The notes beneath the pieces were generated by a model. It saw only the letters and a program-made list of their open reading frames with translations, made no database searches and was not told the DNA's origin. From positions 1,036,059 to 1,100,058 of the forward strand of contig JAVKHP010000001.1 in NCBI GenBank assembly GCA_031459855.1: DNA of 64,000 bases. Reading direction: 5' to 3'. The first letter of the stretch is position 1. Every line of letters starts with the position of its first letter. Both the position numbers and the translations under genes were made by a program. The stretch is from Armatimonadota bacterium. GTDB lineage: Bacteria; Sysuimicrobiota; Sysuimicrobiia; Sysuimicrobiales; Humicultoraceae. This document shows, piece after piece, positions 1-64,000 of the stretch.

Positions 1-2
1 GT

Positions 3-248
3 GACAGACTTACGTTGTCCTCTCATACGCCCGAGTATGGAAGGGCCGAGGAGATATTGGAAGTGCGAACCGAAGGGGAAACGGTGCCGACAGCGTTCAA
101 TGCGCGGTATTTAATGGAGTGCTTGGCCGTGGTGGAAGCGGCGGAAGTAGCGTTAGAACTCACGGGGTCGTTGAGTCCGGGAGCAGTGCGCCCGGTAGGA
201 CAGCCGGAGTACGTGTACGTGTTGGCACCGGTGCGTGTCGCGAGTTGA
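3..248 (+). CDS. dnaN: DNA polymerase III beta sliding clamp, C-terminal fragment
   Basis: This is the last 81 residues of the beta clamp, the ring that tethers the replicative polymerase to DNA. The reading frame is open from base 3 and ends at TGA 246-248; the 5' part lies outside the window. The tail is diagnostic: a TLSSHTPE segment, then FNARYL, then an acidic strand, LTGSLSPGAVRP and a hydrophobic end (YVYVLAPVR), which is the third clamp domain and its final beta strand. The position directly before an S4-domain gene remnant and recF matches the conserved origin-proximal order. Base composition is less GC-rich and more G-over-C skewed than the rest of the window. Confidence 0.93.
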   Translation, partial: DRLTLSSHTPEYGRAEEILEVRTEGETVPTAFNARYLMECLAVVEAAEVALELTGSLSPGAVRPVGQPEYVYVLAPVRVAS

Positions 249-255
249 ACGGTTG

Positions 256-453
256 GTGCAAGTTGCCGCAGACAGCATTGTACAGGGTGCGTTGTCAAAG
301 TTGATGAGTGTCACGGCGACAGGAGGAAGCGAAGGCGCTGACATGTAGTGGTGCGGTGCGAGTCAAAAGGACGGTTTATGTCGTCGTGAATGGCGAATGT
401 TTCTCGGCGGTGACGTGGTGGAACTCGTCGGGTACAAACGTGTGATGCGGTGA
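256..453 (+). pseudogene. yaaA: S4-domain RNA-binding protein (YaaA-like), frame-disrupted
   Basis: No single frame is open here, but three joined frame segments rebuild a complete small S4-domain protein of about 65 residues. Segment one (from GTG 256, frame of base 256) reads ADSIVQGALSKLMSVTATGG, matching the S4 helix and GG turn. Segment two (frame of base 326) reads EAKALTCSGAVRV, the AK-x(n)-G-V-V strand. Segment three (frame of base 367) reads KDGLCRREWRMFLGGDVVEL, matching the RRGRKL-x-x-GDVVEI end. Its TGA (451-453) overlaps the recF ATG (453). The changes needed are one base too many near 322-328 and one too few in the A-run at 365-368. In Bacillus the same slot holds yaaA. It may be a decayed gene, a sequencing or assembly error, or a real frameshifted product. 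Confidence 0.62.
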
Positions 454-1595
454 TGGCCGTGACATGCAACGTACGTCGGCTAGCGTTGCGGGATTTCCGC
501 AACCATGCGCGAACGGACCTTGAGCTGCAGGACGGACTCACGATCTTCGTGGGTGGCAACGGACAGGGAAAGTCGAACCTTCTTGAGGCGTTGTACGTTG
601 TCGCGACAGGGCGTTCCTATCGCACCACGCGGGATGCGGAGATGATCGCCCATGGCGCACATCTGGCACGAGTGCATGCGGTGGTGATCCGTCGCGGCGG
701 TCGGGAAGAAGAGCAGGAAGCACTCATCAGTCGTCATGGTGAAACGGGATCCGTGCGCTTGCGCGTGAGTGGTGTTGAAACGCCCCGCAGCCGGGTCTTG
801 GGACGGGTGCCGGTCGTCGTGGCGGCGCCGTGGGATCTCGACGTCGTACGGGGCGCGGCGGTATTGCGTAGGCGTCTGTTGGACGCGGCGCTGGCGCAAA
901 CGAGTCCGGCGTACTTTTTCGCACTGCATCGGTATTATCGGGTACTTGCGCAGCGGAACGCCGTGTTACGGCAGCGGAGTGGTGCGCACTTCGAACCGTG
1001 GGAAGCACAGATGGTCACCCTCGGTGCGCGTATCACGGCGCGACGCCGCACTTATGTGGAACGACTCAACGCACGGGCGGCCGAGTGGTTCCGGCATCTC
1101 GGTGGCGTAGGACGTCTCGAAGTGCGGTATCGGCCGTCATGGACGGGTGCGTCGGAAGAGGAAGTTGCGGTTGTGGCCAGGGAAGAACTCCGCCGGCGTC
1201 GTGCCGATGAAATACGACGGGGAAGCACGTTGTCGGGGCCCCAGCGCGACGAAGTGGAGTTCGTGCTGGACGGCGTGCCGTTGCGCAGCACAGGGTCGCT
1301 GGGGCAATGGCGCCTGGCGATGCTAGCCGTACGGTGCGCCGAACGTGAGGTCGTGGAAGCGGAGCTGGGGACGCGGCCGCTGTTGCTGCTCGATGACGTG
1401 CTGGCGGAGCTGGATGACGCGCGTCAACAGCGGGTCTTGCAGTTGACCGGGACGGGTCAGGTGCTGGTGACCATGACGGTGCTTCCGTCGGAACCACGGG
1501 GGGTCGAGTTGGTCAGGGCAGGAATGCGCGTGTTGAACGTCTCGGGCGGAACTGTCGGGGAGGGGGTATGGTCGCACCGATCCGCGACGTCCTAG
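453..1595 (+). CDS. recF: DNA replication and repair protein RecF
   Basis: RecF is an SMC-like ATPase that loads RecA at single-strand gaps with RecO and RecR. The 380-residue protein has the family layout: an N-terminal RLALRDFRNH strand, Walker A GGNGQGKSN at about residues 34-42, the ABC signature LSGPQRDEVEF near 260, and Walker B LLLLDDVLAELDD near 309-321. ATG 453 overlaps the stop of the S4 remnant (TGATG); GTG 450 directly before it is also possible. The last 28 bases overlap dciA, so the two are probably translationally coupled. It is part of the origin-proximal cluster and lies on the leading strand, with strong G-over-C skew. Confidence 0.96.
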   Translation: MAVTCNVRRLALRDFRNHARTDLELQDGLTIFVGGNGQGKSNLLEALYVVATGRSYRTTRDAEMIAHGAHLARVHAVVIRRGGREEEQEALISRHGETGSVRLRVSGVETPRSRVLGRVPVVVAAPWDLDVVRGAAVLRRRLLDAALAQTSPAYFFALHRYYRVLAQRNAVLRQRSGAHFEPWEAQMVTLGARITARRRTYVERLNARAAEWFRHLGGVGRLEVRYRPSWTGASEEEVAVVAREELRRRRADEIRRGSTLSGPQRDEVEFVLDGVPLRSTGSLGQWRLAMLAVRCAEREVVEAELGTRPLLLLDDVLAELDDARQQRVLQLTGTGQVLVTMTVLPSEPRGVELVRAGMRVLNVSGGTVGEGVWSHRSATS

Positions 1596-1945
1596 GGGCG
1601 ACAGCGAAGCGGTGGGGGCTGGCCAGGCTTGCGTGGCTTGTCGACCTGCAACGCCGGTGGCCTACGATCGTGGGGCCAACGTTGGCCAGGCTGTCGTGGC
1701 CCGAGCGTGTGCGGGGCGATGCGTTGGTCGTGGCGGCGAGGCAGCCGGCGGTCGCGCAGGAACTCCGATGGCGAGAGCGTGCGATTTTGCAGGCGGCGGG
1801 AACCGGGCAAGAAGGGTGGCCTGCCCGTCTCCGGGTGGTCGTGCGGACGCGGTTGCCAGGTGGGGTCCGGCGGGCTGCGTCCAGCGGAGTGCGCGGCGGA
1901 CACGGTCGCTCGGTGGGTGGTACCACCCACCGTCGTCAGGGGTGA
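1568..1945 (+). CDS. dciA: DciA-type (DUF721) replicative helicase loader
   Basis: The 125-residue product matches the DUF721/DciA family, which helps load the DnaB helicase at origins in bacteria lacking DnaC/DnaI. The recognisable core is the W-x-x-IVGP-x-LA segment (about residues 31-41), followed by a surface-proline and RGDALVV strand and an AVAQELRW helix. The C-terminal 30 residues are Gly/Arg/Ser-rich and probably disordered. ATG 1568 has a strong upstream SD (GGGGAGGGGG) and lies inside recF, implying coupling. B. subtilis has no dciA at this locus, so its presence among Bacillota-like synteny is informative for placement. Confidence 0.85.
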   Translation: MVAPIRDVLGATAKRWGLARLAWLVDLQRRWPTIVGPTLARLSWPERVRGDALVVAARQPAVAQELRWRERAILQAAGTGQEGWPARLRVVVRTRLPGGVRRAASSGVRGGHGRSVGGTTHRRQG

Positions 1946-1949
1946 GAGG

Positions 1950-2267
1950 GTGCTGGTCTACCTGGGGGCCGATCTGGTCGTGGACGCCAGGGAAGTCGTG
2001 GCGATTCTGGCTGTGCGTGCACAGAGAGGGGGTGCGGGTCCATCAGAACGCGGTCGGCGGTCGAGGCCCGGGGAACCGATGGGACCGGCGGTGGCGCGGG
2101 CACGGGTGGTAACCACGCGGGGGATCTTGCTGACCGAGTTGGCGCCAGCGACGGTGGCGCGGCGGGTGGCACGAAACGGCGGACGGACCCTAGCGTGGCG
2201 GCGGCCTGGAGTGCAGAAAAATAGCGCACGGAGGGGCCTGGAGGGACCGTATCAGGTGGGGGTCTGA
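1950..2267 (+). CDS. remB: RemB-like (DUF370) regulator
   Basis: The GTG start at 1950 follows a GGTGAG/GAGG SD and lies 4 bases after dciA. The first 25 residues (VLVYLGADLVVDAREVVAIL) match the start of RemB/YaaB, a small DUF370 protein encoded between recF and gyrB in Bacillus and related to the biofilm regulator RemA. A second conserved block follows at about residues 50-75 (VVTTRGILLTEL, then APATVARR). The loop between the blocks is Arg/Gly/Pro-rich, and a basic tail extends the protein to 105 residues against the usual 75-90. The match rests on the two conserved blocks and synteny. A biofilm role here is not shown. Confidence 0.78.
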   Translation: MLVYLGADLVVDAREVVAILAVRAQRGGAGPSERGRRSRPGEPMGPAVARARVVTTRGILLTELAPATVARRVARNGGRTLAWRRPGVQKNSARRGLEGPYQVGV

Positions 2268-2335
2268 GTCGGTCGGCACTGGACGACTGGAAACGCTGAA
2301 GGTGCGCGTTCCGACGGAGGGGTGCACTCCTGTTG

Positions 2336-2365
2336 TTGACACTTTAGCCGCGGCAGTGGTACAGT
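2336..2365 (+). promoter_or_regulatory. sigma70-type promoter of gyrB-gyrA
   Basis: A consensus TTGACA (-35, 2336-2341) is separated by 18 bases from TACAGT (-10, 2360-2365), which keeps the key T, A and final T. A T-run (TTTTTT, 2365-2370) follows. Transcription would begin near 2372, giving a leader of about 50 bases before the gyrB ATG. This is the clearest promoter in the window. Confidence 0.7.
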
Positions 2366-2409
2366 TTTTTAGGGCATGCGCGGGTTCTCGCGTGTGCCTC
2401 TTTGCGTGA

Positions 2410-4332
<1,923 letters not shown>

Positions 4333-4336
4333 CGAC

Positions 4337-6783
<2,447 letters not shown>

Positions 6784-6787
<4 letters not shown>

Positions 6788-7431
6788 GCGGGCCCTGGGC
6801 CGGCAGGGCGCAGGCGCTGGGCGTTATCGGCGCCACGGTGGCACTGCACGAACTCGCCCATGCCGCCGTGGCGCGTGCGGTGGGAGGTCAGGTCCGCGAG
6901 GTGGCGCTGGGCTTCGGCCCACCGGTGGCGCGGGGACGTATCGGCGGGACCACGCTCTCACTGCGACCGGTGCCGCTGGGGGGGTTCGCCGCGATCGACA
7001 TCGACCGGCTGCCGCCAGCGCGCCGCCTGCCGGTATTGCTGGCCGGGCCGCTGGCCAACCTTGCCGTCGGCTTCGTGCTCCGGGCGCTGGGCGATCGACG
7101 GGGCCCGGACCGGTTGCCGGGGCAGCGACGCGCCGTGGAGGTCGGCGGCCTGCTGGCGGCGCTCGCGATGCTGCAGCAGGCGGCCTCCATGGGACCGCAG
7201 GCGCTGGTGCGCACGGCAGGAGTCCTCAACTTCAGCGTCGGCCTCGCGAATCTCTTGCCCCTTGTGCCGCTTGATGGCGGACACCTGGCGATGGCGCGGA
7301 TGGAAGCAGCGGGCGTGAGTCCGGCCGCGCGCCGGTGGTTTCGTCGGTTGACGGTGGGACTCTTCGTCGGTCTGGTCGCCCGCGTGTTCTTCGCCGACCT
7401 GGCCCGCCTGGTGCAGGCATCGCGCTCGTAG
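6784..7431 (+). CDS. Small site-2 protease family (M50) membrane metalloprotease
   Basis: A compact 215-residue member of the M50 family, which cleaves within or near membranes. Zinc-site residues are visible: HELAH at residues 22-26 inside the first membrane segment and a PLDGGH motif near 161-166 supplying the third ligand. A GPLANL helix (about 88-93) follows a re-entrant PLGGFAA loop, and three to four hydrophobic segments are present. There is no PDZ domain, so it is a minimal type rather than RseP. GTG 6784 overlaps the gyrA stop (GTGA). The substrate is unknown; the gyrA linkage suggests co-expression but gives no functional clue. Confidence 0.85.
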
Positions 7432-7446
7432 GACCCGTCGGGACCG

Positions 7447-8274
7447 GTGCAGACCGTCATCACGCCACTCCGCGACGAGCTCCCCGCGGATCCGCACGCG
7501 CTGCCCGCCGAGTGGGCATCCTGGGCCGAGGAACCCGGGCACCTCGTGAGCGTCGAGGAAGAGGGGCAGGTCCTCGGGCGCGTACACGTGGTCGTCGTCG
7601 GTCGCGACGAGGCCTGGCTGGAAGGGTTGTGGGTGGCGCCGTCGGCACGTGGCCGCGGGGTGGCCCGGCGACTGGTGGCCGCGGCGGAAGAGGTGGCGCG
7701 ACGGTACGGGACGGGGGTTGTGCGGACTGCCGTGCCCCGGCACGACTACGCCGCCACGGCCGTCGCAGAGCGTGCAGGATTTCAGCGGACGTGCGACGCG
7801 ATAGTGCTGGTGACCGGCGTGCCCGCGGGGCCGCTGGAGTCCCCGTTCGAGGCGCCGGTGGTGCCAGCGGTCGAGGCAGACGTGCCGACGCTGATCGCGA
7901 TGCTCGGTGCAGCGCCGGTGCTGGCTGCCTGGCGCGGGCTCGTGCCCCTGGGGTGGCGGTTTCGCCGTCTCGTACCCGAGCTGGTCCGCGGGCTCGTCAA
8001 GGACGGACGCGTGCTACGGGCCGGCGACCCGCCGGAGGGCACGGCCGCGTTCGCGGTGCGCGGGACGGATGCGGTTGTCTCGTGGGTGACCGGTATGGCG
8101 GCGCACCAGCAGGCGTTGTTCGCAGCGATCGCCGAACGTGCCCGTGCTGCCGGGGCCGGGCGGGTAGCGGTGTTTGCGCCCGACGCGCGGGCCGTGGACG
8201 GTGTGCGCGTCGCATTCACGCCGCACCCATGGTGTCCGGACGGCATGCTGGTGGTCGAGAAACGGCTGGCCTGA
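7447..8274 (+). CDS. GNAT family N-acetyltransferase with an extra C-terminal domain
   Basis: The N-terminal half (about residues 25-115) is a GNAT acyl-CoA-binding domain with the pyrophosphate-loop motif SARGRGVARRL at about 66-76 and the usual following DYAATAVAERAGF helix. The C-terminal 150 residues resemble a second, degenerate GNAT-like fold: it has a strand pattern and an AFAVRGTDAVVSWV segment but no clear R-x-x-G-x-G loop. The substrate cannot be read from sequence. GTG 7447 is the only sensible start near the beginning of the domain. The gene follows the protease by 15 bases and precedes rmuC by 17, suggesting one operon. Confidence 0.8.
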   Translation: MQTVITPLRDELPADPHALPAEWASWAEEPGHLVSVEEEGQVLGRVHVVVVGRDEAWLEGLWVAPSARGRGVARRLVAAAEEVARRYGTGVVRTAVPRHDYAATAVAERAGFQRTCDAIVLVTGVPAGPLESPFEAPVVPAVEADVPTLIAMLGAAPVLAAWRGLVPLGWRFRRLVPELVRGLVKDGRVLRAGDPPEGTAAFAVRGTDAVVSWVTGMAAHQQALFAAIAERARAAGAGRVAVFAPDARAVDGVRVAFTPHPWCPDGMLVVEKRLA

Positions 8275-8291
8275 CGGCGAGGTGAAGCGGG

Positions 8292-9701
8292 GTGGGCGAG
8301 GTCACCTGGGCGGTGCTGGCGGCGGTGCTGGCGGCCGGGCTGGGCGCGGCGGTGGCGTGGATCGTGGCCAGCGCCCGGGCGCGGGCGGGAGCGGCTGGCG
8401 AGCTCGCCGAGGTGCGCAGCCGGCTCAGTGCGGCCGAAGGGGTGGGCGCGGAGCTCCGGCAGCACCTTGCGCAGCGGGAGCACGAGCTGGCAGCGGCGCG
8501 GTCGGCGCTGGAACAGGAACGGCAGGCCCGGATCGAGGCGCAGACCCGGCTGGTCCAGGCGCAGGAGAACCTGCAGGCGCAGCAGCGGTTGCTCGAGGAG
8601 GCCACGGTGCGCCTGACCGATACGTTCAAGGCGTTGAGCGCCGAGGCGCTGCGTAGCAACAACCAGTCGTTCCTGGACCTGGCGCGGCAGGCGCTGGGCG
8701 CCGTGATCAACGAGGCCAAGGGCGAACTGGGCCAGCGGCAGGAGGCCCTGGGCGCCATGATCCAGCCGTTGCAGGAGATGCTGCGGCGGTACGAGGAGCA
8801 GGTGGCCGACCTGGAACGCCGGCGGCAGGCCGCGTACGGGAGCCTGGAGGAACAGCTGCGTGCCCTCAGCGCGACGCAGCAGCAGCTGCAGCGGGAGACG
8901 GGCAACCTGGTGGCGGCGCTCCGCAGCCCGCGGGTGCGCGGGCGGTGGGGTGAGACGACGCTGCGGCGGGTCGTCGAGATCGCGGGGATGACCGAGCACA
9001 TCGACTACGTCGAGCAGGAAACGCTCGATGGCGAAACGCGCCTGCGGCCCGATCTCATCGTCCACCTGCCCGGCGGGCGGTCGATCGTCGTGGATGCCAA
9101 GGCACCGCTGGACGCCTACCTCGACGCCGTCAACGCCGTGGACGAGGAGGCGCGCCAGGGGGCCCTCAAACGGCACGCGCAGCAGCTCCGCGGACACATG
9201 ACGGCGCTGGCCAACAAGGCGTACTGGGACCGCCTGCCGGGCACGCCGGAGCTGGTGGTGATGTTCATCCCCGGCGAGTCGTTCTTCGCGGCGGCGGTGG
9301 AGGCCGATCCGCAGCTGCTCGAGGACGGCATGGCCAGTCGCGTGGTGCTGGCGACGCCGACGACGCTGTTGACGGTGCTGCGCGCCGTGGGCTACGGGTG
9401 GCGGCAGGAGCAGATCGCGGAGAACGCGCGGCAGATCAGCGAGCTCGGCCGACAGCTCTACGAGCGCATGGCCGTGCTGGCGGACCACCTGAACACCATC
9501 GGCAAGGCGCTCGGGCGCGCGACCGAGGCATACAACAAGGCCGTGGGGTCGTTGGAAAGCCGCGTGCTGCCCGCAGCGCGACGGTTCCGGGAACTGGGGG
9601 CGGTGGCCGGGGAGGAGATTCCGCTGCTGGAGACGGTCGATCAGGAACCGCGGCAGCTGAGCCTCCCCAGCATGGGGGAGTCCGGACAGTCCGGAGCGTA
9701 G
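8292..9701 (+). CDS. rmuC: DNA recombination protein RmuC
   Basis: The 469-residue product has an N-terminal membrane segment (about residues 4-22), a long coiled coil rich in Ala/Glu/Arg/Gln (about 30-200) and the RmuC nuclease-like core. The core includes RWGETTLRRVVE (about 218-229) and RPDLIVHLPG...VVDAK, the PD-(D/E)xK strand pair. RmuC limits rearrangement at inverted repeats in E. coli. The C-terminus ends in a short acidic and Gln/Ser tail. GTG 8292 places the membrane anchor at the extreme N-terminus, as in the family. Confidence 0.93.
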   Translation: MGEVTWAVLAAVLAAGLGAAVAWIVASARARAGAAGELAEVRSRLSAAEGVGAELRQHLAQREHELAAARSALEQERQARIEAQTRLVQAQENLQAQQRLLEEATVRLTDTFKALSAEALRSNNQSFLDLARQALGAVINEAKGELGQRQEALGAMIQPLQEMLRRYEEQVADLERRRQAAYGSLEEQLRALSATQQQLQRETGNLVAALRSPRVRGRWGETTLRRVVEIAGMTEHIDYVEQETLDGETRLRPDLIVHLPGGRSIVVDAKAPLDAYLDAVNAVDEEARQGALKRHAQQLRGHMTALANKAYWDRLPGTPELVVMFIPGESFFAAAVEADPQLLEDGMASRVVLATPTTLLTVLRAVGYGWRQEQIAENARQISELGRQLYERMAVLADHLNTIGKALGRATEAYNKAVGSLESRVLPAARRFRELGAVAGEEIPLLETVDQEPRQLSLPSMGESGQSGA

Positions 9702-9774
9702 CACGTCGGGGCGGAACGGGGCCGGGCGAACCGGCCCATGCTGGCGGCCGGGCGGCGCGCGAGGTCGTAGGGGG

Positions 9775-10242
9775 ATGGAGATGGATCCGTTGATCGCCGC
9801 GCACTGGAAGATGCTGGACGATCTGCACCGCCAGATCGTCGAACTGGTGGCGCCGCTGTCAGACGAGGCGCTGAACCGCCGGGTCCCCGGCCTGCGCAAC
9901 ACCGTCGGCATCCTCCTGCGGCACGTTGCGGGGTCGGAGCGGTATTGGATCGGCGAGGTCCTCGGCGGACGCCCGGCGCACCGGCGACGGGCCAGCGAGT
10001 TCGAGCACGACCGGGTCGATGGCGCGACGGTGCTGGCGGAGCTGGCCAGGGTACGGGCGGGCACCCGCGAGGTGCTGGAGAGTCTCCGTCCGCAAGACCT
10101 GCTGGCCGACGTGCCGGTCGAGCGGTCCACCGGACCTGCGAGGGAAACCAAGGCCTACGCGCTCCTCCACGCCATTGCGCACGCCGCGTACCACCTGGGG
10201 CAACTGCGATACCTGGTGACGCTGCTCCGCCAGAAGGCATAG
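9775..10242 (+). CDS. DinB-fold (DUF664-like) metal-binding protein
   Basis: A 155-residue four-helix-bundle protein of the DinB/YfiT superfamily. The three metal-site histidines expected for the fold are visible: His50 in LLRHVAGSE, and His136 and His140 in the HAIAHAAYHLGQL helix (His132 starts the motif). Such proteins include bacillithiol- and mycothiol-dependent transferases, but the substrate is not predictable here. The gene is 73 bases after rmuC and 5 bases before the AttEFGH-like block. ATG 9775 was chosen because it follows a GGGGG tract; ATG 9781 is equally plausible. Confidence 0.82.
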   Translation: MEMDPLIAAHWKMLDDLHRQIVELVAPLSDEALNRRVPGLRNTVGILLRHVAGSERYWIGEVLGGRPAHRRRASEFEHDRVDGATVLAELARVRAGTREVLESLRPQDLLADVPVERSTGPARETKAYALLHAIAHAAYHLGQLRYLVTLLRQKA

Positions 10243-10247
10243 CCCGC

Positions 10248-11204
10248 GTGCGGGTCACGGTGGGAATCCTGCTCGTCGCCGTGGCGCTTGCACTCGCCGC
10301 AGGTGCCCTCAGGCTGGGTACAGGTGTCGGGGGCCCGGCGTGGGCGACGGGAGCCGATACTTGGGCCGGCGTTCGGGTAGCGGGCGTGGCCGCGGTCCGG
10401 GACGGGGCCCGCGGGCCAGCCGACGACGGGCAGCACGCATCGGCCGTCCCCCTGGCCGTGTCCGCGCGCACCGCCGCGCGGCTGGGGCTGCGTGTCGGAG
10501 ATCTCGTGGAGATCGGCGCCGAGCCGTCCCTTAAGCGTGCACGACGCGCGCGCGTGGTGGCCGTCTGGGAGGGGCCGGAGCATCCGGCTGACGTTGCCAG
10601 GCAGGAGGCGCAGGTGCGCCTGCCGCTGTCTGTTCTCGAAGCGGTGCTGGGACGGGAGGATACCGTCGACCGCATCGTCGTCCGGCTCCACGCCGGGGCG
10701 GACCCCGCGCGCGTGCGCGACGATCTCCGGGCGATGGTGGCCGGTGCCGACGTGTACACCGCCGCGGACCTGGCCGAGCGCACGTCGCGGGCATTTGCGG
10801 TGATCGCCCGGTTTCACCGGGCGATCGGGGCCGTGACCATGCTGGCCAGCGGGGTCTTCCTCGTGGCGATCGTGTCGCTGAAGCTGTCGGAGCTGCGGCG
10901 GGACCTGGGTGCCCTGCGCCTGGTCGGGATCGGAGCGGGGACCGTGTGGCTGACGGTGGCGGGGCTGGCCGCCGTGGTGGCGCTGGTGGGCACGGCCGCC
11001 GGGGTTGCCCTGGGGGCGGTGCTGACCTGGGGCATCAACGCCTACTACCGACCGCTCCTCGACAGCGCGCTGGTGTTCGCGCGCCTGGAGGGGCGCACGG
11101 TCGTCAGGGCCGTCACGCTGGCCGTGGTGGTGGCGCTGAGCGCCGGCGTGGTCACCGCGGCGCGGCTGGCACGCCGCCGTCCTCTGGACCTCGTCGGCCG
11201 CTGA
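10248..11204 (+). CDS. FtsX/MacB-type ABC transporter permease (AttF/AttG-like), short form
   Basis: The 318-residue protein has one N-terminal membrane helix (about residues 4-22), an extracytoplasmic domain of about 180 residues and three C-terminal helices (about 205-310), the layout of FtsX/MacB permeases. The domain has the usual V-x-x-RT-A-x-x-L-x-V-x-x-GD-x-V strand-turn (about 68-90). The C-terminal LSELRRDLGALRLVGIG segment is the typical coupling loop preceding the third helix. GTG 10248 starts 5 bases after the DinB gene. Its TGA overlaps the next permease ATG (TGATG). It probably pairs with that permease and the ATPase at 12393. Confidence 0.85.
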   Translation: MRVTVGILLVAVALALAAGALRLGTGVGGPAWATGADTWAGVRVAGVAAVRDGARGPADDGQHASAVPLAVSARTAARLGLRVGDLVEIGAEPSLKRARRARVVAVWEGPEHPADVARQEAQVRLPLSVLEAVLGREDTVDRIVVRLHAGADPARVRDDLRAMVAGADVYTAADLAERTSRAFAVIARFHRAIGAVTMLASGVFLVAIVSLKLSELRRDLGALRLVGIGAGTVWLTVAGLAAVVALVGTAAGVALGAVLTWGINAYYRPLLDSALVFARLEGRTVVRAVTLAVVVALSAGVVTAARLARRRPLDLVGR

Positions 11205-12376
11205 TGGTGTGGTTCCTGGCGCGGGGTGTGCTGCGGCGGACGCCGGGGCGGACCGGGCTGCTGGTCGTGGGCGTGGCCGTGGCGGGCGCGCTGGTCTTCG
11301 ACATGGCGATGCTGGGCGACGGGCTCGAGCGCAGCTTCGGCGAGGTCCTGGCCACGCTGGGCTACGAAGTGCGCGTCGTCCTCCGGGGGACGCTCCCGCT
11401 GGCCACCGAGGCCTTGCTGCCACAGGCGGATGCGGTGGCGCGGGCGCTGACACGACACCCCGACGTGGCCGCGGTGATGCCGGTCCTGGTGCACCAGGTG
11501 TACCTGGAGACCACTGCCGGCCCCGTGCCGGTGGTGGTCGTGGGCGTGCAGGGGGACGCCGGAGGCCTCGTGCGGCCGCGTGGCGCCGCACCGGCAGGCG
11601 GTGTGCTGGTGAATCCCCGCCTGGCCAGCGCGTTCGGCCTGCGGCCGGGCGCGCGGGTGCGGCTGGCCGCGCGGCGCGATCCCCAGACGGGGGCGGTGCT
11701 GCGGGCGCGCGACGTGCGCGTGGACGGCATCGCCGAGTTCGTCTTCGACCTGCAGGGGCAACGCTCGCTGGCCATGCCCATCGGCGCGCTGCGTGACCTC
11801 CTCGGGGTCGACCCCGGCGCGGCGTCGTTCCTCGCGGTCAAACTGCGGCCGGCCGCCGACCCCGACCGCCTCGCGGGGTGGGTGGCCGCCACGTTCCCCA
11901 CGCTGGAGGCGCTGTCCGTCCAGCGGCTGCTGGCCCAGGTGCGCCGCCAGCTCATGTACTTCCGCCATTTTGCCGTGGTGCTGAGCGGTGTGGGGTTGCT
12001 GCTGGCGGGGTTGCTGGTCGGAGCGGTGCTGACGGTGGCCATCGGTGAGCGGCTGGGCGAGCTCGCGATGCTGCGCGCCGTGGGGCTGGCGCGCCTGCGA
12101 CTGGCGCAGCTCGTGCTGGCCGAAGGACTCGTGCTGGCGCTGGCGAGCGTGCCCCTGGCGCTGTTGCTGGGCATGGGCGTGGGCACGGTCCTCGACGGGA
12201 TCCTGCGGACGACGCCGGGGATTCCCCAGAGCCTGCGCTTCTTCGTGGTCACACCGACGGCCGCGGTGCGCGCTGCGGGACTCGTGGTATTCACCGCCGC
12301 GCTGGGTGCGGTCTACCCGGCGTGGGTGGCCGGGCGGTTGAACGTCGCGACGACGCTGCACCAGGAGGTGCTGTGA
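11204..12376 (+). CDS. FtsX/MacB-type ABC transporter permease (AttF/AttG-like)
   Basis: Second permease of the block, 390 residues. One membrane helix lies near the N-terminus (about 12-30, after RGVLRRTPGRTGLL), then an extracytoplasmic domain, and three helices in the last 140 residues. The coupling region reads GERLGELAMLRAVGLARLRL, the signature of lipoprotein/macrolide-type exporters (MacB_FtsX domain). It ends with YPAWVAGRLNVATTLHQEV, the classic FtsX tail (YPA-x-x-A-x-x-x-P-x-x-AL). The start overlaps the previous stop. Exporters of this fold move lipoproteins, peptides or lipids out of the inner membrane rather than import them. Confidence 0.88.
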   Translation: MVWFLARGVLRRTPGRTGLLVVGVAVAGALVFDMAMLGDGLERSFGEVLATLGYEVRVVLRGTLPLATEALLPQADAVARALTRHPDVAAVMPVLVHQVYLETTAGPVPVVVVGVQGDAGGLVRPRGAAPAGGVLVNPRLASAFGLRPGARVRLAARRDPQTGAVLRARDVRVDGIAEFVFDLQGQRSLAMPIGALRDLLGVDPGAASFLAVKLRPAADPDRLAGWVAATFPTLEALSVQRLLAQVRRQLMYFRHFAVVLSGVGLLLAGLLVGAVLTVAIGERLGELAMLRAVGLARLRLAQLVLAEGLVLALASVPLALLLGMGVGTVLDGILRTTPGIPQSLRFFVVTPTAAVRAAGLVVFTAALGAVYPAWVAGRLNVATTLHQEVL

Positions 12377-12392
12377 CCTGCGAGCGCTGAGG

Positions 12393-13136
12393 GTGGTGCG
12401 GACGTGGGCGCGGCGGCAGGACGGCTGGCCGGCGGTAGCACGGCACCTGGCGGCGCGCGCGCCACACGAGCCGGTGGTGGACGTCGTGCACGCGACCCGT
12501 ACCTACGCGGTGGACGGCGCCACGGTGACGGCTGTGCGCGACGTGTCGCTGCAGGTGCACCCCGGGGAGTTCGTGGCGATCGTAGGGCCCTCAGGCAGTG
12601 GCAAGTCGACGCTGCTGCACCTGATGGGCGGTGTCGACCTGCCCAGCGCCGGCGAGGTGCGGCTCTTCGGGCTGTCCACCCACCGGCTGTCCGACGCCGC
12701 TCTCTCGGCGCTGCGTCTGCACCGGATCGGCTTTGTCTTCCAGCGCTTCTTCCTGCTCCCGATGCTGAACGTGGAGGAGAACGTCTCCCTGCCGTTGCTG
12801 GAGGCGGGTGTACCGGCACGGGAACGGCGGACGCGAGTGGACGAGGTGCTGGCCTACGTTGACCTGCGCCACCGCCGCACGCACCGGCCGGGGCAGCTCA
12901 GCGGCGGCGAGCTGCAGCGCGCGGCCATCGCCCGGGCACTGGTCAACCGGCCGGCGCTAGTGCTGGCGGACGAGCCCACCGGTGAGCTCGACCAGCGCAG
13001 CGGGCAGGAGATCGGGCTCCTGCTGCGCCGGCTCCACGAAGACGGCACCGCGGTGGTCGTGGTGACCCACAACATGGAGATCGCCGCGCTCGCGGGACGA
13101 GTGCTGCGCATGCGCGACGGTCGGGTGGGCGCATGA
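12393..13136 (+). CDS. ABC transporter ATP-binding protein, LolD/MacB type (AttE-like)
   Basis: ATPase partner of the two FtsX-type permeases, 247 residues. It has Walker A GPSGSGKST (about 65-73), a Q-loop FQRFFLLP, signature LSGGELQRAAIA (about 169-180), Walker B VLADEPTGELD and the H-loop VTHN. The GEL-Q-R signature and P-T-G-(E/N)-LD are typical of the LolD/MacB/FtsE clade. The first 30 residues before the ATPase core are basic and not conserved, so translation could start later. Its last four bases overlap the next gene (ATGA), indicating coupled expression. Confidence 0.93.
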   Translation: MVRTWARRQDGWPAVARHLAARAPHEPVVDVVHATRTYAVDGATVTAVRDVSLQVHPGEFVAIVGPSGSGKSTLLHLMGGVDLPSAGEVRLFGLSTHRLSDAALSALRLHRIGFVFQRFFLLPMLNVEENVSLPLLEAGVPARERRTRVDEVLAYVDLRHRRTHRPGQLSGGELQRAAIARALVNRPALVLADEPTGELDQRSGQEIGLLLRRLHEDGTAVVVVTHNMEIAALAGRVLRMRDGRVGA

Positions 13137-14587
13137 AGGGCGCTGCGCTGTTGATCGCGCGCACGCTGCTGTACCGGCCCTGGCGCACGGTGGTGTTGCT
13201 CGGCGGCGTGGGGCTGGGGGTGGCCGTGATGGTGGCGTTGCTGGCGGTGGGCGACGCGCTCCTCGCGCAGGCCCGCGACCGCGACGTGGTGGCTGGCGGG
13301 GACGTGGTCCTCCTGCCCGCGGGGCTGGATCCCGAGGTGCTCAAGGTGGGGGCCGTGACCGCCATGTACCTGGCGATCCCCCACGCACGCTTCCTGACCC
13401 GCCAGGTCCTGCTGGGGCCGCGCTATGTGCGGACCGTCGCGGGGGCGTCGCCCGAGATCGTGGACAAGCTGGTGTACGTGCGCACCCCCGATGGTCGCGT
13501 GCACACCGCCCGGGCCGGCGGCTTGGTGTCGGAGGCGGCCCGCCGCGCGGGCAGCGCGCTGGCCGTGGACCTGCCGGCGGCCGCTGACGACGTCGACCCG
13601 CCGTGGCCGGTCCTCCTGGAACGGCTGGACCGGTTCCACGAACCGCCTGTGGGTGCAGCGGGGCGCACGTGGGCCGAGTGGTGGTACTTCAACCTGGCAA
13701 CTGCCGATGGGTCCTACGGGTACGTCAGCATGATCGCTGACCGGCACCGCCGCGTGACGGTCGCAGTCGAGTGGCGGCGGGCGGGCCGGCCGCCGGTGCG
13801 GTGGGCCGAGCGACACGACCAGACCGTGCTGCCCATCACCGGGGCCGCGCTCGTCGCCGGGCCGCACCGGGTCGACCTGCGCCACGGCGCCTACGTTGTG
13901 CGCCTGCGGCGTCGGGGGTTCGTGGCGGACCTGGTGTGGCGGCCGGTCCCGCACGCCTACCTCCCGCCGCTGGAGCTGGACACCGGGGTGGTGCGGTCGG
14001 GCTACGTCGTGCCCGCACTGCGGGCGGCGGTGACGGGGACGGTGCAGGGGGGCGGCGAGACGGTGGCGGTGGACGCCGTGGGCTACCACGACCACAACTG
14101 GGGTGCCTGGTCCGGGATCACGTGGGAGTGGGGCGCAGTGAGCACACCGGAGGTGGCGCTGCTGGCCGGGAGCATCCGGCACGCGTCCCGGCCTTTGCGT
14201 GAGATGGTGGTGTCGGTGTATGCGGTGGGTGCACCGCGTCCGGGTGTCCTGGGGGTGTTACGCGCACCCGAGCCGGAACGTGAGGGGTGGTTCGCCGGCC
14301 CGCGGATCGGCGACCGAGCGGTACGGGTGCCCCGGCGGTTGACCTACCGAGCCACGAGCGATGCCGGCGACTGGCTCGACGTGCAGTTTGCGGTCTTGGC
14401 GGTCACCGCGACGCCGCTGCGGCCAGCGGAAGGGGTGGGTACCGACGCTCTGGAGCGGGCGCCGCCGGGCCGCGAGGTGTTCCTGCAACTGCGAGGGCGG
14501 TACACGGTCCGGGGCGTCGTGGGCGGGCGGACGGTGGCGTTCGTGGCACCGGGGTTTGCGGAGACGTTCGTGGGGATGCCGCGGTGA
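13133..14587 (+). CDS. Membrane-anchored CrtC/AttH lipocalin-like protein with permease-like N-terminus
   Basis: The 484-residue protein begins like an FtsX permease (ALLIARTLLYRPWRTVVLL, then one helix to about residue 45), but no further membrane helices follow. From about residue 180 it matches the CrtC/AttH beta-barrel family: EWWYFN at 182-187, the family's start motif, and YHDHNWG at 318-324, the paired motif also found in carotenoid 1,2-hydratase. AttH-type members in attEFGH-like operons are exported and thought to bind a lipid-like ligand. Neighbouring genes give two permeases plus an ATPase, so the block looks like AttEFGH. No carotenoid genes are present. The function of the first 180 residues is unknown; they may be an extracytoplasmic permease domain left from a fusion. 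Confidence 0.78.
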   Translation: MKGAALLIARTLLYRPWRTVVLLGGVGLGVAVMVALLAVGDALLAQARDRDVVAGGDVVLLPAGLDPEVLKVGAVTAMYLAIPHARFLTRQVLLGPRYVRTVAGASPEIVDKLVYVRTPDGRVHTARAGGLVSEAARRAGSALAVDLPAAADDVDPPWPVLLERLDRFHEPPVGAAGRTWAEWWYFNLATADGSYGYVSMIADRHRRVTVAVEWRRAGRPPVRWAERHDQTVLPITGAALVAGPHRVDLRHGAYVVRLRRRGFVADLVWRPVPHAYLPPLELDTGVVRSGYVVPALRAAVTGTVQGGGETVAVDAVGYHDHNWGAWSGITWEWGAVSTPEVALLAGSIRHASRPLREMVVSVYAVGAPRPGVLGVLRAPEPEREGWFAGPRIGDRAVRVPRRLTYRATSDAGDWLDVQFAVLAVTATPLRPAEGVGTDALERAPPGREVFLQLRGRYTVRGVVGGRTVAFVAPGFAETFVGMPR

Positions 14588-14613
14588 GAGGCGGCGAGGG
14601 TGGACCGGGTTCC

Positions 14614-14645
14614 GGGGCGACGCGCATGGTTGTGCGCGCCGCCCC
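14614..14645 (+). terminator. Strong GC hairpin after the AttEFGH-like block
   Basis: A 13-bp stem (GGGGCGACGCGCA with TGCGCGCCGCCCC, one mismatch) encloses a TGGTTG loop, 27 bases after the last stop. There is no U-run, so it could be a Rho-assisted or structure-only end. It lies between convergent genes and may serve both strands. Confidence 0.5.
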
Positions 14646-14673
14646 GTTGCCACGCCCCGTCTGCCCACCAGCA

Positions 14674-14694
14674 CGCGCGCCTGAAGGGCGCGCG
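14674..14694. terminator. Second GC hairpin in the convergent gap
   Basis: A perfect 8-bp stem CGCGCGCC / GGCGCGCG with loop TGAAG. A 12-base perfect palindrome, CCCCTGCAGGGG, follows at 14751-14762. Both lie between the converging lipocalin gene (+) and the binding-protein gene (-). A role as bidirectional terminators is inferred from position. Confidence 0.4.
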
Positions 14695-14814
14695 GCGTAT
14701 CCGGGCGCGACCTCGCCAGAGGTTACGTCACGCCCCGTCCGCGTACGGTACCCCTGCAGGGGCAAGCCCCACGGCGTGCGACGACTCCACGGGTATCCCG
14801 CATCGGCGGCGGTC

Positions 14815-16362
14815 CTACCGTGTCAGATACGTACGCCGTAGCCCAAGATACGAGGTGTTGGGCCAGTGCTCGAACCCCTGCACGTGGCGGCGTACGGCTT
14901 CGTACTGGGTCGAGTGGAACAGGAAGACCATGGGTGATGTCTCCAGGATCCGCAGCTGGAGCTGGTCGTAGATGCGCTTGCGCTGGGCCTCAGTGCTGGC
15001 CGCGCGGCCCTCGTCGAGCAGCCGGTCGACCTGCGGGTCGGAGTAGTTCACCAGGTTGAGACCGGCCCCGGTGCGGAACGACGGGTACAGGAAGTCGTCG
15101 GGGTCGACCTGCCCCGAGGTGCCCAGGATCGACAGCGTGTACCGCTTCTGGAACATCGTGGGCAGGTAGACGCTCCAGTCGGCGGCCTGGATGCGCAGCC
15201 GGATGCCGATACGGCCCAGTTGCGCCTGGAGGACCTCGGCGGGCGTCCGCAGGAAGTCGTAGGTGCTGGTGACGTAGAGGTCGGCCTCGAAGCCGTTGGG
15301 GTGACCGGCTTCGGCCAACAGCCGTTTCGCACGCTCCAGGTCCACCCGGTCGTACACGCGTCGGCGCAGCGCGTAGAAGTTGCCCGGAGGGATGGTCGTG
15401 GCGGTGGCCTCGATGCCGCCGACGCCGAACAACGCCGTGTCGACGATCTCCTTCCGGTTGACCGCCCACGCCATGGCCTGCCGGACCTTGACGTTGGTGA
15501 AAGGCGCCACGGCGTTGTTGATGTAGATGGCGCGGAAGTTGGCCGACAGCCCGCCCACGACCTCGATGTTGGGATCGGCGCGCAGGCTGCGGACCTCCGA
15601 GGCGGGGACGTACTCGATCCAGTCGACGGCTCCGGCGCGCAGCGCGGTGGCGCGGGCGACCGCATCGGGCAGGAAGACGAACTCGATGCGGTCCACGTAG
15701 GGCAGCCGGCGCCCCGTCTCGTCGCGTTCCCAGTAGTCGCCGTTGCGCACCAGGACCAGGCGCTGCTGGGGGGTGTAGCCCACGAAGCGGAACGGGCCGG
15801 TACCGGTCGGGGCGGTGTTGAGGTCGCCGTCGCGCTCGACGACTTCCCGCGGCACGATCACGTTGGTCGAGAACGCCAGCTTGGCCAGCAGCGGGCTGAA
15901 CGGACGCTTGAGCCTGATCACCACGGTGTGGGGATCGGGGGTGGCGATGGTGTCGACTTCCGCGAAGTCGCCGGCGCGCGGCGACCGGGTGCGCGGGTCG
16001 CGGATCCGGTTGATGGAGTAGGCGACGTCCTCGGCGGTCATGACGCGGCCGTTGTGGAACTTCACCCCACGGCGCAGCGTGAACGTCCAGGTCAGGCCGT
16101 CCGGAGACACCTGCCACGCCTCGGCCAGGCCAGGGGCGTAGCGGCCCTCGCTGGTGACGAACACCAGCGTGTCGTAGACGTTCTCCATCATGTTGCGGGT
16201 GGCCGTGGCGGTGGTGAGGTGCGGATCCAAGCCCACGGGGTCGGTCTGCATGCCCGCGCGCAGGGTCCCGCCGTAGCGCGGGCCCGTTGGCTGCGCGGGT
16301 GCGGAGAGCGGCACCAGGCCGGCGAGCAGTCCGGCGATCAGGACCAGCGTGAGCAGATACAT
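14815..16362 (-). CDS. Peptide/nickel-type ABC transporter substrate-binding protein (SBP family 5)
   Basis: A 515-residue extracytoplasmic receptor of the DppA/OppA family. The signal peptide is MYLLTLVLIAGLLAGLVPLS with cleavage near APA. The mature start YGGTLRAGMQTDPVGLDPH and the W-x-FTLR-x-GVKFHNG signature (about 85-100) are diagnostic, as are TAEDVAYS and the later AMAWAVNRKEIVDTAL. ATG 16362 was chosen over the ATG two codons upstream because the GGGGGG SD then has about 8 bases of spacing. The two permeases follow upstream on the same strand in the order DppB-DppC-SBP. No ATPase genes are adjacent, so the importer must borrow ATPases encoded elsewhere. The ligand is unknown. Confidence 0.93.
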   Translation of the reverse strand: MYLLTLVLIAGLLAGLVPLSAPAQPTGPRYGGTLRAGMQTDPVGLDPHLTTATATRNMMENVYDTLVFVTSEGRYAPGLAEAWQVSPDGLTWTFTLRRGVKFHNGRVMTAEDVAYSINRIRDPRTRSPRAGDFAEVDTIATPDPHTVVIRLKRPFSPLLAKLAFSTNVIVPREVVERDGDLNTAPTGTGPFRFVGYTPQQRLVLVRNGDYWERDETGRRLPYVDRIEFVFLPDAVARATALRAGAVDWIEYVPASEVRSLRADPNIEVVGGLSANFRAIYINNAVAPFTNVKVRQAMAWAVNRKEIVDTALFGVGGIEATATTIPPGNFYALRRRVYDRVDLERAKRLLAEAGHPNGFEADLYVTSTYDFLRTPAEVLQAQLGRIGIRLRIQAADWSVYLPTMFQKRYTLSILGTSGQVDPDDFLYPSFRTGAGLNLVNYSDPQVDRLLDEGRAASTEAQRKRIYDQLQLRILETSPMVFLFHSTQYEAVRRHVQGFEHWPNTSYLGLRRTYLTR

Positions 16363-16385
16363 CGGCATCCCCCCTGCACGTGGAG

Positions 16386-17273
16386 TCACGGTACAGCCGT
16401 GTGTGGATCGAGGGCGTCCCGAAGACCGTCGCCGAGCAGGTTGAAGCCCAGCACGGTCACGGTGATGGCCAGTCCGGGGCCCACAGCCGGCCACGAGGTG
16501 AACGTCATCACGGCGCGGCCCTCCGCGATCATCTGCCCCCAGCTGGGCGCCGGTGGCTGTGTGCCCAATCCCAGGAAGGAGAGCGCCGCCTCGGCCAGGA
16601 CGGCCAGGGCGAGGCGGAGGCTGCTCTCCACGATGAGCGGCGCTGCCGCGTTGGGTAGAATGTGGCGGCGGAGGATCCGGGAGGCGCTGCCGCCGATCGC
16701 TGCGGCGGCCGTGACGAACTCTTCGTGGCGGACGGCGAGGACGGCAGCCCGGGCCACGCGTGCCATGGGGGCAGTATAGACCAGGGCGATGGCCAGGACA
16801 ACGTTCCAGAAGCCACCGCCCAGGAAGGCCAGCAGCCCGATGGCGAGCAGGATGGCGGGAAACGCCAGGAGCACGTCGGCCAGGCGCATGACGGCACTGT
16901 CCAGCCAGCCGCCCCAGTAGCCCGCGGCCGCCCCCAACGCGCCACCCGCCACAAGCGCCAGGCCGACGGACAGAGCCCCGACTGCCAGCGAGATGCGACC
17001 GCCGTACAGCACCCGGCTCAACGTGTCCCGGCCGTAGAGGTCGGTACCCAGGGGATGCGACAGGCTCGGGGGGGCCAGCCGCTGTTCGGGTGCGATGCGG
17101 AGCGGGTCGGCCGGGGCTAGGTACGGGGCGCCCAGGGTGCCGCCCACGACCACCAGCAGCAGCGCGGTCCCCAGCCGCGCGCTGGGGTGGCGCGCCAGTC
17201 GCCCGACGACGCCGGGCCGACGCCAGACCGGGGACCGGTGTCGCGGGGCGGACAGGGAGGCCGCAGTGCTCAT
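16386..17273 (-). CDS. Peptide/nickel-type ABC transporter permease, DppC-like
   Basis: A 295-residue inner-membrane permease with five to six helices. It has the DppC N-terminal cytoplasmic stretch, the HPLGTDLYGRDTLSRVLYGG motif (about 88-107) and the ATPase-contact loop with AAAAIGGSASRILRRHILPN (about 195-214). The C-terminal GFNLLGDGLRDALDP is standard for the family. The ATG start (17273) overlaps the stop of the DppB gene, and the binding-protein gene follows 23 bases downstream. Confidence 0.93.
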   Translation of the reverse strand: MSTAASLSAPRHRSPVWRRPGVVGRLARHPSARLGTALLLVVVGGTLGAPYLAPADPLRIAPEQRLAPPSLSHPLGTDLYGRDTLSRVLYGGRISLAVGALSVGLALVAGGALGAAAGYWGGWLDSAVMRLADVLLAFPAILLAIGLLAFLGGGFWNVVLAIALVYTAPMARVARAAVLAVRHEEFVTAAAAIGGSASRILRRHILPNAAAPLIVESSLRLALAVLAEAALSFLGLGTQPPAPSWGQMIAEGRAVMTFTSWPAVGPGLAITVTVLGFNLLGDGLRDALDPHTAVP

Positions 17274-18220
17274 TGGTAGCGGATGCGCGGATCGAGGAGG
17301 CCGTAGCAGACGTCGATCGCGAGGTTGACCAGGGTGAACGCCAGCGCGATGGCGAGCACTGCCCCCTGAACGACCGGATAGTCGCGCAGGTTGATGCCCT
17401 CCAACGCGTAGCGTCCGATGCCGGGCAGGCCGAAGATCTGTTCGATGATCACCGTGCCACCGAGCAGCGTCCCGAACTGGAGCCCCAGCACGGTGACCAC
17501 CGGGATCAGGGCGTTGCGCAGTGCGTGCCGGAGAATCACCACCGGCTCGGCCAGGCCCTTGGCACGGGCCGTCCGGACGTAGTGTCGGCCGAGCACTTCC
17601 AGCAGGCTGCTGCGCACGATGCGCGTGCTGGCGGCTGCCAGGACCAGTCCGAGCGAGAGGGCCGGGAGCGCCATGTGGCAGAGGCTCGCCCACAGGTCCT
17701 CCCCCGGGGAGACGTACCCGGTCGGGGGAAGCACGCCCAGCCGGAGGGCGAACAACAGGATCAGCAGCACCGCCAGCCAGAACGACGGCACCGAGAGGCC
17801 CAGCAGGACGAAGGTCGTCGCCAGGTAGTCGGTCAGCCGGCCCCGGTGCAGGGCGGCCAGGATCCCAAGCGGCACGCCGATGCCGACGGCGACGACCATG
17901 CCCGTGACCGCCAGCTGCACCGTCACCGGAAACCGCCGCCGCAGTTCGGGCCCCACGGGCCGGCCGGTGCGGAGGGACCGGCCCAGGTCACCGCGGAGCA
18001 CGCTGCGCAGGTAGTCGCCGAACTGCACGTGCAGGGGGCGATCGACGCCGAAGAGCCGGCGGAGTTCGGCGACCCGCTGTGGCGAGATGGACGCTTCCAG
18101 TCCGATCAGCTGGGTGACGACGTCGCCGGGAACGAGGCGGATGAGGAGGAACACGGCCACCAGGACGCCCAGGACTGTCGGGACCGTCAGGACCAGCCGG
18201 CGGAGGATGTAGGCGCTCAG
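17270..18220 (-). CDS. Peptide/nickel-type ABC transporter permease, DppB-like, apparent CTG start
   Basis: Inner-membrane permease paired with the DppC gene. The family's first helix ([20 protein letters not shown]) is encoded from about 18211 down to 18152, but no ATG, GTG or TTG precedes it in frame. A CTG at 18218-18220 sits 5 bases after a perfect AGGAGG (18226-18231), so translation very likely begins there, giving 316 residues. The later GTG at 18160 would cut off the first helix. Other family marks are [11 protein letters not shown]-x-x-x-[12 protein letters not shown], the coupling loop [10 protein letters not shown] and DYPVVQG. The gene diverges from aroC, with about 160 bases between starts. 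Confidence 0.88.
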
Positions 18221-18381
18221 CGTGCCCTCCTTGTTCTGGCGAAGGGCTTGTCGGTATGCTGAACGATACGGCGCGTACGACGTGCCGTCCTACCGTCGGT
18301 CGTCGCGCAGCCGCGCTGCGGGAGGCGGTGGGGGTGCGGGGTCACGGCGCGGACACCAGGTACGGAGGCGGAGGGTACTGC

Positions 18382-19506
18382 ATGTTGCGGTTTCTCACGG
18401 CGGGCGAGTCGCACGGGCGTGCGCTGGTGGCCACGCTGGAAGGCCTCCCGGCGGGCGTCCCCGTCGACGCCGACGAGATCAATGCCCAGCTGGCGCGCCG
18501 GCAGCGCGGCTATGGCCGGGGCGGCCGCATGCAGATCGAGCAGGACCGCGTGGAGATCATCGCCGGGGTGATCCGTGGCGAGACCATTGGCGCGCCGGTG
18601 GCCCTCTGGATCGAGAACCGGGACTGGCGACCGGACGAACCCGACATCACGCGGCCGCGGCCGGGGCACACCGACTTGGTGGGAGCCCTGAAGTACGGGT
18701 TCGACGACGTGCGCCGGGTGCTGGAGCGCTCCAGCGCCCGCGAGACCGCGGCGCGGGTGGCGGTCGGCGCCGTCTGCAGGCGCTTTCTCGCCGCGTTCGG
18801 AGTGCAGATCCTCAGCCACGTCACGGAGATCGGGGGCGAGGTGGTCCGCGCACGGCCGGCGCGGTGGGAGGAGATCGCCGAACGCGCGGAAGCCTCTCCG
18901 GTGCGCTGCGTGGACCCGGAGGCCGAGCGCCGCATGATGGCGGCCATCGACGCCGCCGGGGAGCGTGGGGACACGTTGGGGGGCGTGTTCGAGGTGGTGG
19001 CGCTGGGACTGCCCCCGGGGCTGGGCAGCTACGTGCACTGGGACCGCAGGCTGGACGCCCGCCTGGCCGCGGCGCTGATGTCGATCAACGCCATCAAGGG
19101 CGTGGAGATCGGCCTGGGGTTCGAGGCCGCCCGGACGCCCGGCAGCCGGGCCCACGACGAGATCTTCTACGACCCGGCCCGCGGGTTCTACCGGCAGACC
19201 AACCGCTCGGGCGGACTGGAGGGGGGCGTCACCAGCGGCGACCCGCTGGTCGTGCGAGGGGCGATGAAGCCCCTCTCGACCCTGCGCACGCCGCTGCGCT
19301 CGGTGGACCTGCGCACCAAGGAACCGGTGGAGGCAGTGGTGGTGCGCAGCGACGTCTGCGCCGTTCCGGCGGCGGGCGTCATCGGCGAGGCGATGGTGGC
19401 CTACGTGCTGGCCGATGCGTTTCTCGAGAAGTTCGGGGGCGACGCCATGGGACACGTCCGGCGCGCCTACGAGGCGTACATGGCCGAGATCCGCCGGGCG
19501 CCGTGA
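18382..19506 (+). CDS. aroC: Chorismate synthase
   Basis: Makes chorismate from 5-enolpyruvylshikimate-3-phosphate using reduced FMN, the last step of the shikimate pathway. The 374 residues show the family signatures: [18 protein letters not shown] near the start, [17 protein letters not shown] (about 44-60), an [15 protein letters not shown] stretch and the late [16 protein letters not shown] 18382 is supported by GGAGGCGGAGGG immediately upstream; the longer open frame has no SD. It opens an operon that runs to aroA at 23885. Confidence 0.97.
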
Positions 19507-19576
19507 GGGGTGCCGGGGCTTGGTGCGCGTGCGGGGACCGCGCTATTCGCCGCCGCGTTCGTCGTGGTGAGCTCCG

Positions 19577-20143
19577 GTGCTGACCATCGTGGGACGCAAG
19601 GTGCACCTGCGTGAGTTCCAGCCGGGCGACGCGCGGTGGCTCGTGCAGGCCATGGCGCGCGGGTCGTGGTGGCGGTGGGACGCCCCCTGGGAAGGACGGC
19701 CGCAACCGGACGAGCTGCGGCGCATTCCCGCCCGGGTAGCGTTCCTGGTCCGCGAGCAGGCGTCGCCGCCCCGACGGATGGTGATCGAGACGCGGTCCGC
19801 GCGGCCGATCGGGACCGTGTCGCGGTACTGGGTGGACGAGCGCACACAGTGGCTCGAGGTGGGGATCGCCATCTACTCGGCGCGGGACTGGGGGCACGGC
19901 TACGGGTTCGAGGCGCTGGGCCTGTGGGTAGAGCACCTGCTGACCGAGATGCCCCTGCGCCGTATCGGGTTGCGCACGTGGTCGGGGAACACGCGTATGG
20001 TACGGTTGGCGCGCCGGCTGGGGTTTCGCCTCGAGGCCAGGTTCCGGGAGGCCTACGTGGCCGCCGACGGCGTCTACGACCGGCTGGCGTTCGGCCTGCT
20101 GCGGCGGGAATGGCGCCGCGTGCGACAGACGTGGTGGCGGTAA
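19577..20143 (+). CDS. GNAT acetyltransferase, RimJ/RimL type, inside the aro operon
   Basis: A 188-residue single GNAT domain of the RimJ/RimL type. Visible marks are the first strand VGRKVHLREFQPGDARWL, the central GTVSRYWVDERTQWLEVGIAIY strand pair, the acyl-CoA loop (WGHGYGFEAL) and the R-x-R-x-x-T-W-x-x-N-x-x-M-x-x-LA helix toward the end. GTG 19577 is 70 bases after aroC. Its TAA overlaps the ATG of aroKB (TAATG), so the gene is embedded in the shikimate operon. No shikimate-pathway role is known for this family; it may acetylate a protein N-terminus or a small molecule. Confidence 0.82.
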   Translation: MLTIVGRKVHLREFQPGDARWLVQAMARGSWWRWDAPWEGRPQPDELRRIPARVAFLVREQASPPRRMVIETRSARPIGTVSRYWVDERTQWLEVGIAIYSARDWGHGYGFEALGLWVEHLLTEMPLRRIGLRTWSGNTRMVRLARRLGFRLEARFREAYVAADGVYDRLAFGLLRREWRRVRQTWWR

Positions 20144-21729
20144 TGCGCGCCGTCACGCTGGTGGGTCCCATGGGCGCGGGGAAGAGCGCGGTCGGTGCCG
20201 CGCTGGCCCGGCGGCTGGGCTGGACGTTCGTGGACACCGATGCGGTGATCACCGCCCGCGAAGGGCGCAGCATCGCCGAGCTGTTTCGGGACCGCGGAGA
20301 GGCGTACTTCCGCCGCGTGGAACAGGCCGTGGTGCGGGAGGTCGCCCGGCGATCGCGGGTCGTGATCGCCACGGGCGGCGGGGCCATCGTCGCGGCGGCC
20401 AGCCGGCGGCTGCTGCACGCTGCGGGGCCGGTGGTGTACCTGCGCGCGCCGCTGGACGTGCTTGTCGCCCGCGTGGGGGGTGACCCGGCGCGTCCGCTGC
20501 TGGGGGACGACCCGCGCGCGGCGCTGGCCCGGCTGCTGGCCGAGCGCGAGCGCTTCTACACAGCCGGCACGATCACGGTGGACGCCAGCGCGCCGCCGGA
20601 AGCGGTCGCAGACGCCGTGGTGGCCGCTCTGGACGAACGGCGGCGGACGGTGCGGGTCCGGGCAGGGGGCGTGGTCTACGATGTCAAGGTCGGTGCTGGC
20701 GCGCTGGCACTGCTGGGCGAGGACCTGCGGCGCCTCGGGGTGCGCGGGGCGGCTGCGATCGTCACCCACGGGGCGCTCGCCCGGCGTTTCGGCCCGATGG
20801 TGACGGCAGCCGTGGAGGCTGCCGGCCTCCGGCCCGTCGTGCTCACCGTGCCAGTGGGGGAGCGAGCGAAACACCTGTCGCAGGCGGCGCGCGTCATCGA
20901 CCGCATGGCCGCCGTGGGGCTGGAGCGGGACACGACGGTGCTGGCGCTGGGCGGGGGCGTCGTGGGCGACCTGGCGGGGTTCGTGGCCGGCGTCTACATG
21001 CGGGGGGTGCGCCTGGTCCAGCTGCCGACGACACTGCTGGCGCAGGTCGACAGCAGCGTCGGTGGCAAGACCGCCGTCAATCACCGGCGGGCCAAGAACC
21101 TGATCGGCGTCTACCACCAGCCGGCCCTGGTCGTGGCCGACGTGGCCACGCTCCGCAGTCTGCCGCTGCGCGAGTGGAGGGCAGGGCTGGCCGAGGTGGT
21201 GAAGTACGCCATGGTGCTGGATGCGAATTTGCTGGGTCTGCTGGAGCAGCACGCCGCGACCGGGGACCGCTGGACCCCCGCGGTGCTCGAAGAGGTCGTG
21301 GCGCGCTGCGTCGCGTTGAAGGCCAAGGTGGTCGAAGCCGACGAACGGGAGGCCGGACCCCGCGAGGTCCTCAACTACGGGCACACGGTGGGACACGCCC
21401 TGGAAGCGGCGCTGCCGGGGCGGTTCGTCCACGGGGAGGCGGTGGCCATCGGCATGCGGGTGGAGGCCGCGCTGGCGGTGCGCCTGGGGCTGCTGACCGC
21501 AGGGGACGCGGCGCGGCAGGACGCGCTGCTGGCGCGCCTGGGGCTGCCGGTGGCGGTGCCCGCCGGGCCCGTGGAGCCCCTGGTGGACGCACTGCGCCTG
21601 GACAAGAAACGCCGCGGCGGTCGGCTGCGGTGCACGCTGCCCGAGGGCCTCGGGCGGGCGCGGGTCGGGGTCGAGGTGGACGATGCCATGATGCGGGAGG
21701 TCCTGCTGGCGTGCCAAGAGTCCTCGTGA
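20143..21729 (+). CDS. aroKB: Bifunctional shikimate kinase / 3-dehydroquinate synthase (AroK-AroB fusion)
   Basis: A 528-residue fusion of two shikimate enzymes. Residues 1 to about 165 are shikimate kinase: Walker A GPMGAGKS (8-15), DTD for shikimate/Mg2+ (about 31-33), the GGG turn of IATGGGA and the PLL lid segment. Residues from about 172 to 528 are 3-dehydroquinate synthase: the NAD loop LALGGGVVGDLAGFVAG (about 267-283), PTTLLAQVDSSVGGKT, and Zn2+ ligands in AEVVKYA, NYGHTVGHALE and FVHGEAV. The domains catalyse steps 5 and 2, so they are not consecutive, as in other known AroKB fusions. The ATG overlaps the GNAT stop and the 3' end overlaps aroQ. Confidence 0.96.
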   Translation: MRAVTLVGPMGAGKSAVGAALARRLGWTFVDTDAVITAREGRSIAELFRDRGEAYFRRVEQAVVREVARRSRVVIATGGGAIVAAASRRLLHAAGPVVYLRAPLDVLVARVGGDPARPLLGDDPRAALARLLAERERFYTAGTITVDASAPPEAVADAVVAALDERRRTVRVRAGGVVYDVKVGAGALALLGEDLRRLGVRGAAAIVTHGALARRFGPMVTAAVEAAGLRPVVLTVPVGERAKHLSQAARVIDRMAAVGLERDTTVLALGGGVVGDLAGFVAGVYMRGVRLVQLPTTLLAQVDSSVGGKTAVNHRRAKNLIGVYHQPALVVADVATLRSLPLREWRAGLAEVVKYAMVLDANLLGLLEQHAATGDRWTPAVLEEVVARCVALKAKVVEADEREAGPREVLNYGHTVGHALEAALPGRFVHGEAVAIGMRVEAALAVRLGLLTAGDAARQDALLARLGLPVAVPAGPVEPLVDALRLDKKRRGGRLRCTLPEGLGRARVGVEVDDAMMREVLLACQESS

Positions 21730-22166
21730 TGTACGGGCCCAACCTGAACCTGCTGGGCGAGCGGGAGCCCCAGCACTATGGGGCACTGTCCCTCGAGGCG
21801 CTCAACCGCCAGGTGGCACAGGCGGCGGAGGGTCTCGGGCTGGAGGTGGAGTTCTTCCAGTCCAATCACGAGGGCGCCCTCATCGACCGTCTGCACGCGG
21901 CGCGGGAACGCTACGACGCCGTGGTGCTCAACCCGGGCGGGTTGGGGCACACGTCGGTGGCCCTGCGCGACGCGGTGGCAGCGATCGGCCTGCCCGTCAT
22001 CGAGTGCCACCTCTCCAACGTCGCGCGGCGCGAGCCCTTCCGCCACACGTCGCTGCTCACCGCGGTGTGCGCGGGGGTGATCACGGGGTTCGGGCCGATC
22101 ACCATGGTGCTGGGCGTGCACGCCGCTGCCCTGCTGCTCCAGGCGCGCCGGAGGGAGGAGCGCTGA
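21711..22166 (+). CDS. aroQ: 3-dehydroquinate dehydratase, type II
   Basis: A 151-residue type II dehydroquinase that converts dehydroquinate to dehydroshikimate. Signatures are GPNLNLLGEREPQHYG (with the catalytic Tyr and the Arg of the lid), FFQSNHEGALID, NPGGLGHTSVALRDA and IECHLSNVARREPFRHTS with the catalytic His. GTG 21711 (inside the aroKB end) gives the standard M-P-R-V-L-V-M-Y-GPN beginning; ATG 21729 would delete the first beta strand. Its stop overlaps the aroH ATG (CTGATG). Confidence 0.95.
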   Translation: MPRVLVMYGPNLNLLGEREPQHYGALSLEALNRQVAQAAEGLGLEVEFFQSNHEGALIDRLHAARERYDAVVLNPGGLGHTSVALRDAVAAIGLPVIECHLSNVARREPFRHTSLLTAVCAGVITGFGPITMVLGVHAAALLLQARRREER

Positions 22167-22606
22167 TGCACGTGCGGGGCGTGCGCGGTGCGGTGACGGC
22201 TGAGGCCAACACGGAGGAGGCCATTCTGGACGCCACGCGGCGGCTGCTGGTGGAGATGGCCAAAGCCAACGACGTGGCACCCCACGAGCTCGCCGCCATC
22301 GTCTTCACCGCCACGCGCGATCTCACGGCGGCCTTTCCGGCGGAAGCCGCCCGCCAGCTGGGGTGGGCCTCGGTTCCTTTGATCTCCGGGGTGGAGATCG
22401 ACGTGCCGGGGGCACTGCCGCGGTGTATTCGCGTGCTGATGCTCTGGAACACCCCGCGCGCCCCGGAGGAGATCGTCCATGTCTACCTCGGCGCCGCAGC
22501 GCAGTTGCGGCCCGACCTGGCCGTCTCGGGGCGGACCACAGGGAGCACCCCTCGCCCCACTGCAGCGCCCGACGCGGCGCCGGAGCGATCGGATGGCGCT
22601 CCCTGA
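22166..22606 (+). CDS. aroH: Monofunctional chorismate mutase, AroH type
   Basis: Converts chorismate to prephenate for Phe/Tyr. The first residues MHVRGVRGAVTAE carry the active-site Arg7, and the block ISGVEIDVPGALPRCIRV contains the Glu and Arg equivalent to B. subtilis AroH Glu78 and Arg90. The Cys75 position appears to be Ser. HVYLGAAAQLRPDL supplies the Tyr. At 146 residues it is about 20 longer than the usual AroH; the last 20 residues are Pro/Thr/Ala-rich and overlap the aroA start. A GGAGGAG SD precedes the ATG. Confidence 0.92.
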   Translation: MHVRGVRGAVTAEANTEEAILDATRRLLVEMAKANDVAPHELAAIVFTATRDLTAAFPAEAARQLGWASVPLISGVEIDVPGALPRCIRVLMLWNTPRAPEEIVHVYLGAAAQLRPDLAVSGRTTGSTPRPTAAPDAAPERSDGAP

Positions 22607-23885
22607 CGAGCCGGTGCGGGAGATCCGGCCTCTGGGTCGGCCTCCCCGCGCGCGTGTGGCGCTGCCGGGGTCCAAGAGCCTCACGAACCGCGCCCTGGTG
22701 ACAGCGGCGCTGGCTGAGGGGCGCACCACCCTCGTCAATGCGCTGTTCAGCGACGACACGCTGGCCATGGTCGACGCCCTGCGACGGCTGGGCGTGGCCG
22801 TGGCAGTGGACACCGCCGCCCAGACGATCCACGTGGACGGCTGCGGCGGCGCGCTCCCGGCCCGCGGCGCGACCCTCGACGCCGGTGGCGCCGGGACGGT
22901 GGCCCGGTTCCTTACCGCCGTGGTCGCGCTGGGGGTCGGGCGGTTCGTCGTCGATGGCAACGCCCGGATGCGGCAGCGGCCCGTGCAGGATCTGGTGGAC
23001 GCGCTGGGCGCGTTGGGCGTCCGGGCCGCCGCCACCCGCGGGTGCCCGCCCGTGGTGGTGGATGCGGCCGGGCTGGCGGGTGGGCGCGCCGTGGTGCGCG
23101 GCGCGACCAGCAGTCAGTTCCTCTCGGGGCTGTTGCTGGCCGCGCCCTACGCGCGGGCCGACGTGGAGCTGGTGGTGGACGGCCCGCTGGTGGGCGCGCC
23201 CTACGTCGAGATGACGATAGCGGTCATGGCGGCGTTCGGCGTGCAGGTCGAGCGCGAAGGGTTGCACCGGTTCCGCGTGCGGGCCGGACAGCGGTACCGG
23301 GCGCGCCTCTACGCCATCGAACCCGACGCGAGCAGCGCGGCGTACTTCTTCGCCGCCGCAGCCCTCACCGGCGGCCGCGTCGAGGTCCCCGGGCTGTCTG
23401 CGGCGTCGCTGCAGGGGGACGTACGGTTCGTGGACCTCCTGGAGGCGATGGGCTGCCGGGCGACCCGCGCTGCGGATGCGCTCGCGGTCGAGGGCCCGCC
23501 GCTGTTGCACGCCGTCGACGTCGACCTGGCGGCGATGAGCGACCAGACCATGACGCTGGCGGCCCTGGCCCCGTTCGCCGACGGGCCGACGCGGATCCGG
23601 GGCGTGGCGCACATCCGCCACCAGGAGTCGGACCGCCTGGCCGCGACCGCCGCGGAGCTCCGGCGTCTGGGGCAGGAGGTCGACGAGTTCGCCGACGGGT
23701 TGCGGGTCACGCCGCGCCCGGTCCGGCCGGCGACCGTCGTCACCTACGACGATCACCGCATCGCCATGGCCTTTGCGCTGGTCGGGCTGCGTGTGCCCGG
23801 TGTCCGGATCGCGGGCTGGCCCTGCGTGCGCAAGACCTTCCCCGACTTCTTCGAACGGTTGGAGCTGCTGCGGATCTCTGCTTGA
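22593..23885 (+). CDS. aroA: 3-phosphoshikimate 1-carboxyvinyltransferase (EPSP synthase)
   Basis: Adds the enolpyruvyl group of PEP to shikimate-3-phosphate. The 430 residues show LPGSKSLTNRALVTAALAEG (substrate-binding Lys/Ser), a DAGGAGTVARFL glyphosate/PEP loop (a variant of NAGTAMRPL), DASSAAYFFAAA, the catalytic SDQTMTLAALAPFADGPT region and HIRHQESDRLAATAAELRRL. The ATG at 22593 overlaps aroH by 14 bases. It closes the operon; convergent transcription starts beyond 24133. DAHP synthase and shikimate dehydrogenase genes are not in the window. Confidence 0.96.
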   Translation: MALPDEPVREIRPLGRPPRARVALPGSKSLTNRALVTAALAEGRTTLVNALFSDDTLAMVDALRRLGVAVAVDTAAQTIHVDGCGGALPARGATLDAGGAGTVARFLTAVVALGVGRFVVDGNARMRQRPVQDLVDALGALGVRAAATRGCPPVVVDAAGLAGGRAVVRGATSSQFLSGLLLAAPYARADVELVVDGPLVGAPYVEMTIAVMAAFGVQVEREGLHRFRVRAGQRYRARLYAIEPDASSAAYFFAAAALTGGRVEVPGLSAASLQGDVRFVDLLEAMGCRATRAADALAVEGPPLLHAVDVDLAAMSDQTMTLAALAPFADGPTRIRGVAHIRHQESDRLAATAAELRRLGQEVDEFADGLRVTPRPVRPATVVTYDDHRIAMAFALVGLRVPGVRIAGWPCVRKTFPDFFERLELLRISA

Positions 23886-24132
23886 CCCCGGTCACCCACG
23901 AGGCGCCGGTGCTGCCCGTCCCGTCGCAAGAGACGGTCGGCGCAACCCGCTGCGGTTGAGAGGTAGGAGAGTACGCCCGCAGCCTCCAGCGGTGTCCTGC
24001 GGTCACCGTCAGTGCAGCCCCGTGCGGGGTCTGCAGGCGATCGCTGCAGGCGCGACGATTCCCGCGAGCGTCGACAGCGTCCCCGCGGCCACCCTGCGAA
24101 GGTCTGCGAGCAGGCGCTGCAGGTGGGCGTGG
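23886..24132. other. Convergent intergenic region with hairpins
   Basis: About 250 bases between aroA (+) and the esterase-like gene (-). It contains a hairpin at 24014-24034 (GCAGCCCC / GGGG-T-CTGC with a GTGC loop) and a short direct repeat, CTGCAGGCG, at 24031-24039 and 24044-24052. No coding frame here is credible. A termination role is inferred from position only. Confidence 0.35.
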
Positions 24133-24837
24133 CTACAGATAGTGCGGAATCGCCTCCCGCCACAACGGCCAGTCGTGGGTGTAGTTCCACCAGACGATGC
24201 ACCGTGCGGGCACGCCCTTGGCGGTCAGCACGTCGGCGATGAACTGGGACGGCTGGCGTGCCAGGTCGTGCTCGCCGGTCACCAGCACGATCTCCATGCG
24301 GCGCAACGGCGCCAGGTAGGTCTCGTCGGTGAGGTTGGGCAGGTAGTCCACCGGGCAGTTGAAGTAGACGTCGTCGTCGTAGTAGCCGTCGAGGAGCCCC
24401 TTGACGTCGTAGCGGCCCGACAGCGCCACGAGCTTGGTGACCAGGTGGGGGTGCCGGAAGGCCAGGTTGGCGGCGTGGTAGGCGCCAAACGCCGTGCCGG
24501 TGACGAGCAGCGGACCGCTGTTGCGCTGGCGAATGAACGGCAGGTACTCGGTGACGATGTAGCGCTCGTAGTCCAGGTGGCGCAGGACCCGCTGGCGCGG
24601 CGGGACCGCGCGGTTGAACCACGATTCGGCATCGACGCTGTCGGGGCAGAAGAGCTGCAGCAGGCCGGCGTCGATCTTGGGAGCCAGCGCCGCCACCATC
24701 CCGAAGTCCTCGTACTGGTAGAACCGGCCCATGGTGGTGGGGAAGACCAGGACCGGCGCGCCGGCGTGTCCGAACACCAGCGTCTCCATGGAGCGCCCCA
24801 GGGCGGGGCTGACCCAGTGGTGGTACTCCCGGTTCAT
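24133..24837 (-). CDS. Esterase-fold (COG4947-like alpha/beta hydrolase) protein lacking the nucleophile Ser
   Basis: A 234-residue alpha/beta-hydrolase homologue. Family marks are WVSPALGRSMETLVFGH at the start, PVLVFPTTMGRFYQYEDFG, VYFNCPVDYLPNL and the terminal THDWPLWREAIPHYL, which keeps the catalytic-His motif. The nucleophile elbow, normally G-x-S-x-G before AYHA, reads GTAFGAYHA, so the serine position is Ala116. Asp is present in VTGEHDLA. It may be a binding protein or use a different chemistry. The ATG lies about 85 bases from the divergent MoxR start. Confidence 0.8.
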   Translation of the reverse strand: MNREYHHWVSPALGRSMETLVFGHAGAPVLVFPTTMGRFYQYEDFGMVAALAPKIDAGLLQLFCPDSVDAESWFNRAVPPRQRVLRHLDYERYIVTEYLPFIRQRNSGPLLVTGTAFGAYHAANLAFRHPHLVTKLVALSGRYDVKGLLDGYYDDDVYFNCPVDYLPNLTDETYLAPLRRMEIVLVTGEHDLARQPSQFIADVLTAKGVPARCIVWWNYTHDWPLWREAIPHYL

Positions 24838-24921
24838 CGGAGTATGGGTACGCTGTCGCCCCCCTGGATTCCCGCGGGGCCGGCACAGGGGCGGTGGCAC
24901 GGGGCGCCGAAGCCCGCACCC

Positions 24922-25881
24922 ATGGACGTCGCCGCGGTGGCCGCCCTGGCCCGCCGGGTGCGGGCCAACGTCGAGCGGGTGTTCGTCGGGAGAGCCGACG
25001 TGATCGAGCTCGCGCTGGTGGCCGTGCTGTGCGAAGGGCACGTCCTCATCGACGACGTGCCCGGGACCGGCAAGACGTTGCTGGCCAAGGCCCTGGCCCG
25101 GTCGCTGGGCTGTACCTTTCGCCGCCTGCAGTGCACACCGGACCTGTTGCCCTCCGACGTCACCGGTCTCGAGTACTTCAACCAGCGCACCCAGCAGTTC
25201 GAATTTCGCCCCGGCCCGGTGTTCAGCCAGGTGGTGCTGGCCGACGAGATCAACCGGGCGACGCCGCGCACCCAGTCGGCGCTGCTCGAGAGCATGGAGG
25301 AGCGGCAGGTGACGGTCGAGGGGACGTCCCGCCCCCTCCCCCGACCGTTCATCGTCCTGGCCACGCAGAACCCGGTCGAACTCCAGGGGACGTTCCCGCT
25401 GCCCGAGGCGCAGCTCGACCGGTTCCTGCTCCGTCTGGTGCTGGGGTACCCATCGGCGGCCGACGAGCAGGAGATCCTGCGCCGGCAGCGCGTTGCCCCC
25501 GCCGTGGACGCGCTGCCGGCCGTCACCGCGCCCGAGGACGTGCTCGCCGCCCAGCGGGCCGTGCGCGACGTGCACCTGAGCGCCGTGGTCGAGGCGTACA
25601 TCGTGGCCCTGGCCCGCGCGACGCGGACGCATCCGGAGGTCGAGCTGGGGGTATCACCACGGGGCAGCGTGGCGTTGCATCGCGCCGCGCAAGCGCTGGC
25701 GGCGATCCGGGGCCGGGCGTTCGTGCTGCCCGACGACGTCAAGGCGGTGGCTGCGCCCGTCATGGCGCACCGGCTCGTCGTTGGCAGCGGGGCCCGGCTG
25801 CGGGATCGCACCGCGCAGGAGATCGTGGCCGAGGTCGTGCAGAGCGTTCCTGCACCGGTGGAGCGGGACGTGCGTTCGTAG
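24922..25881 (+). CDS. MoxR family AAA+ ATPase
   Basis: A 319-residue AAA+ chaperone-type ATPase of the MoxR family. Visible are Walker A DDVPGTGKTLLAKALAR (about 46-62), Walker B LADEINRATPRTQSALLESM with the MoxR-specific NRA-x-x-x-x-Q-x-ALLE, sensor 1 ATQNPVE, and GVSPRGSVAL in the lid. MoxR proteins next to DUF58 proteins are thought to assist maturation of metal- or VWA-domain partners. ATG 24922 was chosen over ATG 24844 because it begins the conserved N-terminal helix and leaves room for a divergent promoter. The DUF58 gene follows about 70 bases later. Confidence 0.93.
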   Translation: MDVAAVAALARRVRANVERVFVGRADVIELALVAVLCEGHVLIDDVPGTGKTLLAKALARSLGCTFRRLQCTPDLLPSDVTGLEYFNQRTQQFEFRPGPVFSQVVLADEINRATPRTQSALLESMEERQVTVEGTSRPLPRPFIVLATQNPVELQGTFPLPEAQLDRFLLRLVLGYPSAADEQEILRRQRVAPAVDALPAVTAPEDVLAAQRAVRDVHLSAVVEAYIVALARATRTHPEVELGVSPRGSVALHRAAQALAAIRGRAFVLPDDVKAVAAPVMAHRLVVGSGARLRDRTAQEIVAEVVQSVPAPVERDVRS

Positions 25882-25949
25882 GGCGGCTGCTGGCGTCGTC
25901 GGCCCGGCAGCGGGTGGGTCCGGCGGACGGGGTGGAGGCGACAGGGCGC

Positions 25950-27173
25950 GTGTTCACGCAAGGGTGGCTGGTCCTGGGCGCGGTGCTGCTGGCGGTGGGT
26001 CTCGGTGTCCAGGCCGGCGGGGTCGTCCTGGTGGGCGCCGTGCTGCTGCTGGGCGCCGCGGTCTCGTACCTGTCGCACCGCACGTGTCTGGTCGGCGTGG
26101 AGGTGCGCCGCGTGCTGGCGCCGCGCCGCGCGTTCCCCGGCGAGCAGGTAGTCCTGACGTTGGAGGTCACCAACCGGAAGGTGCTGCCGCTGGCGTGGCT
26201 CGAGGTCACGGATGAACTGCCCGAGGAGGTCGTCCCGCAGCGGGGGCGCGTCGTACCCAGCGTCCGCCAGCGCCGTCAGCACCTGGTCCACCTGTTCACC
26301 CTGCGGTGGTACCAGCGCGTGCGCCGGCGTGTTCCTCTGCACTGCACCGCGCGCGGCTACTTCCCGCTGGGGCCGGTACGCGTGCGGTCCGGCGACCTGT
26401 TTGGGACCACCTCGCGCGCGGTGGACCTGCCCCAGGTCGATCACCTGGTGGTGTACCCGCGGGTCGTGCCGCTGGTCGCGCTGGGGCTCCCGGCGCGACA
26501 TCCCCTGGGCGACGCTGCGATGCCCCGCCCGCTCCTCGAGGATCCGGCCCGCACGGTGGGCGTGCGCGCCTACCAGACCACCGACCCGTACCGGCGCATC
26601 CACTGGAAGGCGACGGCCCGGCTGGGGCGGCTGCAGAGCCGCGTGTACGAGGCCACGGCCACCCACCGGGTGGTCGTCTTCCTGAACCTGGACACGCTGG
26701 GGGCCTATGCGGAGTATCGGGGGTTCGTACGGCCGTTGCTGGAGCTGGCCATCATGGTGGCTGCATCGGTCACGGCATGGGCGACCACGGCGGGGTACCC
26801 GGTGGGGCTGATCGCCAACGGGTACGTCCGCGAGGCGGTCCGGCGCGTGCGCATCGCGCCGGCGCTGGGCACCGGGCACCTCCGCACGATCCTGGACGCG
26901 CTGGCCAGGGTCCTCCCCACGCCAATGATGCCGCTTGGTGAGCTGATGTCCCTGGAGAGCGGCGCCCTGCCCTGGGGGTCGACGGCAGTGGTGGTGACGG
27001 CGGTGGTGGACCCGATACTGGCGATGGGTGTGCGCCGCCTGCGCGCGGCGGGACATGCGGTGACGGTGATCCTGGTCGGCGACCAGGTGGAGGACCCGGG
27101 GTGGGGCGTGCCGACGTGGCGTGTGCGGGAGGAGGCGGGCTGGCGTGCGATGGAGACCATCCGGCCAGCGTAA
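25950..27173 (+). CDS. DUF58 domain-containing membrane protein
   Basis: Two hydrophobic helices at the N-terminus (WLVLGAVLLAVGLGVQ and the following VVLVGAVLLLGAAV) anchor the protein. The body contains the DUF58 signature around DPYRRIHWKATARLGRLQSR, with the D-x-x-R-x-I-x-W-K-x-x-A consensus, followed by a VWA-like core strand VVVFLNLDTL. It is the standard partner of MoxR. GTG 25950 is the best start because it leads directly into the first helix; GTG 25932 and 25914 are in frame too. A cytosolic VWA-like role in complex assembly is inferred from the family, and the target is unknown. Confidence 0.88.
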   Translation: MFTQGWLVLGAVLLAVGLGVQAGGVVLVGAVLLLGAAVSYLSHRTCLVGVEVRRVLAPRRAFPGEQVVLTLEVTNRKVLPLAWLEVTDELPEEVVPQRGRVVPSVRQRRQHLVHLFTLRWYQRVRRRVPLHCTARGYFPLGPVRVRSGDLFGTTSRAVDLPQVDHLVVYPRVVPLVALGLPARHPLGDAAMPRPLLEDPARTVGVRAYQTTDPYRRIHWKATARLGRLQSRVYEATATHRVVVFLNLDTLGAYAEYRGFVRPLLELAIMVAASVTAWATTAGYPVGLIANGYVREAVRRVRIAPALGTGHLRTILDALARVLPTPMMPLGELMSLESGALPWGSTAVVVTAVVDPILAMGVRRLRAAGHAVTVILVGDQVEDPGWGVPTWRVREEAGWRAMETIRPA

Positions 27174-27303
27174 CCGGTTGTCGGCGCAGGCCGACCGCTC
27201 TCCCGATGCCGGGGCCCCCGAGACGTCCCCTGGGCGCCCCGTACCCGACGGCGCCGCTGCCCGCTACGGCCCGGCGTCGCTGCTGCCCGTTGCGCGGGTC
27301 GTG

Positions 27304-28734
27304 ATGGAGTACTGCTGGCTCGCCCCGTGGCTGGGCGTCGTGGGCGCGGCGTTCTACGGGCCGGGGCAGGCGTTGCTGCCAGGGGTCTGGGTGCTGCTGT
27401 TGCTGCTCGGTGGAGACGTCGCCGCCCGCGCGGTGACCGGGCGCATGCTAATCCTTGTCCGTGCCCGGACTACGCTGGTGGCCCTGGGGCTGGCGATCGG
27501 GCTTCTGGCCGTTCACCAGCAGTACTACGCCGAGGTGCCGCTGTGGGCGCTGGGCTGGCTGTGGCGCCTGCTGATCGCCACCCATGCCGTGCTGCCGGAC
27601 GTCCCGCAGGCCGTGGCGGGCGCGGCTGCTGCCGCGTGCCTGTGGTGGCGGGGGCTCGTGCTGGGCATGCGGGCGGTCGATGCGGTGGCGCTGGAGGAGG
27701 CGTACAGAACCGGCGTCGCGATGGTCGTGCTCTACGTGGTGGCCGCGCTGCTCTACGGGGACACGCGGGCGTTCGCGGCGACCGGCGGCGCGCTGCCGGC
27801 CTCGTTCCTGGCGTTCTTCGCCGTGGGGCTCGCGGCGCTGGCCCTGGCGCGGCTGTGGACGATCTGGGCGCGCGGCCTCGATGCCGCGGCGGCGTCCTCG
27901 CGCCGCGACTGGCCGCTTTTAGTGCTGGGCGTGGTGGGGATGGTCGTGGGCACGGCCAGTGCGGTGGCCGGCGTGATCACGGTGGACCTGCAGCGTGCCC
28001 TGCGCCTGGTGGTGACGCCGCTGCTGCCGCTCGTGGAGGGACTGTTCGTCGTGCTGTTCCTGGTGGCCAGCGTCGTCGCCCGGCTGGTGCTGCTGGTGCT
28101 GGCGCGCCTGCCCTGGCGCCAGGTGGCACCGGGCGACGTGCCGTCGACGGCCCTGGGCGACCTGCTGCGCCGACTGCGCGACCTGGAGGTCCACCCGCAC
28201 GTGGTCGAAGGCGCCCGGTGGAGCCTGACGACGGTTCTGGTCGCGGCGCTGGTGCTGGGCATGGCTGTGACGGTGGTCCTGGGGCGGCGCCGGCCGCAGC
28301 CGTCCGACGCCGACGAGCACGAGTCGGTGTGGTCGACCCGCGAGGCCCTGACGCGGCTGGCAGGAGTGCTGACGCGCCGCCGGTCGGCCACGCGCGAACG
28401 GGACGAGCTGGCCGGTGGAGGTGCCGGGACGATCAGGCGGATCTACCGCGATGTGCTGGCCTGGGGTGCGAGCCTGGGCGCGCCGCGGCCGGCATGGGCG
28501 ACGCCCCGCGAGTACGCCCCGCGGCTGGGTGGCCGCTGCCCGCAGGCCGGAAGCGAGATCGAGGCCCTGACGTGGGCGTACGAGCGCGTGCGGTACGGTC
28601 GCTGGCGTCCTGCCCCCGGTGACGTGCAGGCCGCGCTGACTGCGTGGCGGCGCGTGCGGATGCTGGGCGGGGCTCCGCGGGCCGCCCGCGATCCCGGCCG
28701 GGTGTCGGGGCGGGACGACCGCTGCACAGGATGA
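27304..28734 (+). CDS. DUF4129 domain multi-pass membrane protein
   Basis: A 476-residue membrane protein with about seven hydrophobic segments in the first 270 residues and one more near 320-335. After a basic stretch, the cytosolic C-terminal domain matches DUF4129: IYRDVLAWGASLG, TPREYAPRLG and an ALTWAYERVRYGR end. The same domain ends TgpA-type transglutaminases, and it usually follows MoxR-DUF58, as here. No transglutaminase core is present. ATG 27304 (or GTG 27301) begins the first helix; 130 bases separate it from the DUF58 gene, and that spacer has an open frame but no conserved residues. Confidence 0.8.
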   Translation: MEYCWLAPWLGVVGAAFYGPGQALLPGVWVLLLLLGGDVAARAVTGRMLILVRARTTLVALGLAIGLLAVHQQYYAEVPLWALGWLWRLLIATHAVLPDVPQAVAGAAAAACLWWRGLVLGMRAVDAVALEEAYRTGVAMVVLYVVAALLYGDTRAFAATGGALPASFLAFFAVGLAALALARLWTIWARGLDAAAASSRRDWPLLVLGVVGMVVGTASAVAGVITVDLQRALRLVVTPLLPLVEGLFVVLFLVASVVARLVLLVLARLPWRQVAPGDVPSTALGDLLRRLRDLEVHPHVVEGARWSLTTVLVAALVLGMAVTVVLGRRRPQPSDADEHESVWSTREALTRLAGVLTRRRSATRERDELAGGGAGTIRRIYRDVLAWGASLGAPRPAWATPREYAPRLGGRCPQAGSEIEALTWAYERVRYGRWRPAPGDVQAALTAWRRVRMLGGAPRAARDPGRVSGRDDRCTG

Positions 28735-28748
28735 GGAGGCAGAGGCCC

Positions 28749-29408
28749 ATGGCAGGAGACCCATTGCCGCGCTACCTGCACGACTACCTCGACCACTTGG
28801 TGCCGCCGCGACCACCGGAGATGCAGGCGATGGAGGCCTGGGCACGCGAGCACCGTTTCCCCATCGTCGGGCCGGCGGCCGGGCAGTTCTGCTACCTGAT
28901 GGCGCGGGTGTGCGGTGCACGTTCGGTCTTCGAGCTGGGCTCGGGCTACGGGTACTCGACGGCCTGGTTCGCGCGGGCCGTCAGGGAGAACGGCGGGGGC
29001 GTCGTGCACCACGTGGTCTGGGACGAGGAGCTCTCGCGCCGCGCCCGCCGCCACCTGGCGACGCTGGGGCTCGCCGACGTGGTGCGCTTCCGCGTCGGCG
29101 AGGCGGTCCAGGCGCTGCGCGAGACCCCGGGGCCGTTCGACCTGATCTTCAACGACATCGAGAAGCAGGGCTACCCCGCCTCGCTGCCCGTCATCTGGGA
29201 GAAGTTGCGGCCGGGCGGGCTGCTGATCGCCGACAACCTGCTCTTCCATGGCCGCATCTTCGACCCCGACGACCGCTCCCCGCCGGTCGAGGCCATCCGA
29301 ACGTTCACCCGCATGGTCGTCGACGACACGCGGTGGACGGCGACGATCGTGCCGATTCGCGACGGCCTGCTGGTCGCGCACAAGCGCGAGAGCCCCGCCG
29401 GGTGGTAG
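28749..29408 (+). CDS. Class I SAM-dependent O-methyltransferase-like protein
   Basis: The 219-residue protein has the SAM-binding motif I FELGSGYGYSTAWFARAV (about residues 60-77), a motif-II-type acidic residue (VVWDEELSRRARRHL) and the FDLIFNDIEKQGYP segment resembling the DKxxY metal-binding stretch of O-methyltransferase family 3. Bases 28735-28742 carry the SD (GAGGAGGC). The substrate is unknown. It follows the DUF4129 gene by 14 bases and could share its transcript, but has no obvious link to it. Confidence 0.85.
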   Translation: MAGDPLPRYLHDYLDHLVPPRPPEMQAMEAWAREHRFPIVGPAAGQFCYLMARVCGARSVFELGSGYGYSTAWFARAVRENGGGVVHHVVWDEELSRRARRHLATLGLADVVRFRVGEAVQALRETPGPFDLIFNDIEKQGYPASLPVIWEKLRPGGLLIADNLLFHGRIFDPDDRSPPVEAIRTFTRMVVDDTRWTATIVPIRDGLLVAHKRESPAGW

Positions 29409-29487
29409 CGCCCCGGCGCCCACGGGGGCAGTCGGGGACGTCGGCCCGCGCGGCCGCATTGTGGTCAGCGCCCCGGCGCCCACGGGG
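29407..29487. repeat. Two identical 21-bp direct repeats, each a hairpin
   Basis: The sequence AGCGCCCCGGCGCCCACGGGG occurs at 29407-29427 (starting within the methyltransferase stop) and 29467-29487, exactly 60 bases apart. Each copy can fold as CCCCG / CGGGG around a 7-base loop. They lie between convergent genes and may act as a paired terminator. I saw no other copy in the window. Confidence 0.75.
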
Positions 29488-29501
29488 ACGGCAGGGGCGG
29501 G

Positions 29502-30698
29502 TCAGACCGGCACGATCTGGTCGTCCAACCGCTTGCTCCGGCGCGTGATGACCTCGGGGGCCGTGCGGCCCACGATCACGGTGTCGTCCTGGCGGAACCC
29601 GCCCACGCCGTAGATGTAGATGCCCGGCTCGCAGGAGTAGACCTCCCGTTCCCGCAGGGGGCGGTAGGTGAACGGCATGTCCTCGGGAAACTCGTGGCCG
29701 GCGATGCCCATCCCGTGGCCGGTGCGGTGCATGATGTGCGCGCCGAACCCCGCCTGCTCGATGACCGCCTGCGCCGCTGCATCGACCTCGGCCACGGGCA
29801 CGCCGGCCACGAACTTCTCCAGCGCCGCCAGGTTGGCGGCGGTGGCCGCCTCGTAGGCGCGGCGCTGCAGGTCGGTGCGGGGCGGGCCGACGAACAGGGT
29901 GCGTTCGTTCTCGACGACGAGCCCGTTGAGCCGCACGATGATGATGTTGACCACGCCATCGCCGCGGTCCAGGCGCATGGCCGCGTCGGCGCCGGTACCG
30001 TGAGGTGCCGCCGACGCGGGGCCTGCCAGCGAGAAGACCCGCACCTCCAGCCGGTCGGCGGGGAAGCGCGCCGCGCCTTCCACGGCCATGCGGCGCGCGA
30101 CCTCCAGGTCCAGCTCGGCCACCAGCATGCCAGGCCGCACCAGCTCCATGTAGCGGTCCTGGCCCCAGTCGGTGAGGGCGGCAGCCAGGCGCATGATCTC
30201 CAGTTCCGCCGGGTCCTTCACCATGCGCATCTCGCGCAGGAAGCCCGCGGCGCTGGTGAACTCCACAGGTCCCGGCAGCCAGCGGCGCACGCCGCGGAAG
30301 GTGGCGATGCGGTCCGCCGCGTAGCGCCCGCGCCCGGCGCCGGCAGCGATCAGGCGGGTCGCCAGGAGCTCCTGCCAGCGGTCGCGGGTGTAGGTGCGCT
30401 GCGTCCACCGGGGGTGCTCGACGTACAGGGCGTAGTCGGACACGTAGAGCGTGCCGCGCTCGCGGGCCATCATGAGGTGGTGGGTCGACAGCTCGTTCAT
30501 GATCAGGAACGGTGGGGCGTCCACCGGCACCACCGCCGCCACCGGGCGCTCCCACGGCGCCACGTCCAGATGGAAGCCCGTCAGCATGTAGAAATGGTCG
30601 GGATCGCTCACCAGCAGTGCCTGGCAGCCCTCCTCGCGCAGCCACGCTCTGACGCGTTGATGACGGTCGGCGAAGACCTCCTGGGGGATGAACGGCAT
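29502..30698 (-). CDS. M24 (Xaa-Pro aminopeptidase/creatinase-like) protein with altered metal site
   Basis: A 398-residue pita-bread-fold protein of the M24 family: an N-terminal creatinase domain (HQRVRAWLREEGCQALLVSD, FYMLTGF) and a C-terminal catalytic domain (HRTGHGMGIAGHEFPED; YSCEPGIYIYGVGGFRQDDTV). The first two metal aspartates of active peptidases fall in a segment reading VNIIIVRLNGLVVENERTLF, so they are replaced, and the last ligand pair I-E-D is Q-D-D. One His and one Glu remain. It may work as a metal-independent creatinase-type hydrolase or have lost peptidase activity. An SD (GGAGG) precedes the ATG. The downstream-convergent methyltransferase is unrelated. Confidence 0.85.
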   Translation of the reverse strand: MPFIPQEVFADRHQRVRAWLREEGCQALLVSDPDHFYMLTGFHLDVAPWERPVAAVVPVDAPPFLIMNELSTHHLMMARERGTLYVSDYALYVEHPRWTQRTYTRDRWQELLATRLIAAGAGRGRYAADRIATFRGVRRWLPGPVEFTSAAGFLREMRMVKDPAELEIMRLAAALTDWGQDRYMELVRPGMLVAELDLEVARRMAVEGAARFPADRLEVRVFSLAGPASAAPHGTGADAAMRLDRGDGVVNIIIVRLNGLVVENERTLFVGPPRTDLQRRAYEAATAANLAALEKFVAGVPVAEVDAAAQAVIEQAGFGAHIMHRTGHGMGIAGHEFPEDMPFTYRPLREREVYSCEPGIYIYGVGGFRQDDTVIVGRTAPEVITRRSKRLDDQIVPV

Positions 30699-30867
30699 CT
30701 ACGTCCCTCCTCGTCGGGCGCGGGCCGGTGCGTCTCGCGCCTCCTTTGGCTGATGCGGCGCCCTGTCCCTGCCGCAGGGGCGTGGTCTCGCGTGGACGTG
30801 GTGGATGGCCACGACGGGCCGGTGTGGGGTCTGGCGGGGACCGCTGGGCCGTCCGGACGTGGCCGCG

Positions 30868-31821
30868 TCAGCTCGTCAGGCGCGGGTCCAGCGTGTCGCG
30901 CAGCCAGTCGCCCACGAGGTTGACGCCCAGGGCGGTGAGCACCAGCGCCAGCCCGGGGAACGTCGTGAGCCACCAGGCGTTGTAGATGTAGGTGCGGCCC
31001 TCGTTGAGCATGTTGCCCCACGACGCCGTCGGGGGCTGGACCCCGAAGCCCAGGAAACTGATGGCGGCCTCGGCCACGATGTACTGCGCCACCTGGAGCG
31101 ACGAGAGGACGATGACGGGCGTCCAGAGGTTGGGCAGCAGGTGGCGGAAGACGATGCGCAGGGCCGGCGCGCCCAGGGCCCGCGCCGCCTCGACGTACTC
31201 CAGCGTCTTGAGGGCGAGCACCTCGCCGCGCACCAGGCGCGCGTAGACCACCCAGCCCGTGATGATGAGGGTCAGGACGATGTTCTGCAGGCCGATCCCC
31301 AGGATGGCGTTCACCACCAGCGCCAGCAGGATGAAGGGGAACGAGAGCTGCACGTCGACCAGCCGCATCACCACCGCGTCGACGACCCCGCCCAGGTAGC
31401 CCGAGAGCAGGCCCAGGACGAGCCCCACCGCGCCGGCGATGCCCACGGTGACCAGGCCGATCACGAGCGAGATCCGCGTCCCGTACAGCACCCGCGTGTA
31501 CAGGTCTCGGCCCAGCTGGTCGGTCCCGAACCAGTGCGCGCGCGAGGGCGGGCGCAGCGAGCGGCCCAGGTCGGTGTCGACCGGGCCGTAGGGCGTCAAC
31601 ACCGGAGCCAGGAGGGCGGCCAGGACCACCAGGGCGACGATCGCGAGACCACACGCGCCGCCGCGCGAGAGGGCGATCCGGCGGCGCGGCCGGGCGGCGA
31701 ACGACGCTCGGGGAGCAATGGCGGGGACCGCTCCCCGCGCTGCCGGCCGGGCAGCCGACGACAGGCGCTCGGCCCGTGCGGCGAACGTCCCGGAGGGCGA
31801 TCGCTGGGGTCCGTCAGGCAT
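30868..31821 (-). CDS. Peptide/nickel-type ABC transporter permease, DppC-like
   Basis: A 317-residue inner-membrane permease. After about 45 basic and Ala-rich residues come the first helix, the HWFGTDQLGRDLYTRVLYG motif, and five further helices with the coupling loop YVEAARALGAPALRIVFRHL. The C-terminal GVNLVGDWLRDTLDPRL is typical. ATG 31821 overlaps the DppB stop by 8 bases. The M24-like gene lies 169 bases downstream on the same strand, possibly in the same operon. Confidence 0.93.
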   Translation of the reverse strand: MPDGPQRSPSGTFAARAERLSSAARPAARGAVPAIAPRASFAARPRRRIALSRGGACGLAIVALVVLAALLAPVLTPYGPVDTDLGRSLRPPSRAHWFGTDQLGRDLYTRVLYGTRISLVIGLVTVGIAGAVGLVLGLLSGYLGGVVDAVVMRLVDVQLSFPFILLALVVNAILGIGLQNIVLTLIITGWVVYARLVRGEVLALKTLEYVEAARALGAPALRIVFRHLLPNLWTPVIVLSSLQVAQYIVAEAAISFLGFGVQPPTASWGNMLNEGRTYIYNAWWLTTFPGLALVLTALGVNLVGDWLRDTLDPRLTS

Positions 31822-32758
31822 AGCGGACGCGCGGGTTGAGCCACGCATACGCCAGGTCGGCCAGCAGGTTGAGCACCGAGTAGGTTACCGCGGTCAGGAA
31901 GACGCCGACGAGGACCACGGGAAAGTCGCGGTTGAGCAGCGCCTGGACCAGGAACCGACCGACGCCGGGCCAGGCGAAGATCGTTTCGGTGATGACCGCG
32001 CCACCCAGGAGCTGGCCCAGCTGCAGCGCCAGCAGCGTGACGATCGGCAGGCTGGCGTTCTTCAGCGCGTGTCGGTAGAGCACGCGCCGAGGACCCAGGC
32101 CTTTGGCCCGCGCGGTGCGGACGTAGTCCTGGCCCAGCACGTCCAGCATCGTCGAGCGCGTCAGGCGGGCGAACCGCGCCGCCACGAACGCGGCCAGGGT
32201 GATGGACGGCAGGACGTAGTGCGCCCAGGTCCCCCGGCCCCCGGTGGGGAGCACTTTGAGCCACACCGCGAACACGTAGATCAGCATCAGCCCCAGCCAG
32301 AAGCCCGGGATGGCCTGTCCCAGCACGGTGGCACCGATGCTCAGGTGGTCGAACCAAGAGTTGCGGCGCGCGGCCGACAGCACGCCGACCGGGATGGCGA
32401 TGGCCAGCGCCAGGGCCATCGCCACGCCCGAGAGCGCCAGCGTGGCCGGGAACCGTTCCAGCACCAGGTCCAGGGCCGGTTCGCCCTGGCGCAAGGATCG
32501 GCCGAAGTCACCCCGCAGGGCGCCGCGCATGAAGCGGACGTACTGCACGGGCCACGGGTCGTTCAGGCCCAGGCGCTGGCGGAACTCCTCGATCTGCTTG
32601 GGGGTCGTGTCGGTCGGCAGGAACAGCTTGACCGGGTCGCCGGCCAGGAACTGCAGGCTGAAGACCGCGGTCAGCGCCAGGAAGACGACGACCGCAGCCT
32701 CCAGGAGGCGACGGATGACGAACTGCAGCATCGGACGGGGCGCGGCGGGGGAAGCCAT
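31814..32758 (-). CDS. Peptide/nickel-type ABC transporter permease, DppB-like
   Basis: A 314-residue inner-membrane permease with the DppB layout: first helix FVIRRLLEAAVVVFLALTAV, the LGLNDPWPVQYVRFM region, GDFGRSLRQGEPAL, the coupling loop [20 protein letters not shown] and RDFPVVLVGVF. Its ATG (32756-32758) lies in the loop of a perfect 13-bp hairpin at 32743-32774 whose 5' arm holds the GGGGGAAG SD. The binding-protein gene ends 90 bases upstream, so translation of this permease is probably held below that of the binding protein. Confidence 0.94.
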   Translation of the reverse strand: MASPAAPRPMLQFVIRRLLEAAVVVFLALTAVFSLQFLAGDPVKLFLPTDTTPKQIEEFRQRLGLNDPWPVQYVRFMRGALRGDFGRSLRQGEPALDLVLERFPATLALSGVAMALALAIAIPVGVLSAARRNSWFDHLSIGATVLGQAIPGFWLGLMLIYVFAVWLKVLPTGGRGTWAHYVLPSITLAAFVAARFARLTRSTMLDVLGQDYVRTARAKGLGPRRVLYRHALKNASLPIVTLLALQLGQLLGGAVITETIFAWPGVGRFLVQALLNRDFPVVLVGVFLTAVTYSVLNLLADLAYAWLNPRVRYA

Positions 32759-32774
32759 ATTGCTTCCCCCGCCG
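32743..32774 (-). promoter_or_regulatory. 13-bp perfect hairpin holding the permease start codon in its loop
   Basis: On the mRNA strand the 13-base arm CGGCGGGGGAAGC pairs perfectly with GCTTCCCCCGCCG; the 6-base loop AATATG ends in the dppB-like ATG. The SD is inside the stem. It sits 75 bases after the binding-protein stop. Likely effects are translation attenuation of the permeases and 3'-end protection of the binding-protein message. Confidence 0.7.
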
Positions 32775-32848
32775 CCGGCGGCGCTATCCGGCCGGCCGCA
32801 ACGGGGCCATCGGCGTGCGCCCGCGCCGCACCGTGCCAGCGCCCGGCT

Positions 32849-34366
32849 CTAGCGCCTGGCCCACGAGGCGTCGTGCAGGAAGATCTTCTCTGCCGGATGC
32901 GGGCGCCAGTTGACCCGCTTGTTCACCCCGTAGAGGTCGTGTTGCTGCCACAGGAAGATCCACGGCGCCTCGGTGTACAGCATGACCTGGATACGGTACC
33001 AGGCCCGTCGCCGCTTCTCCGGGTCGACGACCGGCAGGACCTTGTTGATCTCCTGCGTGAGCGCGGGGGTGCCAAAGCCGCTGTACGTCCGCTCGGGCCG
33101 GAACAGCTCGGCGATGGTGCCCTGGGCTTCCAGGGCCGGCCCCCACCCCAGGTAGAACATCTCGCCGGTGCGGCGGTTGATGATCTTGTCCAGGTGCGTG
33201 CCCCACTCGTTCACCACCACGCGTACCTTGATCCCGATGCGGCCCAGGTAGGCCGCGATCGCCTCGGCCGCTTCCTTGTCGAGGGGGTACCGGCCCGAGG
33301 GCGAGTCGAGGGTGAACTCCAGCCGCGTCGGATCGTAGCCGGCCTCCTTGATCAGCTGCACCGCCCGCTGGGGGTCGTAGGGATAGGGCTTCAGGTTGGG
33401 GTTGACGTCCTGGTTGAGGGCCGACAGCGCGCCGGGGATGCGGGTGGCGCGGCCCTTGAACAGGTTGGCGATGATCTCGTCGACGTTCACGGCGTAGTTG
33501 AGGGCCTGCCGGACCCGCCGGTCCTGCATGGGGCCGGGCTTGAGGTTCACCAGGGCCACGTAGTTGATGCGCGACGACGCCACGCCACGGACCTCGGCGA
33601 TGCCGCTGCGGTTCACCTGGTCGACGGCCACGGGGGGCACGTCCTTGACGATGTCCGCCTCGCCCGCCAGCAGGGCCGCCAGGCGGGCGCTGAAGTCGGG
33701 GATGAAGCGGAACTCCACCCGGCGGATCGCCGGAGCGCCGTTCCAGTAGGTCGGGTTGGCCTCGAGCACCAGCCGCTCGTCGCGATCCCAGCGCACGAAC
33801 CGGTAGGGGCCGGCGCCGATGGGCTGCCGGTTGGCCTGCTCGTTGCCGACCTGCCGGATGTACTTCGCGTTGTGCACGGTGAAGTCCACCAGCCAGAAGC
33901 GGAGGATCGGCGCAGGCTCCTTGGTCTTGATGCGGACCGTCAGCGGGTCGACGACCTCGACGCTGTCGACGAACGAGAACCGCGGCCGGTAGTGCGACTG
34001 GTTGCGCGGGTCGAGCAGCCACTCGATGGTGGACTTCACGTCCTCGGCCGTGAGCGGGTCGCCGTTGTGGAAGCGCACGTTGGGGCGCAACTTGACGATC
34101 CACGTGAGGTCGTCCGGGGTCTGGGGCAGCTCGGCGGCCAGCGACGGCTTGATCCGTGGCGGCATGCCGTCCCAGAAGTACAGCCGGTCGTAGATGTTCA
34201 TCTGCTGGACGTTGGTCGTCCAGTCCACGATGTGCATCGCCAGCAGACTGCGGGGTTCGGCGCCCAGGGCGACGACCAGCGGGCGCTCCTGGGCCTGCCC
34301 CGTCGGGGGCAGGCTGCCTGCCAGCGCCAGGAGCAGGGCCAGCAGTCCCACCGCGATTCGGCCCAT
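32849..34366 (-). CDS. Peptide/nickel-type ABC transporter substrate-binding protein (SBP family 5)
   Basis: A 505-residue family 5 receptor. The signal peptide is MGRIAVGLLALLLALAGSLP with cleavage near GQA. Mature marks are LVVALGAEPRSLLAMHIVD, LRPNVRFHNGDPLTAEDV (the family signature), ANPTYWNGAPAIRRVEF and RRVRQALNYAVNVDEII. A GGAGGG SD is 8 bases before the ATG. With the two permeases downstream it forms an SBP-DppB-DppC operon without ATPases. The adjacent M24-like gene hints at peptide-type ligands, but the SBP family also binds nickel, opines and sugars. Confidence 0.94.
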   Translation of the reverse strand: MGRIAVGLLALLLALAGSLPPTGQAQERPLVVALGAEPRSLLAMHIVDWTTNVQQMNIYDRLYFWDGMPPRIKPSLAAELPQTPDDLTWIVKLRPNVRFHNGDPLTAEDVKSTIEWLLDPRNQSHYRPRFSFVDSVEVVDPLTVRIKTKEPAPILRFWLVDFTVHNAKYIRQVGNEQANRQPIGAGPYRFVRWDRDERLVLEANPTYWNGAPAIRRVEFRFIPDFSARLAALLAGEADIVKDVPPVAVDQVNRSGIAEVRGVASSRINYVALVNLKPGPMQDRRVRQALNYAVNVDEIIANLFKGRATRIPGALSALNQDVNPNLKPYPYDPQRAVQLIKEAGYDPTRLEFTLDSPSGRYPLDKEAAEAIAAYLGRIGIKVRVVVNEWGTHLDKIINRRTGEMFYLGWGPALEAQGTIAELFRPERTYSGFGTPALTQEINKVLPVVDPEKRRRAWYRIQVMLYTEAPWIFLWQQHDLYGVNKRVNWRPHPAEKIFLHDASWARR

Positions 34367-34705
34367 AGGGGTCCCTCCTCGTACCCTCGACTGTGGTATC
34401 CGAATTCATTCCCTTCTCCCGCTGGGGACTCCTTCGGCCAGCGGAGGCGGCCAGCTCCTGCGAACCCGCACGGCGCGCCAGGAATCGCCCAGGGGGCGCC
34501 AGAACAGAACAGGCGCCGCAGCGCACGTCTGCCGGATCGCGTGGGTGGTCCGATGCACCGGGGGCGTGGCCCTGCTGCGCAGGAGATCGCACGCGGAGGG
34601 AGAGGCCGCTCCCACCGGGGAAGACTCGCCGGAGGAGACCTCGCCGCGGGCGGAGACGGCGTGCGGCGGTATCTCGGGCGTCGGTGACGGGCGCGAAAGG
34701 GCGTG
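34367..34705. other. Divergent intergenic region, 339 bases
   Basis: Lies between the binding-protein gene (-) and the M29 gene (+), so it should hold promoters for both. I could not identify a convincing -35/-10 pair on either strand. The first 50 bases are locally AT-richer (an ATTC-rich stretch at about 34395-34415), and a GGAGG run is at 34631-34635. No credible coding frame or strong hairpin was seen. Confidence 0.4.
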
Positions 34706-35680
34706 ATGGCCATGGCGACGGTGATCTCGCTGCAGGACAGCGCGCGGCAGGTGGTGCGCACCTGCGCGCGGGTGCAGCCCGGTGAGCTGGTGTGCATCGC
34801 CGCCGACACCCACACGGTGGCGATCGCCCACGTCCTGGCCCAGGCCGTGCGGGAGGTGGGCGCCGAGCCGGTGCTGGTGGTCATGGAGCCGCGCAAGGCC
34901 CACGGCAACGAGCCCCCGCGCGTGGTGGCCGCGGCCATGAAGGCGGCTGACGTGGTCCTGCAACCCGTGACCTACGCCATGACCCACACCGATGCCACCC
35001 AGGAGGCGTTGCGGGCGGGCGCGCGGGTGCTGGTGCTGCGCGGTGTGACCGAGGAGATCATGACCCACGGCGCGATGCTCGCCGACTACGACGCCATCGA
35101 CCGGATCACCCGCGAGGTCGCCCGTCGTCTCTCGGCGGCGCACACCGTCCGGGTGCGGACGCCCGCCGGCACGGACCTCACCATGTCGGTGGCCGGCCGG
35201 ACCGCGGTGGCGTTGACCGGGCGCGTGGGCGGGCCCGGGACCTTCGCGGCCATGCCCGACGGGGAGGCAGCGATCTCGCCGGTGGAGGGCACGGCCGAAG
35301 GTACGCTGGTCGTGGAGCACACCATGGACAACCTGGGGTTGCTGGACGCGCCCATCCGCATGACGGTGCGCGGCGGCCGCGTGGTGGAGATCGCCGGGGG
35401 GGAGGCCGCGGCCCGCCTGCGCGCCATGGTGGCGGCCGCCGACCCCAACGCCACCAACATCGCCGAGTTCGCCATCGGGACCAACGACCGCGCGCGCCTG
35501 ATCGGGTCCATGACCGAGGACAAGAAGGTCCGCGGCACCGTGCACGTGGCCATCGGCGACAACCACGTCATCGGAGGCACGGTGACCAGCGAGCTGCACC
35601 TGGACGGCCTGCTGCTGCGCCCGACGGTGGAGCTGGACGGCCAGGTCGTGGTGCAGGAGGGGCAGTTGCTGGTGACCTGA
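34706..35680 (+). CDS. M29 family (thermophilic) aminopeptidase
   Basis: A 324-residue member of the AmpS/AmpT metalloaminopeptidase family. The metal-binding residues can be placed at Glu in NIAEFAIGTN, Glu in SMTEDKK, His in GTVHVAIGDN and the H-x-D of SELHLDG. It is shorter than the usual 400-residue enzymes, mainly at the N-terminus, so substrate access may differ. ATG 34706 was chosen because AAAGG lies 5 bases upstream; GTG 34703 and ATG 34712 are in frame. It heads a plus-strand series with the cyclase-family, VOC, hydrolase and SDR genes. Confidence 0.82.
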   Translation: MAMATVISLQDSARQVVRTCARVQPGELVCIAADTHTVAIAHVLAQAVREVGAEPVLVVMEPRKAHGNEPPRVVAAAMKAADVVLQPVTYAMTHTDATQEALRAGARVLVLRGVTEEIMTHGAMLADYDAIDRITREVARRLSAAHTVRVRTPAGTDLTMSVAGRTAVALTGRVGGPGTFAAMPDGEAAISPVEGTAEGTLVVEHTMDNLGLLDAPIRMTVRGGRVVEIAGGEAAARLRAMVAAADPNATNIAEFAIGTNDRARLIGSMTEDKKVRGTVHVAIGDNHVIGGTVTSELHLDGLLLRPTVELDGQVVVQEGQLLVT

Positions 35681-35723
35681 CCGGCACGTCGGGGCACGGA
35701 CACGGAGCACAGAGGAGGGCCAC

Positions 35724-36392
35724 GTGCGACTGATAGACCTGACCATCCCGTGGGGCCCGGAGATCGAGCCGGTGCCCGACAACCCCCGGATCTTCTACGT
35801 CCCCATCATGCGCCATGAGCTCCACGGCTACTCCACCGGGTTCGCCACCTTCAGCATCCACACCGGGACCCACATCGACGCGCCCTACCACTTCGTCCCC
35901 GACGGTCTGACCATGGAGCAGGTCCCGCTGGAGTGGCTCAACGGCCCGGCCGTGCTGCTGGACCTGCGCGCGGCGGCGCGTCCCGGCCAGCCGCTCACGG
36001 TGGACGCGCTGCGCGCAGCGGCTCCAGATCCGGCCGAACTCCGCGACCGGCGCGCCGTGCTCTGGACCGGATGGGCGCAGGAGCACTGGCGCGGCCCCGA
36101 GTTCTATCGGGACAATCCCTACCTGGCCAACGACGCCGCCTGGTGGCTGGTGGACGCCGGGGTGCGGGCCCTGGCCGTGGACTTCGCCGTCGACGGCGGC
36201 CCGCCCAAGCCGCCGGGCCAGCCGCGCTACCCGGTGCACCTCATCACGCTCGGCGCTGGTGTGTGCCTGATCGAGAACCTGATCAACCTGGACCGCATCG
36301 GGCGGCGCCACTTCACGTTGCTTGCGATGCCGGTCCCGGTCAAGGGCGGCAACGGTGGCCCGGCGCGGGTGGCGGCGTGGCTCGATGAGTAA
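35724..36392 (+). CDS. Cyclase/kynurenine formamidase-like metal hydrolase
   Basis: A 222-residue protein of the cyclase family (PF04199), which includes metal-dependent arylformamidases and isatin hydrolases. The metal motif HTGTHIDAPYHF is at about residues 46-57, preceded by the conserved LIDLTIPWGPEIEPVP start, and a second conserved segment, GVRALAVDFAVDGG, follows. GTG 35724 follows an SD (GAGGAGG). It overlaps the VOC gene by 8 bases. Ring-opening or amide hydrolysis is plausible in this cluster; the substrate is unknown. Confidence 0.87.
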   Translation: MRLIDLTIPWGPEIEPVPDNPRIFYVPIMRHELHGYSTGFATFSIHTGTHIDAPYHFVPDGLTMEQVPLEWLNGPAVLLDLRAAARPGQPLTVDALRAAAPDPAELRDRRAVLWTGWAQEHWRGPEFYRDNPYLANDAAWWLVDAGVRALAVDFAVDGGPPKPPGQPRYPVHLITLGAGVCLIENLINLDRIGRRHFTLLAMPVPVKGGNGGPARVAAWLDE

Positions 36393-36858
36393 CGGACCGG
36401 GCGGAGCGGGCGGTGCCGGAGCGGCGGGGCCAGGAATCCGCGGCATCCACCACCTGGGGATCGTCGTGCGCGACGCGCGCGCAGCCGCCGAGCGGTTCGC
36501 CCGCCTGGGGCTCGAGGTGGCGGCGTGGGAAGAATACGGCCCCGGGCTGCTGCGCATCGGCTTCATCCCGGTCGGCGATGTGCTGCTGGAGCTGATCGAA
36601 CCCCTGGGGACCGACGACTTCAACGCGCGCTGGCTGCAGGAGCGCGGCGAGGGCGTGCAGCACGTGGCGTTCCAGGTGGACGACCTGCCCGCGGCCCTGG
36701 CCTGGCTGCGCGCACGGGGCGTGCCGCTGCAGGACGAGCGCCCGCGCCCCGGGGCGGCGGACACGCTCATCGCGTTCCTGGCCCCCGACGCGGCCGACGG
36801 GCTCCTGGTGGAACTGACCCAACCGCTGGGCCCGTGGCCCTGGACCCGTCGGCCGTGA
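36385..36858 (+). CDS. VOC superfamily protein, methylmalonyl-CoA epimerase-like
   Basis: A 157-residue vicinal-oxygen-chelate fold protein. Metal-ligand positions are His in IHHLGIVVRDA, Glu in LLELIEPLG, His in GEGVQHVAFQV and Glu near LLVELTQPL, in the order seen in methylmalonyl-CoA epimerases and glyoxalases. The N-terminal 20 residues are Gly/Ala-rich and extra. ATG 36385 starts inside the cyclase gene. The neighbouring genes do not include methylmalonyl-CoA mutase, so an epimerase call is tentative. Confidence 0.75.
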   Translation: MSNGPGGAGGAGAAGPGIRGIHHLGIVVRDARAAAERFARLGLEVAAWEEYGPGLLRIGFIPVGDVLLELIEPLGTDDFNARWLQERGEGVQHVAFQVDDLPAALAWLRARGVPLQDERPRPGAADTLIAFLAPDAADGLLVELTQPLGPWPWTRRP

Positions 36859-37754
36859 CCCGGATCGCGGTCGCGCAGCTGGCCGCGCCCTGGGAGGCGC
36901 CGGCGGCCATGCGTGCCCGCACGGTGCGGGCGCTGCACGAGGCGGCGGCGCGCGGGGCGCACCTGGTGGTGCTGCCCGAGCTGTGCACGATCTCCTACGA
37001 CTTCCGCTGTCGGGAGGACGTCGCCCCGCATGCCGAAGCCCGGGACGGTCCGACGGTGACCGCCTGGGCGGACGTCGCCCGCCACACAGGTCTGCACGTC
37101 GTCGCCGGGTTTCCCGAGCGTGCGGGGTCCCGCCTGTACAACGCCGCCGTGGTGCTGGGGCCCGGCGGGCTGCTGGGCGTCTACCGGAAGGCCCACCTCT
37201 ACGCGTTCGAACGGGCCGTGTTCGAGCCCGGCGACACCGGCTTCCCGGTCTGGGAGACCTCAGTCGGGCGCCTGGGCGTGCTCATCTGCTACGACCTGCG
37301 CTTTGCGGAGGCGGTGCGCGTACTGCTGCTGCGGAGCGCCCAGGTCCTGTGCGTGCCGACCACGTGGACGGACCGCGGCAAGCCCCAGCCCTGGGACGAC
37401 CGCGGCTGGTGCGGTGCCAACTACCTGGCGGCCGGGTACGCGTACGGCAGCCGCTTCTGGGTGGCGTGCGCCGACCGGGCAGGGCAGGACGGACGGGTGC
37501 GGACGCTGGGCTGCAGCGTCGTCTTCGCGCCGACGGGACAGCCCGTGGCCGGTCCGGCGCCGCCCGACCGTGACGCCCTGCTGGTGGCAGATGTGGACCC
37601 GGCGGCAGCCGACGCCCTGCGCACCGGCCCCGACGCCGACCTGGTGGCGGACCGCCGCCCGGACCTGTACGGGGAGCTCGTCCGTCCCCTGCACCACGAC
37701 GCCAGCGCCGCGCGGGGGACCAGACGCGAGCGCGGCGCTGCACGAGGAGGGTAG
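36855..37754 (+). CDS. Carbon-nitrogen hydrolase (nitrilase superfamily)
   Basis: A 299-residue amidase or carbamoylase of the nitrilase superfamily. The catalytic triad is visible: Glu in VVLPELCT, Lys in GVYRKAHLYAFE and Cys in GVLICYDLRFAEAVR. GTG 36855 overlaps the VOC stop (GTGA). Members cleave nitriles, amides or N-carbamoyl groups; next to a cyclase-family hydrolase and ABC importers it may release ammonia from a scavenged compound. The basic, Ala/Gly-rich last 20 residues are probably disordered. Confidence 0.9.
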   Translation: MTRIAVAQLAAPWEAPAAMRARTVRALHEAAARGAHLVVLPELCTISYDFRCREDVAPHAEARDGPTVTAWADVARHTGLHVVAGFPERAGSRLYNAAVVLGPGGLLGVYRKAHLYAFERAVFEPGDTGFPVWETSVGRLGVLICYDLRFAEAVRVLLLRSAQVLCVPTTWTDRGKPQPWDDRGWCGANYLAAGYAYGSRFWVACADRAGQDGRVRTLGCSVVFAPTGQPVAGPAPPDRDALLVADVDPAAADALRTGPDADLVADRRPDLYGELVRPLHHDASAARGTRRERGAARGG

Positions 37755-37755
37755 C

Positions 37756-38553
37756 ATGGACCTGGGACTGCAGGACAAGGTGGTCTTCATCACGGGGGGT
37801 TCCAAGGGCATCGGCAAGGCCTGCGGCCTGGAGTTCGCCCGGGAAGGCGCCCGCGTGGCCCTGTGCGCGCGGGGCGAGGACGGCTTGCGCGCGGCCGCGG
37901 CGGAGATTACGGCCGCGACGGGCCGCGAGGTCTTCACGGTCGCCGGCGACATGACCAAGTGGGAGGACGCCCGCCGGTGCGTCGACGCGGCGGCCGCGCA
38001 CTACGGCGGCCTGGACATCCTGGTGAACTGCGCCGGCGCCTCGCCGGGCGGCCTCATCCTGAACTTGACAGAAGACGACTGGGCGCTTTCAATGCAATTG
38101 AAGTTCATGGGGTACGTGCGGTGTGCCAAGGCGGCCATCCCCCACCTGCTGCGGCGGGGCGGCGGCCGCATCGTCAACGTCGTCGGCAACGACGGCATCA
38201 AGCCGGCGTACTGGGAGCTCACGGCCAGCGCCGCCAACGCGGCGGACCTGGCGGTGACCTCAGCGCTGGCGGAGCAGTACGGGCCGCACGGGATCCTGGT
38301 GAACGCCGTGAACCCCGGACCGGTGGCCACCGAGCGATGGGACGGCCTGGTGCGCGCGTACGCCCGGGACAAGGGCCTGTCCATCGAGGAGGCCAACCGG
38401 AAGGCGCTGGCCAGCCTGCCGCTGGGACGGATCTGCACGCCGCAGGAGGTGGCCTGGGTGGTGGTCTTCGTGGCGTCGGCGCGGGCCAGCTACATGAACG
38501 GGGCGTGGATCACCCTGGACGGCGGCCAGCGCAAGGCGATCATGGACATCTGA
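37756..38553 (+). CDS. Short-chain dehydrogenase/reductase family protein with altered active site
   Basis: A 265-residue classical-SDR-length protein. The cofactor-binding TGGSKGIGKA and NCAGAS are present. The active-site helix, normally Y-x-x-x-K, reads YWELTASAANAADL (from Tyr152): the expected Tyr position holds Leu or Glu depending on alignment and the Lys holds Ala. The end ITLDGGQ is normal. ATG 37756 follows GAGGAGG. It closes the hydrolase series and comes before the branched-chain-type importer. It may bind NAD(P) without classical catalysis, or belong to the known S-A-(A/G)-N-A variant group. Confidence 0.85.
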   Translation: MDLGLQDKVVFITGGSKGIGKACGLEFAREGARVALCARGEDGLRAAAAEITAATGREVFTVAGDMTKWEDARRCVDAAAAHYGGLDILVNCAGASPGGLILNLTEDDWALSMQLKFMGYVRCAKAAIPHLLRRGGGRIVNVVGNDGIKPAYWELTASAANAADLAVTSALAEQYGPHGILVNAVNPGPVATERWDGLVRAYARDKGLSIEEANRKALASLPLGRICTPQEVAWVVVFVASARASYMNGAWITLDGGQRKAIMDI

Positions 38554-38665
38554 GCATGAACCTCGCAGGAGCCAGTCGCACACCGCCGACTGCCGGCGTC
38601 GGGCGTCTGCCGGGCCGGTGCGCCGGCGGCGGCGTGCACACCGCAGACGAGGAGGCGTGACGACG

Positions 38666-39886
38666 ATGCGACGGATCACGATGGGCGGGCTGGCAGGGCT
38701 GGTGGTCTTCGCGCTCCTGGCGCCCGGGCTGGGGGCCGCACCGCCGGCCAGCGTCAAGCTGGGCGGCACGCTGGCGGTGACCGGACCGTTCGCTGCGGAG
38801 TGGGGGCCGGTGTACCAGCAGTTCATGCGGGAGTGGGTACGCGCCGTCAACGAGGAGGGCGGGATCATGGTCCGCGAGGCGGGCCGCCGTCTGCCGGTCG
38901 AGATGGTGCTCTACGACGACGAGAGCTCGGCCGACAAGGCCGTCGAGCTCTACGAGCGGCTGGCGGCGGTGGACAACGTCCTCATGTTCTTCGGTCCTGC
39001 CACCAGCCCCATCACGCTGCGGGCCTCCACGGTGGCCGAGCGGCTGCGCATTCCCATGGTGACCATGGAGGCCAACGACCGCGCCATCTTCGCCCGCGGT
39101 TTCCGCTACCTGTTCGGGACGCTCGCGCCGGGCGTCTGGTGGACGCGGCACTACTTCGATCTGGTGCGCCAGGCCAACGCCGAGGGGGCGGGCCTGCGCA
39201 CGGCGGTCTTCCTCTTCGAGGACACCGCCCACACGCGGGACGTGACCTCGGGGGCCATCGCGTACGCCCGCGAGACAGGACTGACCGTGGCCGACCAGCA
39301 GGTAGTGCCGTTCGGGCACTCGGACTTCGCGGCGATCATCGCGCGCTGGCGGGCCCTGAACCCCGATCTGGTGTTCCTGGGGCTGTGGACCGGGCCGTCC
39401 ATCGCCTACGTGCGCCAGGCCCGCGAGCTGGGGCTGCGGCCGAAGGAGACCTACGTGCGCGCGCTGGCGCTGCCCTTCGTCCAGGGCGGCGGCCCGGCGG
39501 TGGAAGGCGTGGTGGGCGCCACCTACACGGCCCGCCGGGCTCTGGATGCCCGGTCGCGCAAGATCTTCGAGCGCATGGGCCGGGACCCGTACGACCTGCC
39601 CTGGGTCGCCAATCGCATCGTGGCCCTGGATGTGATCCAGCGGGCGATCGAGGCCACCGGTCGGCTCGACCGGGAGGCGATCGCGCAGACGCTCCGCGAT
39701 CCCGCGTTCGAGGTGCCCACGGTCATCGGGAAGTTCAAGTTCAGCTGGGACCTCAAACTGGCGGGCTCGACCCTCAACGGCCACGGGAACCAGACGGCGT
39801 ACGTGGCGCAGATCCAGGGGGGGAAGGTCACCGTGGTGTGGCCGCGGGAGCTGGCCGACGCGCCGTACCGCCGGCCCGGCCGGTAG
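38666..39886 (+). CDS. Branched-chain-amino-acid-type ABC transporter substrate-binding protein
   Basis: A 406-residue periplasmic-type receptor of the LivJ/Peripla_BP_6 family. A signal peptide (MRRITMGGLAGLVVFALLAP, cleaved near GAA) precedes VKLGGTLAVTGPFAAEWG, the family start. Further marks are VEMVLYDDESSADKAVELYE and FFGPATSPITLRAS, which line the ligand cleft. An SD (GACGAGGAGG) precedes ATG 38666. Many members bind aromatic acids, urea or amides rather than Leu/Ile/Val, so the ligand is open. livG follows with no gap. Confidence 0.92.
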   Translation: MRRITMGGLAGLVVFALLAPGLGAAPPASVKLGGTLAVTGPFAAEWGPVYQQFMREWVRAVNEEGGIMVREAGRRLPVEMVLYDDESSADKAVELYERLAAVDNVLMFFGPATSPITLRASTVAERLRIPMVTMEANDRAIFARGFRYLFGTLAPGVWWTRHYFDLVRQANAEGAGLRTAVFLFEDTAHTRDVTSGAIAYARETGLTVADQQVVPFGHSDFAAIIARWRALNPDLVFLGLWTGPSIAYVRQARELGLRPKETYVRALALPFVQGGGPAVEGVVGATYTARRALDARSRKIFERMGRDPYDLPWVANRIVALDVIQRAIEATGRLDREAIAQTLRDPAFEVPTVIGKFKFSWDLKLAGSTLNGHGNQTAYVAQIQGGKVTVVWPRELADAPYRRPGR

Positions 39887-40633
39887 GTGCTGGAACTCCG
39901 CGGCGTCACCAAGCGCTTCGGCGGGGTCATCGCCCTCGACGACGTGCACCTCACCGTCGGCGACGGTGAGGTGGTCGGGCTCATCGGACCCAACGGCGCG
40001 GGCAAGACGACCCTGTTCCACGTCGTCTCCGGGTTCCTGCGGCCGGACCGCGGCCGGCTGCGATTCCTGGGTCGGGACCTGGTCGGCCTGCCCCCACACG
40101 TCATCTGCAGGCTGGGGCTGGCCCGCACGTTCCAGATCGTGCAGCCCTTCACTCAGCTCTCGGTGGAGGACAACGTGGCGGTGGGCTACCTCTTCGGGCG
40201 CCGCGGCGGCCGCGCCAGCGTCCGGCAGGGGCGGGCCGCCGTCGGGCATCTGCTGGAGCTGCTCGACCTGCGCCACGTGGCCGCACAGCCGGCCGGCACG
40301 CTGAACCTGGCCGAGCGCAAGCGGCTGGAGGTGGCGCGCGCGCTGGCCACCGGCCCCAGGCTGCTCTGCCTGGACGAGGTCATGGCCGGACTGGCACCGG
40401 CCGAGCTCGACCGCATGGCCGCGGTGATCCTCCGGCTGCGTGCGGAGCTGGACCTGACGCTGCTGGTGGTCGAGCACAACGTGCGGCTGGTGACGCGCGT
40501 CTGTCCCCGGGTCGTGGTCCTCAACTTCGGCCAGGTGATCGCCGACGGCCCGACCGAGGCCGTGATGGCTGACCCGCGCGTGGTCGCGGCCTACCTGGGC
40601 GACCGGCGGGCGCGGACGGGAGCCCATGCTTGA
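39887..40633 (+). CDS. livG: Branched-chain-type ABC transporter ATPase, LivG-like
   Basis: A 248-residue ATPase. Walker A GPNGAGKTT, Q-loop TFQIVQPF, Walker B LLCLDEVMAGL and H-loop VVEHN are clear. The signature is LNLAERKRLEVARAL, a known LivG-type deviation from LSGGQ. GTG 39887 follows the SBP stop directly; it ends 8 bases into livF. Confidence 0.94.
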   Translation: MLELRGVTKRFGGVIALDDVHLTVGDGEVVGLIGPNGAGKTTLFHVVSGFLRPDRGRLRFLGRDLVGLPPHVICRLGLARTFQIVQPFTQLSVEDNVAVGYLFGRRGGRASVRQGRAAVGHLLELLDLRHVAAQPAGTLNLAERKRLEVARALATGPRLLCLDEVMAGLAPAELDRMAAVILRLRAELDLTLLVVEHNVRLVTRVCPRVVVLNFGQVIADGPTEAVMADPRVVAAYLGDRRARTGAHA

Positions 40634-41327
40634 GGTCCGAGGCCTGCACGTCCGCTACGGCGACTTCCACGTCGTCCACGGCGTCTCGCTGCACGTGGCC
40701 GCAGGCGAGGTGGTGGCACTGCTGGGGCCCAACGGCGCGGGGAAGACGACGACGCTGCGGGCCATCCACGGCATCGTGCCGGCGGCTGCCGGCGAGATCG
40801 TCTACGCGGGGCGACGGCTGGACGGTCTCTCCCCGGCGGCGCGCGTGCGCCTGGGGCTTGGCCTGGTGCCCGAGGGCCGGGAGCTCTTCCCGGCCATGTC
40901 CGTCGAGGAGCACCTCGAGCTGGGCTTCGTGGCCGGCCGCGGGCGTCGCCTGGCCGACGCGCGTGAGGAGGTGTACGCGCTCTTCCCGCGGCTGGCCGAG
41001 CGCCGCCGGCAGGCCGCCGGATCGCTGTCGGGCGGCGAGCAGCAGATGCTCGCCATCGGCCGGGCGCTGATGGCCACGCCGGCGCTGCTGATGCTCGACG
41101 AGCCCAGCCTGGGGCTGGCGCCGCGCGTCGTGGACCAGGTGTACGACACGCTGGCGGCGCTCAACCGCCGCGGGTTGACGCTGGTGCTGGTCGAGCAGCA
41201 CGTCTACGAGGCCCTGACCCTGGCGCACCGCGCCTACATCATGACCGGCGGCGAGATCACACTGCACGGGCCCGCAGCCGAGGTGCGGGAGCGCCCCGAG
41301 CTGCGCGCGAGCTACCTCGCCGTGTAG
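40626..41327 (+). CDS. livF: Branched-chain-type ABC transporter ATPase, LivF-like
   Basis: A 233-residue ATPase with Walker A GPNGAGKTTTLR, signature LSGGEQQMLAIGRAL, Walker B LLMLDEPSLGLAP and H-loop VEQH. The VPEGRELFPAMSVEEHL stretch is typical of LivF. ATG 40626 overlaps livG; the livH start is 13 bases after its stop. Five overlapping or abutting genes make a complete importer. Confidence 0.95.
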   Translation: MLEVRGLHVRYGDFHVVHGVSLHVAAGEVVALLGPNGAGKTTTLRAIHGIVPAAAGEIVYAGRRLDGLSPAARVRLGLGLVPEGRELFPAMSVEEHLELGFVAGRGRRLADAREEVYALFPRLAERRRQAAGSLSGGEQQMLAIGRALMATPALLMLDEPSLGLAPRVVDQVYDTLAALNRRGLTLVLVEQHVYEALTLAHRAYIMTGGEITLHGPAAEVRERPELRASYLAV

Positions 41328-41340
41328 CGGAGGCGAGGCG

Positions 41341-42234
41341 GTGTCGGCGGCGCTCTTCGTCGAGTTGCTCCTGGGGGGCGTGGTGGTCGGCGGGCTCTAC
41401 GCGCTCATGGCGTTCTCGTTCTCCCTGATCCTGGCCACCACCCACGTGCTGAACGTCGCCCACGGCGTGTTCATGGTGCTGGGCGCCGCGGCTGTCACGC
41501 TGTTGGTCCGGCACGCGGGGATGCCGCTCGTGCCGGGGTTCGTGCTGGTAGCCGCAGGATTCCTGGCCCTGGGCGCCCTGGTCTACGTGGGGCTGGTCCG
41601 ACCCCTGGGCGCCCGGCCGCCGGGGGAGATGCTGGTCGGTTCGATCCTGGTGACGTTCGGGCTGGCCCTGGCCGCGGAGGCGCTGCTGGGCTTCTACTGG
41701 GCCCGGCTGATCGAGCCCCAGCCGATCTTCGCGCTCGCGCCGCGCATCGCATCGCTGCGCCTCGGGCCGGTCGTCGTCTCCGGCCCCCGGGCGGTGGCGT
41801 TGCTGTTCACGGCGGGTGCGGTCGCCGTCCTGCACCTGCTGCTGGTGCGCACGCGCATCGGCAAGGAAGCTCGCGCCGTGGCCCAGAACGCCACCGGCGC
41901 CCGCATCATCGGCCTGGAGCCGTCGCGGGTGGCCACGGCGGTCCTGACCGTGGGCCTCATGCTGGCGGCGCTGTCGGGGGCGGTGTTCGTCCTGGCGATC
42001 CCCTTGACCCCGTACGAGGGCCTGCGGCTGACGATGATCGCGTTCACCGTGTCGGCCGCCGGCGGGGTGGGCAACCTGCCCGGCGCGCTGGCGGCCGGTG
42101 TGGCGCTGGGGGTGGCCGAGGTGTTCACCGGCTACTGGGTCGGGGCGGTTTGGTCGCCGATGACCAGCCTGCTGGTGCTCTTCGGGGTGCTGCTGCTGCG
42201 ACCGGTGGCGTTGCTGGGAGGCGCGGGACGATGA
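41341..42234 (+). CDS. livH: Branched-chain-type ABC transporter permease, LivH-like
   Basis: A 297-residue permease with eight or so hydrophobic helices. The conserved GGLYALMAFSFSLILATTHV start, the NVAHGVFMVLGA motif and the AVAQNATGARIIGLEPSRVA coupling loop are typical. GTG 41341 follows a GGAGGCGAGG SD. Its TGA overlaps the livM ATG. Confidence 0.93.
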   Translation: MSAALFVELLLGGVVVGGLYALMAFSFSLILATTHVLNVAHGVFMVLGAAAVTLLVRHAGMPLVPGFVLVAAGFLALGALVYVGLVRPLGARPPGEMLVGSILVTFGLALAAEALLGFYWARLIEPQPIFALAPRIASLRLGPVVVSGPRAVALLFTAGAVAVLHLLLVRTRIGKEARAVAQNATGARIIGLEPSRVATAVLTVGLMLAALSGAVFVLAIPLTPYEGLRLTMIAFTVSAAGGVGNLPGALAAGVALGVAEVFTGYWVGAVWSPMTSLLVLFGVLLLRPVALLGGAGR

Positions 42235-43190
42235 GCGGCCGCCTGCTGGCCGGCGCGCTGGTGGCGGCCCTGGCCGCAGCGCCGTGGGTGCTGGGCCGCG
42301 ACCTGCTGACCGCGCTGCTGTTCACGTTCCTGCTCGTCACCCTGGCCTCCAACTACGACCTGCTGGGCGGCTTCCTGGGCCTGTACAACCTGGGCCAGGC
42401 CAGTTTCTTCGGCCTGGGCGCCTACGTGGCGTTCCTGCTGCTGCTTCGGACGCCCGCGCTGCTGGCGCTCGGGTGGACCGGCGTCGCGGTGGCGGTGGCG
42501 GTCGGCGCGGCGGCAGCGGCGGGCGTCGCCGCGCTGCTGGCCTACCCGTTGCTGCGGCTGCGCGGCGCGTACTTCGCGGTGGGCACGTTCGCGTTGTTGT
42601 TGCTGCTGCGGCTGCTGGTGGACAACCTGCCCGAGCTGACCGGCGGCTCCCACGGACTCTACGTGCCCGCGCAGGTCTACCTGAGTCTGACCAGCGCCTA
42701 CCTGCTCACGCTGGGGCTGGCCGCCGGCTCGCTGGTGCTCAATCGGGCGGTGGCCGCCAGTCGCTTGGGGATGGCGATGCTGGCCATTCGGGAGAACGAG
42801 GCGGCGGCTGCCGCAGCGGGCGTGGACCGGTTCCGCACGCAGCAGGTGGCGTTCGTGCTGGGCGCCGTGCCCACGGCGGCGGCGGGCGCGATCTTCGGAC
42901 TCCACGGGGGCTACATCGACGTGTCGGTGGTGCTGGGCGTGGAGCGCAGTCTGTTTCCCGTGATCGCGGCGATGATCGGCGGCAGCGGGCTGGCGTGGGG
43001 CCCTGTGGTCGGGGCGGTGGTCTTGCGGGCGATCGACGTGGCGCTGAAGAACTACGTGCACCTGGCGATTCCGGCGGTGGCCGTCTACGGGGTTATCCTC
43101 ATGGTGATGTCGCTGGGCATGCCGCAGGGGATCCTGGCCCTGCCGCAGGTGCGGGGGCAGCGGACGCGGCGTGCGTCGGTGCGGGCGTGA
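42231..43190 (+). CDS. livM: Branched-chain-type ABC transporter permease, LivM-like
   Basis: A 319-residue permease. The family block ASNYDLLGGFLGLYNLGQAS lies near the N-terminus, with the LRLRGAYFAVGTFALLLLLR helix and AIRENEAAAAAAGVDRFRTQ coupling loop later. ATG 42231 starts within livH. The last bases overlap the molybdenum hydroxylase start (GTGA), so the importer and the oxidoreductase genes are probably one transcription unit. Confidence 0.93.
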   Translation: MSGRLLAGALVAALAAAPWVLGRDLLTALLFTFLLVTLASNYDLLGGFLGLYNLGQASFFGLGAYVAFLLLLRTPALLALGWTGVAVAVAVGAAAAAGVAALLAYPLLRLRGAYFAVGTFALLLLLRLLVDNLPELTGGSHGLYVPAQVYLSLTSAYLLTLGLAAGSLVLNRAVAASRLGMAMLAIRENEAAAAAAGVDRFRTQQVAFVLGAVPTAAAGAIFGLHGGYIDVSVVLGVERSLFPVIAAMIGGSGLAWGPVVGAVVLRAIDVALKNYVHLAIPAVAVYGVILMVMSLGMPQGILALPQVRGQRTRRASVRA

Positions 43191-45466
43191 GCATCGGCGT
43201 CTCGGTGCCGCGCACGGAGGACCCGCGCCTGCTGACGGGACGCGGCCGCTACGTGGACGACGTGCACCTGCCCGAGATGGTCCACGCGGCGGTGGTGCGC
43301 AGCCCGCATCCCCATGCGGCGATCCTGGGCATCGATACCGCGGCCGCGCGCGCACTGGACGGCGTGTTCCTGGTGGCCACCGCCGCCGACCTGGGCGACG
43401 TGCCGCCGATTCCCATCCGGCTGGGTCCGCACCCCTCGCTGCGCCCCTTCCTCCAGCCGCCGCTGGCGCGCGACCGCGTGCGGTACGTGGGGGAGCCGGT
43501 GGCCCTGGTGGTGGCCCGCGACCGGTACCTCGCCGAGGACGCCGCCGAGGCGGTGGTCGTGGACTACCGGCCGTTGCCCGCGGTGGCGGACGCGGACGCG
43601 GCGCTGGCCGCTGGCGCGCCCGTCCTCCATCCCGCCGCCGGCGGGAATCTGATCGCCCGGCTCGAGAGCACGGTAGGCGATCCCACAGGTGCGATGGCCG
43701 CTGCTCCCGTGCGGCTGCACCGCCGCATCGCGGTGCAGCGCCACACGGCGGTCCCGCTGGAAGGCCGCGGGCTCGTGGCCGCCGTGGACCGCACCAACGG
43801 CGTGCTGACCGTGTGGGGGCCCACCAAGGTCGTGCACTTCAACCGCCGGGTGCTGGCCGACCTGTTGGGCTGGCCGGTGGAGCGGGTGCGGTTCGTGGAG
43901 CCCGACGTGGGCGGGGGCTTTGGGGTGCGCGGGGAGTTCTACCCGGAGGATTTCCTCGTGCCCTGGGCCGCGGTCCGCCTGGGCCGGCCGGTCAAGTGGA
44001 TCGAAGACCGCCGGGAGCACCTCCTGGCGGCGAACCACTCACGCCAGCAGGTGCACGAGGTCGAGATCGGCGCCGCGCCCGACGGGCGCATCGTCGCGCT
44101 CGTCGATCGCATCGTGGTGGACATGGGCGCCTACGCCCGCACCCACGGGGTGATCGTGCCGGAGCTCACCAAGGCCCTGTTGCCAGGTCCCTATCGCGTC
44201 CCGCACTACCGGTGCGAGGTCCTCTGCGTCGCCACCAACAAGACGCCGACCGGTACGTACCGTGCGCCGGGACGGTTCGAGGGCAACGTCGTGCGCGAGT
44301 ACCTGGTCGACCTGGTGGCGCGCGCGGTCGGGGACGATCCGGCCGAGGTACGCCGGCGCAACTTCGTGCCGCCTGAGGCGATGCCCTACAGCGTGGGCAC
44401 TGCCGCGCTGGGCGAGGCCACGGTGTACGACGTGGGGCACTACGCGTCGGCGCTGGACCATGCGCTGCGCCTGGTGGACTACGACGGCTGGCGTGCCCGC
44501 CAGGCTGCGGCGCGCGCGCAGGGGCGGTGGGTGGGTATCGGCCTGGGCTGTTTCGTGGAGAAGGCCGGGCCCGGGCCGTGGGAGACCGCCCGCGTCGAGG
44601 TCACCCCGGCCGGCGAGGTCGTGATCTACACGGGCGCGGCGGCGCTGGGCCAGGGGCTCGAGACGGTGCTGGCCCAGATCGGCGCGGCGACCCTGGGCGT
44701 GGGGCTGGACCGGGTCCGTGTGGTGCACGGCGACACGGCGGTCATCGACGACGGCATCGGCTCCTGGGGCAGCCGCGCGACCGTGGTGGGCGGTGCGGCT
44801 GTGCTGCAGGCGGCGCAGGAGGCGCGGGCCGCGCTCGTGGCGCGCGCCGCGTCCCGCCTGGAGGCGGCGCCGGTCGACCTGGTCGTGGCCGACGGGGCCG
44901 TGCACGTGCGTGGTGTTCCCGGACGCCGCGTCGCGCTGGCCGACCTGGCGCCCGTGGTGGCCGCGGCCCGCTTCGAAGCGCCGAAGATGACGTACCCCTA
45001 CGGCGCGCACGTCGCCGTCGTCGAGGTCGACCCCGAGCTTGGCCGCGTCGACATCCTGGACTACGCGGTGGCCTACGACGTGGGGAGAGCCATCAACCCC
45101 ATGCTGGTCCGCGGGCAGATCACGGGCGGGCTGGCTCAGGGCCTCGGCGGTGCGTTGCTGGAAGAGCTGGTGTACACGCCGGAGGGTCACCCGCTGGCCA
45201 CCACGTTGATGGACTACCTGCTGCCCACGGTCATGGAGGTGCCCCGGCGCGTGCGCGTGGCGGTGTTGGAGGAGACGCCGACACCGCTCAACCCGCTGGG
45301 CGCCAAAGGCGCCGGCGAGGGCGGCACGGCGGCGGCGGGCGCCGCGATCGTCAACGCCGTGGCGGACGCGCTCGCACCGCTGGGCGTGGAGCTCGACGCG
45401 CTGCCGCTGTCGCCGGCGCGCCTGCGCGCCGCGATCGCCCGCGCCCGCGAGGCCCGGACGCCATGA
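43187..45466 (+). CDS. Molybdenum hydroxylase large subunit (xanthine dehydrogenase family)
   Basis: A 759-residue molybdopterin-binding subunit of the xanthine dehydrogenase/aldehyde oxidase/CO dehydrogenase superfamily. The N-terminal a/b hammerhead domain begins with RTEDPRLLTGRGRYVDDV. Molybdopterin-contact motifs are DVGGGFG (about 243-249), GTYRAPGRFEGN (about 361-372) and ALGQGLETVLAQ, and the catalytic Glu is in GAKGAGEGG near the C-terminus. The CO dehydrogenase AYRCSFR loop is absent, so it is not form I CoxL. FAD and [2Fe-2S] subunits are not adjacent. It is translationally coupled to livM and to the next, paralogous gene. Confidence 0.93.
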   Translation: MSIGVSVPRTEDPRLLTGRGRYVDDVHLPEMVHAAVVRSPHPHAAILGIDTAAARALDGVFLVATAADLGDVPPIPIRLGPHPSLRPFLQPPLARDRVRYVGEPVALVVARDRYLAEDAAEAVVVDYRPLPAVADADAALAAGAPVLHPAAGGNLIARLESTVGDPTGAMAAAPVRLHRRIAVQRHTAVPLEGRGLVAAVDRTNGVLTVWGPTKVVHFNRRVLADLLGWPVERVRFVEPDVGGGFGVRGEFYPEDFLVPWAAVRLGRPVKWIEDRREHLLAANHSRQQVHEVEIGAAPDGRIVALVDRIVVDMGAYARTHGVIVPELTKALLPGPYRVPHYRCEVLCVATNKTPTGTYRAPGRFEGNVVREYLVDLVARAVGDDPAEVRRRNFVPPEAMPYSVGTAALGEATVYDVGHYASALDHALRLVDYDGWRARQAAARAQGRWVGIGLGCFVEKAGPGPWETARVEVTPAGEVVIYTGAAALGQGLETVLAQIGAATLGVGLDRVRVVHGDTAVIDDGIGSWGSRATVVGGAAVLQAAQEARAALVARAASRLEAAPVDLVVADGAVHVRGVPGRRVALADLAPVVAAARFEAPKMTYPYGAHVAVVEVDPELGRVDILDYAVAYDVGRAINPMLVRGQITGGLAQGLGGALLEELVYTPEGHPLATTLMDYLLPTVMEVPRRVRVAVLEETPTPLNPLGAKGAGEGGTAAAGAAIVNAVADALAPLGVELDALPLSPARLRAAIARAREARTP

Positions 45467-47811
45467 CCACCGCCGCACGGGGGTGGACCGGCCGGCGGCT
45501 CGCGCGGCGCGAGGACCCGCGGCTGTTGACCGGTCGGGGGCACTACATCGCCGACCTCGTGCTGCCGGGCATGGTGCACCTGGCGTTCGTGCGCTCGCCG
45601 CACGCCCATGCACGCGTGCGGCGCGTGGACGTGGCTCGCGCGCGGACCCTGCCCGGCGTGCTCGGGGTCTTCACGGCGGCGGATTTCTCCCTGGCGCCCA
45701 TCGAGCCCGCGTTCGCCGGTGAGGGCTATCGCGGCGCGGGCTGGCCGCCGCTGGCTGCGGCCCGGGTGCGCTTCGTCGGCGATCCGGTGGCGGTCGTGGC
45801 AGCCGTCGACCGGTACGTGGCCGAGGACGCCGCGGAGCTGGTGCAGGTGGACTACGACGTGCTCCCCGCCGTGGCCTCGGTGGCAGCGGCGACGGCCCCC
45901 GGTGCCCCGCTGGTGCACGACGCGGTGCCGGGGAACTGCTACTTTCGACGGGAGCACCGTCACGGCGACGTGGAGGCGGCGTTCGCACAGGCGCCGGTGG
46001 TCGTGGGCGGTGCGTTCTCCCACCAGCGCGTGACCGGCGCGCCGATGGAGACACGGGGCATCGCAGCCCAGTGGGACACCCGCGGCCGCCTGGTGGTCTG
46101 GGCATCCACCCAGGCCCCCCACCTGCTGCGCGCGGCGCTGGCCCGCAGCCTGGGGCTGTCGGAAGGCGCGATCCGCGTGCTGGTGCCCGACGTGGGCGGA
46201 GGCTTCGGGCCCAAGATGCACGTCTACCCCGAGGACGTGGTGACGTGCGCGGTGGCGCGCCGCCTGGGCCGGCCGGCGCGCTGGATCGAGGACCGGCGCG
46301 AGCACCTGCTGGCGACGACGCAGGCGCGGGAACAGGTCATCACGGCGGAGGCGGCCGCAGACCGCGACGGCCGCCTGCTGGCCCTGCGCGCGCGCATCAC
46401 CTGCGACAGCGGGGCGTACTCCGTCTTCCCGCTCACCGCCGTGCTCGAACCCATGGGCACGGCGCAGATCCTCCCCGGCCCCTACCACGTGCCGGCGTAC
46501 GCGTACACCACCGAGGCCATCGCCACCAACAAGGCGCCGGTGGGTGCGTACCGCGGCGTGGGCATGACCGTGGGCGTCTTCGTCATGGAGCGGCTGATGG
46601 ACAAGCTGGCCGCGGCGGTCGGACTCGACCCGGCCGAGGTGCGGCGGCGCAACTTCGTTGCGGCGGACCGGTTCCCCTACACGGCGCCGACCGGGCTGGT
46701 GTACGACAGCGGCCGGCTGGCACAGACGCTGGAGACCGCGCTGGCGGCCTTCGGCTACGACGAGGCACGTCGCGCCCAGGCGCGCCAGCGCGCGGCCGGG
46801 CGCAGCGTTGGCATCGGGCTGGCGGCATTCGTCGAGTACACGGGCATGGGCGCCCGCACCTTCGCGCGGCGGGGCATGCGCGACGTGCCGGGACACGACG
46901 GGGCCGTAGTGACCGTCGATGCGGGGGGCGGTGTGCACGTGGCGGTCTCATGTCCCTCCCAGGGCCAGGGCCACGAGACGATGTACGCGCAGCTGGTGGC
47001 CGACGCGCTGGGCGTCGACCCGGCGGCGGTGACCGTCGCGCCGCTCGACACCGACGTGGTCCCATCGGGCAGCGGGACGTTCGCGAGCCGGGCGGTCGTC
47101 GCCGGTGGCGGGGCGCTGCTGCGCGCGGCGGCGCAGGTGAAGGAGAAGGCGGTGCAGATCGCCGCCCACCTCCTGGAGGCCGCGCCCGCCGACCTGGTGG
47201 TCGCGGACGGCCGGTTCCACGTGCGTGGCAGCCCGGAGCGCGCCGTGCGCTGGACCGAGGTGGCGCGTGCCGCGGCCGCACCGGCGCACGTCGGGCTGCC
47301 GGCCGACGTCGAGGCCGGGCTGTCGGCCGCGGCGACCTACGACCCGCCGCCTGCGGCGTTTGGCAACGGCGTGCACGTCGCGCTCGTCGAGGTCGACCGC
47401 GCGACCGGCCAGGTGCGGGTGCTCCGCTACGTGATCGCGGCGGACTGCGGGCCGCTGGTGAACCCCCTGCTCGTGGACGGGCAGACGCGCGGCGGCCTGG
47501 CGCAGGGGCTTGGGGAAGCCCTGCTGGAGGAGATCCGCTACGACGCCGAGGGGCAGCCGCTGGCCGCGACGTTCATGGACTACCTGCTGCCGACGGCGGC
47601 GGAGATGCCCGCCGTCGTGGTCACCCATCTGGAGACACCATCACCTCACACCCTGGGCGGGTTCAAGGGCATGGGCGAGTCGGCGACGATCGGATCGCCC
47701 GCGTGTCTGGCCAACGCGGTGAGCGATGCGCTGGGCGCCGACATGGACGCCCTGCCTCTGACGCCGGGCCGGCTGCGCGCCGGCGGTACGGAAGCGGGCG
47801 CATCGCGCTGA
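45463..47811 (+). CDS. Molybdenum hydroxylase large subunit, second tandem copy
   Basis: A 782-residue paralogue of the preceding protein. It has RREDPRLLTGRGHYIADL at the start, DVGGGFGPKMHVYPED (about 244-259), GAYRGVGMTVGVFVMERL, SQGQGHETMYAQ and the catalytic GFKGMGES near the end. Divergence across the whole length shows an old duplication rather than a recent one. ATG 45463 overlaps the previous stop (ATGA). The pair may form one enzyme with two kinds of active subunit, or two enzymes sharing small subunits from elsewhere. Substrates could be purines, nicotinate-type rings or aldehydes. Confidence 0.93.
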   Translation: MTTAARGWTGRRLARREDPRLLTGRGHYIADLVLPGMVHLAFVRSPHAHARVRRVDVARARTLPGVLGVFTAADFSLAPIEPAFAGEGYRGAGWPPLAAARVRFVGDPVAVVAAVDRYVAEDAAELVQVDYDVLPAVASVAAATAPGAPLVHDAVPGNCYFRREHRHGDVEAAFAQAPVVVGGAFSHQRVTGAPMETRGIAAQWDTRGRLVVWASTQAPHLLRAALARSLGLSEGAIRVLVPDVGGGFGPKMHVYPEDVVTCAVARRLGRPARWIEDRREHLLATTQAREQVITAEAAADRDGRLLALRARITCDSGAYSVFPLTAVLEPMGTAQILPGPYHVPAYAYTTEAIATNKAPVGAYRGVGMTVGVFVMERLMDKLAAAVGLDPAEVRRRNFVAADRFPYTAPTGLVYDSGRLAQTLETALAAFGYDEARRAQARQRAAGRSVGIGLAAFVEYTGMGARTFARRGMRDVPGHDGAVVTVDAGGGVHVAVSCPSQGQGHETMYAQLVADALGVDPAAVTVAPLDTDVVPSGSGTFASRAVVAGGGALLRAAAQVKEKAVQIAAHLLEAAPADLVVADGRFHVRGSPERAVRWTEVARAAAAPAHVGLPADVEAGLSAAATYDPPPAAFGNGVHVALVEVDRATGQVRVLRYVIAADCGPLVNPLLVDGQTRGGLAQGLGEALLEEIRYDAEGQPLAATFMDYLLPTAAEMPAVVVTHLETPSPHTLGGFKGMGESATIGSPACLANAVSDALGADMDALPLTPGRLRAGGTEAGASR

Positions 47812-47844
47812 GGCGCGGGGGCCGGCTGCCCACCGGCCGGCAGG

Positions 47845-47863
47845 GTTTCAGCGAGGTTGAAAC
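47845..47863. promoter_or_regulatory. Candidate operator, inverted repeat before the XRE-cupin gene
   Basis: GTTTCAGC-GAG-GTTGAAAC is an 8-bp inverted repeat with one mismatch (perfect 6-bp outer arms). It is the AT-richest stretch in the vicinity and lies about 50 bases before the regulator GTG. A GC hairpin (GCCGGC arms, 47821-47841) just upstream may end the hydroxylase transcript. Confidence 0.5.
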
Positions 47864-47914
47864 AAATCACCCCAGTGGCGGGCAGGCTGGGTGTGGTGCC
47901 GGGGGACGGAGACG

Positions 47915-48508
47915 GTGCCTGACAACCGTCGCGGCGGCCTAGACGACACCCTGCGCCAGGTCGGCCGGCGCATCCGCGACGCGCGACTGCGCCGGCAGCT
48001 GACGCTGGTCGAGGTGGGGCGGCGCACGGGCCTGACGCCCTCGATGCTCTCCATGGTCGAACGCGGCGTGGCCGCTCCGTCGATCGGCGCGTTGGTGGCC
48101 ATCGGCGCGGCCCTCAAAGTGCCGATGGCCGCGTTGTTCGGTCCCGTCCCGGCCAGGAGTGGCCTGCCGGTCGTCCGTCGCGCCGCGCAGCGCGTGGTCA
48201 CGACCGGCCGGGGCGCCCAGCGCCGCCTGTTGGTTCGCGATGCGCAGAACCTGGTGGAGATGGCCGAGAACACCTACCTGCCGGGGGCGGCCAGCGCGCC
48301 CTCGCCCATCCACCACCGGGGGTGGGAGATGGGTGTGGTGCTGGTCGGACGGCTGCGCGTCGAACTGGGCCGCGAGGTGTACGTGCTGCGCCGGGGGGAC
48401 GCCATCGCGTTCGATTCGTCGATCCCCCACCGCTTCACCAACGTCGGGAAGGAGGTGGTGCGGACCATCTGGGTCAACGTGCACGGCAATCGGTGGTCGG
48501 ACACGTGA
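47915..48508 (+). CDS. XRE-family transcriptional regulator with C-terminal cupin domain
   Basis: A 197-residue regulator. The N-terminal helix-turn-helix (about residues 13-68) is the XRE type: VGRRIRDARLRRQLTLVEVG, then TGLTPSMLSMVERGVAAPSI. The C-terminal cupin barrel (about 125-190) has HHRGWEMGVVLVGRLRVELG and GDAIAFDSSIPHRFTN, the usual small-ligand sensor. GTG 47915 was chosen for its GGAG SD; an in-frame GTG at 47891 would add 8 residues. Its position between the hydroxylases and the BMP importer suggests it controls them in response to a substrate. The palindrome upstream is a candidate target. Confidence 0.87.
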   Translation: MPDNRRGGLDDTLRQVGRRIRDARLRRQLTLVEVGRRTGLTPSMLSMVERGVAAPSIGALVAIGAALKVPMAALFGPVPARSGLPVVRRAAQRVVTTGRGAQRRLLVRDAQNLVEMAENTYLPGAASAPSPIHHRGWEMGVVLVGRLRVELGREVYVLRRGDAIAFDSSIPHRFTNVGKEVVRTIWVNVHGNRWSDT

Positions 48509-48521
48509 GGAGGCAGAGCGG

Positions 48522-49607
48522 ATGCGACAGGTGATGGCATGGGGTGTCGTGGGGCTCGTGGTGCTGCTGCTGGCGGGGACGCCCGTGCCGCTGGCCGCGC
48601 AGGCGAAGCCCAAGGTGGCGTTCATCTACGTGGGGCCCGTGGGCGACGCAGGGTGGACGTTCCAGCACGATCAGGCGCGCCGGTACCTGGCCCAGACGCT
48701 GGGGGCCGACACGAAGTTCGTGGAGTCGGTCCCGGAGACGGCGGAGGTGGCGCGGGTGATGGAACAGTTCATCCGGCAGGGCTACAAGATCATCTTCGCC
48801 ACCGCGTTCGGCTATCAGAACTTCGCGCTCGAGGTCGCCCGCAGGCACCCCGACGTGCGCATCGTCGGGATCGGGCCTGCCATCAAACTGGCGCCCAACG
48901 TGAAGACCATCTACGGGCGCATCTGGGAGGGCCGCTACCTGACGGGGTTGGTCGCGGGCAAGATGACCAGGACCAACGTGGTGGGGTTCGTGGCGGCGCA
49001 CCCCATCACCACGGTCGTGGCGGGCGTCAACGCATTTGCGCTGGGCGTCTGGGAGACGAACCCGAACGCCAGGATCAAGGTGGTGTGGACCCGCACCTGG
49101 TACGACCCGCCCAAGGAGAAGGCGGCGGCGAAAGCGCTGCTGGACGCGGGCGCCGACGTGGTCGGGCAACACCAGGACACGCCCAGCGCGCTCCAGGCTG
49201 CGGCCGAGGCGGGTCGGTACGGGGTGGGCTCGGAGTCCAACATGCAGCGGTTCGCGCCCCAGGCGTACCTGACGGGCACGATCTGGGACTGGCGCGAGGT
49301 GGATGCCGCTATCGTGCGGGGCATCCTGGCCGGGCGATTCGTCTCCGAGGACTACTATGGCGGGTTGGTGGACAAGATGGTCAGCCTCGGCCCCTTCCAC
49401 CCGACCGTGCCGGCCGACGTGCGGGCGCTGGTCGACCAGCGGCGACGGGCCATCGTGGAGGGGTCGTTCCAGATCTTCCGGGGGCCGCTGGCGGATCAGA
49501 CCGGGAAGGAACGGGTACCGGCTGGCCGCGCGATGAGCCTGAAGGAGATCCTGGCCTTCGACTGGTTGCTCAAGGGAATCGAAGGTCAGGCGCCGACGGC
49601 CAAGTGA
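48522..49607 (+). CDS. BMP-family ABC transporter substrate-binding protein
   Basis: A 361-residue receptor of the BMP/Med (PnrA-like) family, whose members bind nucleosides. Signal peptide about 1-27 (cleaved near LAAQA). Mature marks are VAFIYVGPVGDAGWTFQHDQ, KIIFATAFGYQNFALEVARR, IYGRIWEGRYLTGLVAGKMT and the VVGQHQDTPSALQAA loop. GAGGAGG precedes ATG 48522. It starts a complete nucleoside-type importer with the genes at 49800-53330. Confidence 0.93.
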   Translation: MRQVMAWGVVGLVVLLLAGTPVPLAAQAKPKVAFIYVGPVGDAGWTFQHDQARRYLAQTLGADTKFVESVPETAEVARVMEQFIRQGYKIIFATAFGYQNFALEVARRHPDVRIVGIGPAIKLAPNVKTIYGRIWEGRYLTGLVAGKMTRTNVVGFVAAHPITTVVAGVNAFALGVWETNPNARIKVVWTRTWYDPPKEKAAAKALLDAGADVVGQHQDTPSALQAAAEAGRYGVGSESNMQRFAPQAYLTGTIWDWREVDAAIVRGILAGRFVSEDYYGGLVDKMVSLGPFHPTVPADVRALVDQRRRAIVEGSFQIFRGPLADQTGKERVPAGRAMSLKEILAFDWLLKGIEGQAPTAK

Positions 49608-49751
49608 GCCGGCGGTGCCCGGTCCACGAGGCCCTGGCCTCCAGGTACCATTCGTTGGGTGCCGAGGACAGCCAGGTGAGCCTGTGGTGCCCCTCGTCCA
49701 GGAGGCGGCGTGAAGGCCGGGGGGCTGAGCACGGCCTGATGCGGCAGGCAC

Positions 49752-49768
49752 CGGGGCCGCCGGCCCCG
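49752..49768 (+). promoter_or_regulatory. Intercistronic GC hairpin after the BMP receptor gene
   Basis: CGGGGCC-GCC-GGCCCCG, a perfect 7-bp stem with a 3-base loop, 145 bases after the receptor stop and 32 bases before the ATPase start. The 190-base gap otherwise has no gene. Such hairpins commonly keep receptor mRNA more abundant than downstream parts. Confidence 0.45.
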
Positions 49769-49799
49769 CCGGCGTAGGGCGTCGGCAACAGGGGGCAAG

Positions 49800-51299
49800 A
49801 TGTCCCGCTCCCTGGTGGAGATGCGTGGCATCGTCAAGGTCTTCCCCGGGGTGGTGGCCAACGCCGGCGTGGACCTGGCCATCGCCCCCGGGGAAGTGCT
49901 GGCGGTGCTGGGTGAGAACGGCGCGGGCAAGACCACGCTGATGAACGTCCTGGCGGGGTTGTACCGCCCGGACGCCGGCACCGTGCTCATCGACGGCAGC
50001 CCGGTCCTGCTGCGGTCGCCCGGCGACGCGCTGGCGCGAGGCATCGGCATGGTCCACCAGCACGTTCGCCTGGTGGGCGCGTTCAGCGTCACCGAAAACC
50101 TTCTCCTCGGCTGGCGGGAGGCGGGCGTGCTGCTCGACGTGCGGGCGCACGCGGCGCGGGTGCGCCGCCTGGCTGCGGACTACGGTCTGGCCGTCGATCC
50201 CAATGCGCGCACCGACACGCTGACGCTGGGCGAGCGGCAGCGGGTCGAGATCCTCCGGATGCTGCACCGGGCCGTGCGCGTGCTGATCCTGGACGAACCG
50301 ACGGCGGTGCTCACCCCGCAGGAGGCGGCTGGCCTGATCGCCGCGTGCCGCCGCATCGCCGCCCAGGGACGAGCCGTGGTGTTCATCAGCCACAAGCTGG
50401 ACGAGGTGCTGCAGGTGGCCGACCGGATCGTGGTCCTGCGCGCCGGGCGCGTTGCGGGCACCACGACGCCCGCCCAGACGACGCCCCGGGCGCTGGCGCA
50501 GCTGATGGTGGGGCAGGAGGTGGAGGCGACGTCCCGCCCCATGGCAGCTCCCGGTCCCGCGGTGCTGGCGCTGGACGGTGTGTCCCTTGAAGGGCCGGGT
50601 GGCCGCGGCCTGCAGGACCTAACCCTGGAGGTCCGGGCCGGCGAGCTCGTCGGGGTGGCGGGCGTCGCCGGCAACGGCCAGCGGGAACTCGCGGAGGTCC
50701 TGGCCGGTCTGCGGGTGCCCCGGGCAGGCCGGATCGTGTGGGAGGGCCGCGACATCACCCGGCTGGGCCCCAGGGCGCGCTGGGCGCTGGGACTCGCCTA
50801 CGTGCCGGAGGACCGGTTGGGCGAGGGCCTGGTCGGGGCGTTTACCGTGGCCGAGAACGCCGTGCTGCGGGACTACGACGGCCCGCCGATCACCAGGGGC
50901 CTGCGGATGTACTGGCCCGCGGTGCGCACCCGGGCGAGCACGCTGGTGGGACGCTTCGCCATTCGCACGCCGTCGATCGACACGCCGGCCTGGCATCTCT
51001 CGGGCGGCCACCAGCAGCGGTTGCTGGTCGGCCGCGAGGTGGCGGCGACACCCCGGGTGCTGGTGGCCATGTACCCCACGCGGGGGCTGGACGTGCAGGC
51101 GACCGCGGCGGTGCACCGCATCCTGCTCGATCTGCGCGCTGCTGGCACCGGCGTCGTGCTGATCTCGGAGAGCCTGGACGAGCTGTTCGCGCTGGCAGAT
51201 CGCATCGTCGTGATGCACCGCGGTCGCCTGGTCGGCGAGCGTCAGGCCGCCACGGCCACCCGCGAGGAGATCGGGCTGCTGATGGCCGGGGTGCAGTGA
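49800..51299 (+). CDS. Nucleoside-type ABC transporter ATPase with two ABC domains
   Basis: A 499-residue tandem ATPase of the YufO/RbsA-like type. Domain 1 has Walker A GENGAGKTT, signature LTLGERQRVEIL and Walker B LILDEPTAVLTP. Domain 2 has the degenerate Walker A GVAGNGQREL, signature LSGGHQQRLLVGREV and MYPTRGLDV, all normal for this family. ATG 49800 follows GGGGG. Two permeases follow, so the importer is complete: receptor, fused ATPase and a permease pair. Confidence 0.95.
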   Translation: MSRSLVEMRGIVKVFPGVVANAGVDLAIAPGEVLAVLGENGAGKTTLMNVLAGLYRPDAGTVLIDGSPVLLRSPGDALARGIGMVHQHVRLVGAFSVTENLLLGWREAGVLLDVRAHAARVRRLAADYGLAVDPNARTDTLTLGERQRVEILRMLHRAVRVLILDEPTAVLTPQEAAGLIAACRRIAAQGRAVVFISHKLDEVLQVADRIVVLRAGRVAGTTTPAQTTPRALAQLMVGQEVEATSRPMAAPGPAVLALDGVSLEGPGGRGLQDLTLEVRAGELVGVAGVAGNGQRELAEVLAGLRVPRAGRIVWEGRDITRLGPRARWALGLAYVPEDRLGEGLVGAFTVAENAVLRDYDGPPITRGLRMYWPAVRTRASTLVGRFAIRTPSIDTPAWHLSGGHQQRLLVGREVAATPRVLVAMYPTRGLDVQATAAVHRILLDLRAAGTGVVLISESLDELFALADRIVVMHRGRLVGERQAATATREEIGLLMAGVQ

Positions 51300-51303
51300 T
51301 CCC

Positions 51304-52410
51304 ATGGTGACCACGGCGCGTGCGCTCGACGTCGCCCCCGCTGTCGGGCGCGGGGTGGCGTGGGCCGAAGCCCTGCTCATCCGCCTGGGAGCGGCGCTGG
51401 CCGCCCTGGCGGCGGGCGCTGTCGTCATGCGGGCCGCCGGGTACGACCCCTGGATGGCGTACCGCGAGATGGCTGCCGGCGCGCTGGGGTCCTGGTACGC
51501 CGTCGAGCAGACGCTCGTGAAGGCGATCCCCCTGGCCTTGAGCGGGCTTGGCGTCTCGCTCGCGTTCACCATGGGGCTGTGGAACATCGGCGCCGAGGGA
51601 CAGCTCGCCGTGGGTGCGCTGGCGGCGGGCTGGCTCGCGCTCGGCGCGCCCGGCCTGCCCGCGTGGGCCATGGTGCCGGGCATGGTGGCGCTGGGCGCTG
51701 CGGGCGGCGCCGCGTGGGCCGCCATTCCGGGCGTGCTGCGCGCTGCGGTGGGGATGAACGAGATCCTGAGCACCCTGATGCTGAACTACGTGGGCCTCCT
51801 GTGGGTCGACTACCTGGTCTTCGGGCACTGGGCCGACCCGACCGCGTTCAGCTTCCCCTACTCCCGGCGGTTCCCCGACAGCGCGCAGCTCCCCCCATTG
51901 ATGGGGGCCGTGCACCTCGGGGCGGTGCTGGCGCTGGCCGCCGCGGTCGGGCTCTGGCTGCTGCTGCGCCACACCGCCTGGGGCTACGAGATCCGGCTCA
52001 TCGGCACCAGCCCTCGCGCCGCTCGCTACCGCGGCGCGCCGGTGGCCCGTAACGTCGTCGCGGTCATGGCGCTGAGCGGCGCGCTCGCCGGCCTGGCTGG
52101 CGTCGCCGAGGTGGGCGGCGTGGTGCACCGGCTGCAACAGGGCATCTCGCAGGGCTACGGGTACGCGGCCATCATCATCGCGTGGCTGGCGCGGCTGCAC
52201 CCGTGGGCGGTGGTCCTGGTCGCCGTGCTGATCGCCGCGCTGTTGAACGGCGGCTTCGTGATCCAGACCACCGGGGTCCCCGCCGCCATCGCGTCCATGC
52301 TCCAGGCGCTCCTCCTGACGTTCGTCCTGGCCAGCGAGTACGTGGTCCGCCGGCACCGGCGGCGCCGGGCGGTCGCCGCGGCCCGCGCCGGCCTGCGCGC
52401 GGGCCCGTGA
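51304..52410 (+). CDS. Nucleoside-type ABC transporter permease (NupP/YufP-like)
   Basis: A 368-residue membrane protein with about nine helices. The family motif FTMGLWNIGAEGQLAVGALA (about 81-100), MNEILSTLMLNYVGLL and the coupling loop YEIRLIGTSPRAARYRG are clear. It starts 4 bases after the ATPase gene. Its TGA overlaps the next GTG (GTGA). The C-terminus is Arg-rich and cytoplasmic. Confidence 0.93.
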   Translation: MVTTARALDVAPAVGRGVAWAEALLIRLGAALAALAAGAVVMRAAGYDPWMAYREMAAGALGSWYAVEQTLVKAIPLALSGLGVSLAFTMGLWNIGAEGQLAVGALAAGWLALGAPGLPAWAMVPGMVALGAAGGAAWAAIPGVLRAAVGMNEILSTLMLNYVGLLWVDYLVFGHWADPTAFSFPYSRRFPDSAQLPPLMGAVHLGAVLALAAAVGLWLLLRHTAWGYEIRLIGTSPRAARYRGAPVARNVVAVMALSGALAGLAGVAEVGGVVHRLQQGISQGYGYAAIIIAWLARLHPWAVVLVAVLIAALLNGGFVIQTTGVPAAIASMLQALLLTFVLASEYVVRRHRRRRAVAAARAGLRAGP

Positions 52411-53330
52411 CGGCGGACCAGCTGGTGGCGTTGCTGGCCGCCGCGGTGACGGCCGGCACCCCGCTGGTGCTGGCGGGGGTCGGGGAACTGCTCGCCGAAC
52501 GCAGCGGCGTGCTCAACCTCGGGGTCGAGGGCGTGATGCTGGTGGGCGCGGTGGTCGGATTCGCCGCGGTGGTGGCTACGGCGGCGCCGTGGCTGGGCGT
52601 GGTGGCGGCGGTGGGTGCGGGCGCGCTGCTGGGGGTCGGCCACGCGTTCCTGACCGTCACCCTGGGCGCCGAGCAGGTCACCACCGGGCTGGCGCTGGCG
52701 CTGTTCGGGACGGGGCTCAGCGCGTTCGTCGGCAAGCCGTTCATCGGCATCCCCAACCCGGCACCGTTTCGGGCGCTGGCGGTCCCGGGGCTGGCCGACG
52801 TGCCGGTCCTGGGCCCGATCTTCTTTCGCCAGGATGCCCTCGTGTACCTGAGCTACATGTTGCCGCTGGTGGTGTGGTGGTGGTTGGTCCGCACCCGGCC
52901 GGGGTTGCACCTGCGCGCGTGCGGCGAGAACCCGGAGGCCGCCGACGCTATGGGGGTGGACGTCGCGGCGGTGCGCTACGGCGCGGTGGTCGCGGGTGCG
53001 GCGCTGGCGGGGCTGGCCGGCGGCTACCTCTCGCTGGCCTATACCCCGGCGTGGACCGAGAACATGACCGGGGGGCTTGGCTGGATCGCCATCGCCCTGG
53101 TCGTCTTCGCCACCTGGCACCCGGGACGGCTGCTGGCCGGGGCGTACCTGTTCGGCGCCGTGGACGTCCTGGGGTTCCGCGCCCAGCTGCTGGGCGTGCA
53201 GGCGTCGTCGATCGTGCTGCGGATGCTGCCGTACCTGTTCACGCTGACCGTGCTGCTGGTGATCACGGCGCTCCGGCAGGCGGCGGGCATGCCCGGGGCG
53301 CTGGGGCGTCCCTACTTTCGGGAGGAGTGA
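52407..53330 (+). CDS. Nucleoside-type ABC transporter permease (NupQ/YufQ-like)
   Basis: A 307-residue second permease with about eight helices. Signature blocks are ERSGVLNLGVEGVMLVGAVV near the N-terminus and LRACGENPEAADAMGVDVAA in the coupling loop, the same layout as the partner but shorter. GTG 52407 overlaps the previous stop. The isochorismatase gene begins 2 bases after its stop. Confidence 0.93.
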   Translation: MTADQLVALLAAAVTAGTPLVLAGVGELLAERSGVLNLGVEGVMLVGAVVGFAAVVATAAPWLGVVAAVGAGALLGVGHAFLTVTLGAEQVTTGLALALFGTGLSAFVGKPFIGIPNPAPFRALAVPGLADVPVLGPIFFRQDALVYLSYMLPLVVWWWLVRTRPGLHLRACGENPEAADAMGVDVAAVRYGAVVAGAALAGLAGGYLSLAYTPAWTENMTGGLGWIAIALVVFATWHPGRLLAGAYLFGAVDVLGFRAQLLGVQASSIVLRMLPYLFTLTVLLVITALRQAAGMPGALGRPYFREE

Positions 53331-53332
53331 CG

Positions 53333-54049
53333 GTGGAGGTGAACTCCGTGGAAGCCTACTTCTACGGCGTACGCAAGGCGATTCCCGAGGGGTTCGACGA
53401 GTGGCTCGACCCGCGGGTGACCGCGGCCGTGTCCATCGACATGCATCGCGGGCACCTGGACGAGGGGCCGGACTGCCCGTGCCCCGCGCCCCGGGCGCGG
53501 GAGATCGTGGCGCCGATCAACGCGTTCCACCGCCAGTGCCGGCGGCTGGGCGTGCCGGTGATCCACGTGAAGACCGTGCTGCGGGCCAGCGGCGTCGACG
53601 ACACCAAGGGGTTCCCCTCGGCCTGGCGGTTCACGTTTCCTGTCACCGTCGGGCCCATCCCCAATGCCGACAGCCACGGGCTGGCCGGCACCCGGTGGAC
53701 GGAGCTGGTGACCGAGGTGGCGCCCACCGACCACATCGTCGACACCAAGAAGCGTCTGAGCATCTTCTATCCCACCGACCTCGACTTCTTGCTGCGCCAG
53801 CTGCGGCGGCGGACCGTGGTGCTGACCGGGGGCTTCACCGACTGCTGCGTGCTGAACGCGGCGTTCGACGCCGCCAACCGCGACTACCGTGTGGTGGTCC
53901 TGCGCGACCTCGTCCGCGGGTTCTCGCCCGAGATGGAGGAGGCAGCGCTGCGCATCGTCTCGCTGCACCTGGGGCTGGTCATGGACGCGGCGGTGCTGGT
54001 GGGGGTGTGGGAGCAGCGGCTGGCCGAGACGGGAGCGGCCCGTGGCTGA
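53333..54049 (+). CDS. Isochorismatase-family cysteine hydrolase
   Basis: A 238-residue hydrolase of the isochorismatase/nicotinamidase superfamily. The Asp-Lys-Cys triad can be read at VSIDMHRGH, VDTKKRLS and GGFTDCCVLNAA. Related enzymes split nicotinamide, N-carbamoylsarcosine, biuret or ureidoacrylate. GTG 53333 has a GGGAGGAG SD about 7 bases upstream; GTG 53327 overlaps the permease stop. Being coupled to a nucleoside-type importer suggests an amide or carbamoyl breakdown product as substrate, which is inference. Confidence 0.9.
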   Translation: MEVNSVEAYFYGVRKAIPEGFDEWLDPRVTAAVSIDMHRGHLDEGPDCPCPAPRAREIVAPINAFHRQCRRLGVPVIHVKTVLRASGVDDTKGFPSAWRFTFPVTVGPIPNADSHGLAGTRWTELVTEVAPTDHIVDTKKRLSIFYPTDLDFLLRQLRRRTVVLTGGFTDCCVLNAAFDAANRDYRVVVLRDLVRGFSPEMEEAALRIVSLHLGLVMDAAVLVGVWEQRLAETGAARG

Positions 54050-54401
54050 GGCGCTGCAGCTCGTCGCGCTGGCCGCGCTGCCCTGGGCGACGGTCTACCC
54101 GGGCGTGCGGCGCCGCCAGGTGGACGCCGCGCGCATGACGATGACGCTCTACCGGTTTGACCCCGGCGGCCGCTTCCCGCTCCACCGGCATCCCCAGGAG
54201 CAGCTCGTGGTGGTGCTGGAGGGTGCGCTGACCTTCACCGGGGCCGGGCAGGCGGTCACGGTAGTGCCGGAGCACGTGCTGGTCGTGCCGCCTGACGTGC
54301 CCCACGAGGCCGTCGCAGGACCCGCGGGCGCACTGGTCGTCAGCGTCGTGGCACCGGCGCGGCGGTCGGCGACGGACTACGTGGTGGATCCCGGGGGCTA
54401 G
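54042..54401 (+). CDS. Single-domain cupin protein
   Basis: A 119-residue cupin barrel. Motif 1 is FPLHRHPQEQLVVVLEG (metal-site His, His, Glu/Gln) and motif 2 lies in VVPEHVLVVPPDVPHEAV (metal-site His). GTG 54042 starts within the hydrolase gene, so they are co-translated. Such small cupins act as isomerases, sensors or ligand binders; no substrate can be named. It is the last gene of the plus-strand series; 52 bases separate it from a converging importer operon. Confidence 0.85.
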   Translation: MAEALQLVALAALPWATVYPGVRRRQVDAARMTMTLYRFDPGGRFPLHRHPQEQLVVVLEGALTFTGAGQAVTVVPEHVLVVPPDVPHEAVAGPAGALVVSVVAPARRSATDYVVDPGG

Positions 54402-54453
54402 GGCCCCGCGCACCGTCGGGTGCTGGAGGCCAGGTCAGCGGCCCCACGCGCCC

Positions 54454-55158
54454 CTACCGCCGCACGCCCAGGTGGCGGATGAGCACCTCCTCGTCCGCCA
54501 GGACGTCCCGGCGCGAGCCGGTGTAGCGGATGCGCCCCGTCTCCAGCAGCGCGACGACGTCGGCCACCTCGAGGGCGGCGTCGACCTTCTGCTCCACCAG
54601 CAGCACGCCGACGTCCCGGCGGGCCAGCAGCCCGACGGTCTCCATCAGCCGGCGGACGACCGACGGCGCCAGTCCCTCGCTGGGCTCGTCCATGAGCAGG
54701 AAGGCAGGGCGCGCGCACAGGGCCCGGGCCGTGGCCACCATCTGCTGCTCGCCGCCCGACAGCGTGCCGGCGCGCTGGTGGAGCCGCTCCCGGAGCACGG
54801 GAAAGAGGTCGAAGACCCAGCGCAGCGTCTCGTCGTCGTGGCCCCGGACCAGCATGCCCATGCGCAGGTTCTCCCAGACGGTGAGGTCGGGAAAGAGCCT
54901 GCGGCCCTGCGGGACGTACCCCAGCCCCAGGCGCGGGATGCGGTGGGGCGGCACCCGGGTGAGATCCTCGCCATCCAGCCGCACGCTGCCCTGCACCGGG
55001 CGCAGGAGCCCCATGATCGCGCGCAGCAGCGTGGTCTTGCCGGCCCCGTTGCGGCCCAGCAGGCAGAGCACCTGCCCGCGGGCCAGGCGCAGCGATACGT
55101 CGCGCACCACTGGCGCGCCGCCGTAGCCACAGGTCAGCCGGTCGAGCACGAGCTCCAT
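54454..55158 (-). CDS. livF: Branched-chain-type ABC transporter ATPase, LivF-like (second system)
   Basis: A 234-residue ATPase: Walker A GRNGAGKTTLLR, signature LSGGEQQMVATARAL, Walker B LLMDEPSEGLAP and H-loop VEQK, where the usual His is Lys. LGYVPQGRRLFPDLTVWENL is typical of LivF. The H-loop change is also seen in some LivF proteins and does not by itself imply loss of activity. It ends the minus-strand operon that runs from the receptor at 59452. Confidence 0.93.
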   Translation of the reverse strand: MELVLDRLTCGYGGAPVVRDVSLRLARGQVLCLLGRNGAGKTTLLRAIMGLLRPVQGSVRLDGEDLTRVPPHRIPRLGLGYVPQGRRLFPDLTVWENLRMGMLVRGHDDETLRWVFDLFPVLRERLHQRAGTLSGGEQQMVATARALCARPAFLLMDEPSEGLAPSVVRRLMETVGLLARRDVGVLLVEQKVDAALEVADVVALLETGRIRYTGSRRDVLADEEVLIRHLGVRR

Positions 55159-55225
55159 GGTTACGGCGCGGCCGGAACGGGGCTCGGCCCGGTGCGCGCA
55201 CCGTCCGCGCAGACCGCGTGCATGT

Positions 55226-56008
55226 CTACCGCGTGCCCAGGTAGACGCGCTGCACGGTGGGATCCGCCTCCACCTCGGCCGGCGTCCCCTCGGCGATGAT
55301 CCGCCCCTGGTCCATCACGGTGATGCGCTGGGCCAGGTCGAGCACCACCCGCACGTTGTGCTCGATGAGCAGGACCGTGCTCGTGCGGGCGATCCTGCGC
55401 ACGAGCGCCACTAGGCCGTCGATCTCGTCGGGGGCCAGTCCCTGGGTGGGCTCGTCGAGGATCAGCAGGCGCGGGTGCAGGGCCAGGGCCATGGCGATCT
55501 CCAGCAGGCGCTGATGCCCGTAGGGGAGTGCACCGGCGGGCTGGTCCCAGGCCTCATGCAGCCCGACGGTCTCCAGGGCCTCGCGCACCGGACCGGCCAG
55601 CGCCGACGCCCGCAGCCGGACGATGTCGCCGGGGCCGCGCAGCAGGCGCCGCTGTACGGCCAGGGCCACGTTCTCGAAGACGGTCAGGGTGCGCAGGACG
55701 CTGATGAGCTGGAAGGTGTAGACGATGCCGAGCGCCACGCGCCGGTGGGCCCGCGTGGCGGTGATGTCGTGGCCATCGAAGACGATGCGCCCGGCGCTGG
55801 GGGCGATGCGGCCGCTGATCATGCTGACCAGGGTGGTTTTGCCCGCGCCGTTGGGGCCGATGATGGCACGGATCTCCCCGCGCACCAGGCGGAAGTCCAC
55901 GTCGCGCACGGCCACCAGGCCGCCGAAGGCCCGCCGCAGCCCTGTGGTGGACAGCAGCACGTCCTCCGGGTGACGCGTCTGGGGCGGCTGGGCCGCGACA
56001 GCGCTCAT
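55226..56008 (-). CDS. livG: Branched-chain-type ABC transporter ATPase, LivG-like (second system)
   Basis: A 260-residue ATPase with Walker A GPNGAGKTTL, Q-loop TFQLISVL, a signature of LPYGHQRLLEIAMAL, Walker B LLILDEPTQGLAP and H-loop LIEHN. The first 17 residues are extra and Pro/Gln-rich. It follows the livM-like gene after a 72-base gap that holds a duplicated piece of the livM end. Confidence 0.94.
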   Translation of the reverse strand: MSAVAAQPPQTRHPEDVLLSTTGLRRAFGGLVAVRDVDFRLVRGEIRAIIGPNGAGKTTLVSMISGRIAPSAGRIVFDGHDITATRAHRRVALGIVYTFQLISVLRTLTVFENVALAVQRRLLRGPGDIVRLRASALAGPVREALETVGLHEAWDQPAGALPYGHQRLLEIAMALALHPRLLILDEPTQGLAPDEIDGLVALVRRIARTSTVLLIEHNVRVVLDLAQRITVMDQGRIIAEGTPAEVEADPTVQRVYLGTR

Positions 56009-56041
56009 GGCGCGCGCCTGGTGGCCGAACGCCCGTGTCCG

Positions 56042-56114
56042 CTCATGGTAGCTCCCGCCACCACCGCGCCCGGAGGCGACTCATGGCAGTTCCCGCCACC
56101 AGCGCGCCCGGACG
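56042..56114 (-). repeat. Tandem duplication of the livM 3' end
   Basis: Two 35-base copies (56042-56076 and 56080-56114, period 38) differ at four positions. The right-hand copy encodes the last residues RARWWRELP and stop of the livM-like protein; the left copy lies in the gap before livG and could encode the same RARWWRELP tail in another frame. It looks like a local slippage duplication. Confidence 0.7.
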
Positions 56115-57037
56115 CTGCCCATGACCCCGCCCGGCGCCCAGAGGATCACCAGCACGAGCGCCACGCCCACGATCAGCAGGTAGTTGGTCGTGAGGCTGCT
56201 GGCCGTGTCCACCGCGTAGGTCACGAACGCCGTTCCAACCAGCGGGCCCAGGATCGTGCCCGCGCCGCCCAGCAGCGTCCACAGCAGGGGGTAGATGGAG
56301 TAGAGGATCGAGGCGAAGGTGCTGCCGACGTACGAGAAGAGGAGGGCGTAGGCGGCCCCTGCTGCGCCGGCGACCCCGCCCGAGCACACGACGGCCAGCA
56401 GCTTGTAGGCGAAGGGGTCGTAGCCCAGCATGCGCGTGCGTTCTTCGTGCTCGCGCAGCGCGATCCATACCCGCCCCACCGGCGAGCGCACGAGCCACAG
56501 GCTGCCCAGCAGCGTCGCCGTCAGCGCAGCGAGCGCCAGGTTGTAGCGCACCGCGGGGGCGGTGAGGGGAAGCGTCCAGCCCCCCACCTGCACCGGCGCC
56601 AGGCGGCCGGCCAGCACGAGGCCCTGGTCGCCGAGGGTGATCCGGTTGAAGTGGAGCGTCGCCAGGTAGCCGACCTGCGCGAAGAGCATGGTGACGATCA
56701 GGAAGGCCACGCCCGTGGTCCGCAGGCTGAGCGCGCCGATGCCGGCGGCCAGGAGCAGGCTCGCGGCGACGCCCAGGAGGAACGCCGGCCCCGGTCCCAG
56801 GCCCACGTAGTAGACCGGCAGGCCCGCGCCGTACATGCCGGCGGCGAAGAACAGCGCGTGCCCCAGGCTCATCAGGCCCGTGTAGCCCAGCAGCAGGTTG
56901 TAGCCGGCCGCGTAGGTGGCGAAGAGCATGATGCGGGTGAGCATGCCGTGGTGGAACGGGGGCAGGACGACCTGCAGCAGCCCCAGGACCGCCGGTACCC
57001 CCAGGTGGAGCGCCAGGGTCACACGGCCAGGGGCCAT
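56081..57037 (-). CDS. livM: Branched-chain-type ABC transporter permease, LivM-like (second system)
   Basis: A 318-residue permease with about nine helices. The YNLLLGYTGLMSLGHALFFA block, SLRTTGVAFLIVTMLFAQV, and the coupling loop REHEERTRMLGYDPFAYK are conserved. ATG 57037 has AGGG about 8 bases upstream and was chosen over GTG 57046. Its last 35 bases are duplicated just downstream. Confidence 0.93.
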   Translation of the reverse strand: MAPGRVTLALHLGVPAVLGLLQVVLPPFHHGMLTRIMLFATYAAGYNLLLGYTGLMSLGHALFFAAGMYGAGLPVYYVGLGPGPAFLLGVAASLLLAAGIGALSLRTTGVAFLIVTMLFAQVGYLATLHFNRITLGDQGLVLAGRLAPVQVGGWTLPLTAPAVRYNLALAALTATLLGSLWLVRSPVGRVWIALREHEERTRMLGYDPFAYKLLAVVCSGGVAGAAGAAYALLFSYVGSTFASILYSIYPLLWTLLGGAGTILGPLVGTAFVTYAVDTASSLTTNYLLIVGVALVLVILWAPGGVMGSVRARWWRELP

Positions 57038-57148
57038 CAGGCGCACCCTGTCGGGCCGGCCGGCTGCGGCGCAGCGGTTGGTGGGCTGACGGGGACGGAT
57101 GCTGCGCGTCGCCGGGTGTAGGCTGCGAGGCCAGGGCGACAGTACATC

Positions 57149-58015
57149 CTAGCCCCCGCGCCCGTCGAAGAGCCCGCCAGCGCGTGCTACCAGTACCCCC
57201 GCGACCAGCAGCGAGGCGACGATACGCGCCAGCGTCGGCGTGAAGAAGATCGAGACCACCCCGTCCACCAGCCCGACCAGGAACGCCGCGACCAGCGTCC
57301 CGCCAAGGCGTCCCAGGCCGCCGATGGTCACCACCATGAACGAGAGGAGTAGCGCATCCAGACCCATGAGGTAGTGGGCTTGCTGCACGGGGACGACCAG
57401 CACGCCCGCCACAGCGGCCAGCGCCGCGCCCAGGGCGAAGGCGGCGCTGTAGACCCGATGCACGGGCACGCCGAACGCCTGGGCCACCTCCGGGTCCTGC
57501 TGCGTTGCGCGCATGTACAGCCCCAGTGTCGTGGCACTGACCAGCCGCCAGGTGCCAAGCAGGACCAGCCCGGCCAGCGCGGCCGCCACCAGCTTGTAGC
57601 GCGAGTAGCCAAACCAGGGGAACTCGACGACCCCCGCCAGCGGCGGGGCCACCGCCCGCGCTTCCGGGCCGTAGAGACCCAGGATCAGCTGCTGGAGGAT
57701 GTAGAGCAGCCCGATGGTGGCCACGATGGTGGCCTCGGGCGCATACCGAACGGGCCGCAGGACCAGGCGATCCGCCGCCGCGGCGATACCGGCGACGAGC
57801 ACGGGGGCCACGGCGACCGCGGCCAGGAAGCTGCCCGTGGCGGAGGTGACGACCCAGGCCAGCACCGCGCCCAGCATGAAGAACTCGCCATGCGCGACGT
57901 TCACGATGCGCATGACGCCAAAGACCAGCGACAGCCCCACCGCGGTCAGGGCCAGCAGCAACCCCGAGACGGTGCCCTCCAGCAGGGCGAGGACGATCTG
58001 CCCGACGGGGGTCAC
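57149..58015 (-). CDS. livH: Branched-chain-type ABC transporter permease, LivH-like (second system)
   Basis: A 288-residue permease with about eight helices. SGLLLALTAVGLSLVFGVMR and NVAHGEFFMLGAVLA are the family start; the coupling loop reads MRATQQDPEVAQAFGVPVHR. GTG 58015 was chosen as the only initiator before the first helix. The receptor gene ends 138 bases upstream. Confidence 0.93.
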   Translation of the reverse strand: MTPVGQIVLALLEGTVSGLLLALTAVGLSLVFGVMRIVNVAHGEFFMLGAVLAWVVTSATGSFLAAVAVAPVLVAGIAAAADRLVLRPVRYAPEATIVATIGLLYILQQLILGLYGPEARAVAPPLAGVVEFPWFGYSRYKLVAAALAGLVLLGTWRLVSATTLGLYMRATQQDPEVAQAFGVPVHRVYSAAFALGAALAAVAGVLVVPVQQAHYLMGLDALLLSFMVVTIGGLGRLGGTLVAAFLVGLVDGVVSIFFTPTLARIVASLLVAGVLVARAGGLFDGRGG

Positions 58016-58153
58016 GGATACGCGCGCGACGCGGCCCGCCTGCGGGCACGCCCCGGCAGGCCACCCCGCGCCGGCCGGCGGAGGCCCGGGCCCCCCGGCC
58101 GCCGGGTTCGCGCCCCCGCCGTCCGCAACGCGCCGGACAACGGTCGGGGCGGG

Positions 58154-59452
58154 CTACAGCGGCTGCTTGGTGTAGTCCGCCTCGGGCGGGTACATGCCGT
58201 CGTCGATCGTCGTCCGGTGCACCACCTTGAGTTTCTTCCCACGCACCTGCGAGACGAACTGCTGGCCGAAGACCTGGTGCAGGCGGCCGACGAACCGTTT
58301 CGGCCCCTGCGGGTGGCCCAACCCCTCGTCGAACTTCTCGGTCTTCTCAAGGGTCTCGATGAAGGCGCGGTAGTCCTTGGGGCTCTTGTAGCCGCTCTTC
58401 TCCACGATCTCCTTGATGACGAACAGCGTCTCCCACACCCCGAACATGTGCGAGTACGTCGAGACGTCCTTCGGGTCGCTCTTGCTGGCGCCGTTGGCGT
58501 CGACACCCACCGCGTCCCGGAACCGTTTCTCCCACTGGGTGTTGTACTCGCCCGCGTAGCGGGGGAAGGCCTCCCAGAGATACGATCCGTCCAGGTACTC
58601 CAGCCCGGGGCTGCCGATGTCGACGCCCTCCAGCGAGTCGATGAAGCCGAAGAGCTTGGGCTTGCGCCGGCCGAAGTGCTCGCCCATCTCCTTGACGAAG
58701 GTGAGCACGCCCGGCCCGACCATGACGTGGTAGACCACGTCGGCCGTCCGCGGGATCTTGGGGAAGTACTTGGTGAACGAGGTCTCGGTGGGCGGAATGG
58801 GCACCAGCGCGACGATCTCGCCTCCCTGCCGGCGGGCGGCCGCCCCGAAGAAGTCGCGGTGGTCGTACCCGAACGCGTAGTCGGGGAAGACCATGGCGAT
58901 GCGCTTGCCCAGGTTCTTGACGATCCACGGCGCCAGGGCGGTGACCTGCGCGCGCACGTCGGTGATGCCCGGCTGGAACGTGTACCGGTTCAGCGTGCCC
59001 GAGGCCACGTGGTACCCTTCGCTCACCACCAGGTAGGGGATCTTCAGCTCGCCGGCCCGCGGCGCTGCGGCGATCACGACATGGGAGAAGAGGGTGCCGA
59101 AGATGAACTCCACCTTGTGCTGCTGGGCCAGCTTCTCGACCACCTCGGTGCCGCGCTTGGGGTCGGTGCCGTCGTCCTCGGCGATCAGCTCCACGGGCCG
59201 GCCGCCGATGCCGCCCATGCCGTTGATGGTGCGCACCGCTGCGGCGGCCGTGCGCTCGTACCACTTGCCGTAGACGGCGCCGATACCCGTGCGGTGCACC
59301 TGAAAGCCGATCTTCAGCGGTGGCGCCCCGGTGGCCTGCGCGTAGACGTAGGGGAGGTCGACGAGGCGTCCCCACCGGCTGACCACGCCGGCGCCGGCCA
59401 GCGCCCCGGCGGCCTTCAACGCCTGTCGGCGTGTGAGCTTCCCGCCTGGCAT
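58154..59452 (-). CDS. Branched-chain-type ABC receptor with Tat signal (second system)
   Basis: A 432-residue LivJ-type receptor. The N-terminus LTRRQALKAAGALAGAGVV carries a twin-arginine motif followed by a mild hydrophobic stretch, so export is probably by the Tat pathway. Mature marks are IGFQVHRTGIGAVYGKWYE, VELIAEDDGTDPKRGTEVVE, FIFGTLFSHVVIAAA and GYDHRDFFGAAARRQGG. ATG 59452 has an AAGGGGGG SD. The gene order receptor-livH-livM-livG-livF is complete. The ligand is unknown; the two LIV systems have dissimilar receptors. Confidence 0.92.
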   Translation of the reverse strand: MPGGKLTRRQALKAAGALAGAGVVSRWGRLVDLPYVYAQATGAPPLKIGFQVHRTGIGAVYGKWYERTAAAAVRTINGMGGIGGRPVELIAEDDGTDPKRGTEVVEKLAQQHKVEFIFGTLFSHVVIAAAPRAGELKIPYLVVSEGYHVASGTLNRYTFQPGITDVRAQVTALAPWIVKNLGKRIAMVFPDYAFGYDHRDFFGAAARRQGGEIVALVPIPPTETSFTKYFPKIPRTADVVYHVMVGPGVLTFVKEMGEHFGRRKPKLFGFIDSLEGVDIGSPGLEYLDGSYLWEAFPRYAGEYNTQWEKRFRDAVGVDANGASKSDPKDVSTYSHMFGVWETLFVIKEIVEKSGYKSPKDYRAFIETLEKTEKFDEGLGHPQGPKRFVGRLHQVFGQQFVSQVRGKKLKVVHRTTIDDGMYPPEADYTKQPL

Positions 59453-59729
59453 GCCTGTCCCCCCTTGCACTGAGATGGTCTTGCCCCGGTGCTCCGGGTC
59501 TGCACACGCTCGCGCGGTCACGCCCCACGACCCGTTTGGGCCCGTGCCTGGCCCGCGCACCGGTGCCTTGGGCTTCCACGGGCGCCCATGGTCTTCCTGC
59601 GACGAGGAACGGCGCAGGCCATCCCGAACACCACCTGGCGTCTGCGGACACGCCCGCTGACCCGGTATCCGTCGACTCGCGGGCCAGCGGGCGCGTTGGG
59701 CGATTGCCGTGGTCGTTCGGAGGGAACCC

Positions 59730-60920
59730 ATGCGCCTGTTCATCAGCCGCGAGGAACACCTGCGCCGCCAGGCGGCGGTGCGCCACGAGTTGCGCCGCCG
59801 TCAGCTCGAGGCCCTGGTCCTGTTCGGCCCCGCCCAGATCTTCTACCTGACCGGGTTCGCCTTCATCGCCACGGAGCGCCCGATCGCCCTGGTGATCGCG
59901 CCGGACGTCGCGGCGCTGTTCGTACCGCGGCTCGAGGAGGAGCACGCTGCCGGTCATGCCGTCGTCGATCGCGTGGCGGCCTACCCCGAGTACCCGGGTG
60001 ACCGCCACCCGCTGGTGCGGTTGGGTGCGCTCCTCGACGAGCTGGGCCTGGGGCGTGCGCGGTTGGGTGCGGACGGCGACGGGTATCCGGGGGTGATGGG
60101 CTACCGTGGCCCGCGGCTGTCGGAGATGCTGCCGCAGGCGACGGTGACGCCGGCCCGCGACCTGGTCGAAGACCTGATGATGGTCAAGTCGGCCGAAGAG
60201 CTCGCTCTGATCCGAGAGAGCGTCCGGTGGGGCCACCTGGCCCACCGCCTGTTGCAGGACTACACGCGCCCGGGTGCGCTGGAGAGCGAGGTCGGACTGC
60301 GGGCATCCGCTGAAGCCACCGCGGCCATGGTGCGGGCGCTGGGGCCCGGGTACCGGCCGCTGTCCTGGATCGTCCCCGGTGCCCACGCGGGGTTCCGGGG
60401 CCAGGTGGGCGCGCAGTCCGCCATCCCCCACGCCATGACCACGCACGCGCCGATCCGCGCCGGCGACGTGGTCGTCACCGGGGCGGCCGCCGTGGTCGGC
60501 GGCTACACCAGCGAGCTCGAACGCACGATGATCGTGGGGGAGCCCACCCCGGAGCAGACGCGGTTCTTCCGGCTCATGCTGGCGGCGCAGGAGGTGGCGT
60601 TCGAGGCGCTGCGGCCGGGCCAGCCATGCGCGGCGGTCGACCGCGCCGTGCGTGCGTTCTTCGACCGACACCACCTGGCGCCGTACTGGCGGCACCACGT
60701 GGGACACGCCCTGGGGATTGGGATCCACGAGGCGCCGTTCCTGGACATCGGCGACGAGACCGTCGTGCGACCGGGCATGGTGTTCAGCGTCGAGCCGGGG
60801 CTGTACGTGCCCGGGGTCGCCGGCTTCCGCCACTCGGACACCGTGGTGGTGACCGACGACGGGATCGAGCTGCTCACGTACTACCCGCGGGACCTCGCGT
60901 CGCTGGTGGTGCCCGTCTAG
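59730..60920 (+). CDS. M24 (Xaa-Pro peptidase/creatinase-like) protein with altered metal site, second copy
   Basis: A 396-residue pita-bread-fold protein. The creatinase-like N-terminal domain (LEALVLFGPAQIFYLTGF) is followed by the catalytic domain with HHVGHALGIGIHEAPFLD and FSVEPGLYVPGVAGFRHSDT. The first two metal aspartates fall in VVVTGAAAVVGGYTSELERT and read Thr and Glu; the last ligand position in R-x-E-D reads His-Ser-Asp. It shares these losses with the protein at 29502-30698 but is otherwise only distantly similar. ATG 59730 has GGAGGGA upstream. It diverges from the LIV receptor across about 277 bases. Confidence 0.86.
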   Translation: MRLFISREEHLRRQAAVRHELRRRQLEALVLFGPAQIFYLTGFAFIATERPIALVIAPDVAALFVPRLEEEHAAGHAVVDRVAAYPEYPGDRHPLVRLGALLDELGLGRARLGADGDGYPGVMGYRGPRLSEMLPQATVTPARDLVEDLMMVKSAEELALIRESVRWGHLAHRLLQDYTRPGALESEVGLRASAEATAAMVRALGPGYRPLSWIVPGAHAGFRGQVGAQSAIPHAMTTHAPIRAGDVVVTGAAAVVGGYTSELERTMIVGEPTPEQTRFFRLMLAAQEVAFEALRPGQPCAAVDRAVRAFFDRHHLAPYWRHHVGHALGIGIHEAPFLDIGDETVVRPGMVFSVEPGLYVPGVAGFRHSDTVVVTDDGIELLTYYPRDLASLVVPV

Positions 60921-60997
60921 CGGCGCGGGGGCGATCGCCGGGGCGCCGCCGGTGCGGAGCGGCACGGATTGCGGATGTAGTCGGCTGAAGGGGGACG

Positions 60998-61891
60998 ATG
61001 CGCACGCGCTGGTGGTCAGGTGTCGTCGCCGTCGTGCTGGCCGCAGGGCTGGCGGCTGCCGCAGGGGCGGAGGGGACCACGCTCACCCTGCGGATCGGGT
61101 CGAAGAACTTCACCGAGCAGTTCATCCTCGCCGAGATGTACGCGCAGGCCCTCGAGGCGCGCGGCTATCGGGTCGAGCGGTTCCTCAACCTGGGCGGCAC
61201 GCTCATCGCCCACCAGGCGGTCGCCAGCGGCAGGATCGACATGTACCCGGAGTACACCGGCACCGCCCTGGCGGCCATCGTCAAGGGCCCGATCCTCAAC
61301 GACCCCGAGGTGGTCTATCGTCAGGTCAAGGAGTACTACGAGCGCGAGCTGGGGTTGACGCTGCTGCGCTACTCGCAGATGAACAACGGCTACGTGCTCG
61401 TGGTGTTGCCCGAGACGGCCCGGCGCTACCGGTTGAAGACCATGTCGGACCTGGCCCGGGTCGCGCGCCAGCTGGTGCTCGGGGCCGGGCCGGAGTGGGC
61501 GGACCGCGAGGACGGCGTGCCGGGGCTGCGGCGGCACTACGGCATGGAGTTCAAGGAGTTCCGGCCCATGCTGACGGTGCTCACGTACCGGGCGCTGCAG
61601 GAGCGCCAGGTGGACGTGATCAACGGGTTCACCACCGACGGGCAGATCGCCGCGCTGGGGCTGGTGCGCCTGGTCGACGACCGCCGGTTCTGGCCGCCGT
61701 ATCGTGTCGCGCCGGTGATCCGCAAGGAGATCGCCGTCCGCTATCCGGGCGTGGTCGCCGTCCTCAATGCCGTGACGGTGCTGCTGACCGACGAGCGCCA
61801 GGCCGCGCTGAACTGGCGCGTGGACGGTCGGAGGGAGGAACCGCGGGACGTGGCCCGCGACTTCCTGCGACAGCACGGCCTCGTCCGGTAG
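60998..61891 (+). CDS. Osmoprotectant-type (OpuAC/ProX) ABC substrate-binding protein
   Basis: A 297-residue receptor of the OpuAC family, which binds glycine betaine, choline or carnitine. Signal peptide about 1-24. The diagnostic mature start is TLRIGSKNFTEQFILAEMYA, followed by GRIDMYPEYTGTAL, MNNGYVLVVLPE and DVINGFTTDGQIA, the usual cleft residues. It ends VARDFLRQHGLVR, a normal family end, so its stop is native. A permease fragment continues in the same frame directly after the TAG. Confidence 0.92.
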   Translation: MRTRWWSGVVAVVLAAGLAAAAGAEGTTLTLRIGSKNFTEQFILAEMYAQALEARGYRVERFLNLGGTLIAHQAVASGRIDMYPEYTGTALAAIVKGPILNDPEVVYRQVKEYYERELGLTLLRYSQMNNGYVLVVLPETARRYRLKTMSDLARVARQLVLGAGPEWADREDGVPGLRRHYGMEFKEFRPMLTVLTYRALQERQVDVINGFTTDGQIAALGLVRLVDDRRFWPPYRVAPVIRKEIAVRYPGVVAVLNAVTVLLTDERQAALNWRVDGRREEPRDVARDFLRQHGLVR

Positions 61892-62113
61892 GCCGCGGCC
61901 GTCAACGTCGTGGCCAGCGCCACGCTGGCGACCTTCGTCGGGGGCGGTGGGCTGGGCGACTTCATCCAGGCCGGGCTGGCGATGAACGACGTGCCGCAGA
62001 TCCTGACAGGTGCCGTGCCCGTGGCGGTCGGGGCGGTGCTGGTCGATGCCTGGTTCGGTGGGCTCGAGCGATGGCTGACCTCGCCCGGGCTCCGCGGCGC
62101 GGACGGGCCATGA
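61892..62113 (+). pseudogene. Truncated osmoprotectant ABC permease (C-terminal third only)
   Basis: From the base after the receptor TAG, in the same frame, the sequence reads AAAVNVVASATLATFVGGGG, then LGDFIQAGLAMNDVPQILTG and a final helix: the last 65-75 residues of an OpuBB/ProW-type permease. The first two thirds (three to four helices and the coupling loop) are absent. GTG 61910 could give a 67-residue peptide with two helices. The stop overlaps the ATPase ATG (ATGA), so this end of the operon is intact. A deletion between receptor and permease is the simplest reading. Confidence 0.8.
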
Positions 62114-63153
62114 TCGCCTTCGAGCACGTCGAGAAGCGCTACCCCGGGCAGGCGCAGCCCGCGGTGCGGGACGTGAGCTTCACCGTCCCGGAAGGCCGCA
62201 CGTGCGTGCTGGTCGGGCCCTCGGGGTGCGGCAAGACCACGCTGCTCAAGATGGTGAATCGCCTGATCGAGCCGACGGCAGGAGTCGTGCGCGTGGCGGG
62301 GCGCAACGTGGCCGAGGTCGACCCGGTGCGGTTGCGCCGGCAGGTCGGGTACGTGATCCAGCAGGTCGGTCTGTTTCCCCACATGACCATCGCGGAGAAC
62401 GTCGCCACGGTCCCCCGCCTGCTCGGCTGGCCGCCCGCGCGCATCGCCCGGCGGGTGGACGAACTGCTGGCCCTGGTGGGGCTGGATCCGGCGGTCTACC
62501 GCGACCGCTACCCGCGCCAGCTCTCGGGCGGGCAGGCCCAGCGGGTGGGCGTGGCGCGGGCGCTGGCGGCCGACCCGCCCATCATGCTCCTGGACGAACC
62601 GTTCGGGGCCCTGGACCCGATCACGCGCGAGCACCTGCAGGCCGAGTTCCTGAAGATCCAGCAGCGGCTGCGCAAGACGGTCCTGTTCGTCACGCACGAC
62701 CTGGCCGAAGCGTTCCGCATGGGCGACCAGATCTGCATTCTGAACGAGGGTCAGGTGCTCCAGGTCGGGACGCCCGACGAGGTGCTGGCCCGACCCGCGG
62801 GGGCGTTCGTGGCGGCGTTTCTGGGCACGACGCGGGGCCTGCGGCGGCTGGACCTGCTGCGGGTGGACGCCGTCATGCAGCCGGCGGAAGCCGTACCCGC
62901 AGGCGCGCCGGGGCCTCAGGCTGTGCCCGCGCCGCCGGCCCGGGAGCCGGGGGGGCGCACCCCGCCGTCGGGAGCGCCGGTCGCCCAGGAGCCCTCGCCC
63001 CGCGCCACCGTCGCGCGCGCCGCGCCGCTGTCCGAGGCGCTGTCGCTCATGCTGGCGCAGGACGTGGCGGCGCTGGTGGTGACCGACGACGGTGGTGCAC
63101 CGGTGGGCACCGTGACCCTGGAGGACATTCGGCGCGTCATGCGCACCGGATGA
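62110..63153 (+). CDS. Osmoprotectant-type ABC transporter ATPase with CBS-like C-terminus
   Basis: A 347-residue ATPase of the OpuBA/ProV type. Walker A GPSGCGKTTLLKMVNRLIEP, Q-loop YVIQQVGLFPH, signature LSGGQAQRVGVARAL, Walker B MLLDEPFGALDP and H-loop FVTHD are intact. After about residue 255 a Pro/Ala-rich linker leads to a single CBS-like motif (LMLAQDVAALVVTDDGGAPVG), shorter than the usual CBS pair. ATG 62110 overlaps the permease fragment's stop. Without a full permease nearby it may serve a distant one. Confidence 0.92.
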   Translation: MIAFEHVEKRYPGQAQPAVRDVSFTVPEGRTCVLVGPSGCGKTTLLKMVNRLIEPTAGVVRVAGRNVAEVDPVRLRRQVGYVIQQVGLFPHMTIAENVATVPRLLGWPPARIARRVDELLALVGLDPAVYRDRYPRQLSGGQAQRVGVARALAADPPIMLLDEPFGALDPITREHLQAEFLKIQQRLRKTVLFVTHDLAEAFRMGDQICILNEGQVLQVGTPDEVLARPAGAFVAAFLGTTRGLRRLDLLRVDAVMQPAEAVPAGAPGPQAVPAPPAREPGGRTPPSGAPVAQEPSPRATVARAAPLSEALSLMLAQDVAALVVTDDGGAPVGTVTLEDIRRVMRTG

Positions 63154-63307
63154 GTACCGGAGGTGCCGCGCATTCCCCCGCTGAACGCACGTCCTCCGGG
63201 CCACGCCACGCCGCAGCGAAAACCCGCGTCTCCCGTCCCTCGCGGCGCACGATGAGGGCTGAGCGGCTTCCTGACCGCGGTGCGCCTCCAGGAAGACGCC
63301 GCCGGTA

Positions 63308-63335
63308 CCGCGAACGTTCCCCGGGAATGTCGCGG
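63308..63335. promoter_or_regulatory. Imperfect palindrome before the acyl-CoA dehydrogenase gene
   Basis: CCGCGAACGTTCCC pairs with GGGAATGTCGCGG with one bulge and one mismatch, 24 bases before the ATG. The 205-base gap between the ATPase and the dehydrogenase contains no gene. It could be an operator for a dimeric regulator. Confidence 0.35.
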
Positions 63336-63358
63336 CAGTGTGGCGAACGGTCCCATCC

Positions 63359-64000
63359 ATGCGTCCCACGCCGGAGCGTCTGAAGACCTACCTGGACGAG
63401 ATCCGGGCCTTCGTGCACGGGCCGCTGGAGGCCATCGCCGGGGAGCTCGAGCACGGCCGCACGTCGCCGGCCGCCCTGTGGGCGCTGCTGGCCGAGCGCT
63501 CGCTGCTCCGGCTGACCCTGCCGCCGGCCTACGGTGGGTGGGGCCTCGCGCTGTGCGAGTACGTCCCGATCCTGGAGACGGTCGCGCAGTCGCACGGGTC
63601 CGTGCGGATGATCGTGCACGTGCACAACGGCCTGTGGCGCCTGCTGGACCGCTACGGCACCGCCGACCAGAAGGCGCGCTACCTGCACGACTGGGCCACG
63701 GCCGGACGGAAGCTCGCCTTTGCCCTCACGGAGCCCGACGCCGGCACCGGCCCGGACATCAAGACCGAGGCGCGCCGAACCGCCGAGGGCTGGGTGCTGC
63801 AGGGGCGCAAGTGGCTCATCACCTTTGCCGACGTCGCCGACGCCTTCATCGTGGTGGCCTACACCGACCGCAGCCGCGGGGCCGATGGTATCTCGGCGTT
63901 CATCGTCCCGCGCGAGGCGCCGGGGCTGCGCATCACGCTGCAGCCTGATGGCATGGGCCTGGCGGGCACCGGGCACGGCCTGCTGGAGTTCGAGCAGTGC
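63359..64000 (+). CDS. Acyl-CoA dehydrogenase, N-terminal part (runs off the window)
   Basis: An open frame from ATG 63359 to the last base encodes 214 residues of an FAD-dependent acyl-CoA dehydrogenase. The N-terminal helical domain includes LTLPPAYGGWGLALCEYVPI. The FAD/substrate strand LAFALTEPDAGTGPDIKTEA matches the family's (A/S)-(M/L)-T-E-P-x-A-G-S-D-x signature with a variant G-T-G-P-D, followed by WVLQGRKWLITFADVADAFI. The catalytic Glu and the C-terminal domain lie beyond the window. The family oxidises acyl-CoAs, and no CoA ligase is visible nearby. Confidence 0.9.
   Translation, partial: MRPTPERLKTYLDEIRAFVHGPLEAIAGELEHGRTSPAALWALLAERSLLRLTLPPAYGGWGLALCEYVPILETVAQSHGSVRMIVHVHNGLWRLLDRYGTADQKARYLHDWATAGRKLAFALTEPDAGTGPDIKTEARRTAEGWVLQGRKWLITFADVADAFIVVAYTDRSRGADGISAFIVPREAPGLRITLQPDGMGLAGTGHGLLEFEQC

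Follow-up and report, generated by a model that had tools for sequence, protein, structure and literature searches.

YaaA of Bacillus subtilis (TIGR02988) is encoded between dnaN and recF by about 70–75 codons, with its stop at the recF start. A role in 50S assembly has been proposed for it, because raising its expression suppresses a mutation in rplB (Suzuki et al. 2014, as cited in PMC7196914). In Grad-seq, by contrast, the pneumococcal homologue, SP_2226, migrates with the 30S subunit (PMC7196914). YaaA cannot take the place of RqcP in ribosome quality control (PMC11317155), and a survey of Mollicutes describes it as a ribosome-binding protein that is retained in some groups only (PMC4014445). 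Such patchy retention, which the family studied here also shows, would agree with a non-essential, ribosome-associated role. Literature searches on yaaA together with recF and dnaN, and on RlbA, found nothing. The other S4_2 branch is represented by YbcJ of E. coli (PDB 1p9k), which, unlike YaaA, is not encoded beside recF.

Here we analysed a 64,000-nucleotide stretch of an Armatimonadota genome (the window) that includes the dnaN–recF interval. Comparison with related sequences indicates that positions 238–453 very probably hold a true, decaying pseudogene of yaaA, the gene for a small single-domain S4 RNA-binding protein. Like its B. subtilis counterpart, the remnant has the dnaN–recF position, a length of about 70–75 codons and a stop at the recF start, and the motifs GG-x-AK, V-x-V and GD-V-V are common to both. 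Unlike YaaA, it is unreadable in one frame, is changed at residues conserved throughout the order and scores below the curated score of the family. Its indels and substitutions, intact neighbours and empty sites in relatives are those of ordinary bacterial pseudogenes in conserved operons, from which it does not differ in kind; its lesions happen to cancel in frame. The finding is that of a known gene in a known place and of ordinary gene loss.

Layout of the dnaN–recF interval

The start of dnaN lies to the left of the window, which opens in the final third of the gene; once flanking DNA is included, the whole frame measures 383 aa. Downstream of recF, the order is dciA, a weak RemB-like frame, gyrB and gyrA (Table 1). 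The interval between dnaN and recF is 204 nt long, and no frame taken singly codes for a recognisable protein. On the two strands, six other ORFs overlap it, and none matched Pfam at E values up to 10. An Rfam search of the interval matched no family, and its RNA folded no better than shuffled versions (z -0.79).

Table 1. Features in and near the dnaN–recF interval, with three further frames of the window
Feature	Positions	Strand	Remarks
dnaN (DNA polymerase III beta clamp), 3' end	1–248	+	TGA stop 246–248; PF02768, E 7.3e-16
yaaA remnant, piece 1, frame 1	238–327	+	N-terminus, first helix, GG turn; alignment core 271–327, DSIVQGALSKLMSVTATGG; 8.2 bits alone with the order HMM
yaaA remnant, piece 2, frame 2	326–379	+	EAKALTCSGAVRVKRTVY; contains EAK...GAVRV; shifted relative to pieces 1 and 3
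yaaA remnant, piece 3, frame 1	382–453	+	RREWRMFLGGDVVELVGYKRVMR (382–450), then TGA stop 451–453
recF, intact	453–1595	+	ATG 453 or GTG 450; SMC_N/RecF family, E 4.9e-16; 62% identity to G006 recF over the full length
dciA	1568–1945		PF05258; downstream of recF
RemB/RemA-like (DUF370 type) frame	1944–2267		between dciA and gyrB; weak N-terminal match, long divergent middle; NF046065 17.7 bits and PF04025 14.4 bits, each below cut-off
Well-coded frame, 484 aa	13133–14587		no Pfam match at E 1e-5
Well-coded frame, 234 aa	24133–24837		no Pfam match at E 1e-5

Homology of the interval to YaaA

An earlier note, made from the sequence alone, had proposed that three short frame segments, taken in order, rebuild an S4-domain protein between dnaN and recF. 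We compared the region with a profile of 34 distinct S4 proteins encoded ahead of recF in genomes of the family and the order, using a local alignment that tolerates frameshifts. The best path runs through 271–327 (frame 1), 326–379 (frame 2) and 382–432 (frame 1) and scores 39.8 bits, compared to 20.5 bits for the best alignment without frameshifts. This score was reached neither by any of 3000 Markov shuffles of the region (maximum 31.9, mean 14.5 bits) nor by any of 1262 other pieces of the window (maximum 26.2 bits), and corresponds to a Gumbel p of approximately 1e-6 to 2e-5. The frame path stayed the same when the cost of a frameshift was set anywhere from 4 to 12 bits. In the same alignment, intact relatives scored 149–159 bits, one genome in which yaaA lies further from recF (G015) scored 54 bits, and the empty sites of two family members, G004 and G001, scored 16–17 bits.

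When the observed frames were joined on the best path, the sole Pfam match was S4_2 (PF13275; E 2.3e-4, 21.4 bits, cut-off 24.6) and the sole NCBIfam match was TIGR02988, YaaA_near_RecF (E 0.0053, 16.9 bits, far below the cut-off of 84.75). With an order-level HMM, the joined frames scored 39 bits, against 12 bits for the best of 5000 composition shuffles. The separate pieces, and joins with X placed at other junction points, gave no Pfam or NCBIfam match, a result that, taken by itself, could have passed for a refutation. The profile search that the earlier note had suggested as a check on its corrected product thus fails for the X-joined version and succeeds for the best-fitting join, and its three-segment S4 protein holds. 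Scores that are significant and yet below the curated cut-offs are what a decayed copy would be expected to give.

Those sub-threshold scores would also suit an interval without a gene, in which the S4 resemblance arose by chance or in which another protein or an RNA is encoded. We consider this very unlikely, since the frameshift-tolerant score beats all shuffles and all window pieces, the site is the exact yaaA position of relatives, flanked by the dnaN C-terminus and recF, and neither the six overlapping ORFs nor the Rfam search produced another candidate.

Lesions and substitutions in the remnant

The homologous frame of the remnant starts at about 238, before position 249, and crosses the dnaN stop. 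At its other end, as the earlier note had described, the TGA of the remnant overlaps the recF start. The first junction between frames falls within about 319–331 and the second within about 365–381, leaving a middle stretch of some 40–55 nt out of frame. The distance from the GG to the GD codons is 81 nt, which corresponds to the 27 codons found in intact genes of the family (G006 included), and the distance from the dnaN stop to the GG codons is 76 nt, again as in the intact G006 gene. Since both spacings equal those of G006, the net length change is zero, and the overall length is conserved to the base. The bookkeeping of the indels is ambiguous. A surplus base at 322–328 and a missing one at 365–368, as put forward in the earlier note, make up one of several equivalent accounts; the net change of zero that they imply stands. 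Both +1/-1 and -2/+2 are possible, and the profile fits -2/+2 better, with two bases fewer near 326–328 and two more near 380–381. Among these accounts, the net change of zero is the sole clear point. A functional YaaA would be read as S4 in a single frame, whereas here the S4 pattern is spread over three pieces in two frames. Ordinary translation of the remnant cannot yield the S4 protein.

Ribosomes might instead switch frame twice and so produce a working YaaA, a programmed recoding that the earlier note had entertained and that would suit the zero net change, the kept spacing and the stop that still overlaps the recF start. However, at the first junction the tRNA-Gly on GGA (322–327) must re-pair with GAG, and at the second the tRNA-Lys on AAA (365–367) must step back and then re-pair with CAA. 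Neither junction is slippery, and neither re-pairing is a known slippery arrangement. The RNA of the interval does not fold better than its shuffles, all relatives found have yaaA in an unshifted frame, and the shifted product would still have lost conserved S4 residues. We therefore regard programmed shifts as scarcely credible. There is likewise only a slim chance that the doubly frameshifted yaaA is still expressed via recoding, or that the remnant is kept as a translational spacer coupling dnaN to recF.

We then considered residue conservation. Among 36 intact relatives, 18 columns are conserved throughout the order (at least 90% agreement). Each intact relative keeps 16–18 of these and the remnant 11, so that seven of the 18 residues expected of a functional YaaA are changed. 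Three of the changes (L to Q, L to S and A to M) precede both junctions, and R to E comes after them. At sites invariant in six family members, the remnant keeps 19 of 43 (18 of 40 when the better join is used), whereas dnaN of the same genome keeps 114 of 132 and recF 169 of 211 (Fisher p for the remnant of 1e-7 against dnaN and 5e-6 against recF). More distant intact yaaA genes retain 33/44 (G005) and 29/44 (G007) of the invariant sites. The remnant protein is 32–37% identical to yaaA products of the family, which, where intact, share 69% or more identity with the G006 copy; for the same genome pairs, dnaN is 67–71% identical and recF 55–60%. A broken frame thus coincides with relaxed constraint relative to both intact orthologues and neighbouring genes, as in a pseudogene.

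These substitutions also bear on a technical explanation raised in the earlier note, in which assembly or sequencing indel errors broke a working yaaA and both shifts are artefacts. That the two shifts cancel and lie within about 60 nt of each other would suit such errors, as would the A run (365–368) touched by one junction and an assembly in four contigs. However, the A run comprises only four bases, and at the other junction no homopolymer is longer than two bases. Two indel errors cannot account for substitutions at conserved sites, some of them upstream of the junctions, nor for an identity to family yaaA far below that of intact copies in a genome whose own dnaN and recF stay high. Moreover, of 33 other genes of the window checked with Pfam, 31 were matched and none was split between two neighbouring frames, which indicates that the assembly is not generally indel-rich. 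We consider it unlikely that the shifts are artefacts.

Retention and loss of yaaA among relatives

The earlier note had predicted a yaaA gene here from dnaN–yaaA–recF synteny and had suggested comparing the dnaN–recF gaps of close relatives. Relatives do carry an intact S4_2 gene at the same spot. Within the family, yaaA is intact directly behind dnaN in eight of ten genomes (G002, G003 and G005–G010), and the same holds, with a strong S4_2 match, for 28 of another 32 genomes from the order; the four without comprise three assemblies that are 64–86% complete and one that is 72% complete. The intact G006 protein matches the YbcJ structure 1p9k (E 3.4e-4) and scores 72.7 bits with YaaA versus 31.6 bits with YbcJ. 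G004 lacks yaaA, and its dnaN runs a few bases into recF. G001 lacks recF as well as yaaA and has dciA next after dnaN. G005 and G007 show the reverse of the window's genome, with yaaA retained and recF missing from the locus. In G001, G005 and G007, recF is thus missing from the dnaN–dciA interval, and elsewhere in these genomes only SMC-like matches to RecF were found. A six-frame search of the window's genome for PF13275 found no match elsewhere and none at the locus itself, where the earlier note had described yaaA as absent from any single-frame annotation.

In a dnaN tree, the window's genome groups, with 100/100 support, among carriers of intact yaaA; a separate group holds G004 and G001 as well as G005 and G007, whose yaaA is intact. 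As yaaA is present in the rest of the order, three events are needed if the gene was only ever lost, and two changes suffice on the tree once regain is permitted. The genus is represented by one genome, and the lesions are known from that genome alone.

With intact copies in relatives, no one-frame copy here and conserved residues lost, our data support the suggestion of the earlier note that this lineage is losing yaaA. We hypothesize that, in the likely history of the locus, selection first relaxed on a ribosome-associated protein that the lineage can do without. Indels and substitutions would then have followed, the compensating indels, with their net change of zero, moving the middle segment into another frame, with stop codons in the path; the remnant DNA would so far have stayed where it was. 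A sister lineage has had yaaA excised completely, and its loss would seem to be tolerated. Speaking against decay, the length and both end spacings are exact to the base and much of the S4 pattern can still be read; the loss of yaaA therefore need not be old.

If this reading is correct, the annotation of a conserved operon is corrected, the apparent gap being a pseudogene. YaaA, a ribosome-associated S4 protein whose role is unsettled, would be dispensable in this family, having vanished or decayed in three lineages, as recF has been lost in others. The locus would be an example of the loss of a part from a conserved replication operon, which is not a surprise.

The region around the locus differs in composition from the rest of the genome. 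A zone of lower GC (0.57–0.70) lies at and to the left of the replication origin, covering positions 1–2000 of the window and approximately 40 kb leftward, and is lowest at dnaA–dnaN–recF; GC is 0.70–0.75 in the remainder of the window and in four further stretches sampled from the genome. The GC3 of dnaN and recF is 0.59–0.70, versus 0.92 for genes called in the window. Base composition was considered as a sign of decay and set aside: GC and GC3 of the remnant are low, but so are those of dnaN and recF in this genome, and the measure is therefore uninformative. The sign of the GC skew switches at dnaN. Finally, the dnaN branch of the window's genome is long (0.47, compared to 0.01–0.22 in family members), so the entire origin-proximal locus may evolve fast in this genome.

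Follow-up and report, generated by a model that had tools for sequence, protein, structure and literature searches.

A perfect 14-bp hairpin with a 6-nt loop lies between a solute-binding protein gene and the following permease gene on the minus strand of the 64,000-nt stretch of DNA analysed here (the window). We consider it, with a probability of about 0.58, to be a 3' protective intercistronic structure of the binding-protein mRNA, of the malE-malF type, which most likely raises the amount of binding protein over that of permease and perhaps also acts as a partial terminator. The structure, its position, its enrichment at junctions of this kind, its persistence despite sequence change and its lack of a U-tract were all read directly from the genomes compared.

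Organization of the operon and of the intercistronic hairpin

The first gene of the operon (32849..34366, minus strand; gene call) encodes a peptide-type solute-binding protein of 505 aa (PF00496 SBP_bac_5, E 8.1e-85) and ends with a TAG stop at 32851-32849, so that a binding-protein gene is indeed found upstream of the hairpin, as the original prediction had it. A 117-nt intercistronic region (32732..32848, minus strand) extends from this stop to the conserved start of a called dppB-type permease gene (31814..32731, minus strand; 305 aa, N-terminus MLQFVIRRLL; PF19300, then PF00528). Further downstream on the same strand are a dppC-type permease ORF with a putative start (30868..31848; PF00528 and PF12911), for which the gene caller sets the start at 31629, and an M24 peptidase gene (29502..30698; PF00557 and PF01321) that is likely the last gene of the operon. 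Promoters and U-tract terminators were sought between 30800 and 34800 and none was found.

The whole hairpin spans 32742-32775 (plus-strand coordinates) and is read from the minus strand. It is composed of a G-rich 5' arm (32762..32775, minus strand; GCGGCGGGGGAAGC in the mRNA), the loop AATATG (32756..32761, minus strand) and a 3' arm (32742..32755, minus strand; GCTTCCCCCGCCGC in the mRNA) that is followed by GCCCCGTCCG; the tail after the stem, GCCCCGTC, holds no U-tract. The stem starts 73 nt past the binding-protein stop and ends 10 nt before the conserved dppB ATG. A perfect hairpin of 13 bp had been predicted at this site; the perfect inverted repeat is present but its stem is one pair longer, and the loop was confirmed to end in an ATG in frame with dppB, as described.

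Folded alone, the hairpin has a free energy of -32.9 kcal/mol, and when the surrounding 181 nt are folded with it, the minimum-energy structure keeps 12 of its stem pairs. Taken as a whole, those 181 nt have a z of only -1.9 against shuffles, indicating that the hairpin signal is local. No longer perfect hairpin (loop 3-10) occurs anywhere in the 64-kb window, dinucleotide-shuffled versions of which contain a mean of 0.033 hairpins of at least 14 bp (60 shuffles), and the score of the hairpin was reached by none of 50 shuffles of its own gap. A search of Rfam 15 returned nothing at the gathering score, the only matches being mir-1538 (19.6 of 78 bits) and mir-572 (19.4 of 80 bits).

The start codon of dppB

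Two candidate starts were considered for dppB, the ATG in the hairpin loop (32758) and the ATG at 32731-32729, 27 nt further downstream. Position 1 of the PF19300 profile aligns with residue 10 of the long ORF, which is the ATG at 32731, and a gene caller trained on the codon usage of this genome also starts dppB at 32731. An ATG, GTG or TTG is present at that codon in 54 of 64 homologs (47 ATG, 4 TTG and 3 GTG), these being the ones, from 80 loci listed, that align from the first residue of the short form onward. Upstream of the conserved start, no in-frame ATG, GTG or TTG occurs in any of the three orthologs whose gap is complete (in genomes G006, G002 and G010). Counting against 32731, a purine run (GGGGGA, in the 5' arm) stands before the loop ATG whereas no clear Shine-Dalgarno sequence precedes 32731, nor is one clear in the three orthologs. 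Because the Pfam N-terminus, the gene caller, the homolog starts and the orthologs favour 32731, the loop ATG is unlikely to be the true start of dppB, contrary to what had been claimed.

The same evidence bears on the proposal that dppB starts at the loop ATG and that the stem shuts the ribosome site until a ligand, a protein or heat intervenes. The in-frame loop ATG and the GGGGGA run 5' of it would suit such a switch, but the orthologs have no counterpart of the loop ATG and no in-frame start ahead of their conserved one, and in the window the conserved start lies past the hairpin. A stem as stable as -32.9 kcal/mol would, moreover, be expected to nearly abolish translation initiation. A start-in-loop switch is therefore very improbable, and no sign of the suggested response to a protein or metabolite was seen: the lack of any Rfam match at gathering level speaks against a riboswitch or other known RNA, and the arm sequences are not conserved. 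Correcting the start site removes a likely mis-set codon that would suggest a false switch.

Hairpins at other binding-protein/dppB junctions

The survey covered dppB loci from five genomes, that of the window (G000), G006, G008, G002 and G010, with an upstream gene resembling the binding protein of the window. From 91 loci, 7 without a usable co-directional upstream gene were dropped (L135, L211, L215, L227, L232, L244 and L191); of the remaining 84, 13 were left out for an upstream gene unlike this binding protein, and of the resulting 71 gaps, 10 shorter than 35 nt were left out, yielding 61 gaps. The stretches L186-L188 stand outside all counts, and a hairpin was counted when it scored at least 30. 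Such hairpins were detected in 31 of the 61 gaps of at least 35 nt (G000 11/22, G006 11/17, G008 3/11, G002 5/10 and G010 1/1).

Other gaps of G000 served as a control, taken from 16 stretches of 20 kb plus the window (a 384-kb sample). Among gaps of 35-150 nt, hairpins were present in 9 of 18 binding-protein/dppB gaps against 2 of 75 other co-directional gaps (Fisher p = 2e-6), and among gaps of 35-350 nt in 11 of 22 against 8 of 119 (Fisher p = 4e-6); the 75 and 119 control gaps leave out three binding-protein genes, the focal one among them. Divergent gaps had none (0/4 at 35-150 nt, 0/21 at 35-350 nt). Across the survey, a hairpin was present within the first 150 nt after 32 of 71 binding-protein stops and after 9 of 84 dppB stops. 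Half of the comparable G000 gaps are nevertheless without such a hairpin, which counts against the protective reading.

The two control hits set aside follow binding-protein genes of other classes, one LivK-like (window 58154) and one PnrA-like (L145). At 58072-58125 the window holds a longer, imperfect G+C hairpin, between the LivK-type gene (58154-59452) and a BPD_transp_2 permease gene (57149-58015), and the hairpin pattern may extend to other importer classes. The G000 genome (3.19 Mb) invests heavily in peptide-type importers, with 66 DppB matches, of which about 33 are near-full-length paralogs.

Of the 31 hairpins, 26 start at most 36 nt from the binding-protein stop, the focal hairpin, at 73 nt, being further away than most, a point against the protective reading. 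Their distance to the permease start varies between 5 and 228 nt; directly after the stem, all 31 have 0-3 T within 8 nt (mean 0.87), and G outnumbers C in the 5' arm of 29. The G-rich 5' arm argues for an element acting as RNA and not for a symmetric DNA site, and taken together the stop-linked position, the few T and the G-rich 5' arm favour an RNA element linked to the place where the binding-protein message ends over a translation-start device or a DNA operator. A hairpin ending 10 nt upstream of the conserved ATG could still hinder dppB translation, whatever its effect on decay, and 16 of the 31 hairpins end 5-18 nt before the permease start. The wide spread of start distances beside a tight stop distance, together with the location of the bases adjoining the start outside the stem, renders this hindrance improbable.

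The focal hairpin might also have arisen as a chance palindrome, or be a DNA operator or a mobile repeat, given that a G+C content of 72% eases long stems. The failure of shuffled gaps to reach its score, the enrichment at one kind of junction, the sequence turnover between orthologs described below and the G-rich strand bias stand against all three, leaving them hardly credible as a group. The repeat element was ruled out as the stem with its surroundings occurs once in the genome, and the operator was ruled out by the sequence turnover and the G-rich 5' arm.

Conservation of the focal junction

Orthologs of the focal dppB were identified in 5 of 11 genomes of the family, that of the window included, and the closest named genome is Armatimonadota bacterium O5J2P.bin.109 (JAVHMA010000038.1, 89%). 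The ortholog proteins of G006, G002 and G010 are 87-90% identical, and all three complete gaps hold a strong hairpin of 11-13 bp (-26.0 to -29.7 kcal/mol) of differing sequence. The G010 stem is a perfect 13 bp, GGGCGAGCCCGTC, with the loop GGTCT; the G002 stem is the same with one A-U pair changed to G-U; and the G006 stem has 11 bp, GGGGCCTGCCC, with the loop GCGC. None of the three loops (GCGC, GGCCT and GGTCT) contains an ATG. The comparison with relatives called for earlier thus finds the hairpin retained in every complete ortholog gap, with arm sequences that are not conserved. The G008 contig (L191:1-30) starts within the 5' arm of a stem matching that of G010, so that only a partial hairpin is seen, and its assembly may have broken at the stem. 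In all four orthologous gaps that can be read (window 32775-32790; L189, L190 and L192), the motif GATAG is found at or just ahead of the stem, although the stems differ.

Across 54 rows of orthologous junction pairs, a few of them duplicated, the hairpin was present on both sides in 24, on one side in 22 and on neither in 8. Where gap identity was at least 0.5, 161 stem pairs were unchanged, 19 double compensated, 18 single compensated, 51 broken and 20 gapped, figures that include cross-genus rows which we take to be mostly misaligned; the poor alignment of the gaps between genera leaves no usable base-by-base covariation signal there. For the five hairpin pairs with counted stems within genus g3, the corresponding numbers were 53 unchanged, 2 double compensated, 2 single compensated, 1 broken and 1 gapped.

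Among nine distant homologs (L033-L041; 56-63% identical), only three had a hairpin scoring at least 26 within 130 nt before the start, and this frequent absence counts against the protective reading. Two loci of family f4, which belongs to the same taxonomic order (L027 and L028), have a junction hairpin with the stem AAGGGGCCGGC about 35-66 nt upstream of dppB and then T-rich sequence, a tail that resembles an intrinsic terminator and is absent in the family of the window.

Probable protection of the binding-protein message and possible termination

From these comparisons we infer an effect of the hairpin on RNA decay and on the protein ratio. Once the binding-protein gene is transcribed, the RNA would fold into the 14-bp G+C stem without a U-tract; the longer binding-protein/permease message would be cut or would end further downstream, and 3'-to-5' exonucleases such as PNPase would be halted at the stem. 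The binding-protein message would be kept while the permease part decays, leaving the receptor in excess, with dppB translated from the ATG 10 nt past the stem and the loop ATG being a chance occurrence. PNPase, RNase E/G and RNase Y are all encoded in the genome of the window. The earlier suggestion that the structure keeps the permease low relative to the receptor and protects the receptor message is in line with the junction enrichment, the persistence among orthologs and the position after the stop, and it probably holds.

The same outcome could be reached by a partial internal transcription terminator, at which some of the transcribing polymerases would stop once past the binding-protein gene, yielding less permease mRNA. 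Place and outcome would then match the internal terminators of Clostridia, as described in the part of that study covered here (PMC9045158), and the f4 junction hairpins with their T-rich tails also fit. In 384 kb of G000 only 2 U-tract hairpins were found at gene ends, against 9 inside genes; since canonical intrinsic terminators thus seem nearly absent, this lineage may terminate differently, U-less termination would be possible, and Rho is also encoded in the genome of the window. However, all 31 hairpins have at most three T in the 8 nt after the stem and no U-rich tract, and convergent gene ends, which need terminators, seldom carry similar hairpins (1/13 at 35-150 nt, 4/23 at 35-350 nt). 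In the covered portion of the clostridial work, the one stem tested without its U-tract failed to terminate (PMC9045158), which weighs against simple intrinsic termination here. Partial termination is consequently a possible but doubtful account of the hairpin, and protection of the binding-protein message is the reading we retain.

A broader extension can be put forward tentatively, in which perfect hairpins without a U-tract, with a G-rich 5' and a C-rich 3' arm, would be a lineage-wide device setting receptor-to-permease ratios in dozens of peptide importers, their stem sequence being repeatedly renewed while their place is kept; such a device may combine a U-less terminator with a decay barrier. 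Dozens of hairpins with matched hairpin-free gaps provide a natural panel for relating stem strength to mRNA ratios without U-tracts.

Comparison with known systems

The literature on hairpins between binding-protein and permease genes, covered in part, offered precedents from E. coli and Clostridia and nothing on the present lineage, and a search for start codons in hairpin loops returned nothing usable. A hairpin design that favours receptor over permease is thus already known in bacteria, and the focal hairpin adds a new member, extending a stoichiometry device of E. coli and Clostridia to a family of 72% G+C with more than 30 dppB copies in one genome.

In selective RNA processing and stabilization operons, stem-loops at the 3' ends of chosen genes set transcript ratios, according to the portions of two reports covered here (PMC4423207, PMC8219983); the hairpins described above resemble them in lying at gene 3' ends and may likewise set transcript ratios. 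In cellulolytic Clostridia, internal transcription terminators are located downstream of binding-protein genes, and the sections of that report considered here (PMC9045158) describe, as in the window, a stem-loop with a long G+C stem between a 5'-end binding-protein gene and permease genes. The clostridial terminators keep some U-rich tract, whereas the present hairpins are almost T-free after the stem.

The closest likeness is with E. coli. Of 34 decay-regulated operons with a stabilised 5' gene, 26 have a stable hairpin without a U-tract ending the stable part, and in five ABC importers, malE included, the stabilised gene is always the binding protein, as stated in the part of the study covered here (PMC5927463). 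Both the malE-malF type and the focal junction place a stable hairpin of conserved structure behind the binding-protein gene of an ABC importer, lack a U-tract and occur together with PNPase. They differ in that, in the same portion of the E. coli study, the structure mostly lies within the downstream coding sequence (17 of 26 cases; PMC5927463), whereas here it lies in the gap between the two genes.
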